Shown: positions 1 to 64,000 of the stretch, in pieces | How positions within the stretch are numbered: position 1 is the stretch's first letter | How the letters are laid out: every line of letters starts with the position of its first letter | Assembly (NCBI RefSeq): GCF_000011085.1 | Contig: NC_006397.1 | Location: 62,001-126,000, forward strand | Reading direction: 5' to 3' | Length of the DNA: 64,000 nucleotides | Origin: Haloarcula marismortui ATCC 43049 | GTDB taxonomy: Archaea > Halobacteriota > Halobacteria > Halobacteriales > Haloarculaceae | Translations under genes and position numbers: made by a program | Notes under the pieces: model-generated | Database searches by the model: none | What the model was told of the DNA's origin: nothing | What the model saw: only the letters and a program-made list of their open reading frames with translations

Positions 1-249
1 ACGCTCAACGCCGCGGTGAACGTCCCCGGGCAGGCTGTCGGCGGCGCGGCAGCAGTGCCGGTCCCATACGCGGCGATTCTGACCGGCACGTTCGGGGTCC
101 TCGCTACCTTGTTCGTCGTCCGCTACGGTCCTGAAACGCTTTCACACAACGAAGCCGTCCAGCCGCGCTGGACGGGTTCCCGGTCGACTGACGGAGCCGT
201 GTCCGGTAATCCCTCCAGCGATGGACACGGAACTGAACCGTCCGACTGA
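1..249 (+). CDS. C-terminal part of an integral membrane protein (partial)
   Basis: The reading frame is open from the first base, so the gene begins outside the window. What is visible is one strongly hydrophobic stretch (AAILTGTFGVLATLFVV) followed by a polar, serine- and glycine-rich tail of about 45 residues. This resembles the last membrane helix and cytoplasmic tail of a transporter, possibly of the major facilitator type, but too little is present to name a family. A strong dyad follows the stop codon and may end transcription. Confidence 0.55.
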   Translation, partial: TLNAAVNVPGQAVGGAAAVPVPYAAILTGTFGVLATLFVVRYGPETLSHNEAVQPRWTGSRSTDGAVSGNPSSDGHGTEPSD

Positions 250-257
250 TACGGACT

Positions 258-320
258 TTTGTAACGAATTACCGGTCATCCTGACCCCGTCTCCGGCGAT
301 GACCGGCAATTGACTACAAA
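258..320. terminator. Long hairpin between two convergent genes, probable bidirectional terminator
   Basis: The arms at 267-280 and 298-311 pair at 13 of 14 positions (core CCGGTCATC / GATGACCGG). They are framed by TTTGT at 258-262 and ACAAA at 316-320. The dyad lies between the stop of the plus-strand gene at 249 and the stop of the minus-strand gene at 373, where a shared terminator would be expected. A protein-binding site is the alternative. Confidence 0.5.
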
Positions 321-372
321 AATTCGTGTGACGCCCTGACCCAATCGTCAAGTTCAATGTTCGACAGGCGGT

Positions 373-684
373 TCAGTCCCGCCGCGGGGTCCACAAGCCG
401 TAGAGAATCAGTCCCAGGCCGGCAAACTCAGGAATCTGAAGGAGGCTATTGAGTAGCGGGGTGGGGAGTTCCAGAATGTGAATAAATATCAAAGCCAGCG
501 GAGCCTGCACGAACAACACCAGTATGAATCCGATCGCTATATACAACATCGGGCGGCTCCGGTTTTGCCGGTACGCCGTGTAGGCAAGGTAACTGATTGC
601 CAGTCCGAGAATCATCGGAACTATCTCGCTGACCTGGCGGACTGTTCGTAACGTTTCGAGATTGAGTTGGAGTATGGCGAGCAT
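373..684 (-). CDS. Small membrane protein, DUF7521-like
   Basis: A 103-residue protein with three predicted membrane helices (about residues 22-40, 46-68 and 76-96). It has an RxNRSRPMLYIAIGF motif after the first helix, and the same layout and motif (RSRPILLLAIGMF) recur in the protein at 7788-8120. I assign it to the haloarchaeal DUF7521 family from memory. Its start lies 1 nt beyond the stop of the upstream winged-helix gene, so the two are probably translated from one message. The pairing of a small membrane protein with a winged-helix regulator is repeated at 7441-8395, which suggests the membrane protein transmits or senses a signal for the regulator. The function is unknown. Confidence 0.7.
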   Translation of the reverse strand: MLAILQLNLETLRTVRQVSEIVPMILGLAISYLAYTAYRQNRSRPMLYIAIGFILVLFVQAPLALIFIHILELPTPLLNSLLQIPEFAGLGLILYGLWTPRRD

Positions 685-685
685 A

Positions 686-1108
686 TCAGCTACCCTCTAC
701 GAACTGTGTGAAGCGGTCGACCATCCGGTCCCGACGCGAGACCGTGATGTCGAAGCCGTCTTCGCTGAGATCGAGTTCGATGCCATCGAGTTCTGTCCGA
801 TAGAGTTTGTAATTCTTCCCATCGGTGACTGGCTGGATATCTTCGGTGACAAGATCGTACTCTCGGAGCCGTTCGAGTCGGCGGTAGACTGTCGGCTCCG
901 AGACCCCGGCGCAGTCGCTGAGCTCTGCCGCCGAGCGAGGCTTCTTTTTCGCCTCGACGAGAATCGTGCGCGCACACTCGTCACCGAGCAGGTCTGCGAG
1001 TGCTTCAGGATCTCGCACGTCGGACACTGTAAGCGGGCCATCTCTTGGTTCGTCAATATAGGTTGTGCCGTTCTGGGCTTTCTGTCTGGCTTCAGTCAGA
1101 GAAGTCAT
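686..1108 (-). CDS. Winged-helix transcriptional regulator (ArsR-like)
   Basis: A 140-residue protein. Residues about 35-95 form a winged helix: ALADLLGDECARTILVEAKK, then the recognition helix region SEPTVYRRLERLREYDLV. The C-terminal part (YRTELDGIELDLSEDGFDITV...DRFTQF) closely matches the C-termini of the regulators at 7441 and 9132, so the three form one family. It is the first gene of a two-gene minus-strand operon with the membrane protein at 373-684. It probably binds DNA and controls its own operon. The divergent glycosyltransferase starts only 42 bp away, so the intervening DNA may hold a shared control region. Confidence 0.8.
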   Translation of the reverse strand: MTSLTEARQKAQNGTTYIDEPRDGPLTVSDVRDPEALADLLGDECARTILVEAKKKPRSAAELSDCAGVSEPTVYRRLERLREYDLVTEDIQPVTDGKNYKLYRTELDGIELDLSEDGFDITVSRRDRMVDRFTQFVEGS

Positions 1109-1150
1109 AAGAAACTACCATCCATATCCGCGCTCACGTTTCGAGTACGA

Positions 1151-2074
1151 ATGTCGAACAGACAGACACGCACGCCAACAAGTGTCCTCCTCCCAACGGT
1201 GTCTTGGACCGCCGCCTGCGACGACGTCGCCGCACAATTAGGTCCCGAAGACGAACTCCTCATCATCCACGATAGCAAGGACGACCCGGTTGTGGACCGA
1301 AAACCGCTCTCGGAGAACGTCCAGTTCATCCCTGCTGGCGACCCTGTCGGGTGTTCCGGGAAAGCAAATGCTATTGCCGCTGGGATGGAAGCCGCCAATC
1401 ACGACCGTCTTGTCTGGACCGACGATGACTTTCATCACCCCCCGGACTGGCTTGACCGCCTCCACAAGGACTACGCCGAATACGGCCCGACAACAGAGTT
1501 GCCGGCGTTCGTCGGTCAAGATCCGCTTGCAGTCCTGTTAGAGCCTGTTTATGTCCTTGGGGGCACGCTCGGGACATACATGGGTGACCACGCCTGGGGC
1601 GGGGCTGTCATATTTGACAGAAGTGCTCTTGACGAGGAAAGGTTCCTTTCGGAGCTCCGCCAGACGATCAGCGACGATGGTCTCCTCGGGGAACACATTA
1701 GTGTGACATCAGTTCAACGCGTACGCCGGGTGCCAATGGGTGGAAGTCTCCGGCAGACGCTTGAACGCCATATCCGGTTCAACCAGATTTTCTCAACGCA
1801 TGATCCAACGGTAGCGAAACTCTCATTTGGTGTGTTGGTCGCCGTTCTCATCGGTTGTGTCTTCTTCCCGCTCCTCGCGGTGGTACTAACGGTACTGACA
1901 GCCGGTGTCAGTGCTAGCTTCGGGGTTCGACGAGCCTCGCTACTGCTAACGGTACCAGCACTTGTAGCCGCTGTCCCCTTGGGGCTGTATGCTTTCGCCC
2001 GGGACACATTTGTTTGGGGAGGGCGACGGTACCGTTGGCACTCGAAGTTTGATGTTGAAGTACTGAACGAGTAG
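1151..2074 (+). CDS. Family 2/21 glycosyltransferase with C-terminal membrane helices
   Basis: The 307-residue reading begins at the ATG at 1151; the open frame extends upstream but there overlaps the regulator on the other strand. The GT-A fold signs are present: SVLLPTVSW near the N-terminus, a GKANAIAAGME segment, and the WTDDDF metal/nucleotide motif near residue 95. After the catalytic part come two hydrophobic segments (about 225-265 and 265-290) that would anchor it in the membrane. This architecture is like ceramide glucosyltransferase (GT21) and cellulose-synthase-like enzymes. It probably transfers a sugar to a lipid or polymer at the cytoplasmic face; donor and acceptor cannot be read from sequence. 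Confidence 0.8.
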   Translation: MSNRQTRTPTSVLLPTVSWTAACDDVAAQLGPEDELLIIHDSKDDPVVDRKPLSENVQFIPAGDPVGCSGKANAIAAGMEAANHDRLVWTDDDFHHPPDWLDRLHKDYAEYGPTTELPAFVGQDPLAVLLEPVYVLGGTLGTYMGDHAWGGAVIFDRSALDEERFLSELRQTISDDGLLGEHISVTSVQRVRRVPMGGSLRQTLERHIRFNQIFSTHDPTVAKLSFGVLVAVLIGCVFFPLLAVVLTVLTAGVSASFGVRRASLLLTVPALVAAVPLGLYAFARDTFVWGGRRYRWHSKFDVEVLNE

Positions 2075-2482
2075 CGTTCTTTGGGCCACGTTAATCTGCG
2101 CAGATATCCGTGCCTGCCAAATCTGCTTGACTCTCTGGCTGTTTAATCAGCCGTAGTATGCTGGCCTTAGAACATACGCCATACCCCCTCTGTATAGCAC
2201 AATGGCAACGATTTACCCTGGTTCTGTCAGGAACATCGTGGACCCGGAAGCTGTAGTCAGCAACAATCATTCACCGGTAGCCGCCAGTACAGCGACAACA
2301 AACCCGACGAGAACCGTGAGACCCATCGAAGCAAACCAGAGTTCAAGATTGATAGAAGTCGAGTGCTGCATACAGAGCCAGAGCATGTGTTTAACGTAGG
2401 GAGATGCCGATAGTAGCATTTCAGCCAATGAAACAGCGGCTAGGTCTTTTTGCGTATGATGAGCGAAACACGATACTGAGAC
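2075..2482. other. Intergenic stretch, mostly without recognisable genes
   Basis: About 400 nt between the glycosyltransferase and the zinc-ribbon gene. The only candidate is a 34-residue minus-strand peptide (entered separately). No repeat or RNA was recognised. The sequence ACGATACTGAG just before 2483 carries no obvious Shine-Dalgarno site. Confidence 0.4.
2267..2371 (-). CDS. Candidate 34-residue single-span membrane peptide
   Basis: Starting at the ATG at 2371, the frame encodes a peptide with ten polar residues, one membrane helix (about LWFASMGLTVLVGFVVAVLA) and an ATGE end. The helix is well formed and the length is typical of haloarchaeal membrane micropeptides. The same frame is open far upstream (to 2740), but that part is antisense to the zinc-ribbon gene. 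No family is recognised; this may be chance coding. Confidence 0.3.
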   Translation of the reverse strand: MQHSTSINLELWFASMGLTVLVGFVVAVLAATGE

Positions 2483-2686
2483 ATGAGCGAACGATCCTGT
2501 CCGGATTGTGATGTCCTGATGGAGCAGACAAACGTAACTGCCGAAGGCGTCGGTGACCTCTACATCGAAACTGAGAGAGACGGCGGTATCCTCGACCGCC
2601 TCGGTGTCGGGTATCAAGCCCCACTTTCTGCATACCTCTGTCCGGAGTGCGGGTTTACTCAACTCTATGCGGACCTTTCTGAGTAG
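2483..2686 (+). CDS. Small zinc-ribbon protein
   Basis: A 67-residue protein with two CxxC knuckles, CPDC near residue 6 and CPEC near residue 53, which would hold one zinc ion. Between them lies a beta-rich acidic stretch. The pattern is typical of small haloarchaeal zinc ribbons of unknown role, which may bind nucleic acid or protein. It sits 11 nt upstream of the membrane protein at 2698, probably in one operon. Confidence 0.75.
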   Translation: MSERSCPDCDVLMEQTNVTAEGVGDLYIETERDGGILDRLGVGYQAPLSAYLCPECGFTQLYADLSE

Positions 2687-2697
2687 TCGGGTGAAGC

Positions 2698-3192
2698 GTG
2701 TGCTCCATAGAGTCGTTCCCGACGAAACGCGGCACAGCACGGTTCACCGAGGATTACGTGTACTTCGAGGAGTCGTTTTGGGGGTACATTAAGTCACTCT
2801 ACCGAGACTACTGGCAGCGCGGAACGTGGTGGTCCAGCAGTGCCCTTGTCGGCTATTTGTTTGCGTTTCCAATCGGCATCTGGTGGGTAGTCAGCGCGGT
2901 CCGCGGTGGCAGCTTCCTCCACATCGCCGTCGTTGGCGGGTTGATCCTCGTACTCTGGGCGGTGAATTACGCATGTGGGTTCCGATCACCAGACCGAATT
3001 CGACTTGCTACTATTGAGCAGGTCTCTGCAACAGATGGCATGATGGGACTGACACGTTCTCGACTCGTCATTAGGTACACTGACGGGGGAACAACCTGTA
3101 AACGCCGCGTGAACCTCCCGTCACTTTACACGAGCGGTGGAGAGACAGTATACGAACGGGCACAGGAAGCGTTTGCCGAGCGCGGATTCTGA
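2698..3192 (+). CDS. Two-helix membrane protein with a cytoplasmic domain
   Basis: A 164-residue protein with a GTG start. Two membrane helices lie near residues 48-67 and 75-93. They are followed by a soluble region that starts FRSPDRIRLATIEQVSATDG and ends in ERAQEAFAERGF, which resembles the beta-rich PH-like domains found after two-helix hairpins in archaeal membrane proteins. It directly follows the zinc-ribbon gene. The function is unknown. Confidence 0.65.
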   Translation: MCSIESFPTKRGTARFTEDYVYFEESFWGYIKSLYRDYWQRGTWWSSSALVGYLFAFPIGIWWVVSAVRGGSFLHIAVVGGLILVLWAVNYACGFRSPDRIRLATIEQVSATDGMMGLTRSRLVIRYTDGGTTCKRRVNLPSLYTSGGETVYERAQEAFAERGF

Positions 3193-3400
3193 AAGGCGCC
3201 TTTTATTTCGAGAGGACATCCCTTGAGCGAAGGGCGGTAATGCTGAATATGCGCGTCGTATCTTGCACGGCTATCAGAACATCTCTCTGAGTTGGTAGAA
3301 CTCTCGGCGGTCAATTCGCAGGTCTACCTTGCGGCTGTTTCACTCGTCTCCACAGGTGAAGAAACTATATTCAGTGGCTGATATTATAGACCAAGACCCA

Positions 3401-3458
3401 TTTTTTGATCCCCCGGTCGGGTGCGGGGCGGTCCAGTGAGGGCGTCCCGACAGTACCC
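3401..3458 (+). promoter_or_regulatory. Shared leader element, copy 1 (long form)
   Basis: TTTTTTGAT is followed by a GC dyad, CCCC at 3411-3414 and GGGG at 3425-3428, with the loop core GGTCGGGTGC. Then comes GCGGTCCAGTGAGGGCGTCCC, and the ATG at 3459. It is almost base-for-base the same as copy 11 at 60211-60267, which precedes an unrelated gene. See the finding on the leader family. Confidence 0.7.
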
Positions 3459-4040
3459 ATGGCATCGAAGACCACAAACGGCGAGCAGACCGGAGAACAG
3501 CACCCAGCATCTAGCGAAGCGCAGTTCCCAGGCCTCACACTCCACGCCGAGGGGACCGCAGATCGACTTCGGCGAGTCAATGAACCCGGGAAGGCCGATT
3601 GTCTCGAAACAGTCGAGGTTGAGCTAGCTGTCGAGTACGATATCGCCTCCTACGACGAGTGGCGCAATCTCGTCGACCCAGACTACGCCATACACGGACG
3701 GACCGTTGAGAAGGGCACGATCATCGACGACTTGCTCGACAGACTTGAAGACCACTACCGCCGGCAATCGTCCTCTAGGTATGAAGCCCCGGACTGGAAT
3801 CTCACGGTGACCGGCTCGGCGACTGCGTGGCGACGACTCTTGATGGAATTTTCCCAGATGCGCGGTTCAGATTCCGACCGTGCCGACAAAGGCACTCTTC
3901 GTCTCAAACGGTTGCTCGCCGCAGACCTCGTAGACACAGGCGCAGCGCTGGCTGCCCTCGAACTCATCAATCAGTACGATCTGGACAGATCAACGGACAC
4001 GTTCATCGCAGAAGTGACAGACAGCACGGACGGCGAGTAG
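3459..4040 (+). CDS. Haloarchaeal accessory protein of unknown function
   Basis: A 193-residue acidic protein; the ATG at 3459 is preferred because it directly follows the shared leader. No transmembrane segment or signal is seen. A helical middle part (DDLLDRLEDHYRRQ) leads to a predicted alpha-helical C-terminus (RLLAADLVDTGAALAALELINQYDLD). It belongs to the set of genes carrying the TTTTGTG leader and sits just before the zinc-finger gene at 4104. Both are typical of haloarchaeal plasmid or integrated-element cargo. No catalytic motif was recognised. Confidence 0.65.
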   Translation: MASKTTNGEQTGEQHPASSEAQFPGLTLHAEGTADRLRRVNEPGKADCLETVEVELAVEYDIASYDEWRNLVDPDYAIHGRTVEKGTIIDDLLDRLEDHYRRQSSSRYEAPDWNLTVTGSATAWRRLLMEFSQMRGSDSDRADKGTLRLKRLLAADLVDTGAALAALELINQYDLDRSTDTFIAEVTDSTDGE

Positions 4041-4103
4041 TCAACCCGTCCTGTCTTGGTCTCTGTCGGTTTGTACTTCCCTCGGGGCTGGAGTTTAAAT
4101 ACG

Positions 4104-5123
4104 ATGACGAACGCAACCAAGCGTGTGACTGACCGGAATCCTGAGTACGATCCCGCTGATATCCTCGGCGCAGCGAGTTCCGACCCTGAAACGAGGGGGA
4201 ACGGACGGGAACGAGTCCTCGAATCCACCGGCTATCCCGACCGTACAGAGGATGAGACTCGTACCTGCAGAACCTGCGGACAGGATATCCCACGGGATGA
4301 ACGCCAGTGTCCGTTCTGCGCTCAAACCGGCGTCTCAGAGATACCTTCCGACGATCAAGGTAGTAGTCCACTTGGGGAGTGGACGTTCGGTCGAGTAGTA
4401 CTCGCGCTCGTCGAAGCGAACACTGACTTCCATGCACGAGCCCTCGGCGCTGCGGCCTTCTCCGTTTCCGACAGCATCGCGACCGGCGAGGATGTCTCCC
4501 ATGGAACGGTGAAGTGTCGAGCAGCCTTCGGGACCGGGCCAGCCGCCACTCTCACCAAGGGCTGGCCCGACCTGCCGACCGAAGCCACGATCGACGAGGA
4601 ATCCGGACAGGCGCTTCTAGAGACAGCCGACGAGCAGACCAACTGGGGCGGGAATGGGGACGACGTCAAGCCACGGATCTACCTCAAGGACGGGTCGCCA
4701 GTCACCGACCGCTCGGAGTTCCAGCAGCTCACGGATGAGTTCCGACAGGACGATGGGACGTACTGGCTTGTTCCCGGCGTTGTGAAGCGCCATCAGGCAA
4801 GAGCCGAACCGGAGATAATCGGCATCGGATTCTACTGTCGGCAGTGTGGCGCCGTGACGGGACACGAATCACACGGGCTGGACGGTTTCGAGTGTCACTC
4901 ACACCTTGACCGGCTGATCTGGACCTGCAGGGAGTGTGGGCAGCACCGACACGAACCCGACCAAGAGGATGACACGGGGGACGTCACGGACTACGAGCAT
5001 CTTCCCGACGGCGTCTCTCCCGAAGACATCCACGGCGACGAGCCAGACTTCCAGGAGCAGGAATTTCAGGACCAGATTAGTGCCTATCGCAAGCGGATTG
5101 GCTCCTTTCCGTGGGAGCGGTAG
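4104..5123 (+). CDS. Multi-zinc-finger accessory protein (often annotated biosurfactant protein 1 in haloarchaea)
   Basis: A 339-residue protein. It has an N-terminal zinc ribbon (CRTCGQ...CPFCAQ, about residues 54-74), a central acidic region with YLKDGSPVTDRSEFQQL, and two C-terminal knuckles (CRQCG near 244 and CRECG near 274) with interspersed His. I recognise the overall type from haloarchaeal plasmids, where the biosurfactant label is common but not biochemically supported as far as I know. A TTTAAATA box ends 3 nt before the ATG at 4104. That is too close for a promoter of that start, but it is 31 nt before an in-frame GTG at 4125, so the real start may be 4125. Confidence 0.65.
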   Translation: MTNATKRVTDRNPEYDPADILGAASSDPETRGNGRERVLESTGYPDRTEDETRTCRTCGQDIPRDERQCPFCAQTGVSEIPSDDQGSSPLGEWTFGRVVLALVEANTDFHARALGAAAFSVSDSIATGEDVSHGTVKCRAAFGTGPAATLTKGWPDLPTEATIDEESGQALLETADEQTNWGGNGDDVKPRIYLKDGSPVTDRSEFQQLTDEFRQDDGTYWLVPGVVKRHQARAEPEIIGIGFYCRQCGAVTGHESHGLDGFECHSHLDRLIWTCRECGQHRHEPDQEDDTGDVTDYEHLPDGVSPEDIHGDEPDFQEQEFQDQISAYRKRIGSFPWER

Positions 5124-5615
5124 CTATTCTGTGGCTTCAGAGAGGACTTTTGAGTAAAGCTCATCAGAGATCCAGAAGCCAGCGTCACGAAGGGCGTCAA
5201 GTTCGTGTTTTAATTCAATGTCTCCAGCATTGGCTCCGCGGAGTAGTATTCCGATGACTCCCGTTACGGTCAGGCTGTGTCTCCGAGCGACCTGTCGACC
5301 GTCTTTTTCATCCAAAAGGATGAGGTCAGGATCGTGCTCGATGGCATGACAAATAGCAGCTGTTTCCCCGAGATCCAGCTCGTGGAAGATTTCAGTGAAG
5401 AGGTGCGACTGTTCGACCTCGGTAATCGTCAGGAACTCATCGTCATGCAACGAGCGAAGCGTGTCTACACCTGCCTCTCCATCAGTGAGTTCGTCCCACA
5501 CCTGACGCGGAATGGTGATGCTCGAAAACTGCGATTTGAGAAGGGTGAGTTGATCGATAAGTGCAAGATTCAGCAGCGGTGACGTGTCCGAGACTACAAG
5601 CTCGTTATTCGGCAT
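5124..5615 (-). CDS. PIN-domain toxin, DUF3368 family
   Basis: A 163-residue PIN-fold nuclease. Acidic active-site candidates are Asp in VVSDTSP (residue 9), Glu in LDLGETAAI and Asp/Glu in ILLDEKDGR, in the usual order. The DUF3368 hallmark LTVTGVIGILLRG is present. PIN toxins cut RNA. The start at 5615 lies inside the end of the upstream antitoxin gene (11-nt overlap), as expected of a co-translated pair. Confidence 0.88.
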   Translation of the reverse strand: MPNNELVVSDTSPLLNLALIDQLTLLKSQFSSITIPRQVWDELTDGEAGVDTLRSLHDDEFLTITEVEQSHLFTEIFHELDLGETAAICHAIEHDPDLILLDEKDGRQVARRHSLTVTGVIGILLRGANAGDIELKHELDALRDAGFWISDELYSKVLSEATE

Positions 5616-5850
5616 AGTCGAGGTCTTCAGCAAGTTCAGTGTCGGTGTAATGGCGTTGGATTTCGCGGTCTCCGAGTAATGTCTGGAATTCTCGGTGGGA
5701 CAGTTCTGCCAATGCACGCGCTTTCCCGAACGAAAGGACATCACGTGCGTAAAGCGAGACAGCCAACTCTTGTTTCATTGCCTGCGGCCGCTCTCCCTCA
5801 GGAATTTGGAGCGCCTCATACACCTCCTCGTCAATTTCGATAGTAGCCAT
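5605..5850 (-). CDS. UPF0175-family antitoxin
   Basis: An 81-residue protein that reads through the typical UPF0175 pattern: ALQIPEGERPQAMKQELAVSLYARDVLSFGKARALAELSHREF. This family has a helix-turn-helix-like fold and is the usual partner of DUF3368 PIN toxins. Its last 11 nt overlap the toxin start, so the two genes are co-translated. It should bind both its own promoter and the toxin. Confidence 0.88.
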   Translation of the reverse strand: MATIEIDEEVYEALQIPEGERPQAMKQELAVSLYARDVLSFGKARALAELSHREFQTLLGDREIQRHYTDTELAEDLDYAE

Positions 5851-6021
5851 ACTCGTCTGTTGGATAACCCGATTATTGAGTGTTTGGCTGCGCTATTCGC
5901 ATATGGCGTCGTGTAGTCTCACCTGTGCGGTCGAAAACGTCTGTTCTCGTAGATGGGAGTGCAATTTGGCTACGATACGATTCGTGTTCGACGTCCATGA
6001 CCGACCGGTGAACAGCTGAGG

Positions 6022-6052
6022 TTTTGTGTCTCCCTCGGAGCCAGAGGAGATC
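6022..6052 (+). promoter_or_regulatory. Shared leader element, copy 2 (short form)
   Basis: TTTTGTG at 6022-6028 is followed by TCTCC at 6029-6033 and GGAGA at 6046-6050, which can pair; the ATG follows at 6053. The right arm doubles as a Shine-Dalgarno-like GGAG, so a folded leader would hide it. Confidence 0.65.
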
Positions 6053-6286
6053 ATGAGTACGACAGCGCCTGCCTTCGAGCGGAGTCCAGACTGTATGGCA
6101 AATGATACTGTAACCCGCCGTTCTGTGTCTCCGGCATTGTTGAAGAGTTGGCTGGCTTCGCACTCGGACAGCTATACTTTTGTTACGACCGAGGATGTCA
6201 TAGAACGATACGAATCGTATTCCTTTCGCTGCAATCGAGATGAACTATCCGTTCACTACACCTGCGTGTTAAGTATGCGCAACTAG
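6053..6286 (+). CDS. Probable chimeric or broken accessory gene
   Basis: The first eight residues (MSTTAPAF) are nearly those of the gene at 20068 (MSTTAPSF), and both carry the same leader. After that the two proteins diverge completely. The rest (77 residues in total) has unhaloarchaeal composition, with little acidic bias and several Cys, and ends in VLSMRN. This looks like an intact leader and start fused to unrelated DNA by a deletion, and probably not a working protein. Confidence 0.35.
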   Translation: MSTTAPAFERSPDCMANDTVTRRSVSPALLKSWLASHSDSYTFVTTEDVIERYESYSFRCNRDELSVHYTCVLSMRN

Positions 6287-6602
6287 GGGCTCAGCGCCGT
6301 GCGGAGGTGGGGTGACAATGAAGAAGACAGGTGAGTGCTGATGCCCGGCAAAGTGAAAGAGTACGTGAAGATACCAACCTATCATACAAAACCAGCACAG
6401 TTTCACCAGTAGTCAATATAGAATGCCCACTGATCAGGAAGCATTCTGTCGGCTGTGTTAAATAGTGCCCTCTGAGCGACGCTGAAGTGACACCGATCTT
6501 TAGACCACCGGCACAACCCCTGAGGGCCCAACTCAAATCTGACTACTTTGACTAACGCCGCTACGCAACAGAGCAGTCAACTGAGCTAGAGCCAAGTGCC
6601 GT
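6287..6602. other. Intergenic stretch with no recognised gene
   Basis: About 315 nt between the broken gene at 6053 and the end of the sensor-domain gene. Base composition is more AT-rich than the flanks. I see no open frame with haloarchaeal character, no RNA and no repeat. Confidence 0.4.
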
Positions 6603-7346
6603 CTAGAGGCTCGAGAGCCAATCCAACACCGCGGCTGGATCTCCCAAAAGGGCGCGTGTATACCGACGAGATAGCCACGCCACGAGGTTGACGATATTCA
6701 GCGTTAGCAGAAACAGGACGGCGCCGATGGCCGAGAACAAGAGCGCGTCAGCCAACGAGTCGACAGCCCACTCACTGACTGTGACTACGAACTCCGCACC
6801 AACTAGCACGTTGTCCCACGGAATTGACAGTGACGGCACAAGCGTGACCGGGTCAGCGGGAAAGATACCGACACGCAAGCCGGGTTCGTCGTAGAACACC
6901 GGTGTGGCAAGAAATGTAATCGACATTGTCAGTCCGGTCACGAGGAACACGAAAGCACCGATACCGACAGGAAATTTCAATAGGAGATAGCCACACTCGG
7001 CCCACGTTCGACGGTTCACTATGAGCGCTCGCAGGCGACCTAGGACGCTGCCGTCCCGGAACGGATACGTTGGCGCGGCGATGTCAGTACCGAGTAAGAG
7101 ATTGGCGAGCAAACGCTCAACGGCACCCAGTCCTCGAACAATAAGTAATGTCATGATGAACAACGGTATGCCAATAATAAGGACAGTCAGCGGCACTGCA
7201 ATCGAAAACCCCGTAACGAGGATGACAAAGTACGCTATCCCGAAGGGAAAAGCCAACCCGAGATAGAGGAGATGGAGGTAGGTCCGAGGTTGCAACGGCG
7301 TGACAACGATAGATCGGAGGGAGGGCAACGATGCTGGCACAAGCAT
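6603..7346 (-). CDS. Sensor-domain membrane protein (PF13796-like)
   Basis: A 247-residue protein with about six hydrophobic segments in two repeats. Each repeat has a phenylalanine/proline-glycine motif: LGLAFPFGIAYFVILVTG near residue 30 and LLKFPVGIGAFVFLVTG near 123. These match LLAFPLGVAYFVAFTTG and LLKFVYGIVAFVVTITG in the protein at 8470. This is the pattern of the putative sensor domain found in some bacterial and archaeal histidine kinases, here without a kinase. It is divergent from the regulator at 7441 across a 94-bp gap with a perfect dyad. Confidence 0.7.
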   Translation of the reverse strand: MLVPASLPSLRSIVVTPLQPRTYLHLLYLGLAFPFGIAYFVILVTGFSIAVPLTVLIIGIPLFIMTLLIVRGLGAVERLLANLLLGTDIAAPTYPFRDGSVLGRLRALIVNRRTWAECGYLLLKFPVGIGAFVFLVTGLTMSITFLATPVFYDEPGLRVGIFPADPVTLVPSLSIPWDNVLVGAEFVVTVSEWAVDSLADALLFSAIGAVLFLLTLNIVNLVAWLSRRYTRALLGDPAAVLDWLSSL

Positions 7347-7368
7347 ATTTTGGAAAGCCGCCGTCTAA

Positions 7369-7392
7369 AGATATTGGAGGACTGCAATATCT
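7369..7392. promoter_or_regulatory. 8-8-8 inverted repeat, candidate operator
   Basis: AGATATTG at 7369-7376 and CAATATCT at 7385-7392 are perfect inverted repeats separated by 8 nt. They lie in the divergent space between the sensor-domain gene (start 7346) and the winged-helix gene (start 7441). A TATA-like TAATTAATA lies at about 7406-7415, close to 30 nt before the ATG at 7441. A winged-helix dimer binding here could control both directions. Confidence 0.5.
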
Positions 7393-7440
7393 GAGACGTG
7401 GGACCGTAATTAATACCTCAAGCGGTACAACCACATTTTG

Positions 7441-7791
7441 ATGGAGCCGGCCGCCGAGCCGGATGAGGAGCTCCTCACGCTCCTTGACGATGAGAACGTC
7501 CGGACGATCTTGGTCGAGACAAGAGAGGAGTCTCAGTCGGTTGAGGCGCTGAGCAACTGCTGTGGGGCCGATGACTCGACAGTGTATCGCCTCGTGGACC
7601 GGCTACAAGATCGAAATCTCCTCATCGCTCATCAGGAGTTGGACCCCGATGGCCACCACTACAAGACGTATTCGGCCCGGTTGGAGCGGGTCGAAATCGA
7701 ATTTACCAACTCGGGCGTCGAGATTGATGTCGACCGCCGTGAACTGCCTTCCGACCGCTTTACGCGCCTATACGAGGAATTTACCGGATGA
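7441..7791 (+). CDS. Winged-helix transcriptional regulator (ArsR-like)
   Basis: A 116-residue protein. The DNA-binding part covers about residues 8-65 (LLTLLDDENVRTILVET..., then ADDSTVYRLVDRLQDRNLL). The C-terminus (YSARLERVEIEFTNSGVEIDV...DRFTRLYEEF) matches the regulator at 686-1108. The ATG at 7441 is chosen over an adjacent TTG. Its stop overlaps the ATG of the membrane protein at 7788 (ATGA), so the two are coupled. It is probably the local repressor acting at the dyad at 7369-7392. Confidence 0.8.
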   Translation: MEPAAEPDEELLTLLDDENVRTILVETREESQSVEALSNCCGADDSTVYRLVDRLQDRNLLIAHQELDPDGHHYKTYSARLERVEIEFTNSGVEIDVDRRELPSDRFTRLYEEFTG

Positions 7792-8120
7792 TCTGCAATA
7801 ACCACATACCGCTGCAAGTGACTGTGGAAGGTGGTGCAACGGTGACCAGCATTGCGGCGCTGATTACCTTTCTTGTGGCGACAGTGCTCGCCGTGCTCGT
7901 TACATATCGATTCCTGCAGGGATATCTCCAGTCGCGTTCTAGGCCCATTCTACTACTGGCCATCGGGATGTTCCTGCTGGCTCCAGCGCCAATGCTCCTC
8001 CGTCTCACTGCAGGGAATATTATCACTGTGACTACTCCAGTACGCGTTTTATCAACCACCGCGGTCGAAGCAATGGGACTGCTCGTTATCCTCGCAGTCA
8101 TCTATCAGGGGGACCGATGA
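7788..8120 (+). CDS. Small membrane protein, DUF7521-like
   Basis: A 110-residue protein with three membrane helices, the motif SRSRPILLLAIGMFLLAPAP, and an end in VIYQGDR. It overlaps the regulator upstream by 4 nt and the next DUF7521-like gene downstream by 4 nt, so three genes are translationally coupled. A second in-frame start (near residue 19) would remove a polar N-terminus and may be the real one. The family role is not known; its constant link to winged-helix regulators suggests signalling across the membrane. Confidence 0.7.
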   Translation: MICNNHIPLQVTVEGGATVTSIAALITFLVATVLAVLVTYRFLQGYLQSRSRPILLLAIGMFLLAPAPMLLRLTAGNIITVTTPVRVLSTTAVEAMGLLVILAVIYQGDR

Positions 8121-8395
8121 CTGTGCTAGATACCCTCGCCACGGTTGGTGCAGCCGGGACTGCACTGCTTGGTATCGTTGTCGCGTCGTTGGCTTTCCGC
8201 GGCTACCGACGCAACGACAGTCCGGTGATGCGTGGGTTGGCAATCGGTATCGTGGCTATCGCTGTTGTTCCGTTCCTCGTCGTCGAGGTAGTTACCCCAC
8301 TACTGCCGCTGACTGACGCACAGGCCCTTCTGGGCGCGACACTCTCACACACTATTGGTCTGCTTGCCATCTACCGGACGTTCAGTTCTAGTTAA
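8117..8395 (+). CDS. Small membrane protein, DUF7521-like
   Basis: A 92-residue protein with three membrane helices and the related motif RNDSPVMRGLAIGIVAIAVVPF after the first helix. It starts inside the stop of the preceding homologue (ATGA). Two adjacent divergent copies could form a hetero-oligomer. Confidence 0.7.
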   Translation: MTVLDTLATVGAAGTALLGIVVASLAFRGYRRNDSPVMRGLAIGIVAIAVVPFLVVEVVTPLLPLTDAQALLGATLSHTIGLLAIYRTFSSS

Positions 8396-8469
8396 TAAAT
8401 CTTTCCCACAGCTGTCAAACCTACAGCCATCAGTGTGTATATACCACCTATCCGGACCTCTGTCTACCC

Positions 8470-9132
8470 GTGAGACAGATGATGGAAACGACTGCAGGTG
8501 ACACACTCCAGCAGTTCGTCACCGCACCGGTTCGTACAGCGACGTACAAGCGACTGCTCTACCTCCTGCTCGCGTTCCCGCTGGGGGTGGCTTACTTTGT
8601 TGCATTCACCACAGGGTCCTCCCTCGGCCTCGGGTTGGCATTCACACTGGTGGGCCTTCCGGTCTTGCTCGTGACGCTTGTCGCCACGACGGGAGCAGCC
8701 GGACTGGAAGCTCGCCTCGCAACGGTCCTGCTGGATCAAGAGGTGGCAACCCCTCCATCGCCACGAGAGACACTTGACTCCGATGACGGCTATCTTGCGG
8801 CAGTGTGGCGTTTTGCCACTGAACCGACCACTTGGACGAGCGTAGCGGTAGTCCTCCTGAAATTCGTGTACGGGATAGTGGCTTTCGTCGTCACTATCAC
8901 CGGCACCGCGCTAGTCGGCACGCTGTTGGCCGCCCCTTTCGTCTACGACGATCCAGGAGTAAACTACCAGTTCGGACAGTACGCCGTCTCAACCCTTCCA
9001 GAGGCAATCGGTGTTGCCACCGTCGGTGTCGCCGGAATCTGGATACTGTGTAATGTCATCAACGTGGTTGCTGCGGCCGGCGGCCTCATGACCGATGCAT
9101 TCCTCTCCGTCGGACGGGAGCGTGCGGCCTAA
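8470..9132 (+). CDS. Sensor-domain membrane protein (PF13796-like)
   Basis: A 220-residue protein with a GTG start, homologous to the product of 6603-7346: the same two repeats LLAFPLGVAYF and LLKFVYGIVAF, and a matching VYDDPGVNY/FYDEPGLRV segment before the last helices. About five membrane helices are predicted. Its last codon overlaps the start of the regulator at 9132 by 1 nt, so the two are coupled. No kinase or other output domain is attached; output probably runs through the linked regulator. Confidence 0.7.
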   Translation: MRQMMETTAGDTLQQFVTAPVRTATYKRLLYLLLAFPLGVAYFVAFTTGSSLGLGLAFTLVGLPVLLVTLVATTGAAGLEARLATVLLDQEVATPPSPRETLDSDDGYLAAVWRFATEPTTWTSVAVVLLKFVYGIVAFVVTITGTALVGTLLAAPFVYDDPGVNYQFGQYAVSTLPEAIGVATVGVAGIWILCNVINVVAAAGGLMTDAFLSVGRERAA

Positions 9133-9467
9133 TGACAAGTGCCACCACGCGATCATCGTCGGGCTCCGACGAAATGCACGCCGGACCGACGGCCGACGAA
9201 CTACTGTCGTGTCTGGAAGACCAGTACACCCGCCAGATCGTGACTGCCTTGCAAGATGGCCCTATGCCAGCGCGTGATATCGTCGCGGCCTGTGACTGCT
9301 CACGACCGACGGTGTACCGTCGACTCAAGGAGCTGAAGGCAGCTACCGTCGTCACCACGGCGATGCGGTACGACCCGGACGGTCACCATCGGAAAGTATT
9401 CACACTCCAAGTCGACCAAATTACGCTTAAACTCCAGTCAGACGGGATTATCGTCCACACCTCGTAG
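9132..9467 (+). CDS. Winged-helix transcriptional regulator
   Basis: A 111-residue protein with helix-turn-helix region DIVAACDCSRPTVYRRLKELKAA and the C-terminal signature DPDGHHRKVFTLQVDQITLKL shared with the regulators at 686 and 7441. It is the last gene of the plus-strand signalling run 7441-9467. Confidence 0.78.
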   Translation: MTSATTRSSSGSDEMHAGPTADELLSCLEDQYTRQIVTALQDGPMPARDIVAACDCSRPTVYRRLKELKAATVVTTAMRYDPDGHHRKVFTLQVDQITLKLQSDGIIVHTS

Positions 9468-9477
9468 TCCTGTCACA

Positions 9478-9625
9478 ACTGCGTCGGGAAACGAGACGAT
9501 TGTCCAGCTATCGGGTTTCCGGACCCGCAATTCGGTCATCAGTTCTTCTTCTCTCGGCAAGCAGTATCAGCACTCTGGCTGGCGTAGGGGCGATTTTGTG
9601 TCCCCCTCGGAGTCAGAGGAGATCG
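9478..9625 (+). repeat. Decayed copy of the block at 19925-20067, with shared leader copy 3
   Basis: The stretch from AACGAGACGATTGTCCAGC to the leader TTTTGTGTCCCCCTCGG at 9594-9610 is about 85-90 percent identical, by eye, to 19930-20060. The block holds the 5' end of a minus-strand gene (start MTELRVRKPD at about 9540) and the divergent leader. After the leader no start codon remains, so this copy drives nothing recognisable. Confidence 0.65.
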
Positions 9626-10011
9626 GAAAGCGCACACAGCCAAATGGGCAACCAAGGTACCTATCACCCGCTCCGCTCGTCCGTGCCGAAGCGGACAGAC
9701 TCCTCTGGGAAACTCATCCTCCGTCCTCTGTATTCAGCAGCTGACTCCTGGCATCTTCTGGTGAGGTGGTCCGATCCGTACTGAATATATGGCCCGAGTC
9801 AGTCAGCAGAGAGGGTCACGATAGGCCGCAGAATAGTGAGAAATTTCTAAGAGGTTAGGTTTTGAATAGGTTCCCCTGCGGTATGCGATTTCGGCGGTCA
9901 ACCAGTGTGGGACCGGAGCGGACTCAATCGGAGCGGTGCAATCGTGAGACTCCTGTCGTGGAACGTGCAAAGGTCTGTCCCGCCAGCGGGGAACAAAGAC
10001 CGAATCAGAAG
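9626..10011. other. Decayed DNA without a recognisable gene
   Basis: No open frame here has haloarchaeal character. The stretch lies between a broken leader copy and an ISH3 transposase remnant, so it probably consists of eroded mobile-element DNA. Confidence 0.4.
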
Positions 10012-10430
10012 GCAGGTGTCGTTCATCGAGACTCAACGCGACGCTCGATACCACTACAGCAAACGCTTCGGCATCGCGTCGACCGATAGGTTGTTGAACA
10101 AGCGATAGCGACGACAGCGACACGAGACACGACGGTGAGGCTACTGTACATTGTGGTGAGTCTGCTGTTACAGAACGGGTGACGGTATCCTCACCACGAA
10201 TACGTGGCGACGCCCCGCCGAGGCAGGCATCGCCTCTGGCGGTGGCCGGACAAGGAGTTCAGCAATATGATCTGCCGAGCAGCGTGGACGGCCCTCGCGG
10301 TGCGTCGGGCCGTCCCCGTAAATCGTCCCCAGACGATCGGTGCCACTGGTAGTCACCGACCGAGCAGCGTCTGCCTGAGTGGAAGCGCTGTCGCGTCGGC
10401 GGCTAAACGCCGCCAACAGCGACAGTTCGT
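10012..10430 (+). pseudogene. Remnant of an ISH3-family transposase (3' third)
   Basis: Scattered frames encode pieces that match the C-terminus of the ISH3 transposase at 50359-50874: SFIETQRDARYHYSKRFGI, then VVSLLLQNG, HEYVATPRRG, FSNMICRAAWTALAVRRAV. Frameshifts and stops separate them. The following DNA also resembles the 3' non-coding end of that element. The 5' two thirds are missing. Confidence 0.8.
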
Positions 10431-10598
10431 GTCTTCGATCAACGCTCCTCGAGGGCTATCGACGACTGAGCACAACAGACCCAGTGACTCAGCCAGGCTA
10501 ACTGGCGATGCTTTGTGAGGTGCTGATAATTGTTTGGTTCATCGTGGCCAACGAACGAAACCCATATTATAGGCGTGTGACACGGACGGATGTCAGCG

Positions 10599-12131
10599 CT
10601 ATCCGAGATTAACGTTGATGGCTTTGGTCTGTGTAAATTCGTCGATAGCTTCAGCAGCGTTCTCCCGGCCGGTGCCGGACTGTTTGTAGCCGCCGAAGGG
10701 CTGGCCCGCCGACACGTCGTTGTAGTGGTTCACCCAGACGACGCCGGCTTCGAGACGCCGGGCTGTTTGGAGGGCCTTAGTCACGTCACCGGAGATGACG
10801 CCAGCGGCGAGGCCGTAGTCGACGTCGTTGGCCAGTTCGACCACGTCGTCCTCGTCACTCCAGGAGAACGTCTCCATGACGGGACCGAAGATTTCTTTCT
10901 GCACCGAGGGATGGTCGTGGTCGATATCGTCGATAACGGTCGGTTCGTAGAACGCACCGCCGGCGAGCGACTCGTCGTCGGGTGCGCTGCCGCCGGTTCG
11001 GATGGTTGCACCGCTCTCGCGGGCGGCCTCCACGAACTCGTTCGTTCGCTGGACCTGTTCGTCGGAGACTTTCGGTCCCATGTCCGTCTCTTCGAGGAGT
11101 GGGTCACCGACGGTCATGCCGGACGCGGCATTGGTGAACGTCTCGAGGAACTGCTCTTCAATATCCTCGTGAACGAACAATCGGGAGCCTGCGGCACAGC
11201 ACTCGCCTTTATTGAAGAAGATGGCCATCATCGCCGCCTCGACTGCCTCTTCGAGGTCGGCGTCAGGGTAGACGATGACGGGACTCTTTCCGCCGAGTTC
11301 GAGCGTCGTCTTCTTGATGTCCTCCGCGGAGTTGCGGATAATTTCTTTGCCGACTTCCGTCGAACCGGTAAAGGAAATCTTGGGCACGTCCTCGTGGGTC
11401 GAGAGAGGGGCGCCGGCGTCCTCACCGTAGCCGGTGACGACGTTGATGACGCCGTCTGGAACGGTGTTGTCGACGAGTTCCATCAGTTTGAGAGTGGACA
11501 GCGGCGTCTCTTCAGAGGGTTTGAGAACCACCGTGTTGCCGGCGGCGAGAGCGGGACCGCACTTCCAGATGGCGATGAGCAGCGGGAAGTTCCACGGTAC
11601 GATTGCGCCGACGACGCCGTAGGGTTCCTTGACAGTGAAGACCTGTTTCTCCCGGTCGAAGAGGTCGTTCGTCTGACGAGTTTCCCCGTTGACGTTGCGG
11701 GCGGCGGCAGCGTAGTATGTGAGGTGGTCGATGACCAGTCCCATGTCGCCCATCGCTTCGGTGATCGTCTTGCCAGTATCCAGTACTTCGAGCGTGGCGA
11801 GAGTCTTCCGGTTCTCTTCGACGGCGTGGGCCATCTCTGAGAGGACGCGCTGACGCTCTCCCGGTGAGGCGTCCTTCCACCCCCCGTCGAAGGCCTGCTG
11901 TGCAGCCTTGACTGCGTCGTCGATGTCGGCAGCGTTGCCCGCGGGCACTTCACCGAGTACCGCATCTGTCGTCGGATCCCGGGTCTCGATTGTCTTGTGG
12001 CTATTGCCAGCGACGAACTCGCCACCGATGTAGTGGGAGAGGTTGTCCGGTATCGCATCTGCAGCGGCGTCCCGATGGCGTTGTTTGATTGCACTATCCG
12101 TCTCTGTGGAATCATCACTGGCTGTACTCAT
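10599..12131 (-). CDS. Aldehyde dehydrogenase (NAD(P)-dependent, betaine-aldehyde type)
   Basis: A 510-residue ALDH. The hallmarks are PWNFPLLIAIW, NTVVLKPSEETP, FTGSTEVGK (nucleotide binding), TTLELGGKSP with the general base Glu, and FFNKGECCAAGSR with the catalytic Cys. The C-terminal PFGGYKQSGTGRE is standard. It oxidises an aldehyde to the acid in the cytoplasm. The ATG at 12131 is chosen; the longer frame upstream is AT-rich and non-coding in character, and contains an AATTATTTACTAT box about 30-40 nt before this start. It is divergent from the regulator at 12444. With the second ALDH and the amine oxidase-like protein downstream it may serve amine degradation. Confidence 0.92.
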   Translation of the reverse strand: MSTASDDSTETDSAIKQRHRDAAADAIPDNLSHYIGGEFVAGNSHKTIETRDPTTDAVLGEVPAGNAADIDDAVKAAQQAFDGGWKDASPGERQRVLSEMAHAVEENRKTLATLEVLDTGKTITEAMGDMGLVIDHLTYYAAAARNVNGETRQTNDLFDREKQVFTVKEPYGVVGAIVPWNFPLLIAIWKCGPALAAGNTVVLKPSEETPLSTLKLMELVDNTVPDGVINVVTGYGEDAGAPLSTHEDVPKISFTGSTEVGKEIIRNSAEDIKKTTLELGGKSPVIVYPDADLEEAVEAAMMAIFFNKGECCAAGSRLFVHEDIEEQFLETFTNAASGMTVGDPLLEETDMGPKVSDEQVQRTNEFVEAARESGATIRTGGSAPDDESLAGGAFYEPTVIDDIDHDHPSVQKEIFGPVMETFSWSDEDDVVELANDVDYGLAAGVISGDVTKALQTARRLEAGVVWVNHYNDVSAGQPFGGYKQSGTGRENAAEAIDEFTQTKAINVNLG

Positions 12132-12443
12132 ACTGGGCCAGTAACAATATTTGTCACGCGATAGTAAATAATTAGTTGATATTATATTATACTTCATTAC
12201 TATACAGCACAATATATGAGAGTGTAATATTACGATACTGGTCAGTGAATTGTATAATCACGCTATCTGGGGTGACGAGTGGTACGTTGGTCGATATAGC
12301 ATATCCGAATCCCGCCAATGAAGGACCGCTGGCTGCGGGAAACAAGGACTGAATATGTCTTATATTTCCAACATTTGCGGCCATAGCATAGTTGGAGAAC
12401 ACTTATTGCGATTGCGAACCCAAACTGGAACGAACAGAACACA

Positions 12444-13040
12444 ATGATCAACGGGAACGATTTCGAGTTCGATCTCTCACCCCGCGATGTGGCTATTCTC
12501 AAGGCTAGAGTGAAATATCCCGAGAAACCTGCCAGTAAACTTCGTGATATCTTGGAAGAAGAGTTTGATATCTCACTCTCTCACAATCGCGTGAACGAGA
12601 TCCTAAACGAGATGCGCGACGAGGATGTGTTCTCGATGCGTGCAATCCCAAATCAGAACATCTTCGAATACTATATCTTTCAGGTTGCCTTTCATTATTC
12701 GAATTTTGATGAGAACTGGGAGCGTTGCTACAAACGATTGCTCGACGACCCGCACGTGATGTTCTTTGCCAGCGCGGACGACTACCACGAGTGGCAGTTC
12801 ATCGCGCAATTCGCATCACCAGAGCAGAGTGAGGCGTGGCGTCACGACTTCGTCAGGGAGTACGGCGACTTCATCGCACAGATAGACAAAACGGCATTCC
12901 CGACGGTCCATAAGTTCGAGACGGCAGCAGCTGTCTTCAACGACCTGCTGCGAGATATGGGCGGTGAGGAGTATCTTGGGGACGGAGAGCAGGAGACTGG
13001 CGAGCATGAGGAGACTGACCGCGTCTCGGTAAATCAGTAA
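12444..13040 (+). CDS. Winged-helix regulator next to the aldehyde dehydrogenases
   Basis: A 198-residue protein. The N-terminal 65 residues form a helix-turn-helix (DVAILKARVKYPEKPASKLRDILEEEF, then SHNRVNEILNEMR). The rest is an alpha/beta domain with FHYSNFDENWERCYKRLL and an acidic tail. A ligand-binding role for the second domain is likely but no known domain was recognised. It stands divergent to the ALDH at 10599-12131 and upstream of the ALDH at 14399, from which an IS now separates it. It probably controls these genes. Confidence 0.7.
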   Translation: MINGNDFEFDLSPRDVAILKARVKYPEKPASKLRDILEEEFDISLSHNRVNEILNEMRDEDVFSMRAIPNQNIFEYYIFQVAFHYSNFDENWERCYKRLLDDPHVMFFASADDYHEWQFIAQFASPEQSEAWRHDFVREYGDFIAQIDKTAFPTVHKFETAAAVFNDLLRDMGGEEYLGDGEQETGEHEETDRVSVNQ

Positions 13041-13103
13041 ACTATCCCACCGGCTCTGTTGAAACCCTCAGGGAGTTACATATTCGTCCTGTAATTCCAC
13101 GAG

Positions 13104-13925
13104 ATGAAGGTCCTCCCGAAGTCGCAGATTCTCCGGTTTACTGAGAAGGCAATCCATCTGGCACGGCGAGCGGTCTCTCGATACTCCTCGAAATTCTCCA
13201 ACCATCGCTACACACTTCCCCAGCACGTTGTTTTACTGTGTCTCAAAGTCCGGAAGAACACGACCTACCGTGGCCTGCTTGACGAATTAATCGAGATGCC
13301 ACGCATTCGTCACGCTCTCGGGCTATCCGAACTTCCTACGCCATCAACGCTTTGTAAGGCGTTCAGTCGGCTTGATATGGCAGTGTGGCGTGTTATATTG
13401 ACTCTCTCAGCCACGCTACTTCCGACGAGCGGCATTGTTGGAGTTGATGCATCAGGATTTGACCGCAGTCACGCCTCGAAACACTACACGAAACGCGCTG
13501 AACTCACGATTCAGCAGCTCAAAGTGACACTGCTGGCCGATGCGAAGGTGAACGCAATCCTTGATCTCCACGTGACAACGACACGAAAACACGATAGCCA
13601 GATTGCACCGTCGTTGATCAAACGCAATCCCGATGATATTGATATTCTGCTTGGTGACAAAGGGTACGACGACCAGAAGATCAGACGACTTGCCCGTTAC
13701 CACGAGGTTCGACCACTGATCAAGCATCGTGAGTCCACATCGCTCCACAAGGCATGGAACGCGCGCTTAGACGCCAATCTCTACGGTCAGCGGAGTCAAT
13801 CTGAGACTGTGAACTCCACGCTCAAGCGGAAGTACGGTGCGTTCGTCCGATCACGACGCTGGTGGAAACAGTTCCGTGAACTCACTATCGCCTGTCTCGT
13901 TCATAATGTAGACCGGTCACTCTGA
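13104..13925 (+). CDS. IS5-family transposase
   Basis: A 273-residue DDE transposase. Catalytic candidates are Asp in GIVGVDASGFDR (near residue 116), Asp in DILLGDKGYDDQ (near 192) and Glu in QRSQSETVNSTLKRKYG (near 240), with the YREK-like Y...R..K spacing after the Glu. The length is normal and the frame is intact, so the element may be active. Confidence 0.9.
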   Translation: MKVLPKSQILRFTEKAIHLARRAVSRYSSKFSNHRYTLPQHVVLLCLKVRKNTTYRGLLDELIEMPRIRHALGLSELPTPSTLCKAFSRLDMAVWRVILTLSATLLPTSGIVGVDASGFDRSHASKHYTKRAELTIQQLKVTLLADAKVNAILDLHVTTTRKHDSQIAPSLIKRNPDDIDILLGDKGYDDQKIRRLARYHEVRPLIKHRESTSLHKAWNARLDANLYGQRSQSETVNSTLKRKYGAFVRSRRWWKQFRELTIACLVHNVDRSL

Positions 13926-13939
13926 GTGGTCAAGACAGG

Positions 13940-14149
13940 TCAGCCCATGAATGATACTAATATGCCGATAACTGCACAAAGTGCCCCTAATCCCTGAAAG
14001 AACATCTTCCCACTATCGGACATAGAATCTTCATCAACCGCCCCGAAGAACCAAAATCGAATGGTTGCTTCGGGCCAAATTGCGCCGGTGATACCAACTA
14101 TAAACAGCAAGAACCCTGCGATTGCACTCATGTTGTTGTCTGCCCTCAA
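13940..14149 (-). CDS. Passenger membrane protein inside the IS
   Basis: A 69-residue protein with two membrane helices (about residues 8-26 and 50-67) joined by a short acidic loop (FFGAVDEDSMSDSGK). It lies inside the inverted repeats of the IS, convergent to the transposase with a 14-bp gap. IS5 elements usually carry only the transposase, so this is cargo. The composition is haloarchaeal. The function is unknown; an N-terminal MRAD extension may not be translated, with MSAIAGF the other start. Confidence 0.6.
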   Translation of the reverse strand: MRADNNMSAIAGFLLFIVGITGAIWPEATIRFWFFGAVDEDSMSDSGKMFFQGLGALCAVIGILVSFMG

Positions 14150-14398
14150 ACTAATAATAAGCCTTGTGACGGCTAATTTGCAGGCTTCAGCGAGCGACTG
14201 TTTCGTGTATGAATATATCTGAATAATAGGATTTCAACAGAGCCATCCCACCCTATTCGCTTGTGCTTCTGCCGGGGTCGGAAGGCAGGCGCTGGTCAAG
14301 CGTGGCACCTCCGCCTTGATTTAGGTGAACGCTTATTTCGGTTGCTTACGCAGTGTGCGTAGAGACACCAGTGAACAAGGTGTGTCAGTAGGGTTAGG

Positions 14399-15919
14399 AT
14401 GACATCTCATTCAGAGATCGACACACTGCGAATCAAGGCCCGGCACGCGGAGCTTGCTGAATCGCTACTCCCGTCGGGACCACTCAAACACTTCGTCGAT
14501 GGCGAGTGGATTACTGGACGTGGCGACGACACGTTTCAGTCCATAGATCCGACGACGGGTGAGTCGCTGGTGGGCGTCTACGAGGGGACCAAAGAGGAAG
14601 TCAACAGAGCGGTCGATGCCGCCTGGGAAGCATACGAGCAACGCTGGTCAGAGACCACGCCGGCGGAGAGACAGCAGTTGCTCCTGACAATGGCCGACCG
14701 GCTCGAAGCACGCGCCGAGGACTTCGCGCTTATCGAGGTACTCGACAACGGGAAACCAATTACTGAGGCTCGCGAGGACATCGAACTCGCCGTCGACCAC
14801 TTCCGATACTTCGCCGGTGCCGCTCGAAATATCGAAGGAAAAACCGTCCCACACAAGGAGTTACACATCCAGACCCGACGAGAACCCTACGGCGTCGTCG
14901 GACAGGTCGTCCCCTGGAACTTCCCGCTGTTGCTTGCCACCTGGAAACTCGCGCCGGCACTCGCCGCCGGCAACACGGTCGTCCTCAAACCAGCCGAGCA
15001 GACACCGATTTCACTGCTTACGTACATGCGCGAGATTGCGGACGTGTTACCAGACGGCGTCGTCAATGTCGTCACCGGATTCGGTCCCGAGACAGGTGCG
15101 CCGCTGGTCTCTCATGAGCGCGTTCCAAAGGTGGCTTTCACCGGCTCGACGGAAGTGGGACAGGGCGTGATGAAAGCCGCCGCGAACACGATTAGTGACA
15201 TCACGCTCGAACTCGGCGGGAAGAGTCCACTCATCGTTGCGCCGGACGCAGACCCGGCAGAGGCAGCGGACATCGCTGTTGACGCGATGTTTTTCAACGG
15301 CGGCGAGTGCTGTAGTGCCGGGACACGACTGTTCATCCACGAGAGCATCGCAGACGAGTTCGTCGACGCGTTTCTCGACGCCGTTGGCAAACTCCAAATG
15401 GGCGACCCGCTTGAGGAATCCACCGACATCGGCCCACAGGTCAGCCGTGCAGAAGTCGAAAAGACGCTGCACTACATCGGCCTCGCCAGGGACTCAGACG
15501 CAAGCATCCTCCGGGGCGGTGGCACTGTTGAGGAGGGAATCCTCGCTGAGGGCTGTTTCGTCGAACCGACTGTCATCGCGGACGTCGGCGCCGACAGCAC
15601 CGTCGCGACACAGGAGATTTTCGGACCCGTCGAGATCATGCTTGAGTGGGACGGTTACGACGAGATGGTCGCACGCGCGAACAACGTGGACTACGGCCTT
15701 GCTGCCGGTGTGGTGACCGACGACCTCTCCTTCGCCCACCGCATCGCCGAGGACATTATGGCCGGCAACATTTGGGTCAACACGTTCAACCGTCTGCCGG
15801 CAGGCCAGCCCTTCGGCGGCTACAAGCAATCCGGAATCGGTCGAGAAGGAGCGATGGAGACGCTTCGGGAGTATACCCAGACGAAATCCATAACGATGAA
15901 CCTGGGCGATGGTCAGTAG
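14399..15919 (+). CDS. Aldehyde dehydrogenase
   Basis: A 506-residue ALDH with VVPWNFPLLLATW, NTVVLKPAEQTP, FTGSTEVGQ, DITLELGGKSP (general base Glu) and FFNGGECCSAGTR (catalytic Cys). It is clearly a paralogue of the enzyme at 10599-12131 but not a recent duplicate. Its stop overlaps the end of the convergent amine oxidase-like gene by 7 nt. It probably oxidises the aldehyde made from an amine or alcohol by a neighbouring enzyme. Confidence 0.92.
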   Translation: MTSHSEIDTLRIKARHAELAESLLPSGPLKHFVDGEWITGRGDDTFQSIDPTTGESLVGVYEGTKEEVNRAVDAAWEAYEQRWSETTPAERQQLLLTMADRLEARAEDFALIEVLDNGKPITEAREDIELAVDHFRYFAGAARNIEGKTVPHKELHIQTRREPYGVVGQVVPWNFPLLLATWKLAPALAAGNTVVLKPAEQTPISLLTYMREIADVLPDGVVNVVTGFGPETGAPLVSHERVPKVAFTGSTEVGQGVMKAAANTISDITLELGGKSPLIVAPDADPAEAADIAVDAMFFNGGECCSAGTRLFIHESIADEFVDAFLDAVGKLQMGDPLEESTDIGPQVSRAEVEKTLHYIGLARDSDASILRGGGTVEEGILAEGCFVEPTVIADVGADSTVATQEIFGPVEIMLEWDGYDEMVARANNVDYGLAAGVVTDDLSFAHRIAEDIMAGNIWVNTFNRLPAGQPFGGYKQSGIGREGAMETLREYTQTKSITMNLGDGQ

Positions 15920-17826
15920 CCGCTGAGGTTGAACTCGCCCATCTGCGTGTAGGTCGTAATCCCTGAAGCGTGTGGCACTTCGTCAGTGGGAGCTTCCATC
16001 AGGAGCCAGAAGAAGACTTCCTCGCCCTGAATCGGTTCGTCATCGACATACTGTGCGGGGTGGTAGAAGTTGAGTTCCGGCATCGGCTTCTGCGGATTAG
16101 CTCGGATCACCTCGCCTATTTCGTCGTCTTTTGGCCTGACAACAACGACTTCTTTCAGGTTGTCTAGCGGGATGTCGATGGTTTCCGGACCATCAGGGTT
16201 CGTAAACCGGAGTAGATGCTCTTCGCTCACATCGTTACTGCCGAAATAGAACTCGGTTTCGGGGGTCTGCCACTCGTTGCCGTCGAATATCTTCGTCTCG
16301 ACACCATCTGTGGTCCCCGGCGTCGGCTTCGTCAGCCAGTTTTCCAAATAGTACTGTGCGGGGCCGTCGTTCTCGCGCTCGCGGTACTCGTAGAACTCGT
16401 TGACGTAGCCGGGACCGTGCCGTTGGAACACCGGCATAAACACGCCGTCCTCGTAGAACTGGTAGTTGATGTAGTAGTTGTACGGTGCGAAACGATGTCC
16501 AGAGTGGAAATCACGCGCGTTCTGGACTGCACCCGTGTGGTAGTGCGTACGGATGTTGAACCCCGCCGGACGGCTCTGTGTCGATGGGTATTCGGTCTTG
16601 CCGAGGATTCCGGGACCTCCGAGACTGAGACTGTGAATATCCCAGTAGAGGAGCTCGCCGCTGATGACCGGCTCGTTGTCGGGGAACATCCACTCGCGGG
16701 TGTTCCGGCCGTTTCGTTTGGGCATGTCGTAGCAGGTGGACGTGCTGTAGGGGGCAGTCAGCGAGAAGACCGGCTTCCCGTTGAAGTCTGCGCTGACTTC
16801 GGCCCCGACCGTCCGGGGACCGCTCCAGGTTATCGACCAGCCGTCCTGTTCGAATTCGTTCGGTGGCTCTTCGATGCGGTGGTAGCCATTGGGAGCCGTA
16901 ATCTGTGGCCGTTGCATCACCGGCGGTTCCGGAACCTCGCCCAGCACAGACTCGCCTACGGTCCCGGTGTTCTGGGCTATCCTGTAGGCCGGGTGTTCGG
17001 CAAAGTCGTTGACGATGTGTACGTCGAGCAACTCGGCTTCCTCACCAGTCACGTCCATGAAGCCGCTGACAACCTTCAGTTCACCCCCGTCCATCACGAA
17101 GTACGCGAGGTTGGAGGCTTCACCGTGGGCGTAATCGCCGTAGCTGGTGATGATTTCTGCGGCCTTGACCATCGGGTACCACTCCTTGCCCTCGAGGTGT
17201 TGCCAGATCTCTTCTTTGTCCAGCATCTTCTCATGGCGTGCCCGCTGGGTGTCGTTCCAGTTGCCTCGCGTCCAAGTCACGTCGATCGGTTCGTTGATTT
17301 TCAAACCGACGAGTTCGTCGGTCACTCGGTCGACCAGTCCGTAGGCGACCTGTCGGTTCTTTGCTGTGACCTCGAACGGCGTGTCGTCTGGACTGCCATC
17401 GACGGCCATCCCGGTGGTCCCTTGGATGCTAACCGCGTCGAGGCGGTTCGTCAGCGGGTCGTATGCTTCGAAGGAGGCGACCCAGTCGCTGGCGACGTCG
17501 TTGACACGCGGGTCGGAGACCAGTGCCTCGACGGCCTGGCGCTTCCGGTAGGCCCACAGGTCCTCGAACCCGAAGTCGCTCACGTCGCGGGGTCCGATGC
17601 GTCGCGCGGACGTGATTCGTTCGTCCGGTTCGGGCGGCTCGAGCGGTTCCGCTGGTTCGTCTGGAGTCTGGCTTGGTGCAGCTTTGGGTTCTGACGTCGG
17701 CGTACCGTCATCGCTGCCACCCATACTACAGCCAGCCAGTGATGCACCCGCTGTGATGCTCAGAGCAGCGATGAACTTCCGCCTGCTCGTTTCGCTGATT
17801 TTGTCACGGATGTCTTCGTATGACAT
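15913..17826 (-). CDS. Tat-exported lipoprotein related to copper amine oxidases
   Basis: A 637-residue protein. It starts with a twin-arginine signal and lipobox (TSRRKFIAALSITAGASLAGC), then a Pro/Glu-rich linker, so it is anchored outside the membrane. The body follows the copper amine oxidase plan: an N2/N3-like region (RQVAYGLVDRVTDELVGLKI), then the beta-sandwich (GWSITWSGPRTVGAEV...GKPVFSLTAPYS) and PYNYYINYQFYEDGVFMPV. The last aligns with the topaquinone segment NYDYGFYWYFYLDG. The Asp of the NYD/E motif is Tyr here, and the usual HxH copper pair after it is not found; HYH and HSGH lie before it. It may therefore be a divergent or non-quinone member. It is divergent from a halocyanin and convergent with an ALDH, a context that suits amine oxidation with electrons passed to copper protein. 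Confidence 0.6.
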   Translation of the reverse strand: MSYEDIRDKISETSRRKFIAALSITAGASLAGCSMGGSDDGTPTSEPKAAPSQTPDEPAEPLEPPEPDERITSARRIGPRDVSDFGFEDLWAYRKRQAVEALVSDPRVNDVASDWVASFEAYDPLTNRLDAVSIQGTTGMAVDGSPDDTPFEVTAKNRQVAYGLVDRVTDELVGLKINEPIDVTWTRGNWNDTQRARHEKMLDKEEIWQHLEGKEWYPMVKAAEIITSYGDYAHGEASNLAYFVMDGGELKVVSGFMDVTGEEAELLDVHIVNDFAEHPAYRIAQNTGTVGESVLGEVPEPPVMQRPQITAPNGYHRIEEPPNEFEQDGWSITWSGPRTVGAEVSADFNGKPVFSLTAPYSTSTCYDMPKRNGRNTREWMFPDNEPVISGELLYWDIHSLSLGGPGILGKTEYPSTQSRPAGFNIRTHYHTGAVQNARDFHSGHRFAPYNYYINYQFYEDGVFMPVFQRHGPGYVNEFYEYRERENDGPAQYYLENWLTKPTPGTTDGVETKIFDGNEWQTPETEFYFGSNDVSEEHLLRFTNPDGPETIDIPLDNLKEVVVVRPKDDEIGEVIRANPQKPMPELNFYHPAQYVDDEPIQGEEVFFWLLMEAPTDEVPHASGITTYTQMGEFNLSGY

Positions 17827-17855
17827 GACGTAACACATTATGATATCAGACATCA

Positions 17856-17866
17856 CTTATATATTG
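17856..17866 (-). promoter_or_regulatory. TATA box of the amine oxidase-like gene
   Basis: Read on the minus strand, CCAATATATAAG lies about 30-40 nt before the ATG at 17826, the usual place for a haloarchaeal promoter with a very short or absent leader. Confidence 0.5.
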
Positions 17867-18126
17867 GGGAGATACTAAAATTCGCTATCTAGACTTTCTC
17901 TTCACCGTTCCTTGTTCCGCCTGCGGAGATATTGCCGAAAAATCCCACTATCTGCTATCAAAACCGTGACCAAGACGCGATTGCGGGATATTCGAGTTCT
18001 TTTCGATTTCGCTGAGGGAGTGAAAGCTACAGAATAACTGCGAAAACGTCTCGAATTTGTCTAGCACTGTTGCATATACTAATACGAGATTCTGTTGCAA
18101 TCTCATTGTATAATTCACTCACCCAA
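17867..18126. other. Divergent control region between amine oxidase-like gene and halocyanin
   Basis: About 260 nt, AT-rich relative to the genes, with no open frame of note. It holds the two promoters and probably the regulator sites that link the two copper-protein genes. Confidence 0.4.
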
Positions 18127-18128
18127 AC

Positions 18129-18136
18129 ATATATTG
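18129..18136 (+). promoter_or_regulatory. TATA box of the halocyanin gene
   Basis: CATATATT lies about 31-38 nt before the ATG at 18167. This supports that start rather than an upstream in-frame ATG at 18095, and suggests a nearly leaderless transcript. Confidence 0.5.
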
Positions 18137-18166
18137 AGCTGGTCTCGCTTGTGCATACTGTTGATA

Positions 18167-18688
18167 ATGACTAGTTCATACAGCAGGCGGACACTCCTGC
18201 GCACTGCGGGGGTCGCAGTTGCCGGTGCCGTTGGCGGATGTGGCGGCGATTCCACGGCCCAAGATATGGACGAATCGAGTGACGACACGCCGTCTCCGGA
18301 AGCGACACCCGCTAACACGTCTGTGGAGACCGAAGGGCCACCATCTGTCGACGAATTCCTCTCGGAGACGGACAACTACGACAGCATCGTCGACAAGACT
18401 GGTTCTGACTCCGTCACGGTCGACGTTGGTATTGAGGCCAACGGCGCGTATTTCGGCTTTAGTCCGGCAGCGATTCGCGTCGACAGCGGGACGGTGGTCA
18501 CCTGGGAGTGGACGGGCCAAGGAAGTACTCACAACGTCGTCGCACAGCACGGTACCGATTTCGCGAGTGAGCAAAAGTCACAGGAGGGCGCGACGTATAC
18601 ACAGACCTTCGACGAAGCCAAGACGGTGCTGTACGTCTGTGTCCCGCATGAGGGCGTCGGTATGAAAGGCGCTATTGTCGTCGAATAA
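18167..18688 (+). CDS. Halocyanin (blue copper lipoprotein)
   Basis: A 173-residue protein. It has a Tat signal and lipobox (SRRTLLRTAGVAVAGAVGGC), a Ser/Asp/Glu linker, then a cupredoxin domain from about residue 80. Type 1 copper ligands are all visible: His in GSTHNVV, and Cys, His and Met in YVCVPHEGVGMKG. Halocyanins are membrane-anchored electron carriers on the outer face of haloarchaeal cells. Lying divergent to the amine oxidase-like lipoprotein, it is a natural electron acceptor for it. Confidence 0.93.
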   Translation: MTSSYSRRTLLRTAGVAVAGAVGGCGGDSTAQDMDESSDDTPSPEATPANTSVETEGPPSVDEFLSETDNYDSIVDKTGSDSVTVDVGIEANGAYFGFSPAAIRVDSGTVVTWEWTGQGSTHNVVAQHGTDFASEQKSQEGATYTQTFDEAKTVLYVCVPHEGVGMKGAIVVE

Positions 18689-18904
18689 GCGGACAAATCT
18701 GCTTTCTGCGCACCGGCTGTGTCTCCCTGCCAGTGTCTGTTGCGCTCGACTATCTGTGGCAACAGCCGGAATATATTCGATGGTGTGTTTATATCCGGCT
18801 AAACAACAGTGTTCTGTTAGAGTAGAGTTGCTTCCTGCCAAAACGGGGTGATCATAGAACGGATGGTGAACAGGCCTATTCTCCCTCCTTCAGTATCGTC
18901 AATT

Positions 18905-19705
18905 ATGGAACACGATAGCAACAACAGAACCAGCCGGAACCGACACGGCAGGCGACGGGTGCTTGTCTCGCTCGGGACGGCGGTCACGATGGGACTCGTC
19001 GGGTGTTCCGGCGACGACCAAGCAGGCGACGACGGGGAGAGCAACGGCGGGACGGACAACAACGCTGATGGAGCAAGTGGGAACGGGAACGGAAATGGCG
19101 GGTCGGACAGTAGCGGCGGAAGTGATGGGAGCGACGGGAGCAGTGTCCGGGTCTGTCAAGACATCGGATCGGACTACCGGCGGTTTGAGCCCGGCGAGCG
19201 CCCGTTCGCGTATACCTGTGACTACCCAGATGTGTTCGGCGACCAGTCGGAAGCGACGCCGGGGTTCGACGAGAACGCTCAGGGATTGTTCATAGTCACG
19301 CTCGGACCAGACAGCCAGGACGGGGTTTTCCTCCAACTCAACCTCCAGCAATTCGGGCGCGGAACGACACAGGACCAAGCAACCTTTTCCGAGACTTGGG
19401 AAGAGCTGACCCAGACCGAGTTCAACGGGGAGGCGGTCACCGCGTCTCTATTCACAGAGACTGCCCGAAGCAAAACGTTCTGGGGGACCTATCTCCCCTA
19501 TGAGGTTGACGGCCGGACGCTGTACTTCGAAACCAAATTTACCCTTCAGGTGAGCCCCGAGGACGAGGAAGTGTCAGACGAGTGTCTGGAATTCATGGAG
19601 GAGACGGCAATACACATGACCGAGTCGCTAGAGCTCAATCCGGACGCGACCGGTTTGAAGGCTGACCCCTTTGTCGTCACGGCGACGCCCACGGAAGACG
19701 GGTGA
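18905..19705 (+). CDS. Tat lipoprotein with a low-complexity linker
   Basis: A 266-residue protein. The signal GRRRVLVSLGTAVTMGLVGC has a twin arginine and lipobox. Then comes about 60 residues of Gly/Asn/Ser/Asp repeats, typical of a haloarchaeal lipoprotein spacer. The globular part (from about VRVCQDIGSDY) has two possible disulfide Cys pairs and no known domain. It follows the halocyanin on the same strand and may belong to the same redox cluster. Confidence 0.75.
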   Translation: MEHDSNNRTSRNRHGRRRVLVSLGTAVTMGLVGCSGDDQAGDDGESNGGTDNNADGASGNGNGNGGSDSSGGSDGSDGSSVRVCQDIGSDYRRFEPGERPFAYTCDYPDVFGDQSEATPGFDENAQGLFIVTLGPDSQDGVFLQLNLQQFGRGTTQDQATFSETWEELTQTEFNGEAVTASLFTETARSKTFWGTYLPYEVDGRTLYFETKFTLQVSPEDEEVSDECLEFMEETAIHMTESLELNPDATGLKADPFVVTATPTEDG

Positions 19706-19982
19706 CGGTCCACAGGGACGGCAGGTTTGATGAACCCGACCATGCAGTGACGGAACGATTGCTCCAGAGGACGCTGTCCCACGGATGGCTGAACCGGTCT
19801 CTTGGGGGGGGCGATATAAAGAATACGGTTTCGACGATGCCGGGACCGCCCTCCCGTTCGCCGGTGAGAGTCAGGCAAAGTTGGCCGTCGACCTTCCCAC
19901 CAGCAACTGAGATTGTACCGACTTCCTCGGGAAACGAGACGGTTGTCCAGCCATCGGGTTTCCGGACCCGCAATTCGGTCAT
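19677..19982 (-). CDS. Small minus-strand gene, probably 3'-degraded
   Basis: The first 55 residues (MTELRVRKPDGWTTVSFPEEV..., GGKVDGQLCLTLTGEREG) look like a real beta-rich protein. The 5' end is duplicated at about 9540 as MTELRVRKPD. After VETVFFI the frame becomes Trp/Ser/Arg-rich and overlaps the lipoprotein end, so a frameshift near 19810 is likely. It is divergent from the leader-bearing gene at 20068. Confidence 0.4.
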   Translation of the reverse strand: MTELRVRKPDGWTTVSFPEEVGTISVAGGKVDGQLCLTLTGEREGGPGIVETVFFISPPPRDRFSHPWDSVLWSNRSVTAWSGSSNLPSLWTVTRLPWASP

Positions 19983-20067
19983 CAGTTCTTCTTCTCTCGG
20001 CGAAAAGCATCAGCGCTCTGGCTGGCATACGAGCCATTTTGTGTCTCCCTCATGGCTGGAGGAGATT
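19925..20067. repeat. Block duplicated at 9478-9625
   Basis: It contains the start of the minus-strand gene at 19982 and the divergent leader TTTTGTG (20037-20043) with TCTCC/GGAGA arms. The same arrangement, decayed, lies at 9478-9625. The conserved unit is therefore a divergent gene pair and its control region, not only a single gene. Confidence 0.6.
20037..20067 (+). promoter_or_regulatory. Shared leader element, copy 4 (short form)
   Basis: TTTTGTG, then TCTCCCTCATGGCTGGAGGA, then GATT and the ATG at 20068. TCTCC can pair with GGAGA; the loop holds TGGCTG as in copies 9 and 10 at 55207 and 59352. Confidence 0.65.
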
Positions 20068-20313
20068 ATGAGTACGACAGCACCCTCCTTCGAGGAGTAT
20101 GACTTTGACCGCGGTGACCACGTCCGAGTCGACTGGACCGACGGAGACGACCCACTCGATGCAGTCGTCGGAACCGTTACAGAAATTTCGCGTTCCGGCG
20201 GCAACGTGATCGTCGCTGTCGAGGCTGCCGACGACCAGTATCCCGAGCGCTCGATCTACGGTGGGACCCATGATTGCGCTCCCGAGTGGGTCGAGCCAAT
20301 AGAGCAATCCTAG
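20068..20313 (+). CDS. Small acidic protein with an SH3-like beta fold
   Basis: An 81-residue protein: MSTTAPSFEEYDFDRGDHVR, then VDAVVGTVTEISRSGGNVIVAV and PEWVEPIEQS. The alternation of short strands around GDHVRVDW and GTVTEI suggests a small beta-barrel such as an SH3-like fold; this is inference. It carries the shared leader and is followed at once by another leader copy. A fragment of its 3' end (CCGATAGAGCAATCATAG) remains at 41089-41106, also just before a leader copy, so the gene order is repeated. Confidence 0.6.
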   Translation: MSTTAPSFEEYDFDRGDHVRVDWTDGDDPLDAVVGTVTEISRSGGNVIVAVEAADDQYPERSIYGGTHDCAPEWVEPIEQS

Positions 20314-20337
20314 CCCAACGACGCGGACTCGCCCGTA

Positions 20338-20374
20338 TTTTGTGAGCCTCCGCCGGGTGAGGGGGTCCCCGAAC
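20338..20374 (+). promoter_or_regulatory. Shared leader element, copy 5
   Basis: TTTTGTG at 20338-20344, the dyad CCTC/GAGG around GCCGGGTG, then GGGGTCCCCGAAC and the ATG at 20375. It is the near twin of copy 7 at 41636. Confidence 0.6.
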
Positions 20375-20482
20375 ATGAGTCCCGAACAGCGGTCCGTCGA
20401 CGAACAGGTAATACCCGGTGGCAATCGGCAGGCAATATCACCGGCACACTTTTTCAACCGCCAGTATAAGTGGTACATATAA
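20375..20482 (+). pseudogene. Truncated accessory gene behind a leader
   Basis: It starts MSPEQRSVDEQ, as does the gene at 41674 (MSTEQQSVDEQ), then runs into unrelated DNA and a stop after 35 codons. The leader and start survive while the body is lost. Confidence 0.5.
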
Positions 20483-20690
20483 GTCTCACAACAGATGATT
20501 TTCGGGAGTTTACCCGTTCCGATCCGACTGGTGATGAGAATCTCGGACTTGGGGACGCTCTTGCTGCAGTCGCCGTTGATGTCGATGTTGACGCTGTTGC
20601 CACGGTCCGGGATGCTCGCGAGCAGATATGACGTATCTTTATGAGACAAACATTCTCATGTCGCTGATGCCCTCCAGCCGCCCGAGCTGA
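20483..20690 (+). pseudogene. Remnant of a VapBC-type toxin-antitoxin pair
   Basis: One frame encodes an antitoxin-like C-terminus (DDFREFTRSDPTGDENLGLG ... TVRDAREQI) that ends at the ATG of a second frame, MTYLYETNILM. This is the usual N-terminus of a PIN toxin (YxTN with the first active-site residue changed). The toxin stops after about 20 codons. The order and overlap match a decayed VapB/VapC pair. Confidence 0.45.
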
Positions 20691-20919
20691 TAGACTCCAT
20701 CTTGTGATAAATGCTGGAAGGTGGATTTGGATTCCGGGACATTTGCGGCCAGAGTAGCTCCCTGATATGCGAGCACGGCGCAACCTCCATTGGCCCGTGG
20801 CATCGGCGACTTTCTCACCCGCATTGATATCGTAAAAAGACACCCCTTGTAGGGAGCGGTATCGAGGTCTGTATAGCGTTCATAGCAATCCAATTTAGTA
20901 TTGCCCGGAACAGCCGGGT
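20691..20919. other. Region upstream of the inositol monophosphatase gene
   Basis: No plus-strand gene is seen. A minus-strand frame (20639-20935) contains AANVPESKSTFQHLSQDG, which could be a gene fragment, but it has no family I know. Confidence 0.3.
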
Positions 20920-21717
20920 ATGCGAGATGCAACATACCCGCAACTGTGGGCCGCTGTCCGGGCCGCGCGGAAAGCTGGCCGGACGCTTGAGTCCGTCAAA
21001 CCGGCCGCCGATCAGTTTCAAGTGAAACACAACGGCGATATAGTCACTGAGGCAGACCGTACGGTCGAAGAGACCATACTAGCGGAGCTGAGTGGGCAGT
21101 TTCCCGTCCATACTGTCGTTTCCGAAGAGAGTGCGCCGGAGTTCACGACAAAACCGCGCTGGATCATCGACCCGATTGATGGCACGACGAACTTCCTCAA
21201 TGGCATCCCCCACTATTCCATCTCTATTGCCTTCGAGGGCGCAGGCGAACCAGATGTTGGAATTGTCTATCATGTCCCCTCAGAGACGATGTACACTGCC
21301 ATCGAGGGGGGCGGTGCATACGCCAACGGCCAGCCGCTGTCACTGTCGGCAACGACTGAATTGTCCGAGGCGCTTATCGTGACAGGGTTTGACACAGCGT
21401 CGATGCAGGCACAGGAATACGACCACTTCCGCACCATCCTCAATGTGACACAGGGCGTCAGGCGGTTCGGCTCGGCGGCTGGCGAACTAGCGATGGTCGC
21501 CGCCGGGCAGTTCGATGCGTTCTTCGAGCGGCAACTCTCCGTCTGGGACACTGCGGCAGGTGTCAAAATCGTTGAGGAGGCCGGCGGCGAGGTGACCCGA
21601 ATCAAAGCTCTTGACGGAAAGAACAGCGAGATGGTGCTGGCCTCAAACGAGGCCATCCATCAGGATCTCGTCGCGCTGGTGTCGGCCGGGACTGTCCCCA
21701 AGATGGACGGCCAGTAG
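20920..21717 (+). CDS. Inositol monophosphatase family phosphatase
   Basis: A 265-residue enzyme with the family signatures. Metal ligands lie in VSEESAPE (Glu), IIDPIDGTTNF (Asp, Asp near residues 86-89) and near the C-terminus WDTAAGVKIVEEAGG (Asp). These magnesium-dependent enzymes remove phosphate from inositol phosphates, and in archaea often also from fructose 1,6-bisphosphate. Its position upstream of an ABC importer and a phosphoinositide phospholipase-like protein favours an inositol phosphate substrate here. Confidence 0.9.
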   Translation: MRDATYPQLWAAVRAARKAGRTLESVKPAADQFQVKHNGDIVTEADRTVEETILAELSGQFPVHTVVSEESAPEFTTKPRWIIDPIDGTTNFLNGIPHYSISIAFEGAGEPDVGIVYHVPSETMYTAIEGGGAYANGQPLSLSATTELSEALIVTGFDTASMQAQEYDHFRTILNVTQGVRRFGSAAGELAMVAAGQFDAFFERQLSVWDTAAGVKIVEEAGGEVTRIKALDGKNSEMVLASNEAIHQDLVALVSAGTVPKMDGQ

Positions 21718-21846
21718 GAGCAAAGGGGGCGAAAATTAGTAGCTGTCACGGCCACGTTCGTTTAAATACCCCGGTTTGTAGATATATAGCGACGTATAGC
21801 ATAATATTATAAGATCTTTTTTATATACTTGTAATTCTCTCAGCTG

Positions 21847-23181
21847 ATGACACGGAACAGCACCACATCGCAGGGTGAGGCCCAACAGACGCGGCGACGG
21901 TTCATCACCGCTGCAGGTGCGGCGGGGGCGACGGCATTCGCGGGGTGTATCGGCGATTCAAGCGGTGGGTCGGGGACCCAGACGATCACACTCGCTGTGT
22001 CCAGCGGTGACGGGGAGCTGATCAAGCGATTGCTGAAGAACCACGTCGAATCGGAAGTCGGCGTGACGACGGAGACAACGATTCTCCCGAACGCGAACCT
22101 CTTTGAAAAACTCTCGACGATGTTTCAAAGCGAGAAGGCGACTTACGACATCGTCGCCATGGACGATCCGTGGATGCCACAGTTCGCGCGGCATCTCGCG
22201 CCGGTCCGGGACCACGTCGACTCGCTGCCGACCGACCAGATCATTCAGCAGACCCTCGACATCGGGACCTGGCCGACGCCCGGTGAGGCAGTCCCGCCGA
22301 ACGCACAGGACGCTGAACCGGAACTGAAAGCGCTGTGTGCGGTGGGGAATTCACACATCTTCGTCGTTAACGAGCGGTTGTACTCGGAGGTCGGCGAGGA
22401 TCTGCCCGAGACGTGGGAAGATGTCTACCGCGCTGGACAAAAAATCTCTGAGCAGGTCGATGGTGCGGAAGGGTACGCCATGCGTGGCAAGAGCGGGAAC
22501 CCCATCATGTCCTCGTATTTCAGCGTTGGCATGAGCATGGCTGGGAATATGTTTGACGAGAACTGGGGCTACGACTGGGCCGACGACAGCGGTATCGAGG
22601 CAGCCGCGTTCTTCCTCAACGATCTCGGTTCTATCAGCCCAGACGGGGTCGCCTCCTTTGATAACAGCCAGGTGCTCTCGGGACTGGCTGACGGAAGTAT
22701 CGCTGCGGCCCCACAGTGGCCCTCCGGGACCTCGCTCCTGTTGAACGAGGACAAGGCGACTGAGTACGAGAACATCACGTTCCTGCCGATCCCAGAGGGT
22801 ACAAAGCGGGCGGCCCCTGTCCAGGGGAACTGGTTGCTTGGCATCAATAGTTACGCCGATGCGGAGACGAAAAGCGCCGCCGGCGACGTGCTCCAGTCGT
22901 TCGTCTCGAAGCAGGCCCAAGAGCAGTACGTCGACCTCGGTGGCGTGCCGTTCCGACACGACACGTTTGAGGAAAAGATGGACGCCCAGCCGTGGTTCGA
23001 GGCCCTGTACGGTAGTCTCCAGAACGCGAAACCGCGGCCCCGGACGCCGCTGTGGAGCGAGATCGAGACCGCACAGGGGCAGCCGCTGAACGCCGCGCTC
23101 GTCGATAATATGTCCGTCGAAGAGGCAATGACCGAGGCCGAGTCACAGATCGAATCGATTCTCGATGAGAACGGCTACTGA
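21847..23181 (+). CDS. ABC transporter substrate-binding lipoprotein, sugar type (family 1)
   Basis: A 444-residue protein. The signal TRRRFITAAGAAGATAFAGC is a Tat signal with lipobox. The body follows the family 1 extracellular solute-binding fold: TITLAVSSGDGE, YDIVAMDDPWMPQFA, LYSEVGEDLPETWEDV, GYAMRGKSG, and NYADAETKSAA late. It binds a carbohydrate or polyol outside the cell for the permeases directly downstream. AT-rich boxes (ATAATATTATAAG and TTTATATACTT) lie 17-46 nt upstream and form the operon promoter. Confidence 0.92.
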   Translation: MTRNSTTSQGEAQQTRRRFITAAGAAGATAFAGCIGDSSGGSGTQTITLAVSSGDGELIKRLLKNHVESEVGVTTETTILPNANLFEKLSTMFQSEKATYDIVAMDDPWMPQFARHLAPVRDHVDSLPTDQIIQQTLDIGTWPTPGEAVPPNAQDAEPELKALCAVGNSHIFVVNERLYSEVGEDLPETWEDVYRAGQKISEQVDGAEGYAMRGKSGNPIMSSYFSVGMSMAGNMFDENWGYDWADDSGIEAAAFFLNDLGSISPDGVASFDNSQVLSGLADGSIAAAPQWPSGTSLLLNEDKATEYENITFLPIPEGTKRAAPVQGNWLLGINSYADAETKSAAGDVLQSFVSKQAQEQYVDLGGVPFRHDTFEEKMDAQPWFEALYGSLQNAKPRPRTPLWSEIETAQGQPLNAALVDNMSVEEAMTEAESQIESILDENGY

Positions 23182-23205
23182 ACCGGACCGGGACAGTCGA
23201 TAGCC

Positions 23206-24108
23206 ATGTCACACTACTCCGAGACGGTCGGCGGCGGCCGCTACGAGCGTGTCCTGCTGTGGGTCGAGGATCACCTCCGGTGGATCTTGACGCTTCCAGC
23301 GCTTGCCGTTCTCGCGGCGTTTTTCATCTATCCGGTCGGTCGTGCGCTGGTGCTGTCACTGTACCAGTTCGACACGGGCGGGCGGCAGTTCGTTGCGCTC
23401 GAAAACTACGTAGCGATACTAACGGCGGGCGCATTCTGGCAGTCGCTGTGGATCACGGCGAAGTTCATGTTCTTCGCCGTCTCGCTTGAGGTCGGCCTTG
23501 GCATCGCCATCGCCTTCGTCCTCAACAGCAAGGTGCGGTTCCGGGGGCTGATCCAGACTATCGGCCTCGTTCCGCTCGTCATCTCGCCGACGGTCGTCGC
23601 GCTGCTGTGGCAGTTGCTGTACCAGAACGGCGGCGTCCTCGATTCGCTGGTCGCCCCGCTGACGAGCGGTCCGGTCCCGTGGCTCAGCGACCCCTCCATT
23701 GCGCTATACGCGCTCGTCCTCCCCGATGTCTGGCAGATGACACCGCTGGTGACGCTTATCGTCCTCGCTGGCCTGCAGTCGGTCCCTGACCACGTCCAGG
23801 AAGCGGCAATGATGGACGGTGCCGGGCGGATGCGGCGACTTGTCGACGTGACGCTGCCGTACATCAAGGAACTCGTCGTCCTGGTACTCATCCTCCGGGT
23901 CATCGGGACGATGCGTGTGTTTGCGAAGGTGTTCGTCCTCACCCGAGGTGGCCCGGCAAAATCAACGGAGGTCATCAGCATGGCCATGTACCGGGAGGCG
24001 TTCAGCTATGGGAACTACGGCCGGGCGTCGACGATGGCGCTGCTCCTGTTGCTCATCGCCCTGGCGATCACCTACGCCTTTGCGACGGTGTCGGAGGTGG
24101 AGTTCTGA
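23206..24108 (+). CDS. ABC transporter permease (MalF/UgpA type)
   Basis: A 300-residue protein with six membrane helices and the EAA loop EAAMMDGAGRMRRLVDVTLPYI, which docks the ATPase. It starts 24 nt after the binding protein and ends 1 nt before the second permease start. It is one half of the channel of the sugar-type importer. Confidence 0.92.
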   Translation: MSHYSETVGGGRYERVLLWVEDHLRWILTLPALAVLAAFFIYPVGRALVLSLYQFDTGGRQFVALENYVAILTAGAFWQSLWITAKFMFFAVSLEVGLGIAIAFVLNSKVRFRGLIQTIGLVPLVISPTVVALLWQLLYQNGGVLDSLVAPLTSGPVPWLSDPSIALYALVLPDVWQMTPLVTLIVLAGLQSVPDHVQEAAMMDGAGRMRRLVDVTLPYIKELVVLVLILRVIGTMRVFAKVFVLTRGGPAKSTEVISMAMYREAFSYGNYGRASTMALLLLLIALAITYAFATVSEVEF

Positions 24109-24109
24109 G

Positions 24110-25024
24110 ATGGCGACCGACACGAAACCGAAACGGGGCGTCGGCAGGGCGCTGCTTGCTGGCGTCGAGCGCATCCACGAAACGCTCGACAGCTACGGGC
24201 TCGTCCCGACCGTGACGAACGGCATCGCCCTGCTGTTCGTCATCTGGACGCTGTTTCCGGTGTACTGGATGGTGTCCGGATCGCTCCGGACCCGAAGTGA
24301 CCTGCTCGCAACGCCGCCGAAGCTGGTCTCGACGGCGCTCACGGTCGGGAACTACCCCGAGCTGTTCGCCCAGCGTCCGGCGTTCTACGAGTTCCTGTTC
24401 AACAGCGTTGTCGTGACGGTCGGCTCGACCGCCCTCGCAGTGTTGCTCGGGACCGCAGCGACCTACGGGTTCGTGAACTACGAGTTCCCGTACGACCTTG
24501 GTCGATTCCACCTGCCCTTCCTCGTGTTGACGACGCGCTTTCTGCCGCCCATCGTGACGGTGATTCCGCTGTACGTCATCTTCGATACCGCGAACCTGCT
24601 CAACACGCGGCTGGGCCTCGTGCTCGCCTACGCCGCGTTCAACATCCCCTTCGTCGTCTGGATGCTGAAGGGCTTTTTCGCCGAGCTCCCGGACAGCATC
24701 GTCGAAGCCGCCGTTCTCGACGGGCACACGGAACTCGGCGCGTTCTTCAAGATCGTGTTGCCGATGGTGCGCCCGGGGCTGATCGCGGCGACCATCTTCA
24801 CCGTCATCAACGCCTGGAACGAGTTGCTGTTTGCGGTCATTCTTACGAGCAACACCGAGGCACAGACCCTCCCCGTCGCACTTGCGACGTTCAAGACGGC
24901 CTACGCGATTCAGTGGGAGCTGCTGACCGTGGCGGGGACGATTGCGATGGCCCCCGTTTTGCTGTTCGCGTTCCTCGTCCGGGAGAAACTGCTCCGTGGG
25001 TTCACGATGGGGGCGGTCCGATGA
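24110..25024 (+). CDS. ABC transporter permease (MalG/UgpE type)
   Basis: A 304-residue protein, ATG at 24110 directly after the TGA of the first permease. It has six membrane helices, with EAAVLDGHTELGAFFKIVLP as the EAA loop and NAWNELLFAVILT in the fifth. It is the second half of the channel. Confidence 0.92.
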   Translation: MATDTKPKRGVGRALLAGVERIHETLDSYGLVPTVTNGIALLFVIWTLFPVYWMVSGSLRTRSDLLATPPKLVSTALTVGNYPELFAQRPAFYEFLFNSVVVTVGSTALAVLLGTAATYGFVNYEFPYDLGRFHLPFLVLTTRFLPPIVTVIPLYVIFDTANLLNTRLGLVLAYAAFNIPFVVWMLKGFFAELPDSIVEAAVLDGHTELGAFFKIVLPMVRPGLIAATIFTVINAWNELLFAVILTSNTEAQTLPVALATFKTAYAIQWELLTVAGTIAMAPVLLFAFLVREKLLRGFTMGAVR

Positions 25025-25079
25025 CGACGACACGGCACCGTGTACAGACAATAACTAGCGACAGGCGGAGCGAACACTA

Positions 25080-26219
25080 ATGGTACGCGTACGCTACGAC
25101 GACGTGACGAAACGGTACGGAAACGAGATTGGTGCAAAAAACATCGATATCACCGTCGAGGACGGCGAGTTCGCTGTGTTGCTCGGCCCGAGCGGCTGTG
25201 GGAAGACGACGACGCTGCGCTGTCTCGCGGGGCTTACCGACCCCACAGAGGGCGAAATCCGCATTGACGGGACAGACATCACTGACAGGCATCCGAAAAA
25301 CCGCGACATCGCGATGGTGTTCCAAGAACTCGCCCTGTACCCGCACATGGGCGTCGCGGCGAACATCGGCTATCCGCTCAAAGTGGAGGGCATTGACAGG
25401 GCGACGCGGCGGGAGCGCGTCGAAGACGTCGCAGAGACGCTGGACATCGGCGAACTGCTTGACCGCGAGACAGACGAACTCAGCGGCGGTCAACGCCAGC
25501 GGGTCGCAATCGGCCGGGCGATCATCCGTCGTCCGAGCGTGTTCCTGATGGACGAACCGCTGGCGAGCCTCGACGCGAAGCTGAAAGTCGAGATGCGAAA
25601 CGAAATCAAAAAGCTTCAGCGAGAGCTGGGCATTACGACCCTGTACGTCACCCACGATCAAGAGGAGGCGATGACGCTTGGCGACAAGCTCATCGTGATG
25701 AACGATGGGACCGTCCAACAGGTCGGGACGCCGGCCGAGGTGTACCACGACCCCGCGAACCAGTTTGTCGCCGGCTTCATCGGCAGCCCGAGCATGAATT
25801 TCCTGCGGGTCCGCCGTGAGGCGGCCGGCTCACAGCGAGTCGTGGCTGCCAACGACGCTACGTTTTCTTTCAGCGTCGAAAGACTACCCACCGCTGTTGA
25901 CGACACCGACCCATTTGTCCTCGGCGTCCGGCCCCAGTACTTCTCGGTTCACCAGTCACCAATCGACGGCGCAGCCAAAGCCGAGGTCACAGTAACGGAA
26001 CCGATGGGCGACGAGCAACTGCTCACGGTCCAGTTCGACGGCGACGACAGGGAGATTGCAGTTCGAGCGCCGTTTGACGTGAGCGTTACACGGGGTGACA
26101 CCATCTGGCTGGGCGTTTCCGGCGAACGTGCCTACGTGTTCGACGTCGAAACGGGAGCGCGGATTCGACAGACCGAGCTATCTACAGATACCGCCGTTCC
26201 CACCGGTAGCCAGCCGTAA
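25080..26219 (+). CDS. ABC transporter ATPase (MalK/UgpC type)
   Basis: A 379-residue ATPase: Walker A GPSGCGKTT (near residue 37), Q-loop VFQELALYPHM, signature LSGGQRQRVAIGRA (near 135), Walker B VFLMDEPLASLD, H-loop VTHDQEEA, and C-terminal TOBE-type domain from about 240. It drives import through the two permeases. The usual final gene of the importer set. Confidence 0.95.
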   Translation: MVRVRYDDVTKRYGNEIGAKNIDITVEDGEFAVLLGPSGCGKTTTLRCLAGLTDPTEGEIRIDGTDITDRHPKNRDIAMVFQELALYPHMGVAANIGYPLKVEGIDRATRRERVEDVAETLDIGELLDRETDELSGGQRQRVAIGRAIIRRPSVFLMDEPLASLDAKLKVEMRNEIKKLQRELGITTLYVTHDQEEAMTLGDKLIVMNDGTVQQVGTPAEVYHDPANQFVAGFIGSPSMNFLRVRREAAGSQRVVAANDATFSFSVERLPTAVDDTDPFVLGVRPQYFSVHQSPIDGAAKAEVTVTEPMGDEQLLTVQFDGDDREIAVRAPFDVSVTRGDTIWLGVSGERAYVFDVETGARIRQTELSTDTAVPTGSQP

Positions 26220-26300
26220 GATGTGGCGGCGTACCATCGGTAGAACTCGGCATACTGCGGACAGTATTACACAGGCGAATAAAAGGTTTCAGACAATGAA

Positions 26301-27779
26301 ATGGTAAATAACACGCAGAACAGGCGTCACACGACGGACGAACAGGTCTCGGACAGAAACTACCCGGCGAGCCGGCGCGCAGTGCTACAGCCGGCCGGCC
26401 TCGCGGTCGGTGGTACGGCACTCGGAGGGACAGTGATGACGCACACAACAACGGCAGAGAGTTCGTTCGAGACGAAGACGTGGCAGACGGACGCCGTCCC
26501 CGAAACACCGGTTCGGGAACTAAGCTTCCCCGGGACCCATCACGCTGCGATGGTGACCGATGAGCCGGACTCGCCAGAGTACTACGACTGCCAGACCAGA
26601 GATGTCTACACGCAACTCTCGGACGGAATCCGGTTTCTGGACGTTCGCGTCGAGTCACAGGGCGACGGCGACGGAACCGTATTCTACGGCCATCACGCCG
26701 ATGAAACCGGCCAGTCCCTCGATGAGACGGTGTTCCCAAAGATTGCCCAGTACCTCTCAGCGGTCGACAACGCCGGGGCCTCGGAACTGATCTTACTCAA
26801 GCTCTCGCATTTCTATGATTCCGGTGCGTTCAGCGACGATGCGTTCGAGGCAGACGACTGGGAAGCGCTGTCGACGCTCCTGACCGACACGTTCGGGGCG
26901 TACGCATTCGACTTGGGTGCGGTGGGCGGCACTGATGCCCTCCTTGATGCAACACTCTCCGAGTTCGATGGACCGAAGATAGCGATCTTTTATCGGACGC
27001 TCACAGAGCACGACGACCCAGTCTCACTGCCTGATTTCACCGCGCCGTGGGCCGGCTGGGTAGCGAGTTCCTATCCAGACACAGCTACACCAGGGGATGT
27101 GCTGGCAAACGGTGTCAGGAACGACCACACTGAAACGGACCGGCTGGGCGAGACACAGTGGATCATCCGCGCACCAACAGATCTCTACAGCGGCGCACAG
27201 CAGACGAACGCGATGTTACCCCTGTACGAGCAAGTCGTCAGCGTCGCTCCGGAACTGAATCCGAACCTTATCCGTGTCGACTACTACGAAACGTCCGATA
27301 TCGTCCCGCTCTGCCGCCGACTGAGTGTCGCCGGGCTGGATGGGACAAGTGATACGCCCCCGATTTCAGAAGGTGTCTACTCGGTCCACTCGGTAGAGAC
27401 GGGAAACGTCATCGAAATCACGGATGGGGATACCAGCGACGGCGCGAGCGTGGTTGAGGCCGACTGGACTGAGAGTGACCACCAGCGGTTCAGCATCCAA
27501 CCGACTGGCGACGGCACGTACCGACTCGACGCAGTACACAGCGGCAAGGTACTCGATGTAGAAAACGAAGGAACAGACGACGCGGTCGACATCATCCAGT
27601 GGCCCTGGACCGGGAATGCGAACCAGCGGTGGTACGCTGTATCAGTCGGAGACGACCGCTACGCGTTCATCAACAAACACAGCGGTCGCGTGCTTGACGG
27701 CGAACAACCCGGCGCGAACGTCCACCAGTGGCACTGGGAAGGGGACCCAAATCAACAGTGGACCCTCCATAGTCGGTGA
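26301..27779 (+). CDS. Secreted phosphatidylinositol phospholipase C-like protein with ricin-type lectin domain
   Basis: A 492-residue protein. An N-terminal twin-arginine signal (SRRAVLQPAGLAVGG) lacks a lipobox Cys, so it is probably released. Residues about 65-330 follow the PI-PLC X-domain: SFPGTHHAAM (first catalytic His), SDGIRFLDVRV, FYGHHADE (second His region), LILLKLSHF. From about residue 355, three repeats with Gln-Trp ends (NQRWYAV, NQQWTL; HQRFSI) form a ricin B-type beta-trefoil, which binds sugars. It may cleave phosphoinositide-type lipid heads or related glycolipids near the cell. Placed 81 nt after the ABC ATPase and downstream of an inositol monophosphatase, it suggests a scavenging pathway. 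Confidence 0.85.
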   Translation: MVNNTQNRRHTTDEQVSDRNYPASRRAVLQPAGLAVGGTALGGTVMTHTTTAESSFETKTWQTDAVPETPVRELSFPGTHHAAMVTDEPDSPEYYDCQTRDVYTQLSDGIRFLDVRVESQGDGDGTVFYGHHADETGQSLDETVFPKIAQYLSAVDNAGASELILLKLSHFYDSGAFSDDAFEADDWEALSTLLTDTFGAYAFDLGAVGGTDALLDATLSEFDGPKIAIFYRTLTEHDDPVSLPDFTAPWAGWVASSYPDTATPGDVLANGVRNDHTETDRLGETQWIIRAPTDLYSGAQQTNAMLPLYEQVVSVAPELNPNLIRVDYYETSDIVPLCRRLSVAGLDGTSDTPPISEGVYSVHSVETGNVIEITDGDTSDGASVVEADWTESDHQRFSIQPTGDGTYRLDAVHSGKVLDVENEGTDDAVDIIQWPWTGNANQRWYAVSVGDDRYAFINKHSGRVLDGEQPGANVHQWHWEGDPNQQWTLHSR

Positions 27780-28061
27780 GCGTCGCTATCCCAGTCTCTA
27801 CACAGGCTCCTCATCGGCAGTTGTATACACCTCCCCAGTCGGGGCCCTTTCATTGCCCTGTCACACCTGTTGTGACCAGTGGAATCGCTGTAGTCGCTCC
27901 GTTCGTGTTACGACCGCTCACTACACTCCTGTACGAATGGGGTCGCTCCCGGTTGCTGCAGCTAGCAAACAGTGGCGTCGACGGCGGCAGGGCACGTACC
28001 ACCGCGTCCAGTAGCGTCGGTTCAGTGTCGGTTCTGGTCCTATCCGATGTGTGTCACAGGG

Positions 28062-28931
28062 TTAGGGCGATGATTCCACCACAACGGGTGTGACGCCACC
28101 TGTGGCGGCTTTGTGGTCACTGTTTTCCAACAGATCGAGGCCGATGTAGCGTTTTTCGAGTAACCCTTCGGCAGTCTTCATATCCATCGCGAGAATCTCG
28201 GTTTGGGTCTGGTCCCGTCCGACCTGCCGAGTTTTCTCGACGACGTCGTCGCCGCCGATGTCGACCAGTGTCTCCCAGACGCGCTTGATCGTCTGGCGAT
28301 GTGGTTCCTTCCCGAGTTCCGCGGTGAGGGCTGTCTGCAGGTCGGTTTTCGTCATGAACACGCCGCTGCCGTCGGTTCGTGTCGTGGCAAATTCCGGCCA
28401 GCGCTTGGCGATGCTGATCGCCCGGTAGGTGTTCTGGCGGTTCGAGCGCTCGACGAACATGGTCTTGACCTTCGATTGGCGGCAATTCGCGAAGAAATCC
28501 AGCGGCGAGCTGCTGGGTTCGATACCTTCGGGGAGTTGCTCGGCGTCTTCCTGCTGGTCGGCGTCGGCTTCGAGTTGCTGGGCTTTGGCGATAGCACTCT
28601 TGGCAACCTCGCGGGTGGTCTCCTGCTGGGCTTCGAGGTCGTCAAGGCGCTGGTCGTTCGTGGCGGCGTCACCGACCGCCGTGGTGGCAACCTCGTGGGT
28701 CCGTTCGAGGTCGGCCTCTAGTTCGGTGACGCGTTCGTGGAGGTCATCGATAGTCGCGACCAGCGTCTCAAGAACACTCGAAACGAGGGGTGACACGTCG
28801 CCGTCGAGGTCGTTGACGAGCGACTGGAGTTGCTCAAAGTTCGTATTCTCTTGTCCGATATCCATGTCGAGGTGGTCGGCGAGGGCTTGGTCGGTGGCTG
28901 TGTCGTCGTTGGGGTTTGTTTGTCGTGGCAT
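28062..28931 (-). CDS. Coiled-coil plasmid-type protein with a C-terminal DNA-binding-like region
   Basis: A 289-residue protein; the ATG at 28931 is chosen because the longer frame runs into a tRNA-like dyad. Residues about 45-130 are a long coiled coil (LVATIDDLHERVTELEADLE, then QQETTREVAKSAIAKAQQLE). The C-terminal half (RQNTYRAISIAKRWPEF, then LGKEPHRQTIKRVWETLVDIG) looks like a winged helix of the type found in archaeal virus and plasmid proteins. Possible roles are partition or replication control. No family name is claimed. Confidence 0.65.
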   Translation of the reverse strand: MPRQTNPNDDTATDQALADHLDMDIGQENTNFEQLQSLVNDLDGDVSPLVSSVLETLVATIDDLHERVTELEADLERTHEVATTAVGDAATNDQRLDDLEAQQETTREVAKSAIAKAQQLEADADQQEDAEQLPEGIEPSSSPLDFFANCRQSKVKTMFVERSNRQNTYRAISIAKRWPEFATTRTDGSGVFMTKTDLQTALTAELGKEPHRQTIKRVWETLVDIGGDDVVEKTRQVGRDQTQTEILAMDMKTAEGLLEKRYIGLDLLENSDHKAATGGVTPVVVESSP

Positions 28932-28941
28932 TGTGACCACA

Positions 28942-28989
28942 GGACCCGTGCTCGGAATCGAACCGAGCAGTGCTGACCACAGCACGGGC
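28942..28989 (-). other. tRNA T-arm-like dyad followed by a matching acceptor-like stem
   Basis: On the minus strand a 7-bp stem TGCTCGG/CCGAGCA encloses TTCGATT, the sequence of a tRNA T-loop. It is framed by GCCCGTG and CACGGGT, which pair like an acceptor stem, but only 15 nt (TGTGGTCAGCA core) replace the D and anticodon arms. It is not a complete tRNA. It may be a tRNA remnant left by integration and excision, or part of the 5' region of the gene at 28062-28931. Confidence 0.4.
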
Positions 28990-29202
28990 TACCGGTGACG
29001 TAGCTGGCGCTCTCTAGGCGAGCGGTTGGCTCGTGGCAACCCCGCTCCGTCTAGTGGATTTGTGTCGTGGCACCGCGCCGCCGACTAGCAGTGCGTGTGT
29101 GCTGCCGTCGCCCGGACCGGCGTGGCACTGGGTTCACCGGTCGCGCTCCGCTGGTGGCAGTGGTACAGTCGTGGCTGGGACCGGAGTGGGTGCTATGGTG
29201 GG

Positions 29203-29415
29203 TCACGTTTCGACCACTGCTCGGCGCTCGATGGCGACACCGTGGGCGTGGTCCCCGTGATGGTACTGGTCGTAGTAGTTCTCGATGGTGGAGAACTCGG
29301 TCGTCCACTCGGTGTAGTGTTCGAGATCGCCGACGTGGTAGTGGAGTCGCCACTGGGTTGTCTCTGATGGCGCTGTCTCGGTGGCAGGTTCCGGTGATGG
29401 ATCAACGCGGGCCAT
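29203..29415 (-). CDS. Small acidic, His-rich protein
   Basis: A 70-residue protein (LHYHVGDLEHYTEWTTEF, NYYDQYHHGDHAHG) with several His and aromatic residues. It starts on the last base of the upstream gene's stop codon, so it is coupled to it. The function is unknown; the His cluster could bind metal. Confidence 0.5.
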   Translation of the reverse strand: MARVDPSPEPATETAPSETTQWRLHYHVGDLEHYTEWTTEFSTIENYYDQYHHGDHAHGVAIERRAVVET

Positions 29416-29714
29416 CAGTCATCCCCTCCTTCGAAGCAGTTAGGACGGCTGCTGTCGCGTTCAACCAGTGCGCAGTCTGTGGTCGGGACCGTGAACGACA
29501 TCAACTCGTCAGTCCGACCGATAGCCTGCGCCAGCTGCCGGCGTGTGGGTGTGTTGCGCTTGGACGCTCGCAGTCGCTGGAGCGGTTCTGTTGCGAGGTC
29601 GGCCAGCAACACGCCGGTGATGTGTTCGTCGGTGGCGCGTGAGACCAGCAACAACGGCTCACTATCGGTGGTCGTGATCGCGATGATCTCGCCGACGGTC
29701 GGAGGAGCAGTCAT
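29415..29714 (-). CDS. Small hypothetical protein in a coupled operon
   Basis: A 99-residue protein starting MTAPPTVGEIIAITTTDSEP, with a beta-rich first half and a helical region QRLRASKRNTPTRRQLAQAI. It overlaps the gene before it by 4 nt (ATGA) and the gene after it by 1 nt. Family unknown. Confidence 0.55.
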   Translation of the reverse strand: MTAPPTVGEIIAITTTDSEPLLLVSRATDEHITGVLLADLATEPLQRLRASKRNTPTRRQLAQAIGRTDELMSFTVPTTDCALVERDSSRPNCFEGGDD

Positions 29715-29878
29715 CGGGCCACCTCCCGGTGTCGGGAGCGGCCTGTCAGCGGGTCCACACTGGGTGTCGAATGAATAAACTGCGGAACGATATCACAGGC
29801 GTTTTGTTTACCAATCACATACTGGTAGGTTGGGTTCTGGTCTCTGCTCCATCTCCCTATGGATCCCACCCAAGTCAT
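29711..29878 (-). CDS. Candidate 55-residue protein at the head of the small operon
   Basis: Its stop overlaps the next gene's start by ATGA, which argues that it is real. The frame is basic and Gln/Arg-rich (MTWVGSIGRWSRDQNP... VPQFIHSTPSVDPLTGRSRH), unlike its neighbours, and open well upstream, so the true start is uncertain. Confidence 0.35.
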   Translation of the reverse strand: MTWVGSIGRWSRDQNPTYQYVIGKQNACDIVPQFIHSTPSVDPLTGRSRHREVAR

Positions 29879-30321
29879 TGGTTTGCCCGAGGCCGGAACC
29901 TGTCGTCGTGGATGACGACTTCCAATGGTGCGTTGCACGCCACCCCCCACCGGCTGCCCACCATTCCTTCCATCGCCTACACGGCGAAACCGGTCGTTTT
30001 GGCTAGTTTTGGGCGAGGCTGTACCTGCAGTGTGTCCAGCGACGAGCATGCCAGCCATGTGACCGCGCTGCTGTGACCGGCCGCCATAAGACCTATCTAT
30101 GATGTTCTGTCTACACTTATGCGGGTGCTGTTCCCGACTCTGGAACCCTTGCCGCCGCGTCCGTGCAACGCACAATCTTGGAATCAGCACCTTGGGGGGT
30201 TTTTGATACCAGCAGATGAGTGGCTTCAGCTGCGCTCCCTGTAGCTGGCCACCAGTGGTCTGCTGACCGACACTGTGAACTCGTGCGTTCTCAGGACGCT
30301 TCTGAGTCAGTGTGACTGCCG
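29879..30321. other. Intergenic stretch between small operon and PadR gene
   Basis: About 440 nt with open frames on both strands but none with haloarchaeal coding character. It probably holds the promoter of the minus-strand operon. No repeat or RNA was recognised. Confidence 0.35.
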
Positions 30322-30642
30322 TCACTGTCGGGCACCCCCATCAGCGACGGGTCGGGCCAGCTCACACAGGCCTGCGAGTGTTTCCGCGTGGTGCTGGAGT
30401 TCGTGTCTGCCAGCGTCAGTCAGCGTATACACGTTGGTGCGGGCGTCGAGGTCGTCTCGGTTGATGAGGTCCTGCTCAACGAGCTGGTCGAGATTCTGGT
30501 AGAGGCGGCTGTGGTTGATCGGGTCGGCGTAGCGCTCGTCGAGATAGGCCTTGAGCGCGAGGCCGTAGGGATCATCGTCGACGGCGGCGATGGCTTCCAA
30601 GAGGTCGCGCTGGAAGCCCATCAGGTCGTGGTAGGTCGTCAT
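30322..30642 (-). CDS. PadR-type winged-helix regulator (phiH1 repressor-like)
   Basis: A 106-residue protein. Residues 8-95 follow the PadR fold: GFQRDLLEAIAAVDDDPYGLALKAYLDERY, SRLYQNLDQLVEQDLINR, TNVYTLTDAGRHEL. The FQRDLL start and layout match the regulators at 59051 and 60650, and this type includes the repressor of halovirus phiH1. It lacks the long PadR dimer helix, as usual for this group. Likely a local repressor of the accessory element. Confidence 0.8.
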   Translation of the reverse strand: MTTYHDLMGFQRDLLEAIAAVDDDPYGLALKAYLDERYADPINHSRLYQNLDQLVEQDLINRDDLDARTNVYTLTDAGRHELQHHAETLAGLCELARPVADGGARQ

Positions 30643-30851
30643 CAGTCGCCTCCGGTGATATGCATCTGGACGGGACTGGGACGTGACTTGGTAAAAGTCT
30701 GGGGCGCGCGTGACCGGAAGTGGACTTTTGCCGTCCGATTTTCGTCTCTGGCCCGCTGTGGCGTGTTCGTGGGCCGCCCTCCGACAATAGCTGACAAGCA
30801 GCAGACGGAAACAGCGCTGAAAAGTCGATGCTGTCGAACAGGTACCGACGA

Positions 30852-30892
30852 CTAACCAACAACGGTCCGATATCCCGCGAGATGTTGGTTAG
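30852..30892. repeat. CTAACCAACA palindromic repeat, copy a
   Basis: CTAACCAACAACG ... GATGTTGGTTAG, 41 bp with 10-bp perfect arms around a variable centre. Related dyads occur at 34260, 35192 and 36167. Confidence 0.75.
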
Positions 30893-30941
30893 CTCTACTC
30901 GGAGATGAACTGGATGATTGGGGTCCTTTGCCTGACGCGAC

Positions 30942-32501
30942 TTATCGCTGCTCCCAGTCAACTTCAGCTTCGAATGAGCTGGCAATCTTGAATAGGGTCC
31001 TCTCGTCAAGATGGCTGCCAACGAGCATCATCCCAACAGGCAGTCCATCCGGCTTCGCGCATGGAACGGTTAGTGCCGGATGGTTCGTCAGATCAAACAT
31101 ACCCGTATTCGCCAAGTTACCGAGCGTTCGGCTAACCCGCTCAACCCGACTCAGACTGTCATCCCGCTCATACGGAAGCATTGGAGTTGTCGGAAGAACT
31201 AGTGCGTCGTGTTCTTCCAGATGGACATTATATTTCCGTTCGGCGTCGAGTGCAAGGTTCTTTGCTTTCGCGTATAGTTCAATACTGTACTCATCCTGTA
31301 GATGAGCGTCAGCAAGGAGTGACGTCTTGACCGTTGGCGGGAACTCATGGGCACGCGCCTCACGGAACTTACTGAACGCTTCAAGTAGATCATCCCAGTA
31401 CCAACCCTTGTAGTTCGTCCCAACGCCTTCGTCTTTCAGGAGACTGATCCCACCCTGAGTTGCTGCAACGGTCCAAATCGGAACAGTGAGTCGGTGTGTC
31501 TCAACTGACACTGGCTCTGTTTCCACACCGAGTCCCTCAAGAACCTCAATAGCATCCCGGACAGCGGTATCAACTTCTTCATCTGAACTTTCCCAACCAA
31601 ACCCTTCCTCAAGGACACCAATGGAAATGTCCTCAAGGTCTTCATCGAGTGCCCCGGTGTAATCGTCTGCCTCAACACCACGGGGTTGGCGAGGGTCCAT
31701 TTTGAGCCCATCGTGGAGATCTTCACCAGCAATCGCCTCAAGAATCGCTGCAGCATCCTCGACAGTCTTGGCCTGTGGTCCAGTGTGGTCGTACCCACGA
31801 TCAATCGGGAAGATACCAGTGTACGGCACAAGACCTGTGGTCGGTTTAAGCCCGACAAGTCCAGACCAAGCGCTTGGGACCCGAATAGAGCCTCCCTGAT
31901 CGCCACCAAGAGCAGCATCACAGTCACCTGCAGCCGGTGCGGCCCCACTGCCACTGGATGACCCTCCTGTGAGGTACCCCTCAGCGTGTGGGGTTTCAAC
32001 GGTGCCAAAGTCGCTAGTATCACTCGACCCGGACCACGCGAAGCTCTCCATATTGAGCTTTCCTGTGAGAGTGGCTCCAGCGTCCAGTAGTCGAGTCGCC
32101 ACAGTAGCATCGATCTGTGGAACATACCCTTCAAGGACTGAGGAACCACACGTCATTTCGTAGCCAGCGAGCGCGATATTGTCCTTGAGTCCTATTTCCA
32201 TACCCGAAAGTGGGCCGTCTTCGGCTCCTTCAACGGTGAATTTCGTGATCCACGCATTGTATGGGTCTTCGTCAGCATCTGGTCGATACCCCGGTGACCG
32301 GTCAGTGTACTTGATATCGTGAACGCCAAACCGCGGATTGTCGGCTTCAGCAACGCGCTCAGCCGCTTCAAGTGTCGAGTTAACTAACTGTTGGTAGTCC
32401 TCAACCTCCTGGTCGTTTAGACTCAACCCCGCAGCAGCAGCAAGTTCTACAAGCCGTTCTTGCGAGGGCTGGTGGATGGTTTGGTCGTCACTACTTGGCA
32501 T
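30942..32501 (-). CDS. Amidase (amidase signature family)
   Basis: A 519-residue enzyme with the Ser-cisSer-Lys triad: Lys106 in IGLKDNIAL, the glycine/serine-rich GGSSSGSG at 179-186 (cis-Ser), and the nucleophile Ser205 in GGDQGGSIRVP. The C-terminal PALTVPCAKPDGLPVGMMLVG is typical of the family. It hydrolyses an amide to acid and ammonia in the cytoplasm; GatA is unlikely because no GatB/C is nearby. Its codon use (CTTCA, CCACC, more AT-rich third positions) differs somewhat from the first half of the window. About 240 nt of AT-rich non-coding DNA lie upstream, to 32741. Confidence 0.9.
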   Translation of the reverse strand: MPSSDDQTIHQPSQERLVELAAAAGLSLNDQEVEDYQQLVNSTLEAAERVAEADNPRFGVHDIKYTDRSPGYRPDADEDPYNAWITKFTVEGAEDGPLSGMEIGLKDNIALAGYEMTCGSSVLEGYVPQIDATVATRLLDAGATLTGKLNMESFAWSGSSDTSDFGTVETPHAEGYLTGGSSSGSGAAPAAGDCDAALGGDQGGSIRVPSAWSGLVGLKPTTGLVPYTGIFPIDRGYDHTGPQAKTVEDAAAILEAIAGEDLHDGLKMDPRQPRGVEADDYTGALDEDLEDISIGVLEEGFGWESSDEEVDTAVRDAIEVLEGLGVETEPVSVETHRLTVPIWTVAATQGGISLLKDEGVGTNYKGWYWDDLLEAFSKFREARAHEFPPTVKTSLLADAHLQDEYSIELYAKAKNLALDAERKYNVHLEEHDALVLPTTPMLPYERDDSLSRVERVSRTLGNLANTGMFDLTNHPALTVPCAKPDGLPVGMMLVGSHLDERTLFKIASSFEAEVDWEQR

Positions 32502-32741
32502 ACACTTCTCCTGATTCAATTGCGACGATGGAAATTGTATCTGACACTATTACCACAGCTGTTCCTCAGAGCACATGATTAAATATTTTCCCTCGATGGC
32601 ATTATTTTCGAGTTATCGGGCAATTTTGATTATATTCGACTACATATATTGATTATACACGCCCAGAAGAAAACCTATGTTTCTCACGAGTCGTGGCGTA
32701 ATTCATATTTCAACGACCGGCTTATCTCCATGTGTGGTCAT

Positions 32742-33023
32742 CTAACTAACATATAATGGGTTATTGCTCTGTGTGAGATAACCACAGTCCAGCAGACCGT
32801 TCACCCTCTTAACCACATCCTCACCACTCTCAGTTTCCGCGTTGGTCAGCCCGCACAACTCGTAGACAACATCAGTGGCCAACTCGCCGGCCGACTCGGC
32901 CGTCTTCGTATAATTTGTCAGCCCGTCACCAATGCCGTCAACGGTTGGCAACCACAATGCCAGAAGCCGATTTCCCATCGGGTCCAGTTTCGGCAGCGTG
33001 AGATGTATACCGGTCAAGCACAT
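32742..33023 (-). CDS. Small hypothetical protein divergent to the tRNA
   Basis: A 93-residue acidic protein (GNRLLALWLPTVDGIGDGL, ELATDVVYELCGLTNAE, EDVVKRVNGLLDCGYLT). It has helical character and haloarchaeal composition but no known family. Its start lies 13 nt from the tRNA-like gene. Confidence 0.45.
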   Translation of the reverse strand: MCLTGIHLTLPKLDPMGNRLLALWLPTVDGIGDGLTNYTKTAESAGELATDVVYELCGLTNAETESGEDVVKRVNGLLDCGYLTQSNNPLYVS

Positions 33024-33035
33024 ATACTATATTCC

Positions 33036-33109
33036 GGGCTCGGGGCCTATGAGGCACAGGCGTGGGACTTTTAATCCCGAGACAGAGGGTTCGAATCCCT
33101 CCGAGCCCG
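33036..33109 (+). tRNA. tRNA-Lys(TTT), atypical
   Basis: All arms fold. Acceptor GGGCTCG/CGAGCCC with discriminator G; D-stem GCCT/AGGC with G18G19 in the loop; anticodon stem TGGGA/TCCCG with loop CTTTTAA (anticodon TTT); variable AGACA; T-arm GAGGG-TTCGAAT-CCCTC. Total 74 nt. Position 8 is G instead of the near-universal T and position 9 is also G. This argues for a mobile-element tRNA or a decaying copy. No chromosomal neighbours of a housekeeping tRNA are seen. CATATACTAT ends 6 nt upstream. Confidence 0.75.
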
Positions 33110-33247
33110 CTCGCATCCGTTCGTCGATCACAACCGCTTCGGCTCACCAAATTGTCACAGTTCATCAGCAGTCAAACCCAGCACAATCGCAAGACACAAG
33201 CCGAATACAGGCATATTATTCATACTTCACTAGCCGGCTCTCAACAA

Positions 33248-33391
33248 ATGACCCAGTGTACAAACTGCGATACGGAAGTCCCCATTCTTGAGGGGAGTTG
33301 TACCGACACATATGGTCGACTGTGTGAGGCGTGCAAAGAGATCGTCTCCAGACCAGGGCACCAGGCGAGCGATGGTAGCTCCTCATCATAG
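33248..33391 (+). CDS. Small zinc-binding protein
   Basis: A 47-residue protein with CTNC (residues 4-7) and CEAC (27-30), a two-knuckle zinc ribbon, then a Ser-rich tail. ATG at 33248 is the first in-frame start that keeps both knuckles. Role unknown; such miniature zinc proteins are common in haloarchaeal mobile DNA. Confidence 0.6.
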   Translation: MTQCTNCDTEVPILEGSCTDTYGRLCEACKEIVSRPGHQASDGSSSS

Positions 33392-33559
33392 CCGCATTCA
33401 CCATTGAACTGCTATATAGCATACCCACCCCCACACTCCGTTCAGAGACGCCTGTAGTGACTCGTGTTCGTTCAGAACGTCCGCTCGGTATACCGACGGC
33501 ATCTTCTCTAGTGCCCACGCATCCAGTGCGTCAGTGTGGAACTGCCGTAAAAACGGCTC
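33392..33559. other. Short stretch without an intact gene
   Basis: It probably belongs to the eroded 5' side of the radical SAM fragment. Confidence 0.3.
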
Positions 33560-33739
33560 GATCTTGTTGAGACCGTCGGCCCGTCGATTCCCTCCTTTGA
33601 TGCGACACTCGTCAGAGCGATGGAACCGAACGCCCCGCCACCGATAACGCGCTGGCAGGCCTTAGACAAACTCCAACAGGCCGGTGTGTCGGTGTTCGTC
33701 TCGATGTCACCACACATACCCGACGATGGGCGAAGATGA
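33560..33739 (+). pseudogene. Fragment of a radical SAM protein
   Basis: The frame reads DLVETVGPSIPSFDATLVRA, then MEPNAPPPITRWQALDKLQQ and AGVSVFVSMSPHIPD, then stops. This is the middle of the radical SAM barrel of the Rv2578c/PA0069 type (pattern LEPxAPxPxxRLxALxxLxxAG). The CxxxCxxC cluster part and the C-terminus are absent. A deletion joined it to the DNA carrying the next gene, whose ATG lies inside it. Confidence 0.55.
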
Positions 33740-34154
33740 CTTTCACGAGCTACTCAGCTACTTCAGAGCGCTTGGTGAGGTTGTGGTCTTCCACGAACCA
33801 ATCAATCCCCGTGGCGCGAATTTCCAGCAGTGTCTCACTGCCGCCGAGCAAGCCGGCTACGACGACGTTGTCGAGGAACTCCAGCAGGTGCAGGACAGTC
33901 ATCAGTACTGGGTTGAGTACGCCCTCGAACAGTTGAATACAGTCCAGCAGGTCGCAACGCGCTTCGACGGGCTCGACGTCCACTCTTGGCCAGACGATGA
34001 GTTGGTGCGCTCGACGAGCGGCCAACTTCGGTCGAAGCTCACGGCAATACAACAGGCCGTCTCACCGGAGTCGTTCTCCACACGTGCTACGGACGCCTCG
34101 CCTGAGCAGTCCGAGTTAGCCCGGGACGGGGAGTCCATAGACCATCTTATCTGA
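33726..34154 (+). CDS. Helical accessory protein of unknown function
   Basis: A 142-residue acidic protein, largely alpha-helical (EDDFHELLSYFRALGEVVVF, AAEQAGYDDVVEELQQVQD, YALEQLNTVQQVATRF). No motif recognised. Its start overlaps the radical SAM fragment. A decayed copy of the repeated unit follows it. Confidence 0.55.
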   Translation: MGEDDFHELLSYFRALGEVVVFHEPINPRGANFQQCLTAAEQAGYDDVVEELQQVQDSHQYWVEYALEQLNTVQQVATRFDGLDVHSWPDDELVRSTSGQLRSKLTAIQQAVSPESFSTRATDASPEQSELARDGESIDHLI

Positions 34155-34204
34155 CGTGTCTATCAGGCACCGCGTCAGGGTCCGGCAGGTCGACGTTACG
34201 GCCC

Positions 34205-34380
34205 TCGCCGGCACAAGCTGAGTATTAGTACGTGGCAGGACACGGTGTCGTGAAAAGCGCTAACCAATAAGGCCCCGGCAGAACCCAAAGCTGTTGGTTA
34301 GCTACCCACTCGGGTTTCTAACCGTCATTTGTTTCTCTCCTCGATCCCCTGGACCAACCGTTCAGGAAGTATACCTATCA
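34205..34380 (+). repeat. Repeated unit U1: eroded gene B end, palindrome copy b and tail
   Basis: CACAAGCTGAGTATTAGTACGTGGC matches the 3' end of gene B at 36126-36150. Then comes the dyad CTAACCAATA ... CTGTTGGTTAG (34260-34301) and a tail with CCGTTCAGGAAGTAT that matches the tails after copies c and d. The coding part no longer reads. Confidence 0.6.
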
Positions 34381-34578
34381 TCCGAACCGACGAGCAAGTT
34401 CGTAAGCGATGGTAACAGGGATACTGATAGCGAGCACTACGAATATGATTTCATCGACAGTCGGGCCAGACTGAGTTAGTGAACTGTAGAACACGAGAGC
34501 ACCAGTGGCAAGAACGCCGATGACAGTTGCGACGTATTTTGGATTTGTCCACTGGGGAGGAGGGGCATTGGTAGTCAC
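34378..34578 (-). CDS. Small two-helix membrane protein
   Basis: A 66-residue protein with a GTG start and two membrane helices (VATVIGVLATGALVFYSSL and EIIFVVLAISIPVTIAY). It is the cargo between repeated units U1 and U2. Function unknown. Confidence 0.6.
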   Translation of the reverse strand: MTTNAPPPQWTNPKYVATVIGVLATGALVFYSSLTQSGPTVDEIIFVVLAISIPVTIAYELARRFG

Positions 34579-34670
34579 GTACTGACATTGGACTGTGGCT
34601 GTTCTAACTTTTCTGGAGTCCTATTGCCTTCGCACCTCCTATCGATAGATACGTAACCTGTACTGCCTGA

Positions 34671-34934
34671 CCCGCACACGAGCCACTCACCCAGAGCCGA
34701 CCGCTCTTCCTTGGCGTCGACGGCGAGGGTGCCGCGCATTACTGGGACAGCTACGAGTTCGCCGTGGCTGTTGTCGCCGCTGGTGGTGACGCTGAGGGGG
34801 TCGTGTTGGCGGAGACGCCCTTCGAGACGCTCGAAGAGTGGTGCGAATACACGCGTGGTGAGCGCGGCTGGGACGCTGGGCCGCACGTCGGTGGATCGCT
34901 TGTCGGCGATCTTATTCGAGGTGTTGGGGCATGA
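34671..34934 (+). pseudogene. Repeated unit U2, gene A (5'-broken)
   Basis: The frame reads PAHEPLTQSRPLFLGVDGEG, AAHYWDSYEFAVAVV, ETLEEWCEYTRGERGWDAG, GSLVGDLIRGVGA. A TGA at 34668 interrupts the conserved CTAC-P-HEPLTQ start that is intact in the fragment at 52960. The 3' part recurs at 38092. Its stop overlaps the start of gene B (ATGA). Unknown family; probably a small beta protein, linked to gene B. Confidence 0.6.
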
Positions 34935-35181
34935 GCTGCACTGTGGAAGAACGGCGGCGGGTTCGTCGAGCCGCGCGGGCTATTCGTGACGAGGTGGCCA
35001 CTGAGTCCGTCGATGTGCTTGCGCCGAGCGCGAGTCAGTACGGTGCCTGGACGCTTGACGCGGTGTTCGGGACTGTGAGGGTGTGTCACCGGAAGTGCTC
35101 AGGGAGTTGGCGCTCGCTGGGTTGACGCTCCAGCCGATGCCGTCGCAAGCCGAGTACCAGCACGTCGCGGCGACAGTATAG
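34931..35181 (+). pseudogene. Repeated unit U2, gene B (frameshifted)
   Basis: MSCTVEERRRVRRAARAIRD, EVATESVDVLAPSASQYGAW, TLDAVFG, then a 1-nt deletion near 35070, then EVLRELALAGLTLQPMPSQAEYQHVAATV. Unit U3 lacks the deletion. The intact protein would be about 83 residues. Family unknown. Confidence 0.65.
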
Positions 35182-35191
35182 AGAGTAGACG

Positions 35192-35232
35192 TTAACCAAC
35201 AACAGCTGATCGGTACCCGGACTGTTGGTTAG
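35192..35232. repeat. CTAACCAACA palindromic repeat, copy c
   Basis: TTAACCAACAACAG ... ACTGTTGGTTAG. It begins 10 nt after the gene B stop, and the following 90 nt are similar to those after copy d. A terminator of gene B is one simple reading. Confidence 0.75.
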
Positions 35233-35446
35233 CCGAGAACCGATTAGCTTCTGTCCGGCGTTTGTTTTTCGCTATCTCACCAGAAATACCCGTTCAGTAA
35301 GCGTGCAAAGAATACAATTGAACCAGACGAACGCAAGCGAAGACACAACGGATATAAGAAATTGCACAGAAGATGGAATTGTTTACTCGGCTGACAAGCT
35401 AGGATAGTAAAAAAGCACTCCTTGTATATTTTAGAAAATCTGTAAA

Positions 35447-35905
35447 ATGGGAATGAAATCAAAAAACCGATTCAGTGGTTGGGCGCTAATTATATTTGCA
35501 GTAGCAGTGCTTATTATCTCTGGCTTACTCATTGGTGCTCCCCCGGAGCCGACGAACAAGGCTTACACCACAGAGACGAATGAATCGCAAGTGTCTCCCG
35601 ATGACGAGGTAGTCAGTTACAATGACCTTTCAGCAGCGGGCCAAGACGTGTTCGACCAAGCACTCCGTGCTGATGGGATTGCCACAGTGAATCAGTCACC
35701 GCCAGATTTCGACTATCCAGATGATACAATGGACTATACCTACGTCGAAAAAAGCGGGACGATATACACCATAGGCACTGGATCAAACCCATGCAGGATG
35801 TGTGCCTTCGTGGAGCCACTTGATATCGTGGTTGGGCTCGCGGGGGTCATCCTGTTACTGAGCGGTGTGTATCGCCTGATAAGCAGGGAAACTGACGCTA
35901 CATAG
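35447..35905 (+). CDS. Membrane protein with an extracellular middle domain
   Basis: A 152-residue protein. A helix near residues 11-30 and another near 122-142 enclose an acidic domain with VSYNDLSAAGQDVFDQALRA and a C-x-x-C (NPCRMC). This plan (two helices, YNDLSxxGQxxFxxAL) is a known haloarchaeal membrane type of unknown role. It lies between units U2 and U3. Confidence 0.65.
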   Translation: MGMKSKNRFSGWALIIFAVAVLIISGLLIGAPPEPTNKAYTTETNESQVSPDDEVVSYNDLSAAGQDVFDQALRADGIATVNQSPPDFDYPDDTMDYTYVEKSGTIYTIGTGSNPCRMCAFVEPLDIVVGLAGVILLLSGVYRLISRETDAT

Positions 35906-35917
35906 AGCTGATTATCG

Positions 35918-36160
35918 GTAGAGGAAGAACGGAAGCGAGTGCACCGGGCAGCACTGGCGATTCAAGAGGAAGTGCCGACTGAGTCTGTGGACGTGCTTGC
36001 ACCGAACGCGAGTCAGTACGATGCCTGGACGCTCGATGCTGTGCTTCGGGATGCTGAGGGTGTGCCACTGGAAGTGCTCAGAGAGTTAGCGCTGGCCGGG
36101 TTGACGCTGCAGCCGACGCCGTCCCAAGCTGAGTATCAGCACGTGGCGGCGACGGTGTAA
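35918..36160 (+). pseudogene. Repeated unit U3, gene B without its start
   Basis: It begins at VEEERKRVHRAALAIQEEVP with an in-frame TGA 9 nt before, so the conserved MSCT start is missing. The rest is open to the normal end EYQHVAATV. A GTG at 35939 could give a shortened 73-residue protein. Gene A is absent here. Confidence 0.6.
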
Positions 36161-36166
36161 AAGCCG

Positions 36167-36208
36167 CTAACCAACAATAGCTGCTCAGAACTCACGACTG
36201 TTGGTTAG
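36167..36208. repeat. CTAACCAACA palindromic repeat, copy d
   Basis: CTAACCAACAATAG ... ACTGTTGGTTAG, 6 nt after the gene B stop, with the same tail as copy c (CGAGAAGCGATTGGTTGCTG, then CCGCTCAGTGAGTAT). Confidence 0.75.
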
Positions 36209-36332
36209 TCGAGAAGCGATTGGTTGCTGCCCGGCGTTCGTTTGTCACGAGCTCAACAGAAATATCCGCTCAGTGAGTATGCGACTGGAACTCTCAATTG
36301 GGATGAGAACAGCAGCGACAGTCGTCCCGCTA

Positions 36333-37292
36333 TTAAGGGGACTCGCTCGTCGAGTTTGTCTCGAGGTCACAGGCCATGAGCGTCGAAATGGTGCTTGCCG
36401 TGAGTTCTCCCGTATCGTCGACCTCCGCGCGCGTCGGGGATCGGTTACAATCGAAGTTTTCGGGCGTGACCTGTTCGGTGACGGTCGTCTCGGTTTCGAG
36501 CACACCTACCGATAGGGAGTACGTATCGGGCTCGCTGAGCGTAATCAGTACAGTGCCCTCAGGTTCGACCGTGTAGACGGCGTCGAAGTGCGCTGTCGAG
36601 TCCTTCTCGACGAGGATTCGCGTCGTCCACGTCTCCTCCGATGGGTTCCGGAGCATGAGCGTGTGGCTGCCTTTCCCCGTGTCTGCGGGAATCGGGTCGT
36701 CGCCGAGCGTTTCCGACGCAGATTCACGAGCAGCAACGTGGTCGCTCACGACGCCTTGGCACGCCATCCGCGTGGAAATACCCAGCGAGTCAAGTGTCCC
36801 GTCGTCCTGGACGCTGATCGTCGTCTTGGTCACGTTACAGGTGAACTGGCTGGGTTCGACGGTAATCTTTTCCGTCGCATCCAACTCGGGGACGGACACA
36901 CGAGCGGTGTACGTGTCGAGATCAGTGAGCGACGCCACAATGCTCGCGTTCGGTTCGAGTTCCACCGATTCCTTGAACACGGCTTCGTCCGCCGTCGAAA
37001 CCGTCACCGTCCCCTGATGAGACTCCGCCGTCGGATTCCCGAACGCGACGTGGTGGGGAGTTCTGAGACCGCGCTCATCGAGCGACTCAGCGCCGATGGT
37101 TCGCTCGACAGTTCCATCGGCGGCGACGTGTGTACGCTCGGTCTGTTGTTCAGTGTTGGTTTGCGTGTCCTCAGAGGTTGGCGTCTCGGAATCTGTCGGC
37201 GGTGAGTCACTCGATCCAGCTTGAGTGGTGCAACCGGCGACTGCGGTTGTGAGACCAATTCCTGTGCTTGCCAGAAACGTTCGCCGTTTCAT
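36333..37292 (-). CDS. Tat lipoprotein
   Basis: A 319-residue protein. The signal MKRRTFLASTGIGLTTAVAGC has a twin arginine and lipobox. A Thr/Ser/Asp linker follows, then three beta-rich repeats, each ending in a Cys-containing segment (QFTCNVTKTTISVQDDGTLDS and NFDCNRSPTRAEVDDTGELTA). Probably an extracellular Ig-like protein. Downstream of the membrane-linked regulator at 37365 on the same strand. Confidence 0.75.
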   Translation of the reverse strand: MKRRTFLASTGIGLTTAVAGCTTQAGSSDSPPTDSETPTSEDTQTNTEQQTERTHVAADGTVERTIGAESLDERGLRTPHHVAFGNPTAESHQGTVTVSTADEAVFKESVELEPNASIVASLTDLDTYTARVSVPELDATEKITVEPSQFTCNVTKTTISVQDDGTLDSLGISTRMACQGVVSDHVAARESASETLGDDPIPADTGKGSHTLMLRNPSEETWTTRILVEKDSTAHFDAVYTVEPEGTVLITLSEPDTYSLSVGVLETETTVTEQVTPENFDCNRSPTRAEVDDTGELTASTISTLMACDLETNSTSESP

Positions 37293-37364
37293 ACCCTACC
37301 ATTGGAAGGGGGAAGTATCGCGCTATCCCAGATTCAAATACGTCTTTGAGTCCCGGCTACTCAC

Positions 37365-38009
37365 TCACGCCGAGTGGGCGTGATTCCGTGCTGGCCGATA
37401 CGTCCCCCAGTACCAAGCAACGAAGAACAACAGAATCAGGAAGATGCCAATTCCCAGCACGACTCCACCAGGCCCGGTCGCAAACGTTCCGAGCGTCTCC
37501 CACATGATTGGGTCGGGTTGCTGAACAGGGGACGCACCAGCCCGGGGCGATGATACTGGTATCGGTACTGACCGGCGTATATGGGCGAGTACACTGACGG
37601 CTCCGACGATACCCACTGAGCCGAAGACGCGACTCAACGCCGTCTTGAGCGACGGGCTTGTTCGTTCTGCCCCCGCGAAGAGAACGAGCGCGCTATTGGT
37701 CGGCGCGTACACGTCCATTTCGCGGCCCTGCTCGGAATACCACGTCTCGACGACCGCCACCAGGTCTGCGTCTTGGAGTCGGTCGAGATGATAGCTGATA
37801 TTCTGTACCGAGGAATTGAGTTCAGTTGCGATCTCCGATGCTGTCGTTGGTTCCGCGTATATCTGGCTGAGAATGCGGCGTGCAGTTGTTGAGGAAACTG
37901 CTGAGATGATCTGTTCCGCTGATTCATCTTCGAAGTCAACGAGCCTCGGTTCCAAACTACGATCCGAAGCTGTTTGTGGGGTGGGTTTCAGGGGTAATAA
38001 TGAGGACAT
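37365..38009 (-). CDS. ArsR-type winged-helix protein with two membrane helices
   Basis: A 214-residue protein. Residues about 27-105 are a winged helix (ISAVSSTTARRILSQIYAEP, ASEIATELNSSVQNISYHLD, LVAVVETWYSEQGREMDVY). Two membrane helices follow (FGSVGIVGAVSVLAHI and GVVLGIGIFLILLFFVAW). Membrane-tethered regulators of this kind are common in haloarchaea and may respond to cell-surface signals. The neighbouring lipoprotein is the likely target or partner. Confidence 0.78.
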   Translation of the reverse strand: MSSLLPLKPTPQTASDRSLEPRLVDFEDESAEQIISAVSSTTARRILSQIYAEPTTASEIATELNSSVQNISYHLDRLQDADLVAVVETWYSEQGREMDVYAPTNSALVLFAGAERTSPSLKTALSRVFGSVGIVGAVSVLAHIRRSVPIPVSSPRAGASPVQQPDPIMWETLGTFATGPGGVVLGIGIFLILLFFVAWYWGTYRPARNHAHSA

Positions 38010-38091
38010 TGTTGTCTGATTCGCTTGTAGGAGTATGTGATTGGGGAAGAGTCAAAGCAGTATTTGAGTCCAATTCTTGTCGAACTATGCT

Positions 38092-38308
38092 CCTCCGAGA
38101 CGCTTTCGGAGTGGTGCGAATACACGCACTTGGAGCGCGGTTGGGAGACTGGTCCGAATGTCGGTGGGTCGCTCGTCGACGATCTTGTCCGAGGTGTTGA
38201 AGCGTGAGCTGCACCGTCGAGGAGCGCAAGCGTGTTCGGCGAGCTGCGCGGTCGATTCAGAAGGAAGTGCCGACTGAGTCCGTTGATGTGGTTGCACCGA
38301 GCGCGAAT
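38092..38308 (+). pseudogene. Repeated unit U4: 3' end of gene A and 5' half of gene B
   Basis: ETLSEWCEYTHLERGWETGP, GSLVDDLVRGVEA ends gene A. Gene B starts at the overlapping GTG 38204 and reads MSCTVEERKRVRRAARSIQK, EVPTESVDVVAPSA, then breaks at GCGCGA|ATCC. The intact gene continues GCGAGTCAG. The break coincides with the left end of a cassette. Confidence 0.6.
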
Positions 38309-38335
38309 CCCCGCAACATTTCAACGTCGCGGGGG
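38309..38335 (+). promoter_or_regulatory. Hairpin at the left end of cassette 1
   Basis: CCCCGCAAC ... GTCGCGGGG with one mismatch in the 9-bp stem, 13 nt before the ATG at 38348. The same structure precedes the homologous gene at 47620 with a perfect 8-bp stem. Confidence 0.55.
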
Positions 38336-38347
38336 AGGACACACTCG

Positions 38348-38644
38348 ATGCCCCCCATCATCGATGAAACCGTGTTCGGCGAACCCTCCAGAGGGCTTGC
38401 AGTGGTTTATCTCTGTGGCGCACTTCTGCTGGCCGGCCAGCAAGTGTACTACGTTATTGTAGAAGGGGCGACACCGTTCTATGCTGGACTGTTTCTGAGC
38501 ACCGGGATGGCCCTCTCCGGCATTGCCGAGTCCCTGCCGAACCCTCGACGACGGGCAGCTGGCGTCTTGCGGGTCACAGCACTCGTCGTGCTGGTGAGCA
38601 TGCTCGTAATTTTGTTTGTCACACCCGACCTCCTTATCAACTAA
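38348..38644 (+). CDS. Three-helix membrane protein (cassette 1)
   Basis: A 98-residue protein: MPPIIDETVFGEPS, then three membrane helices (LAVVYLCGALLLAGQQVYYV, FYAGLFLSTGMALSGIAESL, AGVLRVTALVVLVSMLVILF). It is about 90 percent identical to the product of 47620. The longer frame from 38204 is an artefact of fusion to gene B. Unknown function. Confidence 0.7.
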   Translation: MPPIIDETVFGEPSRGLAVVYLCGALLLAGQQVYYVIVEGATPFYAGLFLSTGMALSGIAESLPNPRRRAAGVLRVTALVVLVSMLVILFVTPDLLIN

Positions 38645-38839
38645 GAGCGGTGATCGATTCGAATTCACTGCTGCCGGCCGGGTGTGTTCTTGAAGAGGAA
38701 CCGCCACGACCGCTGACGATTCCCGGGGAGATCTGCCGTATCAGTCACGCCGCTACTGACAGATTCTAAGCGAGTGATCGGGTTCGCCTATACATGAGTC
38801 CGCTATACTGAGTAGAGGAAGCCATGGCGGTACCCTCTT

Positions 38840-38968
38840 ATGACCGACCACTCGAACTCACATATGATTGGGCTGGGGACGCTACTTATAATTCTCACAG
38901 TCTTTGTGGTGATGACTCTGACTCTCGGTCTGCTACTTCGGTTGCTGAAAGACGCTGACGGACTCTGA
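38840..38968 (+). CDS. 42-residue single-span membrane protein
   Basis: ATG at 38840: MTDHSNSHMIGLGTLL, helix IILTVFVVMTLTLGLLLRLL, then KDADGL. Clear membrane segment with a polar start and a charged end. It is the second gene of cassette 1, just before the IS. Easily missed because of its length. Confidence 0.5.
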   Translation: MTDHSNSHMIGLGTLLIILTVFVVMTLTLGLLLRLLKDADGL

Positions 38969-38989
38969 GCAGTCAATTAACTGGACTGA

Positions 38990-40060
38990 CGAGGGTGTCA
39001 TAGAACTCTTCTCACACCGTGATGATCGTGCTTCCCGGATTGTCTCCGCGTTCGTAATTGGTGATTGCGACGACCAGGCGAAGACACAGTGCGAGGAAGA
39101 CCTGCGCTCGTGCGTGGGCGCGGCCTCGGGCGTGCGTTCGCCCGAGGCCGCAGTCCTTCACTGATTCGTTGGTTCGTTCCACTCCAGTGCGGCGATTGTA
39201 CGTCTGGTTTAGTATCGATTGTTTCAGCTGTACATCCTCGCTGTGTTTCTCAATGCGGTCCTCGACCCTGTATTCGATATCTTTCGGGTCGTCAGCGTTT
39301 CTAGCATTGTACGGGGCGACTGGCACGACCCCTGCGGCCAGCAGGTGGTCGTGCCAGTCGAGGGTGTCGTAGGCGCTGTCACCGACCATCCAAATCGGCT
39401 TGGCGACGGCGAGCGCGTCACAGGTGACGCGCATCGCCGTCTCTTCTGGCGCTTGTTTGCTCTCGGTGAACTCCGCTGCAATCGGTATTTTTTGTCCGGT
39501 CGAAACAATCGTACAGCCGTAGCCGTAGTAGTACTCTTCATCGGTTGGATCGTAGCATTTCGACGCATCTTGGTCAGCGGGCATCGCCCTCACGTCGGTT
39601 GAATCGATGCAGTAGGTCAAGTCGAGCAGGCCGCGCCGGGCGGCCTGCTCGACGAGGTGGTCAAAGACTTCGTCGACGACGTGTTCGAGGTCAGTAAGGA
39701 ACCGATCGACCGCGTCTCTTGACGGCGGTCGATCGAAGCCACAGCTCAGCCAGACAACCGTGTTCTGAAGCTCCCGCTCAGCAGGACGAATTCCGTAGAT
39801 ATCACGGTAATAGCAGTGGAGGAACCCACGCAGCATCTCTGGTGGTTTATGCTCTCGTGTTCGCCCCGTCTCCGCCGGGGCGAACACGTCGAACTCGCCA
39901 AGAAACTCGAAGGAGAGATGCTCAAACAACGCTAACGTCTCGGTCTCCGCGACATTGAAGAACGACTCTACCGAAGGCTCATTCTGCAGGGTCGCTGAGT
40001 CCATACCACCTCAGCATTCACCCTGCTCTTTGGTGTGGTAACTGTTCTATGACACCCTCG
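38990..40060 (-). mobile_element. Complete 1071-bp insertion sequence with 17-bp inverted repeats
   Basis: The perfect terminal repeats are CGAGGGTGTCATAGAAC (38990-39006) and its complement (40044-40060). GACTGA flanks both ends (38984-38989 and 40061-40066), a probable 6-bp target duplication. It holds one transposase gene. It landed in the 3' part of cassette 1. Confidence 0.88.
39012..40004 (-). CDS. DDE transposase (IS4/IS5-like, haloarchaeal)
   Basis: A 330-residue transposase. Catalytic candidates: Asp in TYCIDSTDVRA (near residue 154), Asp in WMVGDSAYDTLDW (near 222) and Glu in NRRTGVERTNESVKDCGLG (near 285). N-terminal FEHLSFEFLGEFDVFAP and FLHCYYRDIYGIRPAERELQ are typical of a widespread haloarchaeal IS. 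The frame is intact. I am not certain of the exact subgroup. Confidence 0.88.
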   Translation of the reverse strand: MDSATLQNEPSVESFFNVAETETLALFEHLSFEFLGEFDVFAPAETGRTREHKPPEMLRGFLHCYYRDIYGIRPAERELQNTVVWLSCGFDRPPSRDAVDRFLTDLEHVVDEVFDHLVEQAARRGLLDLTYCIDSTDVRAMPADQDASKCYDPTDEEYYYGYGCTIVSTGQKIPIAAEFTESKQAPEETAMRVTCDALAVAKPIWMVGDSAYDTLDWHDHLLAAGVVPVAPYNARNADDPKDIEYRVEDRIEKHSEDVQLKQSILNQTYNRRTGVERTNESVKDCGLGRTHARGRAHARAQVFLALCLRLVVAITNYERGDNPGSTIITV

Positions 40061-40087
40061 GACTGACTTGATCATTACAAGCAATTG

Positions 40088-40234
40088 ACTCAGTGCCCGC
40101 TGTTTCTCGACGCCGTGCCGCGAGACACCGACGGCGTCCCAGCCGAGGTACTCCGGGAACTGACGCTGGCCGGCCTAACGCTCCGGCTGACGCCCTCGCA
40201 GGCCGAGCATCAACACGTCGTCGCGACAGCCTGA
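40088..40234 (+). pseudogene. Repeated unit U5: 3' half of gene B
   Basis: Reads T-Q-C-P-L-F-LDAVPRDTDGVPAEVLRELTLAGLTLRLTPSQAEHQHVVATA and stops at 40234. It starts at about the position where U4 breaks off, so the DNA between U4 and U5 looks inserted within a gene B copy. Confidence 0.6.
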
Positions 40235-40345
40235 CAGAACCGAATACTCCACTTTTTTATTAACATACTTCGGTTCCAGTTCTCCTATCCCTCATTCCGT
40301 CTGCGCTGACCGAACGCTTATGCCACTCATACAGCAACTAGAGGT

Positions 40346-40615
40346 ATGGCCAGCTCGACGCGCGATGGAGAGCCCCACGAGGATGAGATTCGGATGTGGC
40401 GCGAGGGGGACTCGTGGATCATCACGGATGTCGAAACCGGCATCACCACGCAGGGCGAGACTCGTCAGGAGGCTCTGGAAATGCTTGACGACGCGGTCGC
40501 GGGCTACAAGGGCGAACGCGGCCACGAACCCACCGACGAAGAACTCCGAGAGCTGGGAGTTGACCCCGAAGACAATACCACCGGTAATGGCGATCTGCCC
40601 GACTTCATGCAGTAA
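40346..40615 (+). CDS. HicB-type antitoxin
   Basis: An 89-residue protein. The partial RNase H-like HicB fold: IRMWREGDSWIITDVETGIT, TQGETRQEALEMLDDAVAGY. It ends directly before the HicA start. HicB neutralises HicA and usually represses the promoter. Confidence 0.85.
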   Translation: MASSTRDGEPHEDEIRMWREGDSWIITDVETGITTQGETRQEALEMLDDAVAGYKGERGHEPTDEELRELGVDPEDNTTGNGDLPDFMQ

Positions 40616-40867
40616 ATGGCCCGGGGCAAGTTCTCTGGTCGGGATGTCGTGAAGGTCTTGGTAAATGTCGGTGGCTTCGAGTGGCGTCGGACGACTGGCG
40701 ATCACGCCCAACTCTACTACCAGCACCCAACCAACGAGAGCGACCGACGACACGTTACCGTTCCGCTACACGATGAACTCAAAACGGGAACGCTCCGAAG
40801 CATCGCCGACGATGCTGGCGCGAACGATTTTGCGGCGTTCTGTGAGTGGCTCGACCGCAATTCGTAG
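40616..40867 (+). CDS. HicA-type toxin
   Basis: An 83-residue protein with the dsRBD-like HicA fold: GRDVVKVLVNVGGFEWRRTT, GDHAQLYYQHP containing the catalytic His, then VTVPLHDELKTGTLRSIADD. HicA is an mRNA interferase. It starts on the base after the HicB stop. Confidence 0.88.
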   Translation: MARGKFSGRDVVKVLVNVGGFEWRRTTGDHAQLYYQHPTNESDRRHVTVPLHDELKTGTLRSIADDAGANDFAAFCEWLDRNS

Positions 40868-41129
40868 GCGAACCAACTCGTCACCGTCGGCTGCGAGTAC
40901 CTCGAGTCGAAGCGCTGACGCGACACTTCGATAACGGGGTGTTTGACAGGCGATTCCTCTATCTTTCTGTCGAACTGTGTGACTGTTTTGCATGGGTCGG
41001 GATGGTTTCGAGACTACTCCTGACAGTTTGCGACCCCGTGCCGGGGCCTGCGGGGGGTCCCACAACGGCGCGAGTGCCTGAGTTGAACCGATAGAGCAAT
41101 CATAGTCTGACGGCGCGGACTCACCCCTA
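40868..41129. other. Remnant DNA before leader copy 6
   Basis: CCGATAGAGCAATCATAG (41089-41106) equals the 3' end of the gene at 20068-20313, and the bases after it also match. So this stretch once held that gene; only its end survives. Confidence 0.5.
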
Positions 41130-41187
41130 TTTTGTGACCCTCCACCGGGTGAGAGGCGTTCCAGAGAGAGCGTCTTGACCACCAGCT
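41130..41187 (+). promoter_or_regulatory. Shared leader element, copy 6 (long form)
   Basis: TTTTGTG at 41130-41136, then ACCCTCC-ACCGGGTGAGAGG (CCTC/GAGG arms), CGTTCCAGAGAGAGCGTC, and the ATG at 41188. Confidence 0.65.
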
Positions 41188-41604
41188 ATGTCAGAGAAAC
41201 ACGCGATCCAGACCAAGTTGAAGGGCTACGTCGTCATGAGCCAGAGCGGGCCAGACAGCCTTGGCTTTGGCACGTACACACGCACCCATCCTTCATATCT
41301 GAAAGAGCGCGTTGAGGCACAGCAGTCTCCAGCAGCCGGCGGCGCGGGCAACGTCAAGCGAGCACGCCACATCGCTCGCGAGTACCGCGGCTGGGACCGA
41401 CCAAGCGATGGCGGGCGAGACGTGATGTGCAGTGACTCATCCAACCATATGACCTGCAGAACCGACGAGTGCGACGCGCCGATCTTCGACGCCGAGCGCA
41501 TCGCGTCTGTCGACGGAGAGTACGGGCCCTGCATGGCTGTCGGGCGTCACGCCAGCGTCTGTTCCAGTGGTCATCTCTCTGTCTGGGACGTCGCTGAGGC
41601 CTGA
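41188..41604 (+). CDS. Cys-rich accessory protein
   Basis: A 138-residue protein. First half MSEKHAIQTKLKGYVVMSQS, FGTYTRTHPSYLKERVE; the second half holds seven Cys (MCSDSSNHMTCRTDECDAP, GPCMAVGRHASVCSSGH), suggesting one or two metal sites. It carries the shared leader. No family recognised. Confidence 0.6.
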   Translation: MSEKHAIQTKLKGYVVMSQSGPDSLGFGTYTRTHPSYLKERVEAQQSPAAGGAGNVKRARHIAREYRGWDRPSDGGRDVMCSDSSNHMTCRTDECDAPIFDAERIASVDGEYGPCMAVGRHASVCSSGHLSVWDVAEA

Positions 41605-41635
41605 GTCCCCGTCGGTTCCGTACTCGCACTGGTGA

Positions 41636-41673
41636 TTTTGTGTCCCCCCAATGGGGTGAGGGGGTTCCCGAAC
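41636..41673 (+). promoter_or_regulatory. Shared leader element, copy 7
   Basis: TTTTGTG at 41636-41642, CCCCCC/GGGGG arms around AATGGGGTGA, then TTCCCGAAC and ATG 41674. Confidence 0.65.
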
Positions 41674-41811
41674 ATGAGTACCGAACAGCAGTCCGTCGAC
41701 GAGCAGCCTTCAGGCACCGAAGCCGACGACCGACCGGACATTCGTGCCCAGCACCGGCAGGCACAGGCCAGTGGCGAGGTTTTTGCGGGGCGTCCACGGG
41801 GTGAGAGGTAG
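41674..41811 (+). pseudogene. Truncated accessory gene behind a leader
   Basis: MSTEQQSVDEQPSGTEADDR, PDIRAQHRQAQASG, then it runs into TTTTTGCGGGGCGTCCACGG, a fragment that itself looks like a leader of the copy 6 type, and stops. The first 11 residues match the truncated gene at 20375. Confidence 0.45.
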
Positions 41812-41904
41812 ATGTGCTGCCCCGACTGCCAGTAGGCCCCACAAGAGAGACTCAACCTCGACAGTTGAGAAACGGTTAACGAGGAGCATGCAAAAGTCGG
41901 GCTT

Positions 41905-42303
41905 GTGACTGACGATCTCGCGTATCCCTCTGTCGAACTCATCCTTGAGCTCCACGACCAGGTCGTGACAGAAGGCGACATCACGGAACCGGGGGTCCGG
42001 TCAGAGGACGCGATTGCATCCGCACTACAGTACGTTTCGGAGGGGTTCTTCGGGGAAGTACCTGAGACGATCCATCAAAAGGCGGTCCATCTGATGCGAC
42101 TACTCGTTTCGGATCATCCGTTCGTCGACGGAAACAAGCGAACGGCACTCCGAACAGTGGTCGTTTTCTATATACTGAACCGATACACGTTTGAGTACGG
42201 TGATGAAATTCGAGCGCTCTTACACCGGTTTGCGACCGGCGAAACCACAGTCGACGTAGACACTGCAGTCATCTACTTCCGGGCATGTGCTCGCCGCAAC
42301 TGA
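41905..42303 (+). CDS. doc: Doc-type toxin (Fic fold)
   Basis: A 132-residue protein with a GTG start. The Fic/Doc catalytic motif HPFVDGNKRTA lies near residues 72-82 and LILELHDQVVTEGD at the start is typical of Doc. Doc phosphorylates EF-Tu in bacteria; the archaeal target is unknown. No Phd-like gene precedes it; the small gene after it may be the antitoxin. Confidence 0.85.
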   Translation: MTDDLAYPSVELILELHDQVVTEGDITEPGVRSEDAIASALQYVSEGFFGEVPETIHQKAVHLMRLLVSDHPFVDGNKRTALRTVVVFYILNRYTFEYGDEIRALLHRFATGETTVDVDTAVIYFRACARRN

Positions 42304-42337
42304 TAAACCGATACACTGGATAATGATAGATAGAGAA

Positions 42338-42508
42338 ATGGCGTCTAGCACCGATTCCTCGACGGCGATTGACGAGGAAGTCCGCCAGTTGTACGAGCGA
42401 TATCAGGCGGCCGAAAGTGACGCCGAACGCCGTGAGATTGCGCTTGAAATGGGGAAGCTCGATGGACGTCGCCACGCAGATATCTACGCAGCGCTCGAAA
42501 ACGAGTGA
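42338..42508 (+). CDS. Small helical protein after Doc, candidate antitoxin
   Basis: A 56-residue acidic helical protein: MASSTDSSTAIDEEVRQLYE, RYQAAESDAERREIALEMGK, LDGRRHADIYAALENE. An alternative start at 42323 adds five residues. It follows the toxin, the reverse of phd-doc. Confidence 0.5.
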   Translation: MASSTDSSTAIDEEVRQLYERYQAAESDAERREIALEMGKLDGRRHADIYAALENE

Positions 42509-42656
42509 GAGGTCCTCCGTTCTACGGTTGCCCGTCCAGCGGAGTTTGTAGATAGGCTGTTCGGTCGCCTCTTCCAGACGATTCTGTTTGCTTGTAGTAA
42601 CGTGGAGAATGTCGACGCGCATGTCCGGGTCGCGTGCGGTTGGCGACAAGAGCAGT

Positions 42657-42900
42657 GGTTCCGGATTTCGGGGCAATTTGTTGCACGCTGATCACATCTG
42701 GTACCCGATGGTATGAGGGGAGTACAAGAGCTGCATGAAAACTAGGTGTCAGGCCCCGCAGAAATCACTGATTGCGAACCTCCCCACGCTGCCGCTCGCA
42801 CTCCGCACGCTCCAGTGTCCACTCGTACGCACTCTCGAGCGTTGATCAACCAGGCCACACCAGAACCCGTTCGGTCGCTGCGACGGGTGCAGCCAGCCGC
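42657..42900 (+). repeat. Left copy of a direct repeat flanking a histidine kinase gene
   Basis: About 240 bp, starting GTTCCGGATTTCGGGGCAAT, about 75-80 percent identical by eye to 45370-45608. Its most conserved part is CTGTTCGGTCGCTGCGACGG. No clear reading frame survives in either copy. Confidence 0.65.
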
Positions 42901-43230
42901 TGATCCCGAACCGTGACCACGTAGCCGTGCTCGACGAATACCTGCTCGCACGTTGTCGGCGATCGCCTGAGTGGCCTGTTGCCAAGTTTCTCAACTACTA
43001 TAACCGATCAACCGTGACCCCGCGCCGCAACTCTGCTAGCTGGCACGAATTCAAACACTCAGTGAAACAAGCGTGAAATAAATGCATCCGATTGCAAAGT
43101 TATGCTGTTATTCTTCGTGAGACTGTGGCCAGCAGTGTCTGATATTACCTCCAAAACTACCGCTCTGGATGTATAAATCCTCATATTCCAAGTTGGTTAT
43201 ACGTGTGTGAGTATTATACTTGAAAATACC
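42901..43230. other. Upstream region of the histidine kinase
   Basis: AT-rich toward the kinase. GTATAAATCC at 43168-43177 and GGTTATACG at 43193-43201 are possible TATA boxes. No gene seen. Confidence 0.4.
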
Positions 43231-45321
43231 ATGTCGGTACCGTGGGCCACTCCGGCTGGCATTGCATACATTGGACTATTTTTTCTTACCGGGGTCGGTT
43301 GCATGGTGTCTCTGCCCCGGGCATGGACGGTCGCTGATATTGAGGTCCGGTATGGTTTAGTCGGATTACTCAGTTTAACTGGCCTCTGGGCATTGTTCAA
43401 AACAGCCTTTTTTATCGCCCCTCTCTCATTGCAGTCGGCAATCTATATTATCGGGCTTATCTCAGGGTTTGGAGCCGTCTGGGCATGGTTGTACTTCGCT
43501 TCCGCTTACACTGGCCGGTCACTCCACAAAAATTCGACACTCCGCCGACTCGGTGGCGTTGCCTTCCTTATTATCACGGTACTAAAACTCACAAACCCAG
43601 TTCATAAACAGTACTTTACAACCACCGAAATGACGACTCCGTTCCGGTATTTAGCGATCGAACACGGACTCGTTCATTGGGTGTCGACAAGTCTTTCGTA
43701 CGTTCTCGCAACTATTGGTTTGTTTATGATTTTCGAACTGTATGTTGAGTCAGGGTACGATACAACGCCACTTGGTGTGCTGACAGCCCTGCTGGCTTTG
43801 CCTGTTACAATAGACCTCATTGCCATAGCAACGCCACAGTTAATTGAATTCATTTATGCCCCAGTTGGGGTTGCAATCTTTGCCGTTGGTACCTTGTTTA
43901 TTGTTGGCGATCAGTTCCTTGCGGTTCGGACTACGGCCCAGGGTGATGCAGCTACAATAGTACTGGACGAGACAGAGCGGATTCAAGCATATTCACCCCC
44001 TGCTGCGGATATTTTCCCGGAACTCGATGGAGCAACAGGCACACCTCTCGACGATGCGCTTCCAGCAGTTGCAGCCACCGAGGACAAGGACGCTGATCAG
44101 GTCATCGAACGCGACGGCAGCGATGGACCGCGCTACTATCTCATTTCTCCTAGGTCGATGACGATGGGAGACTCAACAGTTCGAGTTCTCGCGCTTTCGG
44201 ATGTCACAGAATCCGAACGCCAGCGCCACAACCTGATCCAGCGGAAGCGTGAACTCGATAAACAGAACGAGCTCTATCGAGCGATCATCTCTGCGAGCTT
44301 CGCCTTTGTCTTTCAGATTGATACAGAGGCTCGGTTCAGTTTTGTTTCGCCGTCTGTCGAAGACTTCACGGGGTACAGACCCGATATGCTCAATGGCGAA
44401 CCAATCTCGATACTTGGGTCTGACGAGCAAGCAATCAAAGAGGCACGCGACTATCTTGCCCGCGTACTCAACGATGGTGAAGCTATTCAGGTCCGTGGCC
44501 ACCCAATTGAAACTCGATCCGGTAACACGGTCTACGGAGATATTCGGGCAGAGCCAATTTACGAGCCCAGCGTTGCGTCAAGCGCACGGACTACAGAGAA
44601 TATTATCGGTGCCCAGGTGATGGTGCGGGATGCAAGTGAGCGCCGTCAGCGTGAGGGGCTAATCAGCGTTATCAACCGCGTTCTGCGTCATAACGTGCGT
44701 AACAAGCTCACTGTGATTAACGGACATGCCAAAATGCTGGCAGCTGATCTTGACGGAGATAGCGCTTCGAAGGCAGACCGTATTCTTAATGCTGGTAATC
44801 ACCTTCTGAATCTGAGCGAGTCTGCCCGCCGTATCGAATCCCATCGTGAACTGTCCCCAAAGTTAGAACCGCTTGATATTGTACCGGTTATTAGCGAGCT
44901 GCTCACCCAACTCAATGAAGAGTACTCTGGGGCGTCAGTGGCAACGGACATTCCAGAGACTGCCATTGCGGAAACACAACCGCGGATCGAAACTGCGCTA
45001 TGGGAAATTCTTGACAACGCTGCGCAGCACACAGGTTCGGAGCCGACGATTGACATCGATGTCACTGTAACTGACAAACAGGTTCTGATCAGGATCCGCG
45101 ACTATGGACCAGGGCTCCCAGAGACCGAGCAAAAGGTACTAGCGACTGGGGAAGAGGATCCGCTCGTCCATGGTCAAGGACTCGGACTATTCTTAGCTCA
45201 TTGGATCATTACAAATCTAGATGGCGAAGTTTCTGTAGCCACGACTCGGGGGACTTCCGTTGATATCCGACTCCCGACACCGCCAGAGACAGTAACCCCT
45301 GAGACTCAACCACAGAACTAG
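43231..45321 (+). CDS. Membrane sensor histidine kinase (7-helix input, PAS domains)
   Basis: A 696-residue protein from the ATG at 43231 (a GTG at 43207 is the other option). The first 230 residues form seven membrane helices, as in the N-terminal 7TM region of haloarchaeal kinases. Then a PAS-like domain (about 240-340), a PAS domain (350-470: FQIDTEARFSFVSPSVEDFT), the phospho-acceptor helix RVLRHNVRNKLTVINGHA (His near 487), and the ATPase domain with LWEILDNAAQHT (N), DYGPGLP (G1) and GQGLGLFLAHWI (G2). It senses a signal in or at the membrane. No response regulator is nearby. Base use is more AT-rich than in neighbours. Confidence 0.92.
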   Translation: MSVPWATPAGIAYIGLFFLTGVGCMVSLPRAWTVADIEVRYGLVGLLSLTGLWALFKTAFFIAPLSLQSAIYIIGLISGFGAVWAWLYFASAYTGRSLHKNSTLRRLGGVAFLIITVLKLTNPVHKQYFTTTEMTTPFRYLAIEHGLVHWVSTSLSYVLATIGLFMIFELYVESGYDTTPLGVLTALLALPVTIDLIAIATPQLIEFIYAPVGVAIFAVGTLFIVGDQFLAVRTTAQGDAATIVLDETERIQAYSPPAADIFPELDGATGTPLDDALPAVAATEDKDADQVIERDGSDGPRYYLISPRSMTMGDSTVRVLALSDVTESERQRHNLIQRKRELDKQNELYRAIISASFAFVFQIDTEARFSFVSPSVEDFTGYRPDMLNGEPISILGSDEQAIKEARDYLARVLNDGEAIQVRGHPIETRSGNTVYGDIRAEPIYEPSVASSARTTENIIGAQVMVRDASERRQREGLISVINRVLRHNVRNKLTVINGHAKMLAADLDGDSASKADRILNAGNHLLNLSESARRIESHRELSPKLEPLDIVPVISELLTQLNEEYSGASVATDIPETAIAETQPRIETALWEILDNAAQHTGSEPTIDIDVTVTDKQVLIRIRDYGPGLPETEQKVLATGEEDPLVHGQGLGLFLAHWIITNLDGEVSVATTRGTSVDIRLPTPPETVTPETQPQN

Positions 45322-45369
45322 TTTTCTTGTTTTCATTTACTTGTAGAATTTCATAAAGTTGTAACAGTT

Positions 45370-45608
45370 GTTCCGGATTTTGGGGTAATTTGTTGCACGT
45401 CGATCACACCCGGTACCCGGTGCAATAAGGGGTTACGGGGACTGCACGAGAGTCGGATGTCAGGCCCCGCGGAAATCACTGATTGTGAGCCTCTACACGC
45501 CGCCACTCATACGCCGCCCGCTATAGTACCCACTCGCACACATTCCCGGGCGTCGGCCAACCACGCCACACCAGAACCTGTTCGGTCGCTGCGACGGGTG
45601 CCGCCTGA
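45370..45608 (+). repeat. Right copy of the direct repeat flanking the histidine kinase
   Basis: Starts GTTCCGGATTTTGGGGTAAT and ends near CTGTTCGGTCGCTGCGACGG; matches 42657-42900. Confidence 0.65.
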
Positions 45609-45654
45609 GCGGCGGCCCCGGAAATTTATCCATCTGTGGGTACACTGTACATAC

Positions 45655-45954
45655 ATGACGACCCGCGTCAATTTCCGATTACCCGACGAACTTCTGGACA
45701 AAGCGGATGTCGCGGCCGCAGCGACGCACAAAAACCGGACAGAGATCGTCGTTGCGGCGCTGCAGGAGTACTTAGATGAGATGGAGGATCAAGAGACGTT
45801 CAAGGAAACTGTGGTCGACCTCTATCTCGATGGTGAGATTGGCTTTGACGCGCTGAAAGAGGTCATCGGGCGGCAAGACGCCGAATCCGTCCGGGCGTCC
45901 AAGACCCTTCTTGACCAAGGCGACGAGATGGCCGACGATCTCGCGCAACTGTGA
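45655..45954 (+). CDS. Ribbon-helix-helix antitoxin
   Basis: A 99-residue protein. N-terminal RHH: MTTRVNFRLPDELLDKADVA, HKNRTEIVVAALQEYL. The helical C-terminus would bind the toxin. GTACACTGTAC at 45640-45650 just before the start is a dyad where it may repress itself. The PIN toxin starts 7 nt after its stop. Confidence 0.85.
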   Translation: MTTRVNFRLPDELLDKADVAAAATHKNRTEIVVAALQEYLDEMEDQETFKETVVDLYLDGEIGFDALKEVIGRQDAESVRASKTLLDQGDEMADDLAQL

Positions 45955-45961
45955 GCGCTGC

Positions 45962-46450
45962 ATGATTGTCGCGGATACAGCTGCACTCATCTCACTCGCG
46001 TCGGTCGACCTGCTTGATACGTTGCTCACCGAATTCGAGGTCGCTACCACGGAGACAGTTATCGACGAACTCGATGCAACCAGTGCCTATGACGATACCC
46101 ACGGCCACGCCGCACAGACTGTCCTCGACAATACAGCGCAAATCACTGTTAGACACGTTGACGGCACGCTTGCCTCATCCCGGATTGACGAGGGCGAAGG
46201 GAGTTGTGCGCTCCTGTGCAACGACCTCGACGCAGCGTTCTTGATTACTGATGATCTTCGTGCCCTGCCCGAGCTCCAGACCGCTGTCGACGCACAGGTC
46301 GCGATTTCACCCATCGTGCTCAAAGCACTGGTAACCCGGCAGGTTCTCGATAGACAGACTGCTCTGGAGAAGCTTGACCAGCTCGCCGAACAGCGGTCCT
46401 GGCTTGGACAGCCGATCTATCGGCGGGCACAGAAGTTGTTTGGAGAATAG
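45962..46450 (+). CDS. PIN-domain toxin
   Basis: A 162-residue protein with Asp in MIVADTAALISLA (residue 5), Glu in EGEGSCALL and Asp-Asp in AFLITDDLRALPEL, the PIN acidic set. Related to the DUF3368 type. Likely an RNase toxin of the RHH antitoxin upstream. Confidence 0.85.
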   Translation: MIVADTAALISLASVDLLDTLLTEFEVATTETVIDELDATSAYDDTHGHAAQTVLDNTAQITVRHVDGTLASSRIDEGEGSCALLCNDLDAAFLITDDLRALPELQTAVDAQVAISPIVLKALVTRQVLDRQTALEKLDQLAEQRSWLGQPIYRRAQKLFGE

Positions 46451-46663
46451 CGGGTCCGGACGGGAAGCCATCTTGTTGCAACTACTCGGGCCAAATGGCC
46501 GGTCTATGACTTCGTAGCCCTACTCGCACGCCCATCCCTTCTCATCGGCAGTGATCATCTATGTGGCCTGTCGTCGAATCTCTCGATCACTCTAGCCCAC
46601 TATCACAGAAGTGGCAGATACGGACATTTGGTTTCGTTAGTGTCCAGACCGACGGTGGCCCAT
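46451..46663. other. Short intergenic stretch
   Basis: No gene, repeat or RNA recognised. Confidence 0.35.
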
Positions 46664-47131
46664 TCACGTATATCCAGTACTGTCAGTGAGTATCTGTACG
46701 GTTTGTGCCAGAAGCCCCAGCACCACACAGAGGACCATCGCCACTGCTGTCAGCACGATAATCCCAAGGAGGGCACCACCAAGCGGTGGAAGCAGTTGAT
46801 CGAGGGACAGAGTCGCCGGGAGGAAACGTAGCATCGTCCAGAAAATTAGAACCACTGAGGCCACGGCCCCAGCACCGGCACCAGCGCATAGCAAACGCCG
46901 TGCCCACGTTCCAGACTGTCCCCAGTGCGTATGTGCGGCCAACAGCCCACCGCTTCCAAGGCCCAGTAGTCCGACAATCAAAAACACGCCAAAAAAGAGC
47001 CCAGCTACGCTTGTTCCCCCGGTGGCTGGCTGTTCATACGTTACAATCGTACCGATAGTCGCTATGAGTGAGCAGAGGGACCCGCCAATAGTTCCAACAG
47101 CTAACCGACGCGGGGATACTGAATAGGGCAT
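46664..47131 (-). CDS. Four-helix membrane protein
   Basis: A 155-residue protein with four membrane helices (about residues 10-30, 42-65, 79-103, 113-143) and few charges. Ends DSTGYT. No family recognised. Confidence 0.65.
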   Translation of the reverse strand: MPYSVSPRRLAVGTIGGSLCSLIATIGTIVTYEQPATGGTSVAGLFFGVFLIVGLLGLGSGGLLAAHTHWGQSGTWARRLLCAGAGAGAVASVVLIFWTMLRFLPATLSLDQLLPPLGGALLGIIVLTAVAMVLCVVLGLLAQTVQILTDSTGYT

Positions 47132-47581
47132 GCTAGCAACACTTCTGTCGGAAATTAAAACTATTCTGGACTGGCGGAGCAGCGGTAACGCCTGCTTCTA
47201 CCGATTTTGACACCGACCATCACGTTCGGCACCGGTATGGTAGTCTGACCGTTTGATTCCTTGCTTGGGCGGCACTCTGACCGGTGTGGCTGAGATGTAA
47301 TAATGATAGCGTGTACTTCCGGGAGATTCACTACCCAACACTCGGTGGAGAAAACGGTCCAACGTTGGTTAGTCAGAAGAATGCTGTGGAACAATTCACA
47401 AAGCGGCTGATTGAAGAACTATTGCTAGTGAATTGGTTGGTCAGTAGGCCTGCGTACTACCGTAGCGACTGTACTGACTCCGAGATATGTTTCGGTAGCC
47501 TGCGAGATATCGGCGCGAACCAGCACCTCATCAGCGGTTCACGAGCAACCCAGGCTCGGCCCAGTGGCGGGTACGCGAATC
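47132..47581. other. Region left of cassette 2, eroded
   Basis: About 450 nt with no convincing gene. A plus-strand frame near 47284 (YFREIHYPTLGGENGPTLV) might be a gene fragment. The last bases GTACGCGAAT lead into the cassette hairpin. Confidence 0.35.
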
Positions 47582-47605
47582 CCCGCAACATTTGACCGTT
47601 GCGGG
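47582..47605 (+). promoter_or_regulatory. Hairpin at the left end of cassette 2
   Basis: CCCGCAAC ... GTTGCGGG, perfect 8-bp stem with loop ATTTGACC, 14 nt before the ATG at 47620. It matches the hairpin at 38309. Confidence 0.55.
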
Positions 47606-47619
47606 AGACGACACGCTTG

Positions 47620-47916
47620 ATGCCCTCCATCATCGATGAAACCGTGTTCGGCGAACCCTCCAGACGTCTTGCAGTGGTGTACCTCTGTGGCGCACTTCTG
47701 CTGGCCGGGCAGCAAGGGTACTACGTCATTATAGAAGGGGCGACACCGTTCTATGCTGGACTGCTTCTGAGCGCTGGGATGGCCCTCTCTGGCATTGCCG
47801 AGTCCCTGCCGAAACCTCGACGACGGGCCGCTGGGGTCTTACGCCTCACGGCACTTGTCGTGCTGGTGAGTCTGCTCGTAATTTTGTTTGTCACACCCGA
47901 CCTCCTCACCAACTAA
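47620..47916 (+). CDS. Three-helix membrane protein (cassette 2)
   Basis: A 98-residue protein, about 90 percent identical to the product of 38348 (MPSIIDETVFGEPSRRLAVV...). Both the coding part and the first 50 nt downstream (GTGGTGATCGATTCG) are conserved in the two cassettes. Confidence 0.7.
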   Translation: MPSIIDETVFGEPSRRLAVVYLCGALLLAGQQGYYVIIEGATPFYAGLLLSAGMALSGIAESLPKPRRRAAGVLRLTALVVLVSLLVILFVTPDLLTN

Positions 47917-48061
47917 GAGTGGTGATCGATTCGCACTCACTGCCGCCGACCAAGTGTGTTCTTGATTCGTCAGGAGGGAATGAAACAACTGCTCGGTAAG
48001 CTTGGGAATCCTGTATTCAGATTCCGTATCGTACTTGTTTCTGGTAGCTGTACTGTCATCC

Positions 48062-48430
48062 ATGCGCCCTGCCCTCCGATACATCATCTCAGTATGCGTT
48101 GGACTCGCAGTGACGGCGCTTGCAGTAGCATTCGCCACAGCGGACCACCTGATCATGCTTTCGCTTCTCCCACTCTATGGGGCGGTAACGTCACTGATTT
48201 TGGCACATAAGCAGCAGTGGGTGTCCCTTTCTCGTCGGAACCCCACTCGGTCAACACGGAAACTGGGGGCCATTATCGGTGGCCTCGGAGCATTCACTGG
48301 CTCACTACTTCTCCAAGCATCAGTTCCGGCGGGGTTTGCTGGGTACGGACTCATGCTTCTCGGCATGGCTGGAGCGATTGCTGACTCGGACCAAGCCAGC
48401 AGTACTGACCAGGCTACCACAAGCGATTGA
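48062..48430 (+). CDS. Four-helix membrane protein (cassette 2)
   Basis: A 122-residue protein with helices YIISVCVGLAVTALAVAF, LIMLSLLPLYGAVTSLIL, LGAIIGGLGAFTGSLLL and GFAGYGLMLLGMAGAIA, then an acidic end SDQASSTDQATTSD. Its last codons form the right end of the cassette (ACAAGCGATTGACTC). Confidence 0.65.
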   Translation: MRPALRYIISVCVGLAVTALAVAFATADHLIMLSLLPLYGAVTSLILAHKQQWVSLSRRNPTRSTRKLGAIIGGLGAFTGSLLLQASVPAGFAGYGLMLLGMAGAIADSDQASSTDQATTSD

Positions 48431-48566
48431 CTCGGGACTTGCTGTTTCTCGACGCCGCGCTTCGGGAGACCGTCGGCGACTCACCTGAAGTCCTCCAGGA
48501 GCTGGCGCTGGCTGGGTTGACGCTCCAGCCGACGCCCGTCCAGAACGAGCACCAACACGCAGCGTG
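48431..48566 (+). pseudogene. Repeated unit U6: 3' half of gene B
   Basis: T-R-D-L-L-F-LDAALRETVGDSPEVLQELALAGLTLQPTPVQNEHQHA. It starts at the same gene B position as U5, right after the cassette end GATTGACTC. Confidence 0.6.
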
Positions 48567-48643
48567 TTATAAAACTGTTCACAGCCGGCCAAGGGAATCA
48601 TGTTTTGATCACTGGTTGATACTAATTGGGTTCAATAGCTTAT

Positions 48644-49684
48644 TCACCCTGAACTGTGCAATTTCCCTGCATGTCCTCCATTGCCAGCTTGATACGCAAC
48701 TTGAGCAGAGATGAGATCGCTATCGGGTTCGAGATAGATTCTTGCGGAGACATTGCTGAGGTTGTACCCGGCCGCATCCATCGTCGAGATGATTGTCTGT
48801 GCCTGTGCCTGCTCAATGGCCGTTGCATTGGACTCTCCATTCCGAATCGCCCGGAGGTCCTCGAAGCTCGTCGAGCGTCCTAGTTCGACCTGGTCGGAGA
48901 TACCATCACCGTCGGTATCATTGTTATAGGGGTCGGTCTGAATCAGCCCTTGTCCTGTCGGGACACCGCGGCGTTCGGCGACGTCGGGGATAGTGTCGCC
49001 GTCGGTGTCTTGAGCACCGATGTCATCGGCAACTCGCGAGAATACCTGCGGCAGGTCACTTGCGCTATCAACATACGTGTAGTTCCCGCCTGTTGTCTGT
49101 GCAATGTCTTGGAGCTTGTCACCGTTCGCACCGCCGAAACCAATGGTGTAGATGGTCGTCCCGCGGTCAGCGGCTGTCTGTGCTTCCGCTCTGCCTCCGT
49201 TGCCCTGGCCGTCCGTTAGAAGGATGGCGAACTGCCCACGAGAGCTGTTACTCTGTGCAGCGAAGTGCTGGTTGGCCTGCTGAACTCCATCACCAATATC
49301 GGTCCCGCCGGAAGCGTCGAGCCGCTGGATGGAGGCATTAACGCGACCGAAATCGGTTGTCAGTTCCTGGCTGACGAAGGCGTTACTGTCGAAGTCGACG
49401 ACACCCGCGCGGTCGCCATCGACCAGTGCACCGACGAACTCCTTCGAAGCACGCTTGCGGAACTCCTGTGGGTCGTTGCTCTGCATTGACCCGGAGGAGT
49501 CGATGATGAATACGACGTCGAGTGGCTGTATCTCATCGCTGTCGGTTCCATTGGCCGGCCGTTCGGACTCGTAGTTGGTGGCCCAGTTGCGCACGTCAAA
49601 GACGACAAATTTGGAGAAGTGCGCTGTCTCGCCGGTGACGGTGTTGTTCGCCGAGTCAACGGACGTCTCCAGCGGCTCGAACAT
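48644..49684 (-). CDS. von Willebrand factor A-domain protein, truncated at its N-terminus
   Basis: 346 codons remain. The VWA domain starts near residue 52 (LDVVFIIDSSGSMQSNDPQE, the MIDAS DxSxS; TDIGDGVQQAN and LLTDGQGNGG complete it). It is followed by calcium-type DxDGD repeats (DTDGDTIPD, DTDGDGISD). The start ATG lies on the first base of the ISH3 inverted repeat, and the first 50 residues (EPLETSVDSANNTVTGETAHFSKFVV) read like the interior of an extracellular adhesin-type protein. The 5' part of the gene has been lost. Probably not expressed as such. Confidence 0.75.
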   Translation of the reverse strand: MFEPLETSVDSANNTVTGETAHFSKFVVFDVRNWATNYESERPANGTDSDEIQPLDVVFIIDSSGSMQSNDPQEFRKRASKEFVGALVDGDRAGVVDFDSNAFVSQELTTDFGRVNASIQRLDASGGTDIGDGVQQANQHFAAQSNSSRGQFAILLTDGQGNGGRAEAQTAADRGTTIYTIGFGGANGDKLQDIAQTTGGNYTYVDSASDLPQVFSRVADDIGAQDTDGDTIPDVAERRGVPTGQGLIQTDPYNNDTDGDGISDQVELGRSTSFEDLRAIRNGESNATAIEQAQAQTIISTMDAAGYNLSNVSARIYLEPDSDLISAQVAYQAGNGGHAGKLHSSG

Positions 49685-51059
49685 CAGTCGATCACATCGG
49701 GTTAGAGTAAGCGTCTGCTTGGAGAGGATATGCAGTCAACTCAAGCAGACAGCGAGATAGAGGAAGAGCACCTGCTTAATTTTGTCGTCAACAGCCTCGA
49801 AGAGGAGCTTACGGTAGACCTCGACGAGAACGTAGAGGTCACGACAGAGACATTGTGCGAGGTCCTCGCCGGCGCCAGCGCCGGCGGGACCTCAATCAAC
49901 CACGTCTGCGACACGACTGACGACTCACCACACGCTAATACCGTCTGTGGACATCTCACCGATCAGTTTGAACTGGATTCGGTTGAATCGGTTGGAGACA
50001 CGCTGCTTCAACGAGATACGCTTGAGACACTTCCAGATCGACGTGGAGGTCTGCGCAGACCTCCACCTCAATCCCTACTACGGTGATGAGGACGAAACCG
50101 AGGCTCTGTACTCCTCACAGGCCAAGCGTGGAACAACGACGTTTCACGCCTATACTAACGCTCTACGTACGCCTACGCAACAAGCGATACACGCTGGCGG
50201 TTCGCCAGCTCGTTGCTGGCGAAACCACCAGCGATGTCCTCGGTGAGTTTCTGGAATTCCTTGACGGCCTTGACCTCGGCGTCAAGGCCGTCTACCTTGA
50301 TTGAGGTTTCTACAACAGCACCTGTCTCAGGCTGCTGTACGCGCACAATTACGCCTATGTGATGCCGATCGTCAAGTGGGGTGAGACGATTCAAAACAAA
50401 CTCAGCGAAGGCTGGAGCCGCGAGATCGAACACGATCTCGCTGGCGAGGTGGAGTTCCCTGTGTTCATCGACTGCGTGTACCAGCAGGGACGGTACGACG
50501 AACATGGGGTGGCGCGTCACGGCTACGCCGCTGACGCGCCCTTTATCGACACGCCACGAGATGCACGAGAGCACTACAGCAAGCGCTTCGGCATCGAATC
50601 AAGCTACCGATTAGCCAAGCAGAGCCTCGCTTTCACTAGTTCTCAGGATGCTGGACTGCGGTTGGTAATGTTTGTAGTGAGCCTACTGCTTCAGAACAGC
50701 TGGCGATATCTTCACTGGAGGTACGTGGCGGCGCCCCGCCGTGGGGGGCGCCGCCTCTTGCAGTGGTCGTTCACGGAGTTTTGCGAAATGACGCTTCGCG
50801 CAGCTTGGACAGCACTCGGTGTCCGCAGGTCTGTTCCAGCGAATCAACCACTTGACGACCGGTTCTTCCGGTAGCTGTCCATCGGGCCGGACAGCGGTCG
50901 TCAGTGGTGACACTGTCGCGTCGGCAGCAGTCTGCCGCCGACAGCGACGGTCCATCCCGAAAATCATGCTCACCAGCGGTTCGAAGATGCTCCACAGCTA
51001 GTTCGGTTTAGTTCACCGTCATCAAACGGGGTTACGCGGCTGTCGATGTGATCGACTGA
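49684..51059 (+). mobile_element. ISH3-family element, inactive
   Basis: The 16-bp inverted repeats TCAGTCGATCACATCG (49684-49699) and its complement (51044-51059) bound 1376 bp, close to the 1.39 kb of ISH3. The transposase is broken. No target duplication is seen: one side is the VWA gene and the other an ISH8 fragment, so the flanks were rearranged. Confidence 0.85.
49730..50874 (+). pseudogene. ISH3-family transposase, broken by frameshifts and a stop
   Basis: Frame 1 (49730-50040): EEEHLLNFVVNSLEEELTVD, SVGDTLLQRDTLETLPD. Frame 2 continues VEVCADLHLNPYYGDEDETE, YSSQAKRGTTTFHAY, frame 3 YVRLRNKRYTLAVRQLVAGE, LDGLDLGVKAVYLD, then TGA at 50302 where Arg is expected. It then stays open to the end: YAYVMPIVKWGETIQ, HYSKRFGIESSYRL, RSVPANQPLDDRFFR. 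Two frameshifts and one nonsense change. Confidence 0.88.
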
Positions 51060-52095
51060 GTATCTCCGCGACCTCGTCGAGCGCGGCCTCGACGAGGTCG
51101 CTGTCCCTGATACCGTTGACGCTGATATCGACCGATTCAGGGACGTCATGATCGCTGATGGAACGGTGTTGCGGTTGCACGAGTTTCTCTCTGATGAGTT
51201 TCAAGCCCGCCACGAGGAGCAGGCTGGAGCGAAGCTCCACCTGCTCCACAATGCCACCGACCAGACGATTGAACGGATCGATGTGACTGATGAGAAAACG
51301 CACGATAGCGCGCTGTTCAAGACAGGATCGTGGCTGCAAGGACGACTGGTTCTGTTTGATCGAGCGTACTTCAAGTACCGCCGCTTTGCGTTGATCGATG
51401 AGAATGACGGCTACTTTGTGAGTTGGCTGAAGCAGAACGCAAATCCGGTGATAACGACGGAATTACGGGAATGGCGCGGCCGCACCATTCCCCTGGAGGA
51501 CAAGCAGATCCACGACGTGGTCGATGATCTCTCGCGGAAGTATATCGACGTAGAAGTCAAGGCAGAGTTCAAACGTGGGCCGTACAACGGCACACGGTCG
51601 CTGGACACGAAGCGGTTTCGCGTCGTCGGCGTCCGCAACGACGACGCCGACGACTACCATCTCTACATCACGAATCTGCCGCGAGAGGAGTTTCTCCCAG
51701 CGGATCTAGCGACGCCGTATCGGTGTCGATGGGAGGTAGAAACGTTGTTCCGTGAGTTGAAGACGCAGTACGAACTGGACGAATTCGACACGAACAACCC
51801 TGATGTCGTGAAAATTCTACTATACGCTGCGTTGCTGTCACTGCTGGTGAGTCGTGAGTTGTTGGATCTGGTCACCGAGCAGGCCGACGATGAGATCGTG
51901 TTTCCGCCGGAACGCTGGGCGGCGACCTTCCGGTCGCACGCCCAGCTCATCCTCCACGAACTCGGCGAGTACCTTGGCTACTCGCCACCACCGTTGCTGG
52001 AGCGGCTGATCGAGGATGCTCAGAAGATCCACCAACAACGACCGATCTTACAAGAAACGCTCGCTACCGCTACACAACCGAGGTGTGAATCTTAG
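51054..52095 (+). pseudogene. ISH8-type (IS4 family) transposase lacking its N-terminus
   Basis: The frame begins EYLRDLVERGLDEVAVPDTV right at the ISH3 end and runs to the normal C-terminus (LQETLATATQPRCES). Visible motifs: DRFRDVMIADGTVLRLHEFL (first Asp) and RCRWEVETLFRELKTQYELD (YREK region, Glu). About 80-90 N-terminal residues are missing compared with full ISH8 transposases. An internal ATG at 51148 opens 315 codons but would lack the N-terminal domain. Confidence 0.88.
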
Positions 52096-52216
52096 CTAAA
52101 GACGAATGCCCAACTACAACTCAACAGGAGAACACCAGCCGAAATTATCCGGAACTAAACAGTACCGAGTTTAGAAAAATGATGAACTACTTTTATTCTG
52201 CGGAATATGAACCACT

Positions 52217-52573
52217 GTGTCACAGACGAACGAAGATGCTGTTCGAGCGTACTACACGGCGGTCGATGCTGAAGAGTATGATACAGTGTTTGCTCTCTTT
52301 GATGAGAGTATAGTGTATGAACGCCCTGGGCAGGACAACATTCGTAACAGAGACGCTCTCAAGGACTTTTATCTCAACCAACGGCCGCTGTCTGCTGGGT
52401 CCCATGAAATCCACTCGCTCACCAGCGAAGACGAGACTGTTGCGGTGAGAGGGACATTTAGCGGCGTGCAAGCTGATACCGCTGTCTCATTTGGATTTGC
52501 CGACTTCTTCGTATTCAACGAGGCTGGTCTGATTAAGCGTCGCTACACCTACACGGACCGAGATACGGTTTGA
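52217..52573 (+). CDS. SnoaL/NTF2-like protein
   Basis: A 118-residue protein with a GTG start: AVRAYYTAVDAEEYDTVFAL, FDESIVYERPG, then TVAVRGTFSG and FADFFVFNEAGLIKRRYTYT. This is the cone-shaped NTF2-like fold used by small enzymes and ligand binders. TTTTATTCT lies about 26 nt upstream as a TATA-like box. Substrate unknown. Confidence 0.75.
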   Translation: MSQTNEDAVRAYYTAVDAEEYDTVFALFDESIVYERPGQDNIRNRDALKDFYLNQRPLSAGSHEIHSLTSEDETVAVRGTFSGVQADTAVSFGFADFFVFNEAGLIKRRYTYTDRDTV

Positions 52574-52674
52574 TTGGTCGCGACGCTGAAGCTCAACGTG
52601 GCGACTGAGGGCCGTGTTCCCGCGTGCGTCGAGACAGGATAGGAACCCCAGCAAGGGGTTGTACTTGTACTGTG

Positions 52675-52893
52675 ATGTGTGTTGGAACCAGCGCCGGAGG
52701 ATACCAGCAAACCACACCCGAGCTCAAAGACGAGCATCTCAGCGGTATCTCGTTCAACGACACCACCCACCTCATGCCATGTGCAATATATACGGTCCCA
52801 CCGGGAACGGCCATCGACGGAAAGGCGAGCGGGGAACTCACGGAAGGTGGACGGAGACTGCTGAAAAAGTCGCTCATTTCTCTCATTCCGTAA
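52675..52893 (+). CDS. Small hypothetical protein, possibly a fragment
   Basis: 72 residues: MCVGTSAGGYQQTTPELKDE, HLSGISFNDTTHLM, YTVPPGTAIDGKASGELTEG, RRLLKKSLISLIP. The character is mixed and no family is known. It lies between the NTF2-like gene and unit fragment U7. Confidence 0.35.
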   Translation: MCVGTSAGGYQQTTPELKDEHLSGISFNDTTHLMPCAIYTVPPGTAIDGKASGELTEGGRRLLKKSLISLIP

Positions 52894-52959
52894 CTGGGCG
52901 ACAATAGAAGCAGGTATTCGTTTCGACAAAACGGCCAAGAATCAGCACGGTCGGTAATT

Positions 52960-53028
52960 CCTCTGTACTGCCTGTCCCGTACACGAGCCACTCACGCAGG
53001 GCCGTCCGCCCTTCCCTGGCGTCGACGG
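52960..53028 (+). pseudogene. Repeated unit U7: 5' end of gene A
   Basis: CTACPVHEPLTQGRPPFPGV matches the start of gene A in U2 (34660-34715) but without the nonsense codon. It is joined directly to a truncated TFB gene. Confidence 0.5.
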
Positions 53029-53646
53029 CTTGCTCGCCAGCGACAACTCCATGGCCGGTCGAAGTTCACCAGCAAGCGCGACCGGAATCTCGCTCACGGG
53101 CTTGGCGAAATCCGACGCATTGCGAGTGCGCTGTCTGAGAGTAAGGCGGTGAAAGAGCAGGCAGCCACGTTCTTCAGGGAAGCCCAAGACAAGGACCTCC
53201 TAATCGGACGGTCGATTGAAGACGGTGCAGCGGCCGCTGTGTACGCTGCCTGCCGGTGCAATGGCCTCGTGACGATGGAGACGGTAGCCGACGTTGCCCG
53301 GTGTTCAGACTCCCATATATGGAACTGCTACCGGACGTTCTTGGTGGAACTTGACCTTCCGATCCCAGTATCGCTCCCGGTGGACTGGGTGGCGCGGATT
53401 TGTTCGGACCTTCCATTCGACGTTGCCCCGGAGATTCGCCAGCGGGCACTCGAACTTGCAGAGCAGGCAACTGAGTCAACAGCGGTCAACGGGCGACCAG
53501 ACGGTGTCGCAGCCGGCGCTCTGTACCTCGCCGGGAAAGAATCAGATATCCGGCTCACACAAGCGACGATCTGCGAGCCACTGGATGTGCATATTACGAC
53601 GGCCCGCCAGTGGTTCCAAGAAATCGAGGAGCATATCGTTGCGTGA
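53029..53646 (+). pseudogene. Transcription factor B (TFB) without its zinc ribbon
   Basis: The frame from about 53029 reads LARQRQLHGRSKFTSKRDRN, LAHGLGEIRRIASALSESK and then the two cyclin folds: DLLIGRSIEDGAAAAVYAAC, RTFLVELDLPIPVSLPVDWV; NGRPDGVAAGALYLAGKES, LDVHITTARQWFQEIEEHI. This covers the TFB core but not the N-terminal zinc ribbon that recruits RNA polymerase or most of the B-finger. No ATG or GTG precedes the first part; a GTG at 53149 would give 165 residues. Gene A sequence is fused at the 5' end. Most likely a deletion product; a dominant-negative TFB is a remote option. Confidence 0.75.
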
Positions 53647-53662
53647 CCGCTCGCGACCGTTG

Positions 53663-53721
53663 TTTTGCGTGCCCCGGCGAAGGTGCAGGGCGAGCCAGCA
53701 AGCACGTCCTGAGAAGGACAC
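53663..53721 (+). promoter_or_regulatory. Shared leader element, copy 8 (long form)
   Basis: TTTTGCG at 53663-53669, GCCCC ... GGGC arms, then GAGCCAGCAAGCACGTCCTG and ATG 53722. Same plan as copies 1 and 11, more diverged. Confidence 0.55.
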
Positions 53722-54108
53722 ATGTCAGTTACTGATACTTCAGAATCGGCGGCACAGCACGACTCTTCGAGTGTTTTTGCGTCGGTCCCAGCGCCACGGT
53801 CGCCAACGAAAGTCGCATCGTTTGTCGAACGAGTCCTTGTCGAACTTCGCCACGAAGCGGTGGCTGCTCGGTACGTGACTGATCTAGACCAAGCCGGAGC
53901 GAAGACGATCTGGTGTCGAGTCGAGCACACGCCGTTGGACATCGACGCAGAGTACGTCCAGATTCGAGACGACCCCCGGCTAGGGGTTGACGTCGAGCCG
54001 TGTTCGCAGGCGACGGTTCGAGAACGACTGTGCCAGTGTCTTGACCACGATCGGACTGGGCGCGTCGACGTTCGGCCGCTGGCTGATGTCTCGATGTGCG
54101 ACGGCTGA
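53722..54108 (+). CDS. Leader-linked accessory protein
   Basis: A 128-residue protein: MSVTDTSESAAQHDSSSVFA, VASFVERVLVELRHEAVAAR, WCRVEHTPLDIDAEYVQIRD, ATVRERLCQCLDHDRTGRVD. Alpha/beta, acidic, no known motif. It follows the truncated TFB. Confidence 0.6.
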   Translation: MSVTDTSESAAQHDSSSVFASVPAPRSPTKVASFVERVLVELRHEAVAARYVTDLDQAGAKTIWCRVEHTPLDIDAEYVQIRDDPRLGVDVEPCSQATVRERLCQCLDHDRTGRVDVRPLADVSMCDG

Positions 54109-54193
54109 TGAGACGATACCACTACTCGACAGAGCAGCCGTAGGTCTCAGAATAGGTGAAGAATTATACTACACGAACGTATAGCATTTGTAT

Positions 54194-54490
54194 ATGTCTG
54201 ATGCAGACAGCGATACTGGAAACGGTGGTCCAGAGATGGTACAGATAAACCTCCGATTGAGCAAATCGTTTCTCGAAGACATCGATGCAACGTGGCAGGA
54301 GGAGGGATTCAATTCGCGGAGTGAGTTCCTTCGCCATGTCGCTCGGGATGCAGTGAAGCACCCCGCATTTAGTCGGAGTGGGTGGAAACAGATTGCCGCG
54401 AGCGAGCACGATCTTCGGGCGGGTAATGCTGAACTGGTTTCGCGTGAAGAAGTCCGTGCGATGATGGACCAAGACAGTAATGACGAGTGA
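54194..54490 (+). CDS. Ribbon-helix-helix antitoxin (CopG type)
   Basis: A 98-residue protein. EMVQINLRLSKSFLEDIDAT, WQEEGFNSRSEFLRHVARDA is a clear RHH. Its end overlaps the RelE-type toxin start by 11 nt. GTATATG at the start lies near TTATACTACACG upstream (about 54164), a possible TATA box and operator. Confidence 0.82.
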   Translation: MSDADSDTGNGGPEMVQINLRLSKSFLEDIDATWQEEGFNSRSEFLRHVARDAVKHPAFSRSGWKQIAASEHDLRAGNAELVSREEVRAMMDQDSNDE

Positions 54491-54767
54491 CGCTGAGTGG
54501 ACGTGGAAGTTCACTGAGCGTGCGACTGAGCAGTTTGGTGATCTCGATACGCACGTTCAGGATCGAGTCGTTTCGAAACTAGACGAGGTTGTCGACTCAA
54601 CATGGCACGAGCCCAAGGACTTCCTAGAACCACTGACTGGCGGGCCGTTCTGGAAACTCCGAGTTGGAACGTACCGCCTTGCATGTGTGCTTGCACATGA
54701 TGCCTCAGTGCTTGAAATCCACAGAATCGAACACCGGAGCGGTGCTTACACGGCTGACGACGACTGA
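54480..54767 (+). CDS. RelE/ParE-type toxin
   Basis: A 95-residue protein: EWTWKFTERATEQFGDLDTH, VQDRVVSKLDEVVDS, GPFWKLRVGTYRLACVLAHD, VLEIHRIEHRSGAY. The compact RelE fold with basic/His residues at the end (HRIEHR) fits an mRNA-cleaving RelE rather than ParE. Coupled to the antitoxin. Confidence 0.85.
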   Translation: MTSDAEWTWKFTERATEQFGDLDTHVQDRVVSKLDEVVDSTWHEPKDFLEPLTGGPFWKLRVGTYRLACVLAHDASVLEIHRIEHRSGAYTADDD

Positions 54768-55135
54768 CTGTCGCTTGTTCGTTCTGGCAGGTCGAGATCA
54801 CCGAAGGCAGTGTGCTGGCGGAGTACACAGAGATGTGGGCAGACGGTCGTCGCCTGGAAGACTTCGCAGCTGCACCAGCCGGTGTGGGTCCCGTTTGGAT
54901 GCTCGGCCAGCGAGCAATTAACGGGACAGTCGTCGTCGACGGAGACGAGGAACAGGTCCGGACGGCCACCCTTCGTTACGTCGACACTGGCATCGAGGGC
55001 GGCGTTCCACGTTGCTGACCGACGCTGTCGAACCTCCTTGAAATCAAGTTCGCGGGTGCCGCTGGGCTGGCGGGATATCCACTGGTTTGGTGGCGAACAC
55101 TCGCTAGTCGTAGTTGGGGACTCGGCTGTTTTCAT
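54746..55135 (-). CDS. SWIM zinc-finger protein
   Basis: A 129-residue protein with the SWIM pattern CxCx(8)CxH (WCSCEVFQATTVCPHLCVL). Before it are RELDFKEVRQRRSATWNAAL and a beta-hairpin with LFLVSVDDDCPVNCSL. SWIM domains in haloarchaea occur in small proteins that may bind DNA or partner proteins. It is convergent with, and overlaps by 22 nt, the RelE gene. Confidence 0.78.
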   Translation of the reverse strand: MKTAESPTTTSECSPPNQWISRQPSGTRELDFKEVRQRRSATWNAALDASVDVTKGGRPDLFLVSVDDDCPVNCSLAEHPNGTHTGWCSCEVFQATTVCPHLCVLRQHTAFGDLDLPERTSDSQSSSAV

Positions 55136-55206
55136 GATGAGTCCTCGTACTAATACATATATTCTCAAACAGCAAAAAAGTTGCTATAGAGGCGGTAGAG
55201 AGTGGA

Positions 55207-55241
55207 TTTTGTGTTTCTCTAGTGGCTGAGAGAATCAAACA
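55207..55241 (+). promoter_or_regulatory. Shared leader element, copy 9
   Basis: TTTTGTG at 55207-55213; TTCTCT (55215-55220) pairs with AGAGAA (55229-55234) around AGTGGCTG; ATG at 55242. Confidence 0.7.
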
Positions 55242-55682
55242 ATGAGTAGTAAATACCAACGTGGGAATACGGGTCCGAAAAAGTTGAAGTGGCGATGGAA
55301 AGATGAGACTGAGAATCGGTCGTTGCCCCAATCGTGGGCCGACAACGGGCGCACAGAATCTCCCAAGGAGAACGAAGTGCAACTGTATGCAATACAGTGC
55401 CGAGCTGGGCTCTTACTTGAGTGGCTAGTGAATACACGAACAGGGAAACTGCTCAAGGGCCCGCTGAGCGAGAAGCCGGGAATTCGTGTTCTGTACGTTA
55501 CCGCCGACGGTGAGTATGCAGTCCTGAAAGAGTCCGAAGCCCGCGAAATTGACGATAGTTGGAAGCCACCCAAGCAGTTCGTCAGTATCATCGCGAAGGA
55601 CATAGAGGGGGCTGATCCTGTTCCAGACTCCAGTCAGGATTACTACCGGCGCTCGGTCGAAGACCTGTACGACCCGTCATAG
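55242..55682 (+). CDS. Leader-linked accessory protein
   Basis: A 146-residue protein, basic N-terminus (MSSKYQRGNTGPKKLKWRWK), then a beta-rich core (EVQLYAIQCRAGLLLEWLVN, IRVLYVTADGEYAVLKESEA) and the end SSQDYYRRSVEDLYDPS. A second, partial copy of this end lies after the kinase at 58944-58997. Unknown function. Confidence 0.6.
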   Translation: MSSKYQRGNTGPKKLKWRWKDETENRSLPQSWADNGRTESPKENEVQLYAIQCRAGLLLEWLVNTRTGKLLKGPLSEKPGIRVLYVTADGEYAVLKESEAREIDDSWKPPKQFVSIIAKDIEGADPVPDSSQDYYRRSVEDLYDPS

Positions 55683-56050
55683 CCGTTATAACGGTTCGTT
55701 GCTCATGGCAGCGATTGAAATGACCGCTTAGTAAGTATATTTAATATATGATATATTGTCTTTGATTAATTACTGTGACTACTTGAATGAAAAGCCATTC
55801 TGCAGACTTCAACGTATTATTTGGTAATACCCTAATACCTCTAGAAAATGTAAGGAAGGTGTTAAGCTTCTGAACAAGGTCTGTTTCCAGCTTAGCTTAG
55901 CGAAAATTTCTGCAGGAGAATCTAAGACTGCCGGTACTCAATAGAGAACAAGACACCTAAATGGTATTTTCTATCGGATGGATAGATGCGATGATATTAT
56001 TATCGTAGGGTAGTGAGAGTAATAATACTAATAAAAAGCCAACGACTGAT
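55683..56050. other. AT-rich control region of the 964-residue kinase
   Basis: About 370 nt, clearly richer in AT than any neighbour. TTTAATATATGATATATTG (55740-55758) contains a dyad AATATATGATATATT. Possible TATA boxes nearer the start are AATAATACTAATAAAA at 56021-56036. No gene seen. Confidence 0.5.
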
Positions 56051-58945
56051 ATGAAACTTCGTACCCAAATTAGTATTCTCTTAATAGTTTTTGCTGTCCT
56101 CCTGTCTGGGATCGTCTTTGCAGGGTTTCAGTTGAACAAAGAGTCAGTTACTGGTCGACAACTGGATGAGACAACCCAGCATAGCGAGAGGATTGCAGCA
56201 GGACTTGATACCAGGTTGAAGGGACTAAAGCGAACTGTTCGTCTCCAGGCGACAAATCCAGCTATCGCTGCACACGGTACCCCACAACAGCACTATGCGC
56301 TGAAAACGATGGTGAACGAGACTATGTTCAATGGGGTTTCAGTTATCCATCGAAACGGAACAATGACCGGGATAGCAGCGGGGCTTGATCCGGAGACACG
56401 GTCTGAGCTAATCGGCTCCGATTTTAGTGACCGGCACTACTTTCAGCGAGCTCGTAATGGCGAAACCTATATTAGTGCACCTGTAGTCGCCGATTCTGGT
56501 AATTATATTGTTACGATAAGTACACCGATCTATCGAGATGGGGCCGTTGTTGGGACACTCAATGCTGCACTTCACCTCCAGGATAGTTCGATTTTTAGAA
56601 TGGCTTCAAAAACCGCTAACCGCGATAGCAGTGTTTTCATTCGAACACAGTCAGGAAATCAGATCTATAACCGGTCAGCCCATCTTAGCTCAGATCCGGT
56701 CACAGCGAATGCTACTGTCAACGAGACTGGTTGGATTGTTCAGGTACAAACAAGCCGAAACGTTCTCGCCGGAGACCTCCGGACGGTTACTATTTATCAG
56801 CTTGGTGGGATTGGGCTAGTTCTGGCTCTCATCAGTGGGTTCGGATCTATTTTGTATACACAGATACTGAGGTACCACAGACAACTGGTTCGCGGATTTG
56901 AAGCACTGCAACGGCAAGAATACGGGCAGCAAGTAGCTGAAGAGGCAACTGGTGACTGGGGACAGATATTCACTGCATTTAATGAGTTGAGTCAAACACT
57001 TGCGGAGTATGAGGAAGAGCGTGTCAAGCACAGAAATGAGCTCCAACAGGAACGAGATCGGTTCCGAAGGCTATTTCAGAGCATCCCGGAACCAGCCGTT
57101 GTAGTTGAGTATACTGGCAACAAAACACTCATACATAATGTAAACGAGGCGTTTGAGGAGACGTTTGGATATGAGGCATCCAATGCAGTTGGTGGAGACA
57201 TCAATGACTTCATTGTTCCTGACGGAAGCCTTGAAGAAGCGGAAAGTATTGACCAACTATCATCCTCTGGCAAACAGGTTACCCACGAAGTCCGTCGAGA
57301 GGCGGCTGATGGAAAGCGTGACTTTTTGTTACGGTCTACACCGGCTGTAGACGGCGAAGACGAGGTGTATTTCGGCGTGTATATCGATATTACGGACCGC
57401 AAGCAGCAGGAACGGGAACTCACCGAGACTAACAGCGTCTTGTCTTCGGTTCTTGACAATATGCCAGTCGGGATTCTGATTGAAGATGCTGATCGAACAA
57501 TCACGACAGCGAACAAAAAGTTACTTGATATTTTAGATGTGTCTCTGACCCCCAGTGGACTCATCGGCTGCGAGTACGCTGAAATAGCGGAGACTCTGAA
57601 GACACAGTTCGCTGATCCAGATCAATTCAATGAAACGGTCAATAAAATACATTCTACGCGAGATGCTGTTTTCGATGAAGAACTGCTGATGGCAGATGGC
57701 CGCATTTTAGCTCGGAGCTACGTGTCGTACTCGCTGCCAGATGGAACGGGAAACATTTGGCTGTATCGGGACATCACAAAAAATCGGCAGCGTGAGCGCA
57801 AATTACGTGAAACGCTGGAAAAGACGCAGAAACTCATTCAGGCCGAAAGCATCGATGAAGCTGCCACAATTGCGGTCGAGATTGCTAATCAGACACTGTC
57901 GTTTCCCCTTAGCAGTGTCCATCTTGAACGAAAGGACGGTGAACTTGAACCTGCAGCCATAACCGATGCATTCGAGGAGGGTGTAGGAGACACACCGGTA
58001 TACCAGCGGACCGCAGATAACAGTTCGATAGACAAACTGGTTTGGGATGTGTATACTTCAGGAGAAACGCGGGTTCTTACTGATACTGGGGCAGAGATAC
58101 CAGAGACAATCAGTGGTATGCCCTCTAGTGGTGGGATTATTCAACCAATGACGAATCACGGCGTATTGGTTACACTTGGTGACTCACCTAATAGATTCGA
58201 TGAATTCGATCAATATCTCGTTGAACTGCTTGGGGCAATTCTAGCCACGACACTTGACCGTATCAATCAGAAGCAACAGATCGAATCACAGCGAGATAAT
58301 TTGGACCTCCTCAATCAGATTGTTCGGCATGACATCAGGAACGATCTACAGATACTGCTCGGCCGGCTTGATTTACTCGCAGAGCGGGCTAACGACGCTC
58401 AGTCGGAACACGTCAACGCTGCGTTGAGATGTGCGGAAAACGCAGTTGAATTGACCCAGTCGGCACGGGAACTGTCCGAGGTACTGCTTCAGAATGGGAC
58501 TGATAGCAAACCGATTTCACTTAATCGTGTCGTTCGACAGCAGATTGAAGAAATACGCTCAGCAAATACAGATGCGGAAATTACGATTAATGGGTCGATT
58601 CCGGACGTTATGATTAGAGCCAACGAAATGTTTGATTCAGTCATTCGCAATCTTCTCAAAAACGCGATCCAACATAATGACAAACAGGACCCTGAAATAA
58701 CAATTTCGGCGATAGATCAGAAAGAATACGTACAACTACGTATCGCAGACAACGGTCCGGGCGTCCGAGATGCACAGAAAGAGTCGATATTTGGGAAAGG
58801 TGAAAAAGAATTAGAAAGCAGCGGGACTGGCATTGGACTGTATCTCGTGAGCACACTGATTGAGAGCTATGGCGGAGATGTATGGGTTGAAGACAACAAT
58901 CCTAGAGGAGCAGTCTTTGTGATTGAACTGGTAAAGGATAGCTAG
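56051..58945 (+). CDS. Sensor histidine kinase (Cache, HAMP, two PAS, GAF)
   Basis: A 964-residue protein. One membrane helix at 7-25, an extracellular Cache-type domain (about 30-240; FSDRHYFQRARNGETYISAP is the typical dCache segment), a second helix (245-268), HAMP-like linker and coiled coil (270-335), PAS (345-455), PAS (462-575), GAF-like domain (590-735). The acceptor helix is LLNQIVRHDIRNDLQILLGR (His near residue 760). The ATPase domain has NLLKNAIQHN, ADNGPGV and GTGIGLYLVSTLI. It senses an external small molecule. No regulator partner gene is adjacent. Its AT-rich composition differs from the neighbours, a sign of separate origin. Confidence 0.93.
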   Translation: MKLRTQISILLIVFAVLLSGIVFAGFQLNKESVTGRQLDETTQHSERIAAGLDTRLKGLKRTVRLQATNPAIAAHGTPQQHYALKTMVNETMFNGVSVIHRNGTMTGIAAGLDPETRSELIGSDFSDRHYFQRARNGETYISAPVVADSGNYIVTISTPIYRDGAVVGTLNAALHLQDSSIFRMASKTANRDSSVFIRTQSGNQIYNRSAHLSSDPVTANATVNETGWIVQVQTSRNVLAGDLRTVTIYQLGGIGLVLALISGFGSILYTQILRYHRQLVRGFEALQRQEYGQQVAEEATGDWGQIFTAFNELSQTLAEYEEERVKHRNELQQERDRFRRLFQSIPEPAVVVEYTGNKTLIHNVNEAFEETFGYEASNAVGGDINDFIVPDGSLEEAESIDQLSSSGKQVTHEVRREAADGKRDFLLRSTPAVDGEDEVYFGVYIDITDRKQQERELTETNSVLSSVLDNMPVGILIEDADRTITTANKKLLDILDVSLTPSGLIGCEYAEIAETLKTQFADPDQFNETVNKIHSTRDAVFDEELLMADGRILARSYVSYSLPDGTGNIWLYRDITKNRQRERKLRETLEKTQKLIQAESIDEAATIAVEIANQTLSFPLSSVHLERKDGELEPAAITDAFEEGVGDTPVYQRTADNSSIDKLVWDVYTSGETRVLTDTGAEIPETISGMPSSGGIIQPMTNHGVLVTLGDSPNRFDEFDQYLVELLGAILATTLDRINQKQQIESQRDNLDLLNQIVRHDIRNDLQILLGRLDLLAERANDAQSEHVNAALRCAENAVELTQSARELSEVLLQNGTDSKPISLNRVVRQQIEEIRSANTDAEITINGSIPDVMIRANEMFDSVIRNLLKNAIQHNDKQDPEITISAIDQKEYVQLRIADNGPGVRDAQKESIFGKGEKELESSGTGIGLYLVSTLIESYGGDVWVEDNNPRGAVFVIELVKDS

Positions 58946-58997
58946 CAGCAGACATTACTACCGGCGGGAGGTTGAGGACCTGTATGACGTGGAGTGA
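58944..58997 (+). repeat. Partial copy of the 3' end of the 55242 gene
   Basis: SSRHYYRREVEDLYDVE, then TGA, matches SSQDYYRRSVEDLYDPS at 55632-55682. It starts at the kinase stop codon, so the kinase gene sits between two copies of one gene's end. Confidence 0.65.
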
Positions 58998-59050
58998 AAA
59001 CAGCGATTTCATACCAATCTGCTCATATATGTAATATTGTAACCGCGAAT

Positions 59051-59323
59051 ATGCACGGCCTGACAGCATTTCAACGAGACTTATTGTTCGTAGTCGCTGG
59101 AAAATCCAAACCCGCTGGTGTCGCAATCAAAGACGAAATTGAAGAATATTACGAGAAGAAGATTCATTACGGCCGACTTTATCCAAATCTGGATACGCTC
59201 ATCGACAAAGGTCTCGTCGAGAAAGAGAAGAAAGACGGACGGACGAATGGCTACATAATCACCAATCGTGGGCGTCGAGAGCTTCAAGCCCGGTGCGACT
59301 GGGAGAATAAGTACTACAACTGA
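59051..59323 (+). CDS. PadR-type winged-helix regulator (phiH1 repressor-like)
   Basis: A 90-residue protein: MHGLTAFQRDLLFVVAGKSK, KDEIEEYYEKKIHYGRLYPN, LDTLIDKGLVEKEKKDGRTN, YIITNRGRRELQ. About 65 percent identical to the product of 60650. Binds DNA as a dimer; likely controls an integrated element. Confidence 0.82.
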   Translation: MHGLTAFQRDLLFVVAGKSKPAGVAIKDEIEEYYEKKIHYGRLYPNLDTLIDKGLVEKEKKDGRTNGYIITNRGRRELQARCDWENKYYN

Positions 59324-59351
59324 CCAGATTCACGACTGTCGGCAGGCCAGA

Positions 59352-59380
59352 TTTTGTGACTCTCTGGTGGCTGAGAGAGT
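59352..59380 (+). promoter_or_regulatory. Shared leader element, copy 10
   Basis: TTTTGTG at 59352-59358; ACTCTCT (59359-59365) pairs with AGAGAGT (59374-59380) around GGTGGCTG; the ATG follows with no gap. The arms differ from copy 9 at the outer pairs but still match each other. Confidence 0.7.
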
Positions 59381-60204
59381 ATGGCTTCGCCACAGATCGA
59401 CGTCGACGAGATTGTTGCAACGCTTGAGCAAATTCGCCAGCGCGGGCACAGCGCCCACACAGTCTTCCGAGACTGGGTCAACCTTATGATGTTCGCACTG
59501 CAGGACCGAGACGACCCGTATCTGGAGATCGTCGATGACTATCGCGAGCGCGGCGACATGGACTATCCAGACGAACAGCGCTCGGTCGACCTCTTCGCCA
59601 AGGCGTTCGGTCAGCTCCAAGAACGGATGGCGGCCACCGATGCTGACGTTCTGGGTGCTGTGTACGAGGAGTATGGAATGTCCAGCGACGCTTTCGGTCA
59701 GCACTTCACACCGCACTCTGTTTGCAGACGATGGCCGAAATCGCCGGCGTCGGAGACGAGAATGATACTGAGGACCGACAGACAGTTTGTGACCCAGCCT
59801 GTGGGAGCGGTCGAACACTGCTGGTCGCCGGTCGAAAGCAGCCAGACGCCCTGTTTGTCGGGCAAGATAAGGACCCACTCTGTGCCCGAATGACGGCACT
59901 GAACTGCTGTTTCCTGAATCTGGATGCCTACGTTATTCAGGGCGACTCACTGACTGTCGAGTTCCAGCGAGCGTGGCAGACGTCGTACTCTTCGCTGGGT
60001 GGGAACGTTCGCGAGCTAGACGACGAGAAGGTCGAAGAGCTTCACGAGTGGGTGACCGACGCCTTCGAGAATACGGTTGAGGCGGAGAACCGGTCCAGTC
60101 CAGCGCAGGGGGCAGATACGGACTCGGAAGGTCGAACACCTCCGGTCACGTCGTCCGTTCCGAGTGAGCAGGCTAGTCTGGGTGCGTTCGAGAGCAGCGA
60201 TTGA
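59381..60204 (+). pseudogene. N6-adenine DNA methylase-like gene, frameshifted
   Basis: The first frame (59381 to about 59730) reads IDVDEIVATLEQIRQRGHSA, YEEYGMSSDAFGQHFTPHSV, the HsdM-like N-terminal part. After a loss of about 1 nt near 59725 the second frame gives TMAEIAGVGDEN, DPACGSGRTLLVAG (motif I, SAM binding), LFVGQDKDPLCARMTALNC, YVIQGDSLTVEFQ. The catalytic NPPF/Y motif is not present even where the sequence is in frame. So it is doubly impaired, or is a non-catalytic type kept in haloarchaeal plasmids. It carries leader copy 10. Confidence 0.75.
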
Positions 60205-60210
60205 GGGCTG

Positions 60211-60267
60211 TTTTGTGTGCCCCAGTCGGGTGCGGGGCGGTCCAGTGAGAGCGTCCCGAGGAAAACC
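60211..60267 (+). promoter_or_regulatory. Shared leader element, copy 11 (long form)
   Basis: TTTTGTG at 60211-60217; GCCCC (60219-60223) pairs with GGGGC (60234-60238) around AGTCGGGTGC; then GGTCCAGTGAGAGCGTCCCG and ATG 60268. Nearly the same as copy 1. Confidence 0.7.
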
Positions 60268-60534
60268 ATGTCAGAAGAATCAGACACAGAGCCGGATGCG
60301 GCTCCAGACTCAGTTGAAAAGGTCGAACGAACGGACTTTGGGTGCAGTATGGAGGCCCGGATGAAACGAGGAACCGGGACGCGAGACGAAGACAGTATGA
60401 CGATCAAGTCGAAGGGTGAGACTGCCGAGGAGACGATTGCGGAGTTTTACAAGCTCCTAGAAGAGTACGACCAGGAGATCAGTGGTCGGCTTCGGGATGT
60501 TCAGCCCGAGGAGGACGAGGCAGGCGAGGATTAA
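60268..60534 (+). CDS. Small acidic protein, DUF7389-like
   Basis: An 88-residue protein: MSEESDTEPDAAPDSVEKVE, RTDFGCSMEARMKRGTGTRD, EDSMTIKSKGETAEETIAEF, YKLLEEYDQEISGRLRDVQP. The RTD-G-S-xAxMKRGTGTRDED core is common in haloarchaeal mobile DNA; I recall it as DUF7389 but am not certain. Predicted beta-hairpin plus helix. It carries the shared leader. Confidence 0.65.
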   Translation: MSEESDTEPDAAPDSVEKVERTDFGCSMEARMKRGTGTRDEDSMTIKSKGETAEETIAEFYKLLEEYDQEISGRLRDVQPEEDEAGED

Positions 60535-60649
60535 CACTAGTTTACAATCAGATTTCAGCCGTTTTCGAAACCGGTTCTAGCCATCAATGCGTCTGGATTT
60601 TAGTCAATTTCATTAGACTTAACGGCGCAAAGTTGTTAGATATCCTGAA

Positions 60650-60937
60650 ATGTTTGACCTCACCAGTTTTCAACGTGACCTGCTGTATGTGGTGTACGGT
60701 CTAGACGGCCCACATGGCCTCGCAATCAAAGAGGAGATGGAGGAATACTATGAGGGAGAAATCCATCATGGGAGGCTGTACCCGAGCCTTGACACACTTG
60801 CCGACAAAGGGCTCATTGAGAAGGCACAAAAAGACAGACGAACCAACATCTACTCAGTCGCGCGACGTGGCGAACGAGAGATAGCTGCTCGAAACGAGTG
60901 GGAACAACAGTACGGAACGAGTGAGCTTTCTGGATAA
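60650..60937 (+). CDS. PadR-type winged-helix regulator (phiH1 repressor-like)
   Basis: A 95-residue protein: MFDLTSFQRDLLYVVYGLDG, IKEEMEEYYEGEIHHGRLYP, SLDTLADKGLIEKAQKDRRT, YSVARRGEREIAARNEWEQQ. Closely related to 59051-59323. Two such regulators 1.3 kb apart, one on each side of the methylase, suggest two stacked elements. Confidence 0.82.
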   Translation: MFDLTSFQRDLLYVVYGLDGPHGLAIKEEMEEYYEGEIHHGRLYPSLDTLADKGLIEKAQKDRRTNIYSVARRGEREIAARNEWEQQYGTSELSG

Positions 60938-61203
60938 CTGTCAACGCGCCTGATTTTGATCCGACTCTGAATGGCCACGCCGCAGTCGAGATCGAGAACG
61001 TGGTTCACGCGGACGTCTCAAAATCGCGAGGTAAGAGGATAGGTAAAGCAGCCACAGCGTGTGTATCAAAGCGATAACCCCGGCTGTCACTAACTCAGGA
61101 CAGGCATCATCGCTGGAGAGTCCATATCGTATTCTAAGTCTGCAGGATTACACCACGTCGAACCCTCGCTAAGGACACTGTCACTCGCGGCCTTCGTCAC
61201 TGC
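60938..61203. other. Gap before the toxin operon end
   Basis: About 270 nt. Near 60950 a short frame (NAPDFDPTLNGHAAVEIENV) looks like a gene fragment. Nothing else was recognised. Confidence 0.35.
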
Positions 61204-61758
61204 TTACAGCAGCTTCGCTTCGATGTACTGGTCGATATTCTCATTGTCGTCGAGTTCGTTCAGCGTGTCCAGCGCTCCTTCCATCGAGCCGAGGTCGTCT
61301 GCCGTGAAGTCGTCCTGCCGGGCTACCCGCCCCAGACTCACGAGGAGCTTGATTTTGTTCACGTCCGTCTCAAGACGCATCACTTTCGTCACGACGCTCT
61401 CGTTGTCGGGGTCGTCCAGTCGGACGAACGCCGGCGGGATTACGTCCCGAAGCAACGCCGAGACGTAGAGGTTGTCGTCGGTAGCGTCGCTGGGAACGTC
61501 AGCGAGCATCTGCTTGATTACTGAGTGGCGGTCGTCGGAGTCAGCGTAAACGACGTTACGGACGAATTGTCCCGAGTCGACGCGGCGCAGGTCTCGGTCC
61601 TCATTGACTTGGACACGAATCAGTTCTAGAATCTCGTTCGGGAACTCTGTGCTAATGTCGTCGCGGTGGACACACACGTCTGCACCGTACTCACCGATGT
61701 CGAGAGCGGCGAAGGGGTCGCCGAGGGTAACTGAATTCGGTCCACTAGCATCAGTCAC
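61204..61758 (-). CDS. Third gene of the toxin operon, possible immunity protein
   Basis: A 184-residue acidic helical protein: FAALDIGEYGADVCVHRDDI, LELIRVQVNEDRDLRRVDSG, DVIPPAFVRLDDPDNESVV, KIKLLVSLGRVARQDDFTAD. Its start overlaps the stop of the gene before it (ATGA). No known immunity fold was recognised; placement alone suggests the role. Confidence 0.6.
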   Translation of the reverse strand: MTDASGPNSVTLGDPFAALDIGEYGADVCVHRDDISTEFPNEILELIRVQVNEDRDLRRVDSGQFVRNVVYADSDDRHSVIKQMLADVPSDATDDNLYVSALLRDVIPPAFVRLDDPDNESVVTKVMRLETDVNKIKLLVSLGRVARQDDFTADDLGSMEGALDTLNELDDNENIDQYIEAKLL

Positions 61759-62405
61759 GCGTCATCACCGTCCAGAAGATGTTTATCGAGTGGATGGTCC
61801 CGACTTACATCGGCCCACGGCTCCTGTGTCTTGATCAGGAGCACAGCACCAGTGTCGAGCTGGTCAACTTTCCAGGCTGGTGAAGCCGAAATTCGATCTG
61901 TCCACCCAAACTGGTCTATGAGTGAGGGGGAATAGACGCTTAGCCAGGGAAGACGTTCTATCTCGAATACCCCCTCAGTTGGCATTATTTCGAGTGGTGA
62001 TGGGCGAACATCCTTCACTGGATGTCCAACCGATACGTAGTCGGGTTCGAGTGCAATTGAGAGCCGGCGTATTAGATCAACGAACGTTGCTGTGTATCCC
62101 TCGTACTGATCGCCGTGTTCGTCGGTTCCCACCAGGTAGCGTGCGCTAGTACTCAAGCCCAGAAAACGCTTTAACCGACGTTCAATCTTGTCATCCGGTT
62201 CAAATCGTATCCGAAATTCCGTCTCATCGGCGTGCAGAAGGAGCACATCGCCGAGACCGATATCAGTTGCTGTAGCAGGTTCGTCGCCATCCCAACTGTA
62301 AGGCAGCTCTGCGTGGTCGGCGACGCTCAGTACCTCGTTGAGGACGTGTTCTACCCCGTTCGGGTCCCAGGTGTAGAAGCCCGCCTGTGCAACACCTTCC
62401 ATCAT
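61755..62405 (-). CDS. Second gene of the toxin operon, probable immunity protein
   Basis: A 216-residue acidic protein: EHVLNEVLSVADHAELPYSW, DIGLGDVLLLHADETEFRIR, DLIRRLSIALEPDYVSVGHP, LPWLSVYSPSLIDQFGWTD. The alpha/beta layout with a late LPWLSVYSP strand resembles the Imm52-like or SMI1-type immunity proteins in style only. It overlaps the toxin gene stop by 4 nt (ATGA), so toxin and immunity would be made in step. Confidence 0.6.
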   Translation of the reverse strand: MMEGVAQAGFYTWDPNGVEHVLNEVLSVADHAELPYSWDGDEPATATDIGLGDVLLLHADETEFRIRFEPDDKIERRLKRFLGLSTSARYLVGTDEHGDQYEGYTATFVDLIRRLSIALEPDYVSVGHPVKDVRPSPLEIMPTEGVFEIERLPWLSVYSPSLIDQFGWTDRISASPAWKVDQLDTGAVLLIKTQEPWADVSRDHPLDKHLLDGDDA

Positions 62406-63616
62406 GAGGTCTCTACCTCGTTGAAACGTTTGAACGTTACTTCGACACCGTCGAAGTTGGATTCAACCTGGTCGCCGAGATCACGGAGTGACTCCGCACC
62501 GCTCAGCTGCCCGGAAAGACTACGCTGGACTTCTGGGGCGAATGCCGTATCGGCATCTTGCCGAACCACAACGACAATTTCGTCTTGACCGCTGGCACCG
62601 AACGTGTTGAGCTTTGTTCTGAGGTCATCAAGTGAGTCAGCAGTTTCCTCGTACGCTCTCGGGAACTCTGCAAAGGGTTCGTAATCCAAGTTCTTCACCT
62701 CGTAGGCCGGACCGCCATCGATATCGCTATCGATGTCAGTGTTACTGTTGTAATCACTCGACTGCAGGGAATCGGTTTCCCAACTGCTATCCTCTCTAAT
62801 CTGCTTGTCCATCTCGAGGTCGTTGGCGTCGATATCGTCTCTGTCCAAGAGGTCTGAGTTTACCTCTACTTCACCGTCGAGCCCTTTCATGTTCGAGCTT
62901 ATATCGTCGCCAGAGCTGCTTGTACCTCTGTTGATAGCGTCGTCGAGACCGTCGACATCGTTCTGGTCGAGGTCATCGATGTCGTCCTGTATGTCCCTGA
63001 CATCGCGGCCATAACTTTTGTCGCTGTAGGTATCGTAGGCCCTTACCAGGTCATCAACCTCCCCGTCAGTCAGAACACTATCGCTGCCGTCACTGAGATC
63101 AGTTGCGTCGTTGGTGACCGAGACACCGTCAGTGCCCTCGCTCTCGATGAGATTGGTGGCTGAATCCTGTGCGTCCCCGTCTAGCTCGTTGATAGATCGG
63201 CGGACATCGTCGACGCTGTCGGCATCAAGGTCTCCGTCGACATTCACAAGGGCATCCTGCAGGTCATCCTCTACGTCATCCGGAAGATCGGGACAGCTTC
63301 CACCGCTCTGTGCGAGGGTCGACGGCGGCGTTGCGACCGAGTGATACCGGTCAGTGCGAAGCGACCCCGCACGACCGAGCGACGGCGCACTTCTGGCCCC
63401 ACAGGGTGAGACCACAGCATCGAACGTATCCGAGTCCGTGCGCCCGGCGAAGTCGGCCGCGTCGTCGCCGTTGCGCGCCAACATCTCGTCGAACTCCGCC
63501 TTTCCATCCGCATCTAAACTGTCGTAGCGGGTGAGTGCCGTCGTGAGTTCATCGCTGTCGACCTCGCCGCTCTCGTAAGCTCGAACGAACCGGCGTTGGG
63601 TCGCAGCGTCGTCCAT
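62402..63616 (-). CDS. Polymorphic-toxin-like protein with C-terminal nuclease-type domain (5' part irregular)
   Basis: 404 codons from the ATG at 63616. The first two thirds are Asp-rich helical repeats (DDVEDDLQDALVNVDGDLDA, DDVRRSINELDGDAQD, SYGRDVRDIQDDIDDLDQND), like a stalk. The last 110 residues are different: DIDGGPAYEVKNLDYEPFAE, SLDDLRTKLNTFGASGQDEI, VVVVRQDADTAFAPEVQRSL. The D...ExK set (Asp, then Glu-Val-Lys) after Gly-Gly is the core of PD-(D/E)xK nucleases and of restriction-endonuclease-like toxin tips. A Gly/Arg/Ser patch (SPCGARSAPSLGRAG, 63300-63420) may be a small insertion. The gene is the first of an ATGA-coupled operon with two likely immunity genes. Confidence 0.6.
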   Translation of the reverse strand: MDDAATQRRFVRAYESGEVDSDELTTALTRYDSLDADGKAEFDEMLARNGDDAADFAGRTDSDTFDAVVSPCGARSAPSLGRAGSLRTDRYHSVATPPSTLAQSGGSCPDLPDDVEDDLQDALVNVDGDLDADSVDDVRRSINELDGDAQDSATNLIESEGTDGVSVTNDATDLSDGSDSVLTDGEVDDLVRAYDTYSDKSYGRDVRDIQDDIDDLDQNDVDGLDDAINRGTSSSGDDISSNMKGLDGEVEVNSDLLDRDDIDANDLEMDKQIREDSSWETDSLQSSDYNSNTDIDSDIDGGPAYEVKNLDYEPFAEFPRAYEETADSLDDLRTKLNTFGASGQDEIVVVVRQDADTAFAPEVQRSLSGQLSGAESLRDLGDQVESNFDGVEVTFKRFNEVETS

Positions 63617-64000
63617 CTGCAGGAGCGCGTCGGCGGCGTCCTGATCGCTTTCCGCCAGATCGTTGAGCGCGCGACGCCCACTGGGTCCGGTGTTCTCGAA
63701 GAGGTCGGTAGCCTTCAGCGTCGGGTCGTCGATGTCAGTGTCGCCGAGGTAGTCCTTGCCATCGCTGTCGAGTTGGTCGAACTGCTCGGTGGTCTGCTGG
63801 CGGCGCGGCCCGGGATGTCGTTGAGCTTCGCGCTCATGCGCCCGGTCGGCACGTCCGCGTCGGGGACCGAGTCGTCGAGTTTCCCAGCCCGCCGTAGTGC
63901 CGTCGGCTTGACGCCGTTTGGCACTCTGTCGGGTACCGCCGAGTCGGCGGCGTCGACCAGCCGTCTGAGCTTCGATGAACTACTCAGTCCCTTCTGGAGG
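63617..64000 (-). pseudogene. Upstream part of the toxin-like gene, frameshifted and cut by the window edge
   Basis: In the toxin frame, codons up to about 63795 continue the protein (TTEQFDQLDSDGKDYLGDTD, DLFENTGPSGRRALNDLAES). Further up, the same frame turns Arg/Gln-rich, while another frame (63715-63924 and beyond) reads PNGVKPTALRRAGKLDDSVP, GRMSAKLNDIPGR. A frameshift near 63800 thus separates the stalk from an N-terminal region that runs out of the window. The large protein may therefore be a remnant, or the toxin part may be expressed from the ATG at 63616. Confidence 0.5.

Follow-up and report, generated by a model that had tools for sequence, protein, structure and literature searches.

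A putative transporter insertion sequence with a membrane-protein passenger gene in Haloarcula marismortui and its cargo-bearing haloarchaeal relatives

The modular system that we take to be nearest to the elements described here is IS231/MIC231 of Bacillus cereus, which is bacterial and belongs to the IS4 family; the haloarchaeal clade, in contrast, belongs to the IS5 family, and its studied bounded elements keep the transposase. Haloarchaea are thought to exchange genes readily across genera by carriers that are poorly known. A gene shuttle could hardly be simpler than an element of 1-5 kb with one transposase that routinely bears a different gene; such an element could explain many scattered small membrane-protein and lipoprotein genes. 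Transporter insertion sequences (IS) carry passenger genes unrelated to transposition, and according to PMC3129680 such copies blur the frontier between IS and transposon; the term tIS is given in a second paper (PMC7986276), with one single-copy example from the IS6 family. The element described here resembles a transporter IS in that a passenger unrelated to transposition lies inside its ends, and differs in that extra DNA is the rule in its archaeal clade (68 of 68 bounded elements), with cargo that is nearly always different.

Two named elements, ISHla2 and ISHxa2, belong to the same transposase clade, with 86.7% and 87.8% DNA identity to the element over its first 875 and 886 bp, respectively. 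ISHla2 also has the same length and a 57-aa passenger of its own, whereas its pocket sequence is unrelated; no duplication-bounded ISHxa2 element was present in the sampled copies. Neither name was found in the searched open-licence papers, and no description of cargo carried by IS5 elements of haloarchaea was found in the open-licence literature, searched by titles and the beginnings of abstracts and outside the main IS reviews and ISfinder.

The element in the window and its insertion site

An IS of 1193 bp was located at positions 13052-14244 of the window (the whole stretch of DNA analysed, 64,000 nucleotides of Haloarcula marismortui ATCC 43049). It had been predicted to be an intact IS5-type element, and this was borne out by its inverted repeats, which match at 16 of 17 positions and are identical over the outermost 13, by an 8-bp target-site duplication, and by an open transposase without internal stop that scored above the cut-off (140 bits) of NCBIfam model NF033579 (transpos_IS5_2; Table 1). 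The predicted ISH1 label, for which an 8-bp duplication is one criterion, is a possible one. In the transposase, YGQRSQSETVNSTLK was read by eye as the Y-R-E-K signature of the DDE catalytic residues, which we take to be characteristic of the IS5 family, and both the match to the family model and the combination of DDE with Y-R-E-K place the transposase in that family.

Table 1. Features of the element in the window and transposase-less segments at related loci (positions refer to the window unless a locus is named)
Feature	Location	Strand	Basis
Target-site duplication, left copy (ATCCCACC)	13044-13051		repeat of right copy
Left inverted repeat	13052-13068	+	outer 13 identical to right end
IS5-family transposase, 273 aa, uninterrupted	13104-13925	+	NF033579, 211 bits; Pfam DDE_Tnp_1
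Tail past transposase stop (GTGGTCAAGACAG), left border of cargo pocket	13926-13938	+	similar tails elsewhere
Passenger gene, two-helix membrane protein, 63 aa from probable ATG start	13940-14131	-	ORF, homologues, dN/dS
TATA-like TTATTATTA upstream of passenger, tentative	14152-14160	-	by eye
Right-end module, about 65 bp, common to relatives, including inverted repeat 14228-14244	14180-14244	+	sequence comparison
Target-site duplication, right copy (ATCCCACC)	14245-14252		repeat of left copy
Transposase-less candidate segment	L118, 7780-7904		IS ends, perfect 8-bp duplication
Transposase-less candidate segment	L232, 7109-7410		IS ends, perfect 8-bp duplication
Transposase-less candidate segment	L074, 5935-6288		IS ends, perfect 8-bp duplication
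Transposase-less candidate segment	L070, 2836-3233		IS ends, perfect 8-bp duplication
Transposase-less candidate segment	L050, 8979-9625		IS ends, perfect 8-bp duplication
Transposase-less candidate segment	L083, 564-1447		IS ends, perfect 8-bp duplication

With its own transposase and an unrelated gene inside one pair of ends and one duplication, the element can be assigned by its structure to the transporter ISs, a known kind. A mobile insertion cassette is without its own transposase and a compound transposon has its cargo flanked by two IS copies. Either of these, rather than an IS with a passenger of its own, is next to inconceivable for the window element: a relative (L094) is a compound of two ISs, and six transposase-less segments have the same ends and perfect duplications, but the window element has one intact transposase, one left end and one right end, and the source genome (4.27 Mb, 9 contigs) contains a single full copy of the IS.

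The insertion site was compared with those of 31 other genomes of the genus. In two of them (G029 and G035), the genes on either side follow each other directly without the IS; in the others, nothing closely matching the left flank was obtained. In G029 and G035, both sister species, the upstream 198-aa gene adjoins the downstream gene (aldehyde-dehydrogenase-like by eye), and about 93 bp around the target are missing as well; the two sites therefore represent IS-free loci and not the exact pre-insertion site. Since the IS is absent between the same genes in two sister species, it was probably added in the lineage of the window. The search of sister strains for an empty site thus yielded loci free of the IS but no exact empty site, and the recent insertion proposed in the original prediction is plausible in view of the perfect duplication and this absence. 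The stretch of about 93 bp (13042-13051 plus 14245-14327) partly matches four other Haloarcula genomes (79-89%), and may be an older small repeat that was entered by the IS. In the window, two aldehyde-dehydrogenase-like genes (by eye; 10599-12212 on the minus strand and 14399-15919 on the plus strand) diverge around the IS and a small gene (12444-13040), and DNA matching both of them also flanks the small gene in both sister species.

The passenger gene

The predicted antisense two-helix frame inside the ends was found as a 69-aa ORF (13940-14149, minus strand) that begins with TTG at 14149 and contains two hydrophobic segments. The shorter reading of 63 aa is preferred because the homologues at L278, L005, L006 and L008 have Met at the position of the ATG at 14131, which is probably the start. 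The original prediction of a passenger was thus right as to the two-helix frame, judged to be a real gene, and probably too long by its first six residues.

An ordinary IS with a long non-coding tail, in which the 69-aa frame is a chance ORF, would agree with the lack of any Pfam or NCBIfam match to the passenger up to E = 1, with a length test that is marginal and weak alone (when the pocket was shuffled 100 times by dinucleotides, 3 shuffles gave a frame at least as long; p = 0.04), and with the ORF-length test across the family, which only 6 of 20 short pockets pass. It is contradicted by homologues (E <= 0.001) in 14 of the 391 genomes of the class, that is, in 13 besides its own, and by the comparison with the nearest relative (L278; 77% identical over 63 residues), which gave dN/dS of 0.17 at dS of 0.86 with differences concentrated at third positions (12, 8 and 22 at codon positions 1, 2 and 3). 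It is further contradicted by the sister IS family described below, which is without such a tail, and by the many other pockets with unmistakable genes. The chance-ORF explanation, very improbable on these grounds, was rejected because the frame is conserved in the homologues; it is this conservation, in dN/dS and in spread, on which the passenger is judged to be a genuine gene. The values of dN/dS against L005 and L008 were 0.14 and 0.20 at dS of about 1.7, and the substitution pattern as a whole indicates purifying selection on the passenger in the window. Other copies without a conserved frame had been named as a sign of chance; the relative in genome G311 keeps the frame.

This relative (L278) comes from another genus and another taxonomic family (the genus of G311 includes Halorubrum records). 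Its passenger runs on into an IS right end like that of the window element, the two being 75% identical over 316 bp, and no transposase match was obtained in the 3.2-kb locus. Judged from these matches, the locus appears to be a passenger-bearing IS that has decayed. Among the 14 other passenger loci (L278-L291), the transposase-tail motif lies one base past the passenger stop in five (L278-L281 and L284) and is absent in nine, and tails similar to GTGGTCAAGACAG are also present in relatives with unrelated cargo. The passenger has probably long been carried as cargo of such elements, in several genera.

At L005 (1000-2100), a Haloarcula homologue of the passenger lies between repeated gene-sized units that end, by eye, in GGTCAGTACA, the same motif as in the transposase tail, followed by differing sequence. 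An Rfam search gave no match. A promoter and terminator scan gave 3 and 2 sites against 1.1 and 1.0 in shuffles, with models that are bacterial and a host that is archaeal.

Modules and cargo of the related elements

A transposase match at 1e-60 was obtained in 205 of the 391 genomes of the class, sister families included. Relatives were taken from the best 80 of 227 encoded loci of a scan of genome contigs, from 80 further regions and from earlier loci; matches not spanning transposase residues 15-255 and identical contexts were removed before counting. The resulting sample comprised 148 distinct, near full-length haloarchaeal transposase copies, two of which are sister-family transposases (40-45% identical). 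Three duplicate elements, four copies without a left end and 73 copies without a duplication partner were set aside, the last being attributed to contig ends, decay and recombination, and including the two sister-family transposases. The copy at L027 (48.8% identical in transposase) and the second IS of L094 also fall outside the final set. A pattern search of viral contigs found no relative.

The 68 unique elements bounded by both ends and a duplication have transposases 71-100% identical to that of the window and lengths of 1071-5124 bp, and the duplications are perfect 8-mers in 67. Each has extra DNA between the transposase and the right end; no empty bounded element occurred among the 68, and the smallest pocket measured 136 bp. 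The statement of the original prediction that IS5 elements rarely carry extra genes accordingly fails in this clade. By eye, the pocket has sharp borders, one about 14 bp past the transposase stop codon and the other about 65 bp inside the right tip. Pocket lengths were measured by script with the tail included, and those of L107, L045, L178 and L193 are too long by a few to some tens of bases because the transposase alignment stops early. Median identity across the bounded elements was 78% for the transposase halves and 58% for the last 75 bp. The DNA between these modules sorts into 60 groups and is unrelated in 151 of the 154 pairs whose transposase halves reach 90% identity; among the chosen ORFs of 64 elements, 62 protein groups were formed (E 1e-3), near-duplicates (L134, L194, L197 and L094) being excluded from the ORF and protein-group tests. 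By this comparison, the haloarchaeal clade, including ISHla2 and ISHxa2, can be described as consisting of three modules, namely the left end with the transposase, a cargo pocket and a right end of about 65 bp. Members of the family appear to take up genes, exchange them and carry them from one species to another.

A sister IS family with similar 13-bp tips and a transposase about 42% identical in protein served as a control. Its right end lies 35 bp past the transposase in all 28 loci with room (30 fetched); among these 28, 13 elements of 940 bp and one of 1030 bp have a perfect duplication, the remainder having none or a mismatched one. The pocket is therefore a trait of the window element's clade and not of such ends generally. 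An origin of the type B right ends (L233, L138, L194 and others) from the sister family was considered and rejected, as they are by eye unlike beyond the 13-bp tip. In one sister-family locus (L250), a wider pair of ends with a perfect duplication (1075 bp) encloses the 940-bp element, which is probably one IS inside a small repeat.

For Pfam searches, 65 cargo ORFs were picked by hand, as a rule the longest, with a shorter ORF for L183, L120, L138 and L109 and the L120 query cut at 100 residues; the pockets of L107, L089 and L202 lay outside the scan. In 17 named elements, the cargo matched Pfam families other than transposases: acetyltransferase (L149), low-molecular-weight phosphatase family (L172), methyltransferases (L213 and L105), PLP enzyme (L211), FMN_dh family (L203), dihydroxy-acid dehydratase family (L079), PAS histidine kinase (L207), thioredoxin (L183), SnoaL (L120), DUF7344 (L020), BAT and DUF7344 (L104), hydrolase and HTH_10 (L111), binding protein and oxidoreductase (L212), MATE and CNNM/CorC (L071), pilin with PKD (L235), and DUF6498 (L193). 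In a batch of 34 ORFs, eight Pfam families with one member each were matched, two being IS66 and most others weak; PADLOC gave no match among 34 cargo ORFs, and PHROGs gave three families, two of them transposases. Many further cargos are short membrane proteins, or frames that by eye resemble lipoproteins, without a family, other ISs lie inside three pockets (L178, L184 and L094), and the 141-bp pocket of L107 appears non-coding.

Of 64 pockets, 42 have a longest ORF that exceeds those of 95% of shuffles, as do the 6 already given of the 20 pockets below 450 bp; the frames of small pockets are candidate genes, for which coding is supported only where conservation exists. Cargo dN/dS was 0.15 (L045 against L027), 0.13 and 0.35 (two frames, L095 against L197), 0.42 (L200 against L194) and 0.44 (L078 against L134), each from few changes. 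The pocket as a fast-evolving non-coding tail was ruled out by the unrelated, recognisable genes and by the sister family without a pocket. An internal inverted repeat around the pocket was left as a hint: complementary runs at the borders (left CGGTCRAT or CGTTAG, right the complement) had means of 4.71, 4.39 and 4.40, barely above the controls (3.83-3.92), and in clades 0 and 2, though not in clade 1, runs of at least 6 complementary bases were more frequent than with random cargo as control.

Because unrelated genes occupy the same slot, the passenger most likely serves the host or the persistence of the element rather than transposition. A passenger that aids the element itself, for example by damping transposition or by membrane anchoring, would fit the recurrence of short two-helix membrane proteins in the smallest pockets and the lack of an empty bounded element, but the slot elsewhere holds enzymes, a kinase, lipoprotein-like frames and transporters, and the passenger persists at L278 where the transposase is gone, which makes such a role quite improbable.

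Movement, acquisition and exchange of cargo

We regard with high confidence as the best explanation of the whole that the window element is a transporter IS of a three-module clade, in which cargo would be gained by end-skipping and module reshuffling and the passenger most likely serves the host or persistence. The transposase would move everything from the left end through the right end beyond the cargo gene as a single unit. New cargo would be gained when the transposase bypasses its own near right end in favour of a compatible end farther away, which may belong to another copy, to a relic or to a related IS; the bypassed end would then decay, homologous recombination would reshuffle modules between elements, and decayed copies would leave their passengers behind. 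The near-end relics and the one-cargo, two-cargo and compound elements form a natural series for testing the path from IS to transposon.

Movement of cargo as a whole unit is shown, at the level of sequence comparison, by relatives. An ISHla2-type element of 1193 bp is present in nine copies (L156-L160, L162-L164 and L167), spread over three genomes that belong to different genera. The copies are 99.8-100% identical, with the 57-aa frame identical in all nine, which points to recent transfer between genera. The 8-bp duplication is present in only one of the nine (L160), and because the halves of one duplication (AAGTCAAG) are divided between L158 and L159, recombination or rearrangement between copies is indicated. 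Likewise, L205 (1304 bp) and L094 (2252 bp) do not differ in transposase or cargo, and each has its own perfect duplication, L094 being the L205 element plus a second IS within a single outer duplication. For the window element, only the transposase-less L278 carries the same passenger and right end.

Acquisition by end-skipping is suggested mainly by the anatomy of L233, L071 and L094. In L233, a nearly intact right end lies 79 bp past the transposase and is followed by cargo and by the right end adjoining the duplication; in L071, whose inner right end is also well preserved, the order is transposase, MATE gene, inner right end, CorC-like gene and right end. A degraded right end near the transposase was seen by eye in L140, L150, L100 and L104. 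Relics of skipped near ends were recognised by eye in 5 of the 142 copies with room, and a loose match to the tip (up to 4 mismatches, within 150 bp of the transposase) was obtained in 27 of the 142. Inner right ends in the expected orientation were found in 7 of the 68 pockets, against one reversed (52.1 kb), and right-end pieces were found in four of the 300-bp flanks (40.6 kb; three in the same orientation, one reversed); reversed pockets gave none. Since the density in pockets is not clearly above the flank background, the counts alone are no proof of the end-skipping route.

Two pairs of mosaic elements suggest module exchange, namely L078/L134 (cargo 95.6% and transposase 87.5% identical) and L194/L200 (93.3% and 87.2%). 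These pairs, together with the fewness of near-end relics and the density of inner right ends just given, also favour a different emphasis, in which cargo diversity comes mainly from homologous recombination between co-resident elements, with crossovers in the transposase and the right end, and capture by end-skipping is rare. Recombination, however, reshuffles existing cargo and cannot alone yield 60 unrelated cargos, and growth in two steps is visible in L071 and L094; we consider this emphasis possible, if somewhat doubtful. The combination of end-skipping with reshuffling remains our preferred reading. Its extension, in which the pocket is a dedicated cargo-exchange site and the element a minimal shuttle that needs a filled pocket to persist and is lost when empty, has moved very many small host genes (for membrane proteins, lipoproteins, enzymes and transporters) among genera and leaves passengers when its transposase decays, is speculative and on balance unlikely.

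The six segments of Table 1 that have such IS ends and a perfect 8-bp duplication but no transposase are candidate MITEs or mobile cassettes.
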